From positions 1-20,337 of IMG/VR virus record IMGVR_UViG_3300013372_000015: a stretch of 20,337 nt of DNA. The stretch is one strand, 5' to 3'. Position 1 is the stretch's first letter; each line of letters starts with the position of its first letter. The notes under the pieces were generated by a model that did not search any database, was not told the origin of the DNA, and saw only the letters and a list, made by a program, of their open reading frames with translations. The position numbers and the translations under genes were made by a program. This document shows, piece after piece, positions 1 to 20,337 of this stretch. The DNA comes from a virus.

Positions 1-511
1 GCATGTCATGGTTGCCCCATGTCCAATGTAATTTAGCATTTGCGGCAACAGCTTCAATTTCACCTAAACGGTCTGAACAGGCTTCTAGTTCTTGTTTTAC
101 GGTTGGGTTTGATTTCCAGCCTTGCGGATCAAATCGACTTATTCCAGCGCCGTCAAAAACGTCTCCGTTCATTATGATCATGCGTGGGGATAATTCTGGT
201 ATCAATTTGACAAAAGCTCTATGTGCTGCGGATATTTGTCCAGGGTGATAATGGCAATCACTTGCCACCATAATTAAGCCTTCGTCCATTTCTACCCGAA
301 CGCGAACACCATTGTTAGGAATTGTTATATTGCAATCTAAAGACTTTTTATCAGTAGCAAGTAAGGCTAATCCAAATTTATTTTCGATTTCTCTGCGTTT
401 TGTATATACAGTTCTAACCTGAATTTTCAAAACTTCTGCTACTCTTGACGCTGATTGATATTTGTTCCAGATTGCTATAAATTCTTCGTCGGTACAAGAT
501 TTGGCAGTCAT
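1..511 (-). CDS. HTH-metallophosphoesterase protein, 3' end missing
   Basis: This leftward gene starts at the ATG complementary to 509-511 and is still open at the window edge, giving 170 visible codons. An AAAGG ribosome site lies about 6 bases upstream of the start. Residues 5-45 look like a helix-turn-helix (SASRVAEVLKIQVRTVYTKR). A calcineurin-like phosphoesterase domain follows, with the metal-binding motifs in the expected order: SDCH at 84-87 (D85, H87), NGDVFD at 115-120 (D117, D120) and GNHD at 166-169. The rest of the domain, with its further metal-binding histidines, should lie beyond the window. Enzymes of this superfamily hydrolyse phosphomono- or phosphodiesters with two metal ions. 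The substrate here, whether nucleic acid or small molecule, cannot be told. The gene points away from all others in the window, so it belongs to a different transcription unit from the late genes. Confidence 0.88.
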   Translation of the reverse strand, partial: MTAKSCTDEEFIAIWNKYQSASRVAEVLKIQVRTVYTKRREIENKFGLALLATDKKSLDCNITIPNNGVRVRVEMDEGLIMVASDCHYHPGQISAAHRAFVKLIPELSPRMIIMNGDVFDGAGISRFDPQGWKSNPTVKQELEACSDRLGEIEAVAANAKLHWTWGNHDM

Positions 512-578
512 TTTTGCCTTTCGTTGTAAAGCATTTATAAATACAACAATAATAACAATTAATTAAAGTAAACCGTTA
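512..578. other. AT-rich divergent spacer
   Basis: This 67-base, strongly AT-rich spacer separates the leftward phosphoesterase gene from the rightward gene at 579. It should hold start signals for both directions. A TATAAA can be read on the minus strand inside TTTATAAAT (534-542), but no good -35 hexamer stands 16-18 bases from it. On the plus strand nothing better than partial matches is visible. No terminator-like hairpin is present. The promoter role is inferred from the divergent arrangement only. Confidence 0.4.
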
Positions 579-758
579 ATGTTAAATCTTGATGAATTTG
601 AACCAGCTAAACTAAGTCCAGCTGGTGATAGATACTGTAGCAATTGTTCGTTGACTAAAAATTCACAAGGTGGTTATTGGAAAATAATTGCAAACGGAAA
701 GAACAGACGTTGGCTGTGTAGCAGTTGCATGAACAAAAAAATAGATGGCAAAAAATAA
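579..758 (+). CDS. Four-cysteine mini-protein, zinc-ribbon-like
   Basis: The ORF encodes 59 residues from ATG 579 to TAA 756-758. Two CxxC pairs (C20/C23 and C47/C50) lie 24 residues apart with aromatic and basic residues between them (YWKIIANGKNRRWLC). This spacing is typical of a small treble-clef or zinc-ribbon fold. Such proteins usually bind nucleic acid or another protein, but the partner is unknown here. The ribosome site is weak (AAAG at 565-568). Its last 14 bases overlap the start of the Ref-like gene, so the two are probably translated together. It is the first rightward gene and may belong to the DNA-processing set. No named family is recognised, and the zinc binding is inferred only from the cysteine pattern. 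Confidence 0.7.
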   Translation: MLNLDEFEPAKLSPAGDRYCSNCSLTKNSQGGYWKIIANGKNRRWLCSSCMNKKIDGKK

Positions 759-1014
759 GCATTACGACAAAGTTGCTGACCTTGGGTGCATACTATGCAA
801 AAAGATTGGTTATGACGGAATCACTCCTTGCGAAATTCATCATATTCGCCGCGCTGGTCGTCGTAATGATGCCCCTGTTATTGGTTTGTGCCCTTCACAT
901 CATCGCTTTGGCATTGGTATCCATGGAATGGGGCGTAAAGCGTTTGAGAGGCATTACCAAACGACAGAGGAAGAACTCTTAGCCTGGACGAAAGAACTGC
1001 TTGATACTCATTAA
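745..1014 (+). CDS. Ref-like HNH-family nuclease
   Basis: An 89-residue protein with a CxxC pair (C15, C18), then PCEIHHIRRAGRR (28-40) and GLCPSHHR (47-54). The EIHH plus CPxHH pattern resembles the C-terminal nuclease domain of phage P1 Ref (recombination enhancement function), a RecA-dependent HNH-type endonuclease, and similar short phage proteins. H32/H33 and H52/H53 would form the metal-binding active site, and C15, C18, C29 and C49 are candidate structural zinc ligands. The protein is about half the length of P1 Ref and lacks an N-terminal extension, so dependence on RecA cannot be assumed. The start overlaps the mini-protein gene by 14 bases and the 3' end overlaps rusA by 14 bases. 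This supports a compact recombination operon. No strong ribosome site precedes it. Confidence 0.75.
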   Translation: MAKNKHYDKVADLGCILCKKIGYDGITPCEIHHIRRAGRRNDAPVIGLCPSHHRFGIGIHGMGRKAFERHYQTTEEELLAWTKELLDTH

Positions 1015-1363
1015 TGTTCCATTACCTCCTTCTGTGAATCATTATTGGCTCCAATCTGGTGGCCGACGCTATTTATCCAAAGCTGGCAGACAGTACAAAA
1101 TTGATGTTGCTGAATGCGTAATTGATCAGAAAGTGCCGAAATTGGGCATTAACCGATTAAAGGTGCTCATTTATTTGCATCCAAGAGACAAGCGCAAAAT
1201 TGATCTTGATAACCGGCTGAAAGCTTGTTTAGATGCTTTACAAGATGCCGGTGTATTTGATGATGACGAGCAAATTGACCATTTGACTATTCAGCGAGCT
1301 ACTATAAAATCAGGAGGCGGCGCAACAGTAGCTATTCAAGTTATTGACACACCGTTAACTTAA
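1001..1363 (+). CDS. rusA: RusA-like Holliday junction resolvase
   Basis: A 120-residue protein with the RusA pattern: N-terminal PLPPSVNHYW (7-16), the acidic core KIDLDNRLKACLDAL (66-80) and the following AGVFDDDEQIDHL (83-95). D68, D70 and the D87-D89 cluster match the metal-binding aspartates of RusA, and the length equals E. coli RusA (120). RusA is a dimeric endonuclease that cuts Holliday junctions; in phages it probably debranches DNA before packaging. The reading frame opens after a TAG at 980-982 and holds no ATG or GTG before the conserved core, so the start must be TTG 1001. It overlaps the Ref-like gene by 14 bases. A sigma70-type promoter candidate lies within its last codons. 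Confidence 0.92.
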   Translation: MILINVPLPPSVNHYWLQSGGRRYLSKAGRQYKIDVAECVIDQKVPKLGINRLKVLIYLHPRDKRKIDLDNRLKACLDALQDAGVFDDDEQIDHLTIQRATIKSGGGATVAIQVIDTPLT

Positions 1364-1372
1364 GTTAATAAT
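1344..1372 (+). promoter_or_regulatory. Candidate promoter of the late operon
   Basis: TTGACA (1344-1349) is a perfect -35 hexamer. A 17-base spacer follows, then AATAAT (1367-1372), a five-of-six match to the -10 consensus. The predicted start is near 1379-1380, about 30 bases before the ATG at 1409 and its AAGGGA ribosome site. The -35 lies inside the last codons of rusA, so its match may be partly chance. The position, at the first real gap before the co-chaperonin, terminase and structural genes, fits a late promoter. The spacer is almost filled by a perfect palindrome, described separately. Confidence 0.5.
1355..1368. repeat. Palindrome TTAACTTAAGTTAA in promoter spacer
   Basis: A perfect 14-base palindrome spans the rusA stop codon and sits between the candidate -35 and -10 hexamers, overlapping the first two bases of the -10. 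A dimeric repressor or activator bound here would control the promoter directly. The operator role is inference; the palindrome itself is seen directly. Confidence 0.5.
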
Positions 1373-1380
1373 CGTAGTAA

Positions 1381-1396
1381 TTTCTTTGCAAAGAAA
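1381..1396. repeat. Palindrome TTTCTTTGCAAAGAAA before start of 1409 gene
   Basis: A perfect 16-base palindrome begins at about the predicted transcription start and ends at the first base of the AAGGGA ribosome site. As RNA it could form a six-base-pair stem with a UGCA loop at the 5' end of the late message, which could protect the mRNA or affect ribosome access. As DNA it could be a second operator. It is not a terminator, since no T run follows. Confidence 0.5.
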
Positions 1397-1408
1397 AGGG
1401 AAAATATC

Positions 1409-1627
1409 ATGGGTAAGATGGACGGTAACAAAGGCGTTAAGAGCATGACAGGCGCAACACCACCAAAAGGTGCTGATATGTCTGATTCAACTGGCGAACG
1501 TCGCGGCAAGATCGTTGGCGGCGTTGCTATGGGTAAAGAAGACATGACCGGTATGGACAAAGAGTTCAACACCGGCAAGACTGCTGGCATTTGCTACACG
1601 CATAGTCGTAATTCTTACGGTCAATGA
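1409..1627 (+). CDS. Small Gly/Met-rich phage protein of unknown function
   Basis: A 72-residue protein preceded by a good AAGGGA ribosome site (1396-1401) 7 bases before the ATG. It is hydrophilic, rich in glycine, methionine, lysine and aspartate, with no membrane segment or catalytic motif. Short echoes such as GKMDGNKG, GKEDMTG and GMDKEFNTGK suggest a loosely repetitive, perhaps disordered chain. The single cysteine (C62) is in a C-terminal ICYTHSRNSYG segment. It is the first gene after the promoter candidate. Its stop overlaps the GroES start (ATGA at 1624-1627), so the two are probably translationally coupled. No function can be assigned; a small virion or assembly factor is possible from its place. 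Confidence 0.7.
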   Translation: MGKMDGNKGVKSMTGATPPKGADMSDSTGERRGKIVGGVAMGKEDMTGMDKEFNTGKTAGICYTHSRNSYGQ

Positions 1628-1920
1628 TCCGACTGTTACAAGATAGGGTGCTGGTTAAACCCAGCATCCGAAAACTTTCCGAAGTCTTGATTGTTAATAA
1701 TCGGGAATCTTTTAACATGGGTACGGTGGTGGCTGTTGGACCTGGCAAGCGTGACAAGCGCGGCAATGTAAAGCCATTAGATGCTAAGCCAGGCGATTCA
1801 ATCCGCTATGGCAACGGTGATTATCTAAAGTGGCCTACAGTCAAGCTGAAAGGCGAGGATTACCAAATCATCCAAGAAGCTGATATTTGCTGGATTGAAA
1901 GGGAACAAGATGCCGCCTAA
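1624..1920 (+). CDS. groES: Phage GroES-like co-chaperonin (Cpn10)
   Basis: A 98-residue protein collinear with E. coli GroES (97 residues). It keeps LLQDRVLVKP at the N-terminus (4-13), a GTVVAVGPG strand (33-41), the roof-loop segment RGNVKPLDAKPGD (46-58) and the closing EDYQIIQEADIC (78-89). Between them, about residues 14-31, lies the mobile loop that contacts GroEL. It is a few residues shorter than in E. coli but keeps a hydrophobic patch (VLIV, 21-24) that could replace the IVL tripeptide. GroES caps GroEL and drives folding inside the chamber. Phage versions such as T4 gp31 assist coat folding, and P22-type coat proteins are known GroEL clients. No GroEL gene is visible, so it would work with the host chaperonin. 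Start codon overlaps the upstream stop. Confidence 0.93.
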   Translation: MIRLLQDRVLVKPSIRKLSEVLIVNNRESFNMGTVVAVGPGKRDKRGNVKPLDAKPGDSIRYGNGDYLKWPTVKLKGEDYQIIQEADICWIEREQDAA

Positions 1921-2182
1921 ACACGATAAACCTATTCCACACAAGACTACCGGCAAAGGTAAGACTTACAACCCGACCGAAAAAGGTGCGGGTATGACCG
2001 CTAAAGGTCGTGCGGAATATAACGCAAAGAACAATTCAAACCTTAAACCACCCGCTCCGCATCCAAAGACTGACGCAGACAAAGCGAGAAAAAAGTCGTT
2101 TTGTGCTAGAATGGAACCCATTGCAGAAAAGTCTGAAAAGGGAAGCCGTGCTAGAGCATCAATGCGAAACTGGAATTGTTGA
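1910..2182 (+). CDS. Small basic phage protein, DUF6321-like
   Basis: A 90-residue basic, hydrophilic protein. ATG 1910 is chosen over an upstream in-frame TTG (1895) because AAAGGGA (1898-1904) stands 5 bases in front of it. The middle (GKGKTYNPTEKGAGMTAKGR) and the end (KKSFCARM, then RASMRNWNC) match my recollection of short phage proteins carrying a DUF6321 domain. Their role is unknown. There are two cysteines (in SFCAR and the last residue), no membrane segment and no known catalytic motif. The start overlaps the end of groES by 11 bases, and the 3' end overlaps the HNH endonuclease gene by 35 bases in another frame. The conserved ending is intact, so the endonuclease gene has not truncated it. 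Confidence 0.8.
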   Translation: MPPKHDKPIPHKTTGKGKTYNPTEKGAGMTAKGRAEYNAKNNSNLKPPAPHPKTDADKARKKSFCARMEPIAEKSEKGSRARASMRNWNC

Positions 2183-2612
2183 GATATGGGCTGATATTCG
2201 TGGCTATGAGGGCAAATATCAGGTAAGTAATTTGGGGCAAGTTAAATCTTTGGCTAGATTTAGAAAAGGGAAAAATGATTCAAAAGTTCCCATGCCTGAA
2301 AAAATAATGAAATTAAGGCGCAATAAAGACAACGGAAGGCAAAAACCTTACGTTGATGTTTGTTTAAGGGATGGAAGTTCGCGGGATATAAATGGAAAAC
2401 AAAAGCTTGTTCATAGATTAGTTGCTGACGCTTTTATTAAAGAATTAGAGCAAGGTGAGCAGGTTGACCATATAAATGGCGTTCATTACGATAATAGAGC
2501 TGAGAATCTTAGGGTAATGAAAACAGTTGAGCATGCAAGATTGCACCCAATAATTTTAAACCCGTTGCCACGTAATTCGGTAACTGGATGTTTTATGTCA
2601 AAGGATTGCTAA
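2148..2612 (+). CDS. NUMOD4/HNH homing-type endonuclease
   Basis: From GTG 2148 the protein has 154 residues. GTG is preferred because AAGGGA (2138-2143) stands 4 bases upstream and no ATG occurs in frame near the domain start; the open frame runs back to 2010 inside the previous gene. An N-terminal NUMOD4-like segment (IWADIRGYEGKYQVSNLGQV, 13-32) is followed by an HNH nuclease: H89 in VHRLVADAF, then DHINGVHYDNRAENL (107-121), with H108 and N116 or N120 as likely active-site residues. Free-standing HNH genes of this kind are usually selfish, cutting alleles that lack them. The region looks AT-richer than its neighbours. It overlaps the upstream gene by 35 bases and the downstream start by one, fitting a late insertion into a conserved small-gene cluster. 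Confidence 0.88.
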   Translation: MLEHQCETGIVEIWADIRGYEGKYQVSNLGQVKSLARFRKGKNDSKVPMPEKIMKLRRNKDNGRQKPYVDVCLRDGSSRDINGKQKLVHRLVADAFIKELEQGEQVDHINGVHYDNRAENLRVMKTVEHARLHPIILNPLPRNSVTGCFMSKDC

Positions 2613-2788
2613 TGGCTACTAAACCAGGTTTATACGCAAACATTCACGCAAAGCAGGAACGCATCAAAGCTCAGAAAGCAGCAGGTAAGCCAGTAGAAAA
2701 GATGCGTAAGGTTGGAAGCGAAGGCGCACCGACTAAGCAAGCGTTCATTGATTCGGCTAAAACAGCCAAACCTATGAAAAAGAAATAA
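2612..2788 (+). CDS. Small lysine-rich phage protein (MATKPGLYANIHAK family)
   Basis: A 58-residue protein with 13 lysines and 2 arginines, hence strongly basic. ATG 2612 is chosen over an in-frame ATG at 2588 because AAGGA (2601-2605) lies 6 bases before it and the family-like MATKPGLYANIHAKQERI begins there. It overlaps the HNH stop codon by one base (TAATG). I recall near-identical short proteins beside terminase genes of other tailed phages, with no known function. The glycine and proline content and lack of a hydrophobic core suggest a flexible nucleic-acid- or virion-associated protein. That is inference. Confidence 0.75.
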   Translation: MATKPGLYANIHAKQERIKAQKAAGKPVEKMRKVGSEGAPTKQAFIDSAKTAKPMKKK

Positions 2789-2790
2789 TT

Positions 2791-2931
2791 ATGCCATTAA
2801 AGCATAGCAAATCTGACAAGGCTTTTAAGGAAAACATAAAAGCTGAAGTAAAGACAAAACCTATCAAACAAGCGGTAGCGATAGCTTATGCAATAAAACG
2901 TTCAGCAGAGAAACCTAAGAAAACCAAATAG
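2791..2931 (+). CDS. Very small lysine-rich protein, DUF6496-like
   Basis: This 46-residue ORF runs from ATG 2791 to TAG 2929-2931, two bases after the previous stop. It carries 13 lysines. The core KENIKAEVKTKPIKQAVAIA (13-32) matches the pattern of short phage and bacterial proteins annotated DUF6496, where a K-x-G/T-K-P-x-KQAVAIA stretch is the hallmark. It probably forms one short amphipathic helix with a basic tail. There is no clear ribosome site (AAAAAGAAATAATT), so coupling to the preceding gene is likely. Function unknown. Conserved wording and context rather than length support it as real. Confidence 0.72.
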   Translation: MPLKHSKSDKAFKENIKAEVKTKPIKQAVAIAYAIKRSAEKPKKTK

Positions 2932-2948
2932 TTAAGGATTAAAATAAT

Positions 2949-3221
2949 ATGGCAGCAGGTGCACCTTTGGGCAACAATAATGCAGCTAAGGGCAAAATGT
3001 TTTATGACCAGTTGCGTAAGATTGCCGTTCAAGAACCAACAAAGCTACGCGAGGTAGCTGAAGGCTTGTTTGAAGCAGCTAGAGCTATGGAACCTTGGGC
3101 TGTAAAAGAGTTGATTGACAGGCTTGACGGTAAGGCAGTTCAACAAACAGAGCTTACAGGCGCAGAAGGCGCACCATTGCTGACAGGCATCCAAGTAACG
3201 TTCATCAAGCCGAATGAATAG
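2949..3221 (+). CDS. Putative small terminase subunit or terminase-linked protein
   Basis: A 90-residue protein with TAAGGA (2933-2938) 10 bases before ATG 2949. It starts AAGAPLGNNNAAKGKMFYDQLRK and contains a helical middle ending ALKELIDRLDGKA-like (here AVKELIDRLDGKAVQQ, 71-86 by eye). Proteins with this GAPxGNxNAAKG start and RLDGKA motif commonly lie directly before large terminase genes and are sometimes annotated as small terminase. Small terminases recognise the packaging site and regulate the large subunit. P22 gp3 is longer (162 residues), and no clear helix-turn-helix is visible. The assignment therefore rests on position and remembered family wording. Here the methyltransferase gene separates it from the large terminase. 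Confidence 0.55.
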   Translation: MAAGAPLGNNNAAKGKMFYDQLRKIAVQEPTKLREVAEGLFEAARAMEPWAVKELIDRLDGKAVQQTELTGAEGAPLLTGIQVTFIKPNE

Positions 3222-3229
3222 AATATTGC

Positions 3230-3646
3230 ATGAATGTTCATTTCAGCAGCAATACAGACTTATGGGCTACTCCAATTGAATTTTTCAATAAATACAACGA
3301 AAAGTTTAATTTTGAATTAGATGTTTGCGCTACGCATGAGAACGCAAAGTGTGCAAAGTATTTCACTATTGATGATGATGGGCTATCAAAAGATTGGCCT
3401 GGCATTTGTTGGATGAACCCACCTTACGGCAGGGAAATAATTAAATGGATGGAAAAGGCTTATAAATCTAGCCTTAATGGTGCTACTGTTGTTTGCCTTG
3501 TTCCTGCCAGGACTGACACAAAATGGTGGCATGAATATGCTATTAAGGGCGATATAGAGTTTATTCGTGGTCGATTAAAGTTTGGTGGCTCAAAAAATAG
3601 CGCACCGTTTCCGTCTGCTGTAGTGACTTTTAATGGCAAACAATGA
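3230..3646 (+). CDS. Phage N6-adenine DNA methyltransferase (Dam type)
   Basis: A 138-residue protein with the layout of the phage DNA N-6-adenine-methyltransferase family (PF05869). WATPIEFF (12-19) is followed by ELDVCATHENAKCAKYFT (29-46), then SKDWPGICWMNPPYG (53-67) with the catalytic NPPY at 63-66. A C-terminal FIRGRLKFGGSKNSAPFPSAV (111-131) matches the family ending. It would transfer a methyl group from S-adenosylmethionine to adenine, typically in GATC-like sites, protecting phage DNA from restriction or marking it. No restriction enzyme partner is visible, so it is an orphan. The start has no strong ribosome site. Its TGA overlaps the large terminase ATG (ATGA 3643-3646). Its place between the two putative terminase genes is unusual. 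Confidence 0.9.
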   Translation: MNVHFSSNTDLWATPIEFFNKYNEKFNFELDVCATHENAKCAKYFTIDDDGLSKDWPGICWMNPPYGREIIKWMEKAYKSSLNGATVVCLVPARTDTKWWHEYAIKGDIEFIRGRLKFGGSKNSAPFPSAVVTFNGKQ

Positions 3647-4929
3647 GTGATGTAGTCGCGCAAGCAGTAAGCAAAGCAGAGTTTCCCGAAAAGCTGTCGT
3701 GCTTGTTTGAAAAGTCTAGATACAAGGTTTTATACGGTGGTCGTGGTGGCGCTAAAAGTTGGGGCGTGGCCAGAGCATTATTGATCTTGGCAGCTAAAGA
3801 CCCGCTCCGCATACTCTGTGCGCGTGAATTCCAAACTTCCCTAAAAGATTCAGTCCATAAGCTGCTGTGCGACCAGATACAGGCGTTGGGCTTAGAAACG
3901 TTCTATGACGTAACACAAGCCACAATTAGAGCTAAGAACGGTTCAGAGTTTAATTTTGTCGGTTTAAAGAATAATGTTGCCAACGTTAAATCATACGAAG
4001 GCGTTGATATTTGCTGGGTTGAAGAAGCTCAGACAGTCAGTCGATCAAGCTGGAATGTTCTGGTTCCTACGATTCGTAAAGAAAATAGCGAGATTTGGAT
4101 TACGTTTAATCCTGAGTTAGAAACTGACGAGACGTTCCAACGGTTTGTAGTTCATGCGCCTGACAATGCAATCGTGCGCAAGATCAACTGGTCAGACAAT
4201 CCTTGGTTCCCACAGACGTTGCGCGAGGAAAAGGATCAGCTAAAACTTAGAGATATACAGGCCTACAATAACGTTTGGGAAGGCTTGTGCAGGGTTACGG
4301 TTGACGGTGCTATCTTTGCCGACCAAATGCAACAAGCAGAGTTTGATGGTCGGATTACTAAGGTTCCCTATGATCCAAGCAAGCCAGTTCATGCGATTTT
4401 CGATCTTGGTTGGGCAGACCACACAGCAATTTGGTTTTTGCAATTTATCGGAATGGAAACAAGGCTTATCCGATATATTCAGGACACGCAAAAGACCATG
4501 ACGCATTACCTGGCGACCTTGCAAACGTTTGGTTATGTGTACGATACGATCTGGTTACCGCACGACGCACAGAACAAAACCCTAGCTGCTGCTGGCATGA
4601 CGATTGAGCAGATTGTCAGGAATGCAGGGTTTAAAACAAGGGTTTTGGATAAAGTTCCGGTTGTTGACTCTATCAATGCAGCGCGTACAATATTCCCAAA
4701 ATGTTATTTTGATAGAGAAAACACCGCTGAAGGCTTACAATGTCTGCGGCATTACCGGTACGAAGTCGATCCGGATACAAAGCAATTCAGCAGAACGCCG
4801 CTGCATGACCATTATTCGCATGGCGCTGACGCTTTTAGGTATATCGGCTTAATGATTCAAGAACCACGAAAGACAAGGCAAAGGCCACAGTCTGCGCAAT
4901 ACGGACAAATTAATTCTTGGATGGGATGA
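3643..4929 (+). CDS. Terminase large subunit (PBSX/Terminase_3 type)
   Basis: A 428-residue packaging motor and headful or site nuclease. The ATPase half shows Walker A GGRGGAKS (32-39), Walker B VDICWVEE (121-128) with catalytic E127 or E128, and the coupling motif ITFNP (153-157). The nuclease half shows the RNase H-fold acidic residues FDLGW (253-257), PHDA (306-309) and SHGADAFRY (392-400), with D254, D308 and D396 the likely metal ligands. Length is normal for the family, and all motifs are intact. It would bind the portal vertex and pump DNA into the procapsid. It overlaps the methyltransferase stop by 4 bases upstream and the portal start (ATGA 4926-4929) downstream. Translation is thus tightly linked to both neighbours. 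Confidence 0.96.
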   Translation: MSDVVAQAVSKAEFPEKLSCLFEKSRYKVLYGGRGGAKSWGVARALLILAAKDPLRILCAREFQTSLKDSVHKLLCDQIQALGLETFYDVTQATIRAKNGSEFNFVGLKNNVANVKSYEGVDICWVEEAQTVSRSSWNVLVPTIRKENSEIWITFNPELETDETFQRFVVHAPDNAIVRKINWSDNPWFPQTLREEKDQLKLRDIQAYNNVWEGLCRVTVDGAIFADQMQQAEFDGRITKVPYDPSKPVHAIFDLGWADHTAIWFLQFIGMETRLIRYIQDTQKTMTHYLATLQTFGYVYDTIWLPHDAQNKTLAAAGMTIEQIVRNAGFKTRVLDKVPVVDSINAARTIFPKCYFDRENTAEGLQCLRHYRYEVDPDTKQFSRTPLHDHYSHGADAFRYIGLMIQEPRKTRQRPQSAQYGQINSWMG

Positions 4930-7055
4930 TGGCAAATAATCAACAAGGCGACTACGATCCAATTATCGAAGAAGCTAAACAGTTTCTAAAGTTCTGCAAC
5001 GACGCTGACACTATGAATCGTCAAGAAGCGTTGGAGGACTTGAAGTTCGTCAATGGCGATCAATGGCCGGTTGAGCTACAAAACAGCCGGAATCTAGAAT
5101 CCCGACCATGTCTGACCATTAATAAGCTAGACACATATTGTCGGCAGGTTATTAATCAGCAGCGTCAGCAAAGACCGCGAATCAAAGTTCATGCAATGAA
5201 TACCAATGAACAAGCGGCAGAAGCGCAAATCATCCAAGGCATTATTCGCCACATCGAAGTTAATTCAAACGCTGATTATGCTTATGACAACGCCTTTGAT
5301 TATGCGGTGCGCATGGGTTGGGGCTATATTCGCGTCAATACAAACTACATGTCGGAAGATTCATTCGACCAAGAAATCTATATTGACCCTGTAGATAACC
5401 CTTTTACGGTCTATTTAGACCCGAATTCAATATTGCCAGACGGTTCAGACGCTGAAAAAGCGATGATTACCACCGTTATGAGCAAAGAAGTATTCCAAAA
5501 GATGTATCCAGACGCAGACGAAACCAATTGGTCTATGCGTGGTACAGGTGACAGCCAGAACGAGTGGATCATGAAAGAAGATATTCGGCTGGCTGAATAC
5601 TTCTACACATGGCGCAAGAAAGTTAAGTTGTGCCTGTTGTCCGACGGTTCACACGTTTATGAAGATGAACTAGACCAGCGCGAAATGGATGCTGCCGGTA
5701 TTACTTTGGTTTCCAAGCGCGACAGCTTCAAGAAGGTTATCAAGTGGAAGAAGCTTACCGGCGTTCAAGTTCTTGAGGAACGTGATTTGCCTGGGCGATA
5801 TATTCCGTTGGTTCCTGTTTATGGTCGTCACATGATTGTTGGCGACAAGCGTAAGAAGTTTGGCATGGTACGTTTCGGCAAAGACCCGCAACGTATGTAC
5901 AACTTCTGGCAAACAAGCTTGACCGAATCCATAGCATTAGCGCCTAAAGCAAAATGGATTATGGCCGAAGGCCAAGACGAAGGTCACGAATCTGATTGGG
6001 CATCGGCTAACGTTAAATCTAATGCTTACCTGCGTTATAAGCAGACAGATATTGAAGGTCGGCCAGCACCTGCGCCAATACGCTTGCAGCCTGAACCACC
6101 ACCTGCCGGAATAATTACAGCAGCGCAGGGCGTGAATAACGATATGCAAGCGATCATGGGCATATTTGACCCTAGCCAAATGCCAACAGGTAACATAAGC
6201 GGCAAGGCTTTGAATGGCCAGCAGCAACAGATTGATTTAACAAACTTTGATTATTACGACAACCTGACACGCAGCCTATGTCACGTTGGCAAGATAATTC
6301 TTGATTTGATTCCTAAGATTTACGACACAGAGCGGGTTTTGCGCATTATTGGCGAAGATGGAAAGCCAGACTTGTTGACGGTTAATCAACAGGACGCGTT
6401 GGGCAACATAATGAATGATGTGACTGTCGGCAAATACGACGTTGTGATGGAAACAGGCCCTGGCTACAACTCAAAACGCCAAGAAGCTGTTGAGGCTATG
6501 ACGCCAATATTAGGGGCAGACCCTGCGTTGATGGATAAGATTGGCGACTTGTGGTTCCGAAATATGGATTTCCCTGGCGCAGATACTATTGCTGACCGTT
6601 TGGCTACGTTGAACCCGCTGGCACAGATTGACGAGCGTTCCAAGATTCCTCCGCAGGTACAAATGCAGTTGAAACAAGCTGAAGCTCAGAATCAACAGCT
6701 ACAGCAACAGTTGCAAGCTATGCAATTGGCCATGAAACAGCGTCAAGATATTGAGCAGGTCAAACAAGACAACGAGAATAAGCGCGAGTTGATGCGTCAA
6801 ACCGCTAAAGCTCACAATACTGAAACTATGGCTGAAGTGCGCGTCAATGACCAAAATACTAGGTCTATTACCAGCCAGAACAAAGTTGAAATTGAGGCAA
6901 TTACTGAATTGTTATTGCATAACATGGACACAAACCGCCTGAATTTAGAGATTGACCGCAGGAATGCGGAGCAAGATCGGGCGATGGTTCAAGCGGTGGT
7001 TGATATTGATCAAGAACAAAACCCATTAATTATGCAGCAACAACTTGCGCAATAG
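4926..7055 (+). CDS. P22-type portal protein
   Basis: From ATG 4926 this protein has 709 residues, close to P22 gp1 (725). ATG 4929 is an equally possible start, and a TTG at 4917 is in frame but less likely. The N-terminal region has the P22-portal feel: KQFLKFCNDADTMNRQEALED, then LKFVNGDQWP and TINKLDTYCRQVINQQRQQR. It continues through a clip, wing and stem region to a long C-terminal helical part. Around residues 578-610 the chain is glutamine-rich (KQAEAQNQQLQQQLQ), like the barrel helices of P22 portal. A dodecamer of this protein forms the DNA channel, binds the large terminase during packaging and later the gp4-like tail adaptor. The next gene starts 68 bases downstream after a hairpin. 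Confidence 0.95.
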   Translation: MMANNQQGDYDPIIEEAKQFLKFCNDADTMNRQEALEDLKFVNGDQWPVELQNSRNLESRPCLTINKLDTYCRQVINQQRQQRPRIKVHAMNTNEQAAEAQIIQGIIRHIEVNSNADYAYDNAFDYAVRMGWGYIRVNTNYMSEDSFDQEIYIDPVDNPFTVYLDPNSILPDGSDAEKAMITTVMSKEVFQKMYPDADETNWSMRGTGDSQNEWIMKEDIRLAEYFYTWRKKVKLCLLSDGSHVYEDELDQREMDAAGITLVSKRDSFKKVIKWKKLTGVQVLEERDLPGRYIPLVPVYGRHMIVGDKRKKFGMVRFGKDPQRMYNFWQTSLTESIALAPKAKWIMAEGQDEGHESDWASANVKSNAYLRYKQTDIEGRPAPAPIRLQPEPPPAGIITAAQGVNNDMQAIMGIFDPSQMPTGNISGKALNGQQQQIDLTNFDYYDNLTRSLCHVGKIILDLIPKIYDTERVLRIIGEDGKPDLLTVNQQDALGNIMNDVTVGKYDVVMETGPGYNSKRQEAVEAMTPILGADPALMDKIGDLWFRNMDFPGADTIADRLATLNPLAQIDERSKIPPQVQMQLKQAEAQNQQLQQQLQAMQLAMKQRQDIEQVKQDNENKRELMRQTAKAHNTETMAEVRVNDQNTRSITSQNKVEIEAITELLLHNMDTNRLNLEIDRRNAEQDRAMVQAVVDIDQEQNPLIMQQQLAQ

Positions 7056-7083
7056 ATTAAGCAGGATTATTATTAGCAAAACC

Positions 7084-7107
7084 TTACCAGTTAGGCAAAC
7101 TGGGTAA
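7084..7107 (+). promoter_or_regulatory. Hairpin between portal and scaffold genes
   Basis: TTACCAGTT (7084-7092) pairs with AACTGGGTAA (7098-7107) around a five-base AGGCA loop, leaving one unpaired G. No T run follows (AATTCTTGAGG), so it is unlikely to be an efficient intrinsic terminator. It lies 17 bases before the scaffold ATG and could be an mRNA processing or stabilising element that sets scaffold and coat output apart from portal. This role is inferred. Confidence 0.45.
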
Positions 7108-7123
7108 ATTCTTGAGGAAACTC

Positions 7124-8020
7124 ATGTCAGAAGTAAAAGAAGCAGGAAACGTTTTAACAAGTGAAAATTCAGCTGAGTTTTATGCAAACAAGTTAGGTTT
7201 AGCTGATGATGCCCCGACTGAGGCCGTAGTTGACGAAAGTCCTGCGGAGCCTGTCCAAGAGGCGGAGCAGAGTGAACCCGATGCTAAGACGGAAGCGGAA
7301 GCAACAGAGCAACCGAAGAAACAAAACCCAAAGCTAGAAAAGCGGTTTTCTGAGTTAAGCAAAGCGCGTGATGCTGCTAGACAAGAGGCAGCAAGTGAGC
7401 GACAGCAGCGCGAGGCTTTAGAAGCACGTTTAAAAGCTCTGGAGCAGCAGCCACAGCAAGCACAGGTTCAGACTGATGAACCGCAGCCAAGTGATTACAA
7501 CGACGCTTTTGACTATGCTAGAGACTTAGCTAAGTACGAAGCGAAACGAATGATCCAGGCTGAAAAGCAAGCTGAAGCTAATGTTAAGGCTCAAGAAGCG
7601 CAGCAAAAAGTCTTATCGACTTGGAACGAGCGCATCAATGAGGCGAAACAAGAGCTGCCGGACTATGACGAGATGATCGCTTCGTCTGACGTTGTAATTC
7701 ACGACGTTATACGAGACGCAATTTTGGAAAGCGACGTTGGGCCAAGAATTCTTTATCACTTGGCTGAAAACGAAGATTTCGCGCAAAAGTTCGCTGGGAT
7801 GCCGCTGCCACAGGCTTTGAAAGAGTTGGGCAAGTTGGAGTCTAAATATACTCCGTCTGAGGAAAAAGCTGTTGCGGTAAGAAAGAGTAAAGCACCGCCA
7901 CCGATTAACCCGATTAAGGGCACTTCTGGTGCGGTAGATACGCCGATTAATGATAAGGGCGAATTTACAGGCACTATCCAGCAATGGAAAGAAATGCGAA
8001 AGTCGGGGAAGATTCGGTAG
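7124..8020 (+). CDS. Scaffolding protein (P22 gp8-like)
   Basis: A 298-residue, highly charged protein; P22 scaffold has 303 residues. ATG 7124 is chosen because TTGAGGAAACTC puts a GAGG ribosome site 6 bases upstream; an in-frame TTG at 7112 overlaps that site. The first 70 residues are acidic and low in complexity. Residues about 70-115 form a predicted coiled coil (LEKRFSELSKARDAARQEA). A helical middle follows, then a basic C-terminal tail (WKEMRKSGKIR). P22-type scaffolds bind coat through a basic C-terminal helix-turn-helix and leave the procapsid during packaging, so the tail here is the likely coat-binding part. Position between portal and coat matches the P22 order. Sequence similarity by eye is weak; function is inferred from layout and composition. 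Confidence 0.85.
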   Translation: MSEVKEAGNVLTSENSAEFYANKLGLADDAPTEAVVDESPAEPVQEAEQSEPDAKTEAEATEQPKKQNPKLEKRFSELSKARDAARQEAASERQQREALEARLKALEQQPQQAQVQTDEPQPSDYNDAFDYARDLAKYEAKRMIQAEKQAEANVKAQEAQQKVLSTWNERINEAKQELPDYDEMIASSDVVIHDVIRDAILESDVGPRILYHLAENEDFAQKFAGMPLPQALKELGKLESKYTPSEEKAVAVRKSKAPPPINPIKGTSGAVDTPINDKGEFTGTIQQWKEMRKSGKIR

Positions 8021-8046
8021 CTAATTAATTTCTTTTTAGGAGCTAC
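8017..8046 (+). promoter_or_regulatory. Inverted repeat around coat-gene ribosome site
   Basis: GTAGCT (8017-8022) and AGCTAC (8041-8046) are perfect inverted repeats 18 bases apart. The right arm overlaps the AGGAG ribosome site (8038-8042) of the coat gene, and the left arm holds the scaffold stop codon TAG. Pairing would hide the ribosome site until ribosomes finishing the scaffold gene open it. With only six base pairs and a long loop, this is a weak structure, and the control idea is speculative. Confidence 0.3.
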
Positions 8047-8049
8047 AAA

Positions 8050-9306
8050 ATGGCAAATAACTTGCTAACCATTAGCAAGATCACCAACGAGGCGTTGATG
8101 GTCTTGGAGAATGAATTGACTTTCACTTCGGAAGTTGACCGTAACTATGACGATCAATTCGCTGTTATCGGCGCTAAGATTGGTAACACAGTAAACGTTC
8201 GTCGCCCTGGCCGTTTCATCGGTACAACTGGCCCTGCGCTGAACATCGAAGATTTCAACGAGACTTCGGTTCCTGTTACTTTGGGTACACAGTTTCACGT
8301 TGACACACAGTTCACAACTCAAGACTTAGCTTTAAGCCTTGATACGTTCTCTGATCGCGTTCTGAAACCTGCTGTTGCTGCTATTGCCAACAAAATTGAC
8401 CGTGATGGTTTGGTTATGGCTACTGCGCAGACAGCCAACATTGTTGGCACAGCCGGAACGCCGCCGACTGGATTGATAACATATCTGACAGGTCAAGCTT
8501 ACCTTGATTCTGAAGGCGCACCTCGCGATGGCCGTCGTTCATGTATCGTTGAGCCGTTCACAAGCGCAACTATTGTTGACAGCTTGAAAGGTCTGTTTGT
8601 GCCACAAGAAGCAATTTCCGCACAATACCGCAAGGGCTTGATGGGCCGTGATTCTGGCGGTATGAACTGGAAACTGGATCAGAACGTTGTTTCACAACAG
8701 TTTGGCTCAAACAGCACAACTACTGTGACAGGTTCGGTTAATACAACTACTGCAACAGGCTTCTTGACTACTGGTTGGGCTTCTTCGTCAACAATCACTT
8801 TGACAGCAGCTAACACCGGTACTTTGAACCTGAATGCTGGCGACACATTCACAATTGCTGGTGTGTTTGCAGTCAACCCACAGAATCGTCAAGCTTACGG
8901 CTCGAACAAGCTGCGTTCATTTGTAGTTAAGTCGGCTGTTTCTGTTGCTTCTGGTTCGTCTGTTTCGGTAACTGTTTCTCCTGCTGTTATTACTGCTGGT
9001 CAGTTCCAGAACGTTTCGATTCCTACAACTTCGGCAACTGCTGCAATTACTCAGTTTGACAAGATTGGTACAGTTTCGCCGCAAAACATTATCATGCACC
9101 GCAACGCATTTACGCTTGCAGTAGCTGACTTGGAATTGCCAGAAGGCGTTCACTTTGCTGGTCGTGCAAGCGACAAGGAAATTGGCCTGTCAATGCGCGT
9201 TGTCCGTCAATACACCATCAACAACGATTCGATTCCGACACGTTTAGATGTGCTGTACGGTTGGGCTCCGCTTTACCAAGAACTCGCTTGCCGCGTTGCA
9301 GCTTAA
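8050..9306 (+). CDS. Major coat protein (P22 coat family)
   Basis: A 418-residue protein close in length to P22 gp5 (430). The pattern of the P22 coat family is clear. The N-terminal arm is ANNLLTISKITNEALMVLEN. An E-loop-like segment contains GNTVNVRRPGRF (46-56). The helical stretch LSLDTFSDRVLKPAVAAIANKID is at 95-117. A Ser/Thr-rich beta region (about 215-340) with GDTFTIAGVFAVNP (264-277) lies where P22 has its inserted I-domain. SMRVVRQYTINNDSIPTRLDV (381-401) and GWAPLYQELACRV close the chain. A strong TAGGAG ribosome site lies 7 bases before the ATG. It would form the HK97-fold icosahedral shell, assembled on the scaffold, and is a likely client of the phage GroES with host GroEL. The next gene follows after 17 bases. 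Confidence 0.95.
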   Translation: MANNLLTISKITNEALMVLENELTFTSEVDRNYDDQFAVIGAKIGNTVNVRRPGRFIGTTGPALNIEDFNETSVPVTLGTQFHVDTQFTTQDLALSLDTFSDRVLKPAVAAIANKIDRDGLVMATAQTANIVGTAGTPPTGLITYLTGQAYLDSEGAPRDGRRSCIVEPFTSATIVDSLKGLFVPQEAISAQYRKGLMGRDSGGMNWKLDQNVVSQQFGSNSTTTVTGSVNTTTATGFLTTGWASSSTITLTAANTGTLNLNAGDTFTIAGVFAVNPQNRQAYGSNKLRSFVVKSAVSVASGSSVSVTVSPAVITAGQFQNVSIPTTSATAAITQFDKIGTVSPQNIIMHRNAFTLAVADLELPEGVHFAGRASDKEIGLSMRVVRQYTINNDSIPTRLDVLYGWAPLYQELACRVAA

Positions 9307-9323
9307 TTTAGGAGATATATATT

Positions 9324-9749
9324 ATGGCGAATCCAGGCCCAGCAAGTACCGTAACTATTCACCCGCAAAACGTATTGTCGAATCAGGCAATCCGTTTATT
9401 AGCGGTATTCACAGGTGTAAACGTAAATGCAACAGGCGACCAAGCCAAACTGACTGTCGCTAACGCTACAAATTGGTCTGTTTCAAACGTGGTTTTCACG
9501 AATGCTTCGATCAGTTTGACAACTGCTGCCGCTGGTTTGTTTACAGCACCGTCGGCTGGTGGAACCGCAATTGTTGCTAACGCAGCGTTGTCGGCTCTGA
9601 CTTCTTCGACAGTTGTTAGTCAGCGTACAGTTGCATCTACTGCTATTTTCACAGGCGATAACCTATACGTTAATGTTGGCACAGCACAAGGCGCTGCAGC
9701 CACTATGGACGTTTACGTTTATGGCTATGACTTTGCTACTTACGCCTAA
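9324..9749 (+). CDS. Small Ala/Thr/Val-rich probable virion protein
   Basis: A 141-residue protein with a strong AGGAG ribosome site (9311-9315) 8 bases before its ATG. It is rich in Ala, Thr, Ser and Val, nearly free of lysine after the N-terminus, and alternates hydrophobic residues as in a beta-sandwich. No cysteine, membrane segment or enzyme motif is visible. It starts GPASTVTIHPQNVLSNQAIR. It is placed 17 bases after the coat gene in the same transcript, ahead of a terminator. This is the usual place for capsid decoration or head-completion proteins. I infer a structural role, but no specific family is recognised. Confidence 0.7.
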   Translation: MANPGPASTVTIHPQNVLSNQAIRLLAVFTGVNVNATGDQAKLTVANATNWSVSNVVFTNASISLTTAAAGLFTAPSAGGTAIVANAALSALTSSTVVSQRTVASTAIFTGDNLYVNVGTAQGAAATMDVYVYGYDFATYA

Positions 9750-9773
9750 TTATTAATTGGGCTAAAACGGACT

Positions 9774-9802
9774 AAGCCACTCTCACAAGGGGTGGCTTTT
9801 TT
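9774..9802 (+). terminator. Intrinsic terminator after coat unit
   Basis: AAGCCAC (9774-9780) pairs with GTGGCTT (9792-9798), seven base pairs around an 11-base loop. It runs directly into a T tract (9797-9802). It begins 25 bases after the stop of the small protein downstream of coat and should end or thin out the coat message. Confidence 0.85.
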
Positions 9803-9814
9803 CGCATGAAAGCC

Positions 9815-9820
9815 TATAAT
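9815..9820 (+). promoter_or_regulatory. Isolated TATAAT, possible -10 box
   Basis: A perfect TATAAT lies 12 bases after the coat terminator and 27 bases before the next ATG (9848). No convincing -35 is present at 16-18 bases upstream: that stretch is the terminator arm (GTGGCT-like). Either a weak or activator-dependent promoter restarts transcription here, or downstream genes rely on read-through. Confidence 0.3.
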
Positions 9821-9847
9821 TAGTAAAATTTTTGAAAGGACAAAATC

Positions 9848-10174
9848 ATGTCTAGCACCACAGTTACTCGCGGTAATTCGCACGAAACTTTTTATATTCA
9901 ACCGTCGTTAACTCCGACAACTGTTTCGGCAAACACAACAGCAATTCAAACCTTTGCATTGCCTGGCTTAACAACGGCTGATCTGGTTGAAGTTATAAGT
10001 TACAGCGGCGCACAAACAACAGGTGTTGTTGTTGGCGAGGCTGATTGTTTAACAAACAATGTGCTTTCTATGCAGTTTGCTAACGTTACTGCAAGCGCAC
10101 AAATTCCAGCTATCGGCACTTATAGTTTGCAAGTTGTGCGCTTAGAAGGCCCAGCACCTGTAAACGCTGTTTAA
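9848..10174 (+). CDS. Small Ser/Thr-rich probable virion protein
   Basis: A 108-residue protein with AAAGGA (9835-9840) 7 bases before the ATG. It has alternating beta-type sequence, an LPGLTTADLVEV segment (38-49) and ends TYSLQVVRLEGPAPVNAV. The general pattern, a PGL/V-T-x-xD start, one cysteine in the middle and a closing YSLQVVR strand, resembles short phage proteins found next to coat genes in other tailed phages. I cannot name a family. It lies between two terminators with the 115-residue protein that follows 10 bases later, so the pair forms its own short transcript or the read-through part of the coat one. A decoration or head-tail role is possible. Confidence 0.7.
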   Translation: MSSTTVTRGNSHETFYIQPSLTPTTVSANTTAIQTFALPGLTTADLVEVISYSGAQTTGVVVGEADCLTNNVLSMQFANVTASAQIPAIGTYSLQVVRLEGPAPVNAV

Positions 10175-10184
10175 GGGGTAAGTA

Positions 10185-10532
10185 ATGGCTAACACTACAG
10201 TTTTTCGAGTTAATGGCCCAACTACTTGCATAGCTGTGACTTCTACTTCGTCAACAGCTTTAACTTGTACGCCGCTTGGCAACGATCAGATTAACTACGC
10301 AGGTTTGTTAAATACAAATAACTTTCCGGTAGCTGTGACGATTACTCCTACATCGGCAGGGGCAGCAGTATTGCCAACGGCTGGTAATACTTCAACAAGC
10401 ATTGTTTTGGGCATTTCTATGCCTTCGCCAATGGTTGTGGCTGTGCCGCCAAATCAGTTCTCGATTACGGCAATTTCTAGCGGCGCAAACGCAGGTAGCA
10501 TTTACGTTACACCTATGGCAGATCAGTCGTAA
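10185..10532 (+). CDS. Small beta-rich probable virion protein
   Basis: A 115-residue protein with a TAAGGGG ribosome site (10172-10178) 6 bases before the ATG. It is rich in Thr, Ser, Ala and Ile, with FRVNGPTTCIAVTSTSSTAL near the start and SGANAGSIYVTPMADQS at the end. Proteins with a similar layout, a short strand, an N-x-x-FPVAVTI strand and a closing A-x-IYVTP strand, are often found in phage head regions. Two cysteines (C15, C27) are present. It is directly followed by a strong terminator. Structural role is inferred from composition and place only. Confidence 0.7.
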   Translation: MANTTVFRVNGPTTCIAVTSTSSTALTCTPLGNDQINYAGLLNTNNFPVAVTITPTSAGAAVLPTAGNTSTSIVLGISMPSPMVVAVPPNQFSITAISSGANAGSIYVTPMADQS

Positions 10533-10534
10533 GA

Positions 10535-10558
10535 ATCGGGGCTTCGGCCCTGATTTTT
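10535..10558 (+). terminator. Intrinsic terminator with UUCG loop
   Basis: ATCGGGGC (10535-10542) pairs with GCCCTGAT (10547-10554), eight pairs including one G-U. The loop is TTCG closed by C-G, a very stable tetraloop. TTTTT follows (10554-10558). It sits 3 bases after the previous stop codon and 14 bases before the fibre gene, and separates head from host-recognition genes. Confidence 0.93.
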
Positions 10559-10572
10559 AATTGTGAGGCGGC

Positions 10573-12558
10573 ATGACAACTACAAATGACACAAACGAAG
10601 TCGCAGAAACGTCAACAATTAATATTGTGCCGGTTCAGGGCATTTTTAATGAGGACTTCGAACTAATTACGTTGATTGGCCCTGCTGGTACTCCGTTTTC
10701 TGCTTCTTCTGGCGGTTCGTTTGACAACGTAGCTATTACCAATTCGACCTATAACGGTGGAACAATTGGTTTAACTACGCCTGTAACTAATGCAACGATT
10801 ACTAATCTGACGCTGACTACAGGCACAATTAGCACAGCTCCAACAGCAAACAACGATTTAGTAAACAAGGCGTATGTTGACGCTACGGCTCAAGGTTTAC
10901 AGTTATTGCAACCTGCTGCGGTGGCCACAACAGCTAATTTGGTAGCGCTTTCAGGGTTGTTGACGATTGACGGCGTGACAGTTACAGCAGGTCAGCGGGT
11001 TTTGGTTAAAGACCAAACGTCAGCGCAATTTAATGGCGTTTACGTTGCTGCTGCCGGTGCTTGGAGTCGTTCTACAGATACCGATACTTACGCAGAACTA
11101 CAAAATATTTATCTTTTTGTAAGTGGCGGCTCGGTCAATGCAGGAACAGCCTGGGGAACCACAAATCATGGCACAGGCACTATTGATGTAACGCCAATTA
11201 ATTGGGTACAGATTGCGAATACTGCGATTTATACGGCTGGCACAGGTTTAACGTTATCAGCTAACCAATTCAGCATTACAAATACAGGCGTAACAGCTAA
11301 TACCTATGGCAGCGCATCGACTGTTCCAGTTATTGCAGTTAATGCTCAAGGTCAAATTACTGCGGCTAGTTCGCAAACAATTGCTTTAACTTCTGCGCAA
11401 ATTAGCGGTATTGGCACAATGGCGTTGCAAAATGCCAATAACGTAACCATTACCGGTGGAACGATCAACGGCACAACTATAGGCGGCACAACAGCTGCTG
11501 CCGTTACAGGCACAACCGTTACGGCAACAACACAATTTAGCGGCCCTGCTACTGGTTTAACTGGCACAGCAGCCGGTTTATCTATTGGCGGTACTGCGGC
11601 AACCGCAACAAGTGCAACGACTGCGACAAATCTTGCAGGTGGTGCTACAGGTTCGGTTCCTTACCAATCAGGTGCGGGAGCAACAACGTTTTTAGCTCTT
11701 GGCACAACAAATTACGCAATGGTTGCTGGTGCGTCTGCTCCTACTTGGACAAACACGTTAACAGGCATGACGCTGACAACTGCTAGTCTTGGAAGTCAAT
11801 TAAGCACTAATCAATATTTGATTGTTGGCGGCACTAACGACGGCAACCAATTGGATTTGTCATTAGCTAGTGGCGCAAATCTTAATTCTTTGCGTGATGG
11901 TCTTGTTAATATTAAAACTGGCACGACAGGCGCGGTAAATAGAACTTGGAGTTTTGCAGATTCAACTGGAACGTTTACGTCGCCAGGCCCGATAACCGGA
12001 ACTGTGGTTACAGGAAGCACAAGGCTTGCTAGTCCGTTTTTAGATGCAACCACTTCTGCGGGTGGTGGGTTAAGAACGGCCAGCGGTAGTAATTGTTTGC
12101 AATGGGGCGGTGGTGGTGCAGTTAATTTGACGCTTGATGGTGCGTTCAATATGAACCCTGCCAACGCATCAATTTCAATTGCGCCGACAGGTACTGGCAC
12201 TTTAACCATTAATCCTGCGACCGCTGGAACAATGAACAACATGGCGATTGGCGGCTCTACTGCCGCAGCCGGTTCATTTACTACGTTGTCAACTACTTCA
12301 ACGGTTTCGGCTAATGGTTCGGTTGGAACGGCAGGTCAGGTTTTAACGTCTGCCGGTGTTGGTTCACCTGCTATTTGGGCAGCTGCGACTGCTTACGCAA
12401 CGGTGACTGATGACACAACTACTAACGGCACACGTTACATAATGTTTGCAAATCAAACGACAGGCAATTTAACGACAACGTTTGTTTCATCAACAAAATT
12501 GAAATTTAACCCTAGCACCGGAGCGTTGACCGCTTCACAACTTATTATTGCTCCTTAA
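10573..12558 (+). CDS. Large tail-fibre-like protein
   Basis: A 661-residue Thr/Gly/Ala-rich protein with a TGAGG ribosome site (10563-10567) 5 bases before the ATG. The N-terminal 45 residues (VPVQGIFNEDFELITLIGPAGTPF at 20-43) look like a virion-attachment segment. VNKAYVDA (97-104) is a standard fibre collar motif. Residues 131-214 form a recognisable phage-tail domain: TIDGVTVTAGQRVLVKD, then NGVYVAAAGAWSRSTDTD and GTAWGTTNHG. A long low-complexity beta-rich shaft follows, with repeated TITGGTING-, GGTAATATSATTATNLAGGA- and GTAGQVLTSAG-like units. It would form a trimeric fibre or appendage contacting the host. Frame-shifted open frames on the other strand come from base composition. The C-terminus (FNPSTGALTASQLIIAP) lacks an obvious receptor-binding head, which may be supplied by the next gene. 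Confidence 0.8.
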   Translation: MTTTNDTNEVAETSTINIVPVQGIFNEDFELITLIGPAGTPFSASSGGSFDNVAITNSTYNGGTIGLTTPVTNATITNLTLTTGTISTAPTANNDLVNKAYVDATAQGLQLLQPAAVATTANLVALSGLLTIDGVTVTAGQRVLVKDQTSAQFNGVYVAAAGAWSRSTDTDTYAELQNIYLFVSGGSVNAGTAWGTTNHGTGTIDVTPINWVQIANTAIYTAGTGLTLSANQFSITNTGVTANTYGSASTVPVIAVNAQGQITAASSQTIALTSAQISGIGTMALQNANNVTITGGTINGTTIGGTTAAAVTGTTVTATTQFSGPATGLTGTAAGLSIGGTAATATSATTATNLAGGATGSVPYQSGAGATTFLALGTTNYAMVAGASAPTWTNTLTGMTLTTASLGSQLSTNQYLIVGGTNDGNQLDLSLASGANLNSLRDGLVNIKTGTTGAVNRTWSFADSTGTFTSPGPITGTVVTGSTRLASPFLDATTSAGGGLRTASGSNCLQWGGGGAVNLTLDGAFNMNPANASISIAPTGTGTLTINPATAGTMNNMAIGGSTAAAGSFTTLSTTSTVSANGSVGTAGQVLTSAGVGSPAIWAAATAYATVTDDTTTNGTRYIMFANQTTGNLTTTFVSSTKLKFNPSTGALTASQLIIAP

Positions 12559-12568
12559 GGAATAAATT

Positions 12569-13324
12569 ATGGGCCAGTTAGTCTTTCAAGCGGCTTTAGG
12601 CGGTCAAGTTAATCTTGTTGGCCCGAATACCGCATCTACATTTAATCTTAACGTTCCTGCGGTTGCCGGTACTGTAGTTACTACAGGTGATACAGCAACG
12701 GTCACAAGCACTATGATTTCAGGGCCGCTAACAACTTCTGTTGGCGGTACTGGTCTTGCTAGTTATACAGCCGGTGATATTTCTTATTACGCATCTGGTA
12801 CGGCTTTAACTAAGCTTGCAATTGGATCGGCTAATTTTGTATTAACGTCATCTGGTTCTGCTCCGCAATGGACTGCAAGCACAGGATCAGGCAACGTTGT
12901 ATTGGCTACTTCGCCAACGCTTGTAACTCCGGTTTTGGGAACGCCAACTTCGGGAACGTTGTCAGGTTGTACGGTTGACGGAACAAATGGCGTTGGTTTT
13001 AGGAACATACCTATTAACAGCCAATCAGCGGCTTATACAACCGTTTTAACAGACTCCGGCAAAGTTATATTCCACCCATCAACGGATGCAAACGCACGAA
13101 CATTTACGATTGATTCCAACGCAAACGTTGCTTATCCGCTTGGAACAGCTATCACGTTTATTAACATGACTAGCCAAGTGGTAACGATTGCAATTACAAG
13201 TGACACAATGTATTTAGCTGGAACTGGAACAACTGGTAATCGTTCGTTGGCACAATATGGCATGGCCACAGCGGTAAAAATGACCTCTACAACTTGGATC
13301 ATTTCGGGATCGGGATTGACCTAA
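12569..13324 (+). CDS. Second tail-fibre-like protein with C-terminal head
   Basis: A 251-residue protein with TAAGGA (12556-12561) overlapping the previous stop, 7 bases before the ATG. The N-terminal half has fibre-type repeats, including GGTGLASYTAGDISYYASG (58-76) and VLATSPTLVTPVLGTPTSG (110-128), common in phage fibres. The C-terminal 110 residues (from FRNIPINSQSAAYTTVL) are of more normal composition and end MTSTTWIISGSGLT. This part is a beta-sandwich-like domain of the kind in which phage fibre tips sense a surface. It shares the 'GxxxFVLTSSGSAPQWT' type unit with the larger fibre, where it reads TNYAMVAGASAPTWTN, so the two are related. They may be a split fibre or two partners. 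The receptor-binding role is inferred. Confidence 0.75.
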   Translation: MGQLVFQAALGGQVNLVGPNTASTFNLNVPAVAGTVVTTGDTATVTSTMISGPLTTSVGGTGLASYTAGDISYYASGTALTKLAIGSANFVLTSSGSAPQWTASTGSGNVVLATSPTLVTPVLGTPTSGTLSGCTVDGTNGVGFRNIPINSQSAAYTTVLTDSGKVIFHPSTDANARTFTIDSNANVAYPLGTAITFINMTSQVVTIAITSDTMYLAGTGTTGNRSLAQYGMATAVKMTSTTWIISGSGLT

Positions 13325-14160
13325 TGAGCGGAATACTTCAAGCCTTACTAATACAAGGTGGCCAAGCATTAACAGTTAGATATTTAGTTGCTGCTGGTGG
13401 TGGTTCTGGTGGTGATACTGATGCTGCTGGCGGTGGCGCGGGCGGTCTTTTAACAGCTTCAAATTTGAATTTAGCTGTTAGCACTAATTACACAGTTACT
13501 GTCGGAGCTGGCGGCGCTACTCAAAGCACTAACTGGACTAGAGGAAATAACGGCTCTAATTCAGTATTTAGCACATTTACATCAACTGGAGGCGGTGGCG
13601 GTGGTGTTGGTGCGCTTCCCGCTTCTCCTTCAGACGGATTTGGCGCAAATGGCGGTTCGGGCGGTGGTGCTGGTTCAACTTGGGTTACTGGAAGAACTGG
13701 AGCAGGAACGTCAGGACAAGGCAATAATGGCGGTAACGGTGCTTTAGGTAATGGTGGCGGCGGCGGTGGTGGTGCTGGAGCTGTTGGTAGCGATGGACCA
13801 AATGGAAATGGTGGTATTGGATTAACTTCCGATATTACTGGTAGCAGTATTTATTACTCTGATGGCGGCGGCGGCGGTCATGGCAACGCAACCACAGGCG
13901 GTTCTGGTCGAGGCGGGTCTGGCGGTGCGCCAAACGGAAATGGAACTAATGCCCAAGCAAATAGCGGCTCTGGCGGTGGTGGGGGCGGCGGGAATAACGG
14001 AACAGGCGGTGCGGGTGGTAGCGGCATAGTCATTCTTAGGTATCCATCTACATACACAATTGCGAACCCTGGTGGCGGATTAACTTTATCAACTTCAACC
14101 GTTGGAAGCGATAAAGTTACATCAATAACTGCCGGAACTGGCAATGTATCTTGGAGTTAA
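13324..14160 (+). CDS. Glycine-rich fibre/adhesin-like protein
   Basis: From ATG 13324 (one-base overlap with the previous stop, TAATG) the protein has 278 residues; the open frame extends upstream inside the previous gene, but no better start with a ribosome site exists. After VRYLVAAGGGSGG the chain is dominated by runs of glycine up to seven or so, with Ala, Ser and Asn. They alternate with short ordinary segments, such as NYTVTVGAGG and GIVILRYPSTY. This is the glycine-rich domain found in many phage surface proteins. In the adhesin of Salmonella phage S16 similar glycine stretches pack as polyglycine-II helices and the loops bind the receptor. A tip-adhesin role here is inferred from composition and from its place after two fibre genes. 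Confidence 0.72.
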   Translation: MSGILQALLIQGGQALTVRYLVAAGGGSGGDTDAAGGGAGGLLTASNLNLAVSTNYTVTVGAGGATQSTNWTRGNNGSNSVFSTFTSTGGGGGGVGALPASPSDGFGANGGSGGGAGSTWVTGRTGAGTSGQGNNGGNGALGNGGGGGGGAGAVGSDGPNGNGGIGLTSDITGSSIYYSDGGGGGHGNATTGGSGRGGSGGAPNGNGTNAQANSGSGGGGGGGNNGTGGAGGSGIVILRYPSTYTIANPGGGLTLSTSTVGSDKVTSITAGTGNVSWS

Positions 14161-14164
14161 TGAG

Positions 14165-14530
14165 ATGGCACACTACGCATTTTTAGATGAAAACAATATT
14201 GTTACAGAGGTCATCGTTGGTAAAAACGAGGGCGAGGACGGTGTTGATTGGGAAGTTTGGTATGGTGAATTTCGTGGCCAAGTATGCAAACGTACTAGCT
14301 ACAACACATTAGGCAATGTTCACATTAATGGCGGCATTCCTTATCGCGGAAACTATGCTGGTATTGGCTATACATACCAAGCAGATATAGATGCTTTTGT
14401 GCCTCCTAAACCGTATCCAAGTTGGACATTAGATTCCAATGTTGTATGGCAAGCTCCTACAGCTATGCCTAATGATGGAAAAACGTATTCATGGAACGAG
14501 GAAACTCAAGCATGGGTAATGCAAGCATGA
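14165..14530 (+). CDS. Conserved phage protein, cyanophage-like family
   Basis: A 121-residue protein. ATG 14165 (MAHYAFLDENNIVTEVIVG) is preferred over an in-frame start at 14144 inside the previous gene, since TTGGAG (14151-14156) stands 8 bases before it and the sequence start matches the family. Features: CKRTSYNTLGNVHINGGIPYRGNYAGIGYTY in the middle and FVPPKPYPSWTLD, then WQAPTAMP and YSWNEETQAWV at the end. Similar proteins occur in cyanophage and other aquatic phage genomes near tail-fibre genes; their role is not known. No signal peptide or membrane segment is visible. The aromatic, proline-rich C-terminal half (PKPYPSW, NEETQAW) suggests a compact surface-binding or fibre-associated fold. 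Its stop overlaps the next start by four bases. Confidence 0.75.
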   Translation: MAHYAFLDENNIVTEVIVGKNEGEDGVDWEVWYGEFRGQVCKRTSYNTLGNVHINGGIPYRGNYAGIGYTYQADIDAFVPPKPYPSWTLDSNVVWQAPTAMPNDGKTYSWNEETQAWVMQA

Positions 14531-14832
14531 TTCTTAAATGGTCAATAACTGAAATGAACGCTATTGAAGGCGTAATCAAATCAGTTAAATATCTTTCTGA
14601 ATTGTCAAATAATGAGCAAAAGGTTCAATCTGAGGGTTATTGGTATTTTGAGCAAGATGATGGCATTCCTATTAGTGCGTTGACTGAGGAAAATGTAATT
14701 GAATGGGTAAGGCAAGCAACCATGAAAGATGGTCAAAATATGGTTGAACAACGGTTAATTGAGCAAATGAATGCTATGGCAAAACCGGTGCAATTACCTT
14801 GGAAACCTGCTGTGTTTAAATTGGATTTATGA
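14527..14832 (+). CDS. Small phage protein of unknown function
   Basis: From ATG 14527 (ATGA overlap with the previous stop) the protein has 101 residues. An in-frame ATG at 14512 is also possible and has GAGGA 9 bases upstream, which would add five residues. The sequence begins MILKWSITEMNAIEGVIKSV and continues with YWYFEQDD, then helical TEENVIEWVRQATMKDGQNMVEQRLIEQM, closing with VQLPWKPAVFKLDL. The acidic middle and LPW ending recall short phage proteins beside fibre genes, perhaps assembly chaperones, but I do not recognise the family. Overlaps at both ends (four bases each) suggest it is translated as one unit with its neighbours. Confidence 0.7.
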   Translation: MILKWSITEMNAIEGVIKSVKYLSELSNNEQKVQSEGYWYFEQDDGIPISALTEENVIEWVRQATMKDGQNMVEQRLIEQMNAMAKPVQLPWKPAVFKLDL

Positions 14833-14987
14833 AAACATATCAATTAGAATTTGAGATGCAAGAATTGCAAACAATAGCAACTGCGTTGCATGATTTGCCG
14901 TACAAACAAGTTGCTGCTTTGCTACAAAAGATTGATACGCAAATGGCTCCGCAGCTAGTACCTGCAATGCCTGAACCAACGGAATAA
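14829..14987 (+). CDS. Very small phage protein of unknown function
   Basis: This 52-residue ORF runs from ATG 14829, overlapping the previous stop (ATGA), to TAA 14985-14987, two bases before the gp4-like start. TTGGA (14821-14825) is a fair ribosome site. It is one long predicted helix pair: LEFEMQELQTIATALHDLPYKQVAALLQKID, then a proline-rich tail PQLVPAMPEPTE. Short proteins with the LxxLPYKxVAxLLxK pattern are common in phage structural operons. Function unknown. Perfect fit into the gap with overlaps on one side supports it as real. Confidence 0.72.
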   Translation: MKTYQLEFEMQELQTIATALHDLPYKQVAALLQKIDTQMAPQLVPAMPEPTE

Positions 14988-14989
14988 TT

Positions 14990-15970
14990 ATGACTAAGCC
15001 AATTGAAATCATTAGCGGTGCTTTGAAAGATATTGGTGCGCTTGAGGCGGGTGAAACTCCTACGCCTGAAGCTTCGCAAGATGCTTTAGTTATGCTCAAC
15101 GACCTGATAGATCAATGGTCGAATGAAAATCAAATGGTGTTTAACGTTACAGAGATTATCTTTACGTTAATTTCTGGACAGGTTCAATATACGCTTGGCC
15201 CTAATCCAAGCACACAGAACTTTGTAGGTTCGTCGTTTACAGGTTCCATTTCCGGCCAAGTTTTAACGGTAACAGGCATTTTGTCCGGCGCTATTGCTAC
15301 AGGCCAAACGCTGTCAGGAACCGGCATAGCACCTGGCACTAAGATTGTTTCTAACATTACCGGTGCTGGCGGCAACGTCAACGAACAAGGTACTTACAGA
15401 TTAAACATTGCGCAATCTGTAGCTTCTACAACGATTACAGCTTATTACCAAAAGCCACTATATATTGACAGCGCATTTGTTCGCATCAATACAACGTCTA
15501 ACGGCCAGCCTATTTATGGCGGTGGTCTTGACTATCCGGTGGCGGTTTTGGCTTTGCAACAGTATGAAATGATTGGCTTGAAAACTCTGAACGGCCCTTG
15601 GCCAAAAGCGCTTTACTTTAACCCGAATGAGGAATCAGGCAACTTGTTTGTGTGGCCAAATCCAGCACAGGGCGAACTACACATTTTTGCCAATACAGTA
15701 TTCCAGCGCTTTGCTACCGATCAAGATGAGTTTGTGTTGCCGCAGGGTTACAACATTGCGTTGCGTTGGTGCTTGGCTGAACGGTTGATGCCTATGTATG
15801 GCAAGAATAACCCGCAGCAAATTGCAATGATTCAGCAATATGCGGCACAAGCCAAATCAACAATCAAACGAACCAACATGTCGCCTTTGCAGACGTCTAG
15901 TTATCCTGACGTATTGCTAACGTCAAGAGCAAAAGACGCTGGTTTCATACTTACCGGCGGTTTCATATAA
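14990..15970 (+). CDS. gp4-like tail accessory factor with inserted module
   Basis: A 326-residue protein whose N-terminus (TKPIEIISGALKDIGALEAGE, 2-22; ASQDALVMLNDLIDQWSNEN, 28-47) matches the packaged-DNA stabilisation/tail accessory factor family of P22 gp4. P22 gp4 has 166 residues, so this one is about twice as long. Part of the extra is a beta-rich module at 83-152 (FTGSISGQVLTVTG through AQSVASTTITAYY). A second common part follows: GGLDYPVAVLALQQYEMIGLKTLNGPWP, YFNPNEESGNLFVWPNPA, then LPQGYNIALRWCLAERLMP. The latter is frequent in longer homologues. In P22, 12 copies extend the portal and seal the packaged head. GGAATAATT gives the ribosome site. Position before the gp10-like gene matches the P22 order. 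Confidence 0.88.
   Translation: MTKPIEIISGALKDIGALEAGETPTPEASQDALVMLNDLIDQWSNENQMVFNVTEIIFTLISGQVQYTLGPNPSTQNFVGSSFTGSISGQVLTVTGILSGAIATGQTLSGTGIAPGTKIVSNITGAGGNVNEQGTYRLNIAQSVASTTITAYYQKPLYIDSAFVRINTTSNGQPIYGGGLDYPVAVLALQQYEMIGLKTLNGPWPKALYFNPNEESGNLFVWPNPAQGELHIFANTVFQRFATDQDEFVLPQGYNIALRWCLAERLMPMYGKNNPQQIAMIQQYAAQAKSTIKRTNMSPLQTSSYPDVLLTSRAKDAGFILTGGFI
15236..15445 (+). repeat. Beta-rich module copy 1 (in gp4-like gene)
   Basis: Protein residues 83-152, beginning FTGSISGQVLTVTG, with a central TGQTLSGTGI and ending NIAQSVASTTIT. Related copies lie in the gp10-like gene at 16380-16571 and 16986-17168. The similarity is clear at the protein level and partial at the DNA level. Confidence 0.8.
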
Positions 15971-15980
15971 AGGGTAGGTC

Positions 15981-18356
15981 ATGCCAGATTTTGGTTTTGT
16001 CGGCCCTAGTTATGAAGCACCTTCGATCTACCAAGATGCGCAGGAATGTATCAACTTTCGCCCTGAGATTGACGCACTAAAACAGCCAGGTCAGCGCGGT
16101 GTTGTGTCTTTGTATCCAACGCCAGGGCTTACTCTTAAAGCTCTTTTAACGGCTCAAGCTGAAGTTCGTGGGCTGCGTACAGTATCAGGCGGCGATTACA
16201 TGATTGCCGTTTCTGGCGCTTCTGTGTACGTCATAACGTCTAATCTGACAGCTTCTATTATTGGTCAGCTAAACACTTCAACCGGTATAGTTGGAATCAC
16301 AGACAATGGACAATCTGTTTATATCGTTGACGGTGCTTATCGGTACACATGGCGCATTAGCACTCCAGCTACGTCTATTTTCACAGGTTCTGTGTCTGGA
16401 ACTACCTTAACAGTCACAAACGTCAGTAGCGGCACTATAGGGGTTGGACAGTCGCTGTTTGGTTTGGGCGTTGCAAACGAAACGGTTATTACTGCGCTGG
16501 GTACAGGCTCCGGCGGCGTTGGTACTTATACGATCAACATTTCGCAAACGCTATCAGCTAGGGCAATGAATTCAGCGGCAGTTGCTGCAACATTTACCGG
16601 TTCTATTAGCAGCGGCGTTAATTCTGTAACCATAACAAACCAAGGTAGTAACTATTTAAATCCTGTAGTTAGCTTCGGTACGCTTTGGACTGCAACAACT
16701 GTTGTGGTAAGTCCTGCGCAGATTTATTTTGGCGCGAATCTTTACACCGTTACAGGTTCTGGAACTACTGGTTTAACGGCTCCAACCCATACAAGCGGAT
16801 CGGCTGCTAACGGCACAGCAACTTTAACTTATGCCGGTGTGGTGGCTACCGCCACAGTCACGCAAGAAGGCGGCAAGATTACTGAAGTAACTATGGCCAA
16901 CAGGGGTTCAGGTTATACGTCTGCGCCGACTGTGACGTTTGCTGATAGCTTGGGTGGCTCTGGCTCAAGTGCAACAGGTACGGCTAATCTTGTGGCCAAC
17001 TCTTTACAAGTAACGGCTATTACAGGCACTTTGTTTCTAGGCCAAACGATTCAAGGTGCTGGTGTTACTGCTGACACTATTATTACTGAGTTTGGAACTG
17101 GTACAGGTGGCGTTGGAACGTACAACTTAAACTTTACGCAATCAGTTGCAAGCCAAACAATGTATGCGCTGAACTTTACGGTTCTGCCATCTACAGACGG
17201 CGCATTTAGCGGCGGCAATTCTGTTGGTACATACGACAATTACTTTGTTTATAACAACCCAAACACGCAACAATATGGTGCGTCTGACCTGCTTTCACCT
17301 ATTTCAAATAGCTTAAGCTTTGGCTCTAAAGACGGATCGCCTGATGATTTGGTGGCGTTAATTGTTGACCATCGAGAAATATATTTGTTGGGCGAGGCTT
17401 CTAGCGAAGTATGGGTTGACGTTGGAACTGTGCCGTTTCCGTTTCAAAGGATACCAGGCACAAGCACACAACATGGTTGCGCAGCTAAGTTCTCGCTTTC
17501 AAGACTAGGTAATTCGTTTGCTTATGTAAGTCGCAATTCGCGTGGCCAAGGTCAGATAATGCAAACGGAAGGTTATAAACCAGTCCGCATTTCTACTCAC
17601 GCAGTAGAACAGACTTTGGTCAATCAATATATTGATGACGCAATAGGTTGGACTTATCAATTAGAAGGTCATGAATGTTACGTTATAACGTTTCCAACAT
17701 TAGAATTAACTTGGGTTTATGACGCAACAACGCAAATGTGGCACAAATGGCTATATTTGAACGATTTGGGTGAATATGAGCGGCATCGAGGCCAATGCAG
17801 CGCAGTATTTCAAGGCATGGTTTTGTGCGGCGATTATGAGAATGGCTCAATATATGAGCTAGACCCTGACAACTATACTGACAACGGCCAAAACATTAGA
17901 AGGCTGCGTCGTGCGCCGCACTTGGTTGCAGACTTTCAGCGTCAATACTTTGACGAGCTGCAGATACAATTCCAGCCTGGCGTTGGTTTTACTGGTCTTT
18001 CAACAAGCGGCACGACCATTCCAGGCGCTGTTTACTTAGGCGATACTTATTCTATTACGCCGACTCAAACTTTAACTATTGCTTTTGATGGTTTTGCTAT
18101 TTTAGGAATAGCGGATATTGCTGACGATATAACCACTAACAACCCGCAAGCTATGCTGCGTTGGTCAAATGACGGTGGTTCTACTTGGTCAAAAGAATAT
18201 TGGGTAAGTATTGGTTCAATTGGTCGCTACAAGAATCGTGCTATTTGGCGGCGTTTAGGTATGGCTAGAGATAGAATCTTTGAAGTTTCTATTACCGATC
18301 CAGTTAAGGCGGTGATTGTGTCGGCTAACCTTAAAGCGTCAAGCGGGGATAATTAA
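15981..18356 (+). CDS. gp10-like packaged-DNA stabilisation protein, enlarged
   Basis: A 791-residue protein; P22 gp10 has 472. The N-terminal 125 residues (SYEAPSIYQDAQECINFRPE; SLYPTPGL; SGGDYMIAVSG; NGQSVYIVDGAYRYTW) and the C-terminal part from about residue 400 (VGTYDNYFVYNNPNTQQYG; IVDHREIYLLGEASSEVWVDVG; QHGCAAKFSLSRLGNSFAYVSRNSRG; FPTLELTWVYDATTQMWHKW) follow the gp10/Phage_stabilise family. Roughly residues 130-400 are extra: module copy A1 (134-197), a central beta region with two GSxY repeats (VTITNQGSNYLNPVVSF, 216-232; VTMANRGSGYTSAPTVTF, 303-320) and an LYTVTGSGTTGLTAPTHTSG unit, then module copy A2 (336-396). Gp10 in P22 bridges gp4, tailspike and needle, and closes the capsid. 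AAAGGG is the ribosome site. The insertion probably faces outwards, which is inference. Confidence 0.88.
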   Translation: MPDFGFVGPSYEAPSIYQDAQECINFRPEIDALKQPGQRGVVSLYPTPGLTLKALLTAQAEVRGLRTVSGGDYMIAVSGASVYVITSNLTASIIGQLNTSTGIVGITDNGQSVYIVDGAYRYTWRISTPATSIFTGSVSGTTLTVTNVSSGTIGVGQSLFGLGVANETVITALGTGSGGVGTYTINISQTLSARAMNSAAVAATFTGSISSGVNSVTITNQGSNYLNPVVSFGTLWTATTVVVSPAQIYFGANLYTVTGSGTTGLTAPTHTSGSAANGTATLTYAGVVATATVTQEGGKITEVTMANRGSGYTSAPTVTFADSLGGSGSSATGTANLVANSLQVTAITGTLFLGQTIQGAGVTADTIITEFGTGTGGVGTYNLNFTQSVASQTMYALNFTVLPSTDGAFSGGNSVGTYDNYFVYNNPNTQQYGASDLLSPISNSLSFGSKDGSPDDLVALIVDHREIYLLGEASSEVWVDVGTVPFPFQRIPGTSTQHGCAAKFSLSRLGNSFAYVSRNSRGQGQIMQTEGYKPVRISTHAVEQTLVNQYIDDAIGWTYQLEGHECYVITFPTLELTWVYDATTQMWHKWLYLNDLGEYERHRGQCSAVFQGMVLCGDYENGSIYELDPDNYTDNGQNIRRLRRAPHLVADFQRQYFDELQIQFQPGVGFTGLSTSGTTIPGAVYLGDTYSITPTQTLTIAFDGFAILGIADIADDITTNNPQAMLRWSNDGGSTWSKEYWVSIGSIGRYKNRAIWRRLGMARDRIFEVSITDPVKAVIVSANLKASSGDN
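16380..16571 (+). repeat. Beta-rich module copy 2 (gp10-like gene)
   Basis: Residues 134-197 of the gp10-like protein, starting FTGSVSGTTLTVTN, with GVGQSLFGLGV and the ending GTYTINISQTLSARAM. It aligns with copy 1 over its whole length. Confidence 0.8.
16986..17168 (+). repeat. Beta-rich module copy 3 (gp10-like gene)
   Basis: Residues 336-396 of the gp10-like protein, from NLVANSLQVTAITG through LGQTIQGAGVTADTI to GTYNLNFTQSVASQTMYA. The start lacks the FTGS strand of copies 1 and 2, but the GTGTGGVGTY centre matches copy 2 (GTGSGGVGTY) closely. Confidence 0.78.
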
Positions 18357-18589
18357 TGTCTATTACGCAAAATACTTCGTCAACGCAACCTTATCCACAG
18401 ACAGAATTTCTGGATACGGTGACAAATAGACCGACTAGAGCTTGGCAACAGTTCTTTTTGAACCTGCTGAATTTCTCTAGTGCAACGACTGCAACTACAG
18501 GTAGCGCAATCCTTCCAACTGCGCCTGTTGGCTTTATAAATATCACGGTAAATGGCAAACCTTTCAAGGTTCCATATTACAATCCTTGA
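18356..18589 (+). CDS. Small virion-region protein of unknown function
   Basis: A 77-residue protein that overlaps the gp10-like stop by one base (TAATG) behind a GGGGAT ribosome site (18345-18350). It has RPTRAWQQFFLNLLNF (25-40), then a Thr/Ala-rich turn and the ending PVGFINITVNGKPFKVPYYNP. The last segment occurs in short proteins next to DNA-stabilisation genes of other phages. In P22 this place is held by gp26, the trimeric tail needle of 233 residues with a long coiled coil. Nothing here resembles a needle helix, so this is not simply gp26. A helix-plus-strand protein capping or plugging the tail is possible but unproven. Confidence 0.72.
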   Translation: MSITQNTSSTQPYPQTEFLDTVTNRPTRAWQQFFLNLLNFSSATTATTGSAILPTAPVGFINITVNGKPFKVPYYNP

Positions 18590-18606
18590 AATCATTGGGG
18601 AAATAA

Positions 18607-20337
18607 ATGGCTTCTTCTGCTGACATACAAGCGCAAATTGATTCTTTAAATGACAAGATAAGTAATCTTGGTAGTGGGCTTGGCGCTGCTGGTGTGCGCA
18701 CAACTTATCAAAACCAAATTAGGAATTTGCAAACGCAACTAAATGCGGCTAGACAAGCTGAAGAACGCCAACAGCAAGAACAGCAGCCACAACAACAAGA
18801 GCAGCCACAGCAGCAGCAAGAACAACCACAACAGCAAACAACGCCTATTTCGCAAGTTGCTCCGCAAGCTGCTGGCAATCAATTGCCTACGCTTAAGCAG
18901 TCTATTATTGACGAACAATTTAAGAATAAGCGCACCAACGAATTAACTTCTTTTAATTCTGACATTAGAGATAAAATTGTTGACGCAGGTTGGAATGAAA
19001 AATCTGATGCGGTCAGAATATTAAACGGTTCAGGCGTTTATGGAATTGTGGCTGGCCCTGCGGGTATGGGCAGCATAGGTTATAAAAAATTAAACGGTAG
19101 TGCTGCTGGCGAACAAGATTTTATTGACGCTGCCAAAGCTGCTGGGATTGACCCAAATCAATACATGAATAGTGAAACTATTTATGGCAAAACTAGTAAA
19201 ACTTTAGATCAGACCAAGCTTTACAACGCCTTGCAAGAAAAAGGTAAAGATTTATATTCGGTAACTAATGCTTTGTCTGGTTCTGCGCGTGGAGATGCTG
19301 CGCCACATGCAACGGTTTTATATAAAGCAGACGGTTCCGGCAATCTTGTTGTGCAAAACGACCCAACAAACGGTCAACCAAACGTTAAGTATTTTGAAGC
19401 TGTTAGATACGCTAACCCTGAAAGTTTCATGGATACGTATGGGCCATTCCTTGCATTAGCTCCTGCTTTTGGTGGCATTTTGCAATCGGCTGGTGTTATT
19501 CCTTCTTTTGGTTCTGCGGCAAGTTCTGTCGGTGGCGGCTTTGCTGGTGGTGGCTATGGAAGCATTGGCCCTGCCGGATTTACAGCAAGCACAGCGGCTC
19601 CTACGCTTTCCAGTATTGCTGCTGGATTGCCTACGCCGCCAATTAGTTCAGGTGGTGGTTTTGTTGGCGGTGGGTATGGAAGTGTTGGAACTGGTGGATT
19701 TACAGCGGCTGACGCTATTGCAGCATTGCCAGCAAGCCAAGTGCGAGCATTAACTTCTGGCATGACAGCGGCAGAAATAGCAGCGTTGGGCGTTCCTAGC
19801 GATGTTATTGGTGCTGGTTCTGGTGCGATAGGTTCATTCTTAGGCAGCAAAGCTGGTGGTGCTGCTGCAAATGCTTTATTGGAAAAAGCTTTTGGTAATT
19901 CTGGTTTATTCAACGCTTTAGGTGCTGGCGGTCAGGCTGTAGGTTCTTATTTAAGCGGTCAGGCACAAGCTGACGCAGCAAAAGAAGCTGCAAGAAACCA
20001 AATGACCATGTTTAACACGATTAACCAACAGTTTGCGCCACAGCGCGGTGCTGGTTATCAGTCGTTAAATCAGATTAGATCAATGTTGCCAGGTCAATAT
20101 ACAAGGTATGACGAAGCTGGCAAACCGATGGGAATGGAAACAGGTACGGATTATTTAACCCGCCAGTTTTCACCACAAGATTTACAGGCAGGTCTTGCGC
20201 CTAATTACCAGTTTATGCTTGGCCAAGGTCAGCAAGCACAACAACGTGCGGCTAATGTTGGCGGTGGTTTAATTGGTGGTAATGCTTTGCGTGGCCTTCA
20301 AGATTACACACAGAATTATGCTCAGAACGCTTATCAA
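18607..20337 (+). CDS. Probable DNA-ejection/transfer protein, 3' end missing
   Basis: The frame is open for 577 codons from ATG 18607 to the window edge, with GGGGA (18597-18601) 5 bases before the start. Residues 1-50 form a helix (ADIQAQIDSLNDKIS, then RNLQTQLNAARQ). A Q/P/E-only linker follows at 54-77. Residues 95-270 are an unrecognised globular part, and about 290-370 contain two Gly-rich repeats. The last 130 visible residues hold a pattern I know from phage DNA-transfer/ejection proteins: GSYLSGQAQADAAKEAARNQ, MTMFNTINQQFAPQRGAGYQSLNQI and SPQDLQAGLAPNYQFMLGQG. Its place after gp4- and gp10-like genes also matches the P22 ejection-protein genes. Such proteins are packed in the virion and form a conduit across the host envelope. 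Identity is likely but not certain. Confidence 0.75.
   Translation, partial: MASSADIQAQIDSLNDKISNLGSGLGAAGVRTTYQNQIRNLQTQLNAARQAEERQQQEQQPQQQEQPQQQQEQPQQQTTPISQVAPQAAGNQLPTLKQSIIDEQFKNKRTNELTSFNSDIRDKIVDAGWNEKSDAVRILNGSGVYGIVAGPAGMGSIGYKKLNGSAAGEQDFIDAAKAAGIDPNQYMNSETIYGKTSKTLDQTKLYNALQEKGKDLYSVTNALSGSARGDAAPHATVLYKADGSGNLVVQNDPTNGQPNVKYFEAVRYANPESFMDTYGPFLALAPAFGGILQSAGVIPSFGSAASSVGGGFAGGGYGSIGPAGFTASTAAPTLSSIAAGLPTPPISSGGGFVGGGYGSVGTGGFTAADAIAALPASQVRALTSGMTAAEIAALGVPSDVIGAGSGAIGSFLGSKAGGAAANALLEKAFGNSGLFNALGAGGQAVGSYLSGQAQADAAKEAARNQMTMFNTINQQFAPQRGAGYQSLNQIRSMLPGQYTRYDEAGKPMGMETGTDYLTRQFSPQDLQAGLAPNYQFMLGQGQQAQQRAANVGGGLIGGNALRGLQDYTQNYAQNAYQ
19531..19590 (+). repeat. Gly-rich repeat, copy 1 of 2
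   Basis: Codes for GGGFAGGGYGSIGPAGFTAS (residues 309-328 of the ejection protein). The second copy begins exactly 120 bases further on. Fifteen of the twenty positions match, with many silent base changes, so this is an old duplication kept at protein level. Confidence 0.8.
19651..19710 (+). repeat. Gly-rich repeat, copy 2 of 2
   Basis: Codes for GGGFVGGGYGSVGTGGFTAA (residues 349-368), the partner of the copy at 19531-19590. The 20 residues between the copies (TAAPTLSSIA and so on) are not repeated. Confidence 0.8.

Follow-up and report, generated by a model that had tools for sequence, protein, structure and literature searches.

A predicted small beta-barrel module, absent from the domain catalogues searched, in two adjacent P22-like tail proteins of an IMG/VR virus

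Introduction

Two neighbouring genes of the virus record IMGVR_UViG_3300013372_000015 encode proteins related to gp4 and gp10 of the P22 tail, and both products are far longer than their P22 counterparts (326 and 791 aa, P22 gp4 and gp10 having 166 and 472 aa, that is, 51% and 60% of these lengths). This locus raises the question of what the additional material is, where it comes from and what it could do for the tail. An earlier note on this DNA had remarked on the difference in length and proposed that one beta-rich module is inserted once in the gp4-like protein and twice in the gp10-like protein. The best-known promiscuous domains of virion proteins are Ig-like, and such domains of phage virions were reportedly described by Fraser et al. 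in 2006. The window analysed here is the whole stretch of 20,337 nucleotides of the IMG/VR record. Comparisons with known systems rely on the available parts of PMC9509320 (including section 12), PMC6702177, PMC8718954, PMC9022992, PMC10684548, PMC10386132, PMC9382816 and PMC13033339.

The gp4-like adaptor and the gp10-like hub protein

The gp4-like head-tail adaptor (positions 14,990..15,970, + strand) consists of a helix bundle and a beta middle domain of the fibre-dock type, which bears the module. The protein is a relative of P22 gp4, with a homologous helix bundle: it matches phrog_12985 (E 5e-39) and PF24175 SU10_adaptor (31.7 bits, cut-off 27), the gp4-like profile A1 (60 sequences listed, less the three two-module proteins L100, L137 and L163) matches the P22 gp4 chains at E 3.7e-4 to 7.5e-4, and the model fits P22 gp4 over 114 aligned residues with Z 15.2 and rmsd 2.7. 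When the whole protein was compared with PDB sequences by phmmer, nothing was found at E<=1. The strands located between the helices (residues 52-59, 66-69, 156-166, 180-187, 207-210, 218-222 and 229-236) form a beta domain like the one present in the fibre docks of T7 gp11 and SU10 gp11 and missing from P22 gp4; according to the parts of the literature consulted, T7 and SU10 dock their fibres through this adaptor domain. Between 159 and 195 residues of the model align with the SU10 and T7 adaptors, the SU10 match having Z 9.4 and rmsd 4.1 with 195 aligned. Mapping to either adaptor by hhalign failed. The dock-type domain differs from both known docks in bearing an extra inserted barrel.

The gp10-like tail hub or head-closure protein (791 aa, 15,981..18,356, + strand) matches phrog_578 at E 1.5e-95. 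Its profile A3, which omits three of the 21 proteins listed (L041, L090 and L186), matches Pam1 7eeq (E 2.7e-42), Pan3 9vyg (E 1.2e-40) and P22 gp10 (E 8.8e-21). By these profile matches the protein is a relative of P22 gp10, homologous to it outside the insert.

Three copies of one module

Module copy 1 (15,230..15,445, + strand; gp4-like residues 81-152) lies between dock strands 66-69 and 156-166. It is missing from aligned gp4-like relatives of 234-255 aa, where the insertion site is clean, and shorter gp10-like relatives also have a clean site at the module position. Copy 2 (16,374..16,574, + strand) covers gp10-like residues 132-198, and copy 3 was located at residues 335-398. Smith-Waterman comparison of the three copies gave scores of 143, 108 and 138 (z 14.6, 10.9 and 14.2), whereas 1000 shuffles of each pair averaged 35-42 and reached at most 63-77. 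When the module profile was run against its own record, exactly three copies were found at E<=1. Thus the arrangement of one copy in the gp4-like and two in the gp10-like protein is confirmed, and a single module common to two adjacent tail proteins is supported. The earlier note had also held that units of the FTGSxSG..LTVT type are scattered in other phage proteins; this is true of other viruses, whereas within the window none was found at E<=1 besides those of the gp4-like and gp10-like proteins.

The module has about 70 residues, of which T, S and G make up 45-49%. At the DNA level the copies are weakly alike, the best match (62 bp at 71%) being between the two gp10 copies, and the best local match of the gp4 copy with the third copy is 35 bp at 77%.

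Predicted fold

AlphaFold2 models give the same small beta-barrel for all three copies, so the predicted structures did not turn out to be unrelated, the outcome that would have spoken against a common module; for copy 2 the pLDDT is 88-96 by blocks of ten. Most of the fold matches listed are barrels of the EF-Tu type (aligned over 67-78 residues with an rmsd of mostly 2.2-2.9 and Z of 5.7-7.4); these are middling values, and Z below 8 may reflect a common arrangement. A second likeness is the decoration protein of the Arthrobacter phage Bridgette (8eci, chain 1), with Foldseek probabilities of 0.89 and 0.99 (E-values 0.19 and 0.68) at 21-24% identity over 71-77 columns, and Z 6.3 and 6.8 with rmsd 4.4 and 7.0 by VIA. 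This protein, found also by the gp4 profile A1 at E 0.64, differs from the module in standing alone; in the published parts available, Bridgette's dimeric cement proteins bridge capsomeres. From these models and moderate scores, the module is predicted to be a small barrel resembling EF-Tu domain 2 and the phage decoration protein.

With module profile A4, the PDB sequences matched at E<=10 included no decoration protein; the six PDB sequences matched by the module profile at E<=10 (the best a bactofilin, E 0.051) and the two matched by the insert profile A2 (E 0.6-0.8) were all judged to be chance; and Foldseek of the gp10 insert against the PDB gave no match at E<=0.001. An Ig-like fold, suggested at first by Big_6 (0.12), was set aside once the folds had been compared, although the lists of fold matches cannot exclude it; among the Big, I-set and FN3 families only Big_6 appeared, at 13.1 and 12.3 bits with a cut-off of 27.6.

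The element in the third copy

An element of about 128 aa (16,614..16,997, + strand) probably splits copy 3, whose start would then be close to gp10 residue 203. In this split reading the first strand of the copy is residues 203-211 in alignment A2 (16,587..16,613, + strand) and the remainder of the copy residues 340-398 (16,998..17,174, + strand). With a profile of 51 second copies that have no such element, the split reading scored 84.8 bits and a contiguous copy at residues 329-400, with the element upstream, 75.3 bits, so that the latter is disfavoured by 9.5 bits. The AlphaFold2 model is not independent support for the split, because its input alignment already assumed it. In preparing that insert alignment L054 was skipped, and A2 leaves aside the larger or irregular L041, L047, L066 and L078 of 44 listed and has L009 and L010 added. 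The element, an 'NLYTVT..GTTG.TAPTHTSG' unit between two GSGYT-type repeats, is absent from 51 of the 68 gp10 inserts compared, and these 51 are two plain tandem modules. Its model has a pLDDT mostly below 50, and it matches phrog_6005 and phrog_5342.

The element is also similar to a portion of the receptor-binding domain of a cyanophage tailspike (7eea, E 1.9e-4, with a composition bias of 12.7 bits). This likeness, together with the presence of the module in proteins of the fibre family, speaks for an adhesive role, in which exterior barrels would weakly bind cell-surface polysaccharide or mucus in many copies and keep the phage near its host before fibre binding, as has been proposed for phage tail Ig-like domains in the parts consulted of PMC8718954 and PMC9022992. 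However, the tailspike match concerns the element rather than the module. The module itself is poor in charged residues (DEKR 3.2-3.4%, compared with 16.3% in the gp4 and gp10 core) and in WFYH (4.5-5.4%), W is present in 18 of 298 copies, and neither Trp nor any charged residue is conserved. Besides, no carbohydrate-binding Pfam family matched it at low E, the best being CBM_35 (E 0.024, with 1 of 17 members). Adhesion seems on the whole unlikely to be the main role.

Occurrence in other viruses and in catalogues

A scan of IMG/VR gave at least 395 confirmed stretches of the module, which occurs in other environmental phages inside sheath, terminator, tail-tube, minor-tail and fibre proteins; in L333, for example, it sits inside a tail-tube protein. 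In 21 loci with no gp4 or gp10 homologues, all 32 module matches are internal, with over 20 residues separating them from both ends of their reading frames; 18 of these matches are in complete frames. On the other hand, tblastn against a collection of 50,697 phage records matched two of them in one search and one in another, a scarcity that is not evidence of rarity because low-complexity filtering of a query so rich in T, S and G is probable. The C-terminal part of gp4 was found at a single locus in bacterial and archaeal genomes, on a Methylococcaceae MAG contig.

No Pfam model came near its cut-off with the module. In phrog_21413 and phrog_38233, both matched by 16 of 17 modules, there is one module-like stretch each, but these are long profiles, named unknown function and tail fibre, in which the module is not delimited as a domain. 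It is thus absent from the domain catalogues searched and appears, in the libraries searched, only within profiles of these two names. No paper on the module was found in the literature searched, where the motif is not searchable by sequence; this is no proof that none exists.

The module enters tail and other virion proteins much as is known for Ig-like domains (Big_1, Big_2, I-set, FN3), which are also small beta domains found in several classes of tail and virion proteins and varying among relatives, as described in the available part of PMC9022992; it differs from them in that its predicted barrel, itself uncatalogued, resembles EF-Tu domain 2 and matches no Big family at cut-off. In the sources consulted in part, the Ig-like domains of tail tubes are mostly C-terminal, YSD1 having one internal as well, whereas the module is internal in the 21 loci checked.

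Distribution among relatives

Out of 265 loci, 43 with an incomplete or missing gp4 or gp10 were left out, and the copies in gp4 and gp10 of the remaining 222 number (0,0) in 86, (1,0) in 69, (1,2) in 56, (2,0) in 8 and (1,4) in 3; for the 211 distinct gp4 and gp10 pairs the figures are 85, 63, 52, 8 and 3. All 59 loci with copies in gp10 also have one in gp4. In a tree of the gp10 core (73 rows, near-identical rows having been dropped before alignments, trees and identity test), a gp4-insert group of 49 rows (support 99/95) encloses a gp10-insert clade of 18 rows (100/100), in which every row has two or four gp10 copies; in the main gp4-insert clade (100/100) all 44 rows have one or two gp4 copies. 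The order in which gp4 came first assumes a root among the insert-free rows, the drawn root being the midpoint and several outgroup rows long-branched. Gp4 inserts of the PBR31 type, candidate members of the module family, occupy the same site and have no match by the module profile; hhalign with 10 of the 11 inserts gave a probability of 52% over 28 columns, while 30 column-shuffled controls stayed at or below 4.7%.

These data bear on the idea that the module is a low-complexity, easily folded barrel with no selected function, which exposed loops can accommodate and recombination carries from gene to gene. Its extreme composition, its presence in several unrelated proteins and a copy number that varies between near relatives on the tree speak for this idea. 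A neutral insert would nevertheless be expected to decay or disappear, and in the two clades every row carries copies; furthermore, the gp4 copies are 80% alike across 23 non-redundant genomes. Purely neutral spread appears improbable.

Origin of the copies

Identity was compared within and between genomes for 23 non-redundant of 66 genomes. The values for the same genome and across genomes were 0.462 and 0.464 for gp4 with the first gp10 copy, 0.461 and 0.462 for gp4 with the second, and 0.480 and 0.485 for the two gp10 copies (p 0.65-0.76). Since copies of one genome are no closer than those of different genomes, the recent within-genome duplication that the earlier note had put forward for testing is not supported. 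In the module tree (72 columns, bootstrap unsettled, with some starred branches) the copies group largely by position, which agrees with this verdict, but with a reduced set none of five AU tests rejected a grouping (p 0.23-0.68), the held tree beating the free one in two; the verdict on recent duplication rests therefore on the identity comparison.

Duplication from gp4 to gp10 at any time would accord with the adjacency of the genes, with gp10 copies occurring only where gp4 has one, and with a single clade of the three positions that AU did not reject (p 0.23); when the two gp10 copies were held together the likelihood was better than in the free search. Against it are the identity values and the grouping by position, and the gp4 copy is closer to 31 modules of other virion proteins (0.535) than to the gp10 copies, a value biased upward because some of these modules had been retrieved by a query close to a consensus; part of the set also belongs to the same virus group. 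Such a transfer is very unlikely on the whole, although the module tree and the AU tests neither show nor reject an older one; the better likelihood with the two gp10 copies together makes their origin by an ancient tandem duplication inside gp10 quite conceivable.

Proposed role on the tail

In the reading that we prefer, for which the chances seem about even, the module is a small, self-contained beta-barrel, promiscuously inserted in virion proteins, that serves as exterior cladding. It is inserted in a loop of the gp4-like adaptor in one large group and, in a sub-clade of this group, twice in tandem within a single loop of the gp10-like hub; further insertions and tandem copies followed. 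Both insertion sites would face outward on the tail, and an exterior position is likely by analogy: the gp4 site is in the beta domain that T7 and SU10 use for fibre docking, and the gp10 site would fall roughly after the seventh propeller strand, where the nozzle tip of T7 and the nozzle domains of SU10 are found. A tail with 12 subunits of the adaptor and 6 of the hub, as is usual, would display about 24 barrels. The cladding may add contacts between subunits or with fibres or needle, stiffening the hub and extending its tip; in the published part available on YSD1, an inserted domain of the tail tube clamps the neighbouring subunit. That the module makes contacts at all is a proposition evenly poised, and the same holds for exterior position and contacts taken together. 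Catalysis or specific sugar recognition would be less likely actions than cladding.

A more specific possibility, tentative and rather less probable than cladding, is that the two gp10 modules do the work of the T7 nozzle tip and SU10 nozzle domains, forming a distal rim round the needle that rearranges at ejection, while the gp4 copy shapes the fibre dock. The hub protein is homologous, T7 gp12 and SU10 gp17 have beta domains inserted in the propeller (either between blades 2 and 3 or in a blade 3 loop, in the parts of the sources seen), the gp10 insert would by strand counting fall at a similar place, SU10 has tandem beta domains as here, and P22 gp4 and gp10 have no such inserts. Nevertheless, this putative place, after about seven propeller strands, was read by counting strands in the sequence, the predicted fold is unlike the Ig-like domains of SU10, and hhalign of SU10 gp17 and T7 gp12 with the hub gave probabilities of 1.0 and 0.4, where P22 gp10 as positive control gave 98.5. 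Lateral decoration of the hub, as the earlier note proposed, fits equally well.

Significance

Core ring proteins such as these should not readily accept an additional domain, and if the interpretation is true, a second kind of promiscuous domain inside them, an uncatalogued barrel, would widen the known routes of tail diversification. A defined module would allow better annotation of the tail proteins of environmental phages, and gp4 and gp10, each occurring both with the insert and without it, offer a clean before and after, in which the effect of the module is directly testable. At its broadest, and this we hold to be doubtful as a whole, the barrel may be a general, internally inserted part of virion surfaces, shared by adaptors, hubs, sheaths, tubes, fibres, HK97 capsid proteins of phages and possibly collagen-like proteins of a giant virus, which in this P22-like clade would have entered two ring proteins and in gp10 would have re-created a nozzle tip like that of T7 and SU10 from unrelated material.

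Module copies and insertion sites

The 20,337-base IMG/VR virus record carries a P22-like head and tail block, in which terminase, portal, scaffold and major head protein are followed by a gp4-like adaptor (14990-15970, 326 aa) and a gp10-like hub protein (15981-18356, 791 aa). P22 gp4 and gp10 have 166 and 472 aa, respectively. The earlier note had claimed that both proteins share one beta-rich module, and this is borne out by three copies, at gp4-like residues 81-152 and gp10-like residues 132-198 and 335-398, whose pairwise scores lie 11-15 standard deviations above those of shuffled sequences. The copies resemble each other as proteins, their DNA aligning in short stretches only, and a profile search (E<=1) found no further copies in the record.

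Compared with relatives devoid of the module, the gp4 copy is located after the strand ending in YTLG and before the strand starting PLYIDSAF; gp4 relatives of 234-255 aa are continuous across this site. The gp10 insert comprises about 270 residues between RYTWRIS and VLPSTDG, and in the gp10 relatives MW202520, MW202674 and phage P26218 a few residues span the site. A second, highly variable insert of the gp10-like protein, near its C-terminus (window 17976-18137, residues about 666-719), is missing in several aligned relatives.

Elsewhere in the window, an early ORF (2010-2612) looks like an HNH/NUMOD-type endonuclease, a 661-aa protein (10573-12558) matches head-decoration, virion-structural and fibre families, and a 288-aa protein (13294-14160, phrog_2295) is very Gly-rich. 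The open frame running from about 18607 to the record end at 20337, Gln-rich and then Gly/Ala-rich, might, from its place, encode an ejection protein truncated where the contig stops.

Predicted fold

AlphaFold2 models were obtained for gp4 (alignment of 57 gp4s, mean pLDDT 80.6) and for the gp10 insert (42 inserts), and the same small beta-barrel is predicted in both. In gp4 the module has pLDDT 84-94 by blocks of ten, with one block at 65; in the gp10 insert, copy 2 has 88-96, copy 3 about 85-93 and an element added within copy 3 mostly <50. The gp4 core superposes on P22 gp4 (Z 15.2, rmsd 2.7, 114 residues), and core plus middle beta domain on the T7, N4, DEV and SU10 adaptors (Z 9.4-11.0, 159-212 residues, rmsd 3.9-4.5).

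For the module, both models give matches to domain-2-type barrels from elongation and initiation factors, with Z 5.7-7.4 (67-78 residues, rmsd mostly 2.2-2.9), middling values that may mirror a common arrangement. A decoration protein of Arthrobacter phage Bridgette is also matched (Foldseek probability 0.89 and 0.99 but E 0.19 and 0.68; VIA Z 6.3 and 6.8 but rmsd 4.4 and 7.0), and the matches of copy 3 include a tail-tube protein from Acinetobacter phage Mystique (Z 5.9, rmsd 2.5, 66 residues). The fold matches of copy 3 loop the added element out (model 82..279 or 80..279, 66-76 residues in most such rows). Because middling Z values are ambiguous and the module profile search gave no convincing PDB sequence match, our claim from the models is that the three copies share a barrel fold, with no more than a likely resemblance to the folds named above.

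Distribution among relatives

The sample consisted of 80 near relatives collected by gp4, 171 further loci collected by three gp10 queries (the best 80 being kept for the two queries where more matched), one MAG contig and 12 named phages. Including the window, 265 sequences were scanned, of which 222, representing 211 distinct gp4+gp10 protein pairs, have both frames complete. Copy numbers in gp4 and gp10, in that order, are (0,0) in 86 loci, (1,0) in 69, (1,2) in 56, (2,0) in 8 and (1,4) in 3, so gp10 copies never occur without a gp4 copy among these 222 loci. In eleven complete gp4s resembling that of Xanthomonas phage PBR31, all scored as 0 copies and 10 of them within the 222 loci, this site holds a different insert, about 70 residues long. 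The insert probably represents a diverged version of the module, as hhalign gives a probability of 52% over 28 columns, compared with <=4.7% in 30 shuffled controls.

In a 73-row tree built from the gp10 core, all rows with a gp4 insert, PBR31 type included, fall on one side (49 rows, 99/95), and those with a gp10 insert form a single clade within that group (18 rows, 100/100). Provided that the tree is rooted among the insert-free rows, the gp4 insertion preceded the arrival of the gp10 pair. The four rows in which gp4 has two copies require four changes on this tree, thus gp4 copy number is labile; tandem modules are found in the gp4-like proteins of loci L100, L105, L106, L136-L138, L142, L163 and L170.

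The gp4-gp10 gap exceeds 300 bases in 34 of the 222 loci, often reaching 500-660 (e.g. L007, L009, L025 and L026), and two named relatives have an endonuclease gene annotated there (L086, 3011-3589; L093, 3088-3576), as if the junction were visited by homing endonucleases. A 4.5-kb Methylococcaceae MAG contig (L084) codes for the C-terminal part of a gp4-like protein, with 69% identity to that of the window, hinting at a possible methanotroph host.

Origin of the copies

The earlier note had proposed a test for within-genome duplication. Among 23 non-redundant genomes out of 66, copies from the same genome are no more alike than copies from different genomes (0.462 v 0.464; 0.461 v 0.462; 0.480 v 0.485), and the sequences therefore lend no support to recent copying or gene conversion, whether from one gene to the other or inside gp10. 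Identity at the same position across genomes is 0.61-0.80. The module tree, poorly resolved, clusters copies largely by position, and AU tests rejected none of the groupings. An old tandem duplication within gp10 is likely enough, because the likelihood improved when the two gp10 copies were held together.

Most gp10 inserts compared (51 of 68) are a plain tandem pair of 149-160 aa in total, the two modules starting about 72 aa from each other. About 128 extra residues are present in the window and in five of its close relatives (L007-L010 and L025), placed by alignment within the first hairpin of the second module; against a profile of the 51 second copies without the element, the split reading of copy 3 scores 84.8 bits and the contiguous one 75.3. 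In this element (window 16614-16997) two GSGYT-type repeats flank a central unit that matches residues 494-568 of 7eea, the receptor-binding domain of a short-tailed cyanophage tailspike (E 1.9e-4, with a composition bias of 12.7 bits). Other relatives have different additions at the same place.

Other virion proteins

The proposal that the module moves between genes agrees with its presence in other phage proteins. When IMG/VR was scanned with a single module taken from a fibre-like gene, at least 395 stretches were confirmed; 80 loci were fetched, 21 of them, some near-identical, without a gp4/gp10 homologue. Hosts of the module among these 21 include the tail sheath and adjacent tail terminator of L293, the tail-tube protein of L333, the minor tail protein of L336, the tail fibre of L335 and a virion structural protein in L319. 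All 32 matches in the 21 loci are internal at a 20-residue margin (18 in complete frames), and two module-bearing genes adjoin or lie near each other in 6 loci, three of them near-identical. Nine more module-bearing frames, most fibre-like by place, occur near gp4/gp10 in the same virus group.

For the module, no Pfam family approached its cut-off; NCBIfam gave no match to either window protein at E<=0.1, and in PHROGs the module is present only as a stretch of two long profiles. In BFVD, the gp10 insert model matched predicted viral proteins whose labels read HK97 major capsid protein (E 5.6e-5, with 46% identity and rmsd 0.5 over 67 columns), tip attachment protein J (E 8e-3) and, weakly, tail sheath (E 1.3). 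Also matched were collagen-repeat proteins assigned to the giant virus Indivirus ILV1 (E 2.8e-9 and 4.1e-7, but rmsd 11-12 over long alignments); the assignment is just the label in the database and may reflect a metagenome artefact, and if true the spread of the barrel would be surprising.

Place on the tail and possible role

The T7 adaptor is described as having a fibre dock, absent in P22, and the second opening of the T7 hub propeller, a blade 3 loop, as leading to a beta-barrel nozzle tip facing the host membrane (PMC6702177). In the model, the beta domain that corresponds to the dock contains the gp4 module. By a strand count from the sequence, about seven strands of the propeller precede the gp10 insert. 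Both places would match these descriptions, but the SU10 and T7 proteins could not be aligned by sequence to those of the window.

The best-supported role is a putative exterior cladding, in which the module would add contacts on the outside of the tail, because charged residues are few (3% vs 16% in the core), a conserved Trp is absent, the module recurs in ring- and tube-forming proteins and, as a precedent, the YSD1 tail tube is reported to have an inserted domain that clamps the neighbouring subunit (PMC8718954). Adhesion is possible by analogy with tail Ig-like domains, for which it has been proposed (PMC8718954, PMC9022992).

Domain shuffling is described as established for phage proteins (PMC10684548), and Ig-like domains as the classic promiscuous virion domain (PMC9022992). 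New here are a different barrel that is uncatalogued, its insertion at internal sites of two core ring proteins, with an order readable from the tree, and the layered gp10 insert.
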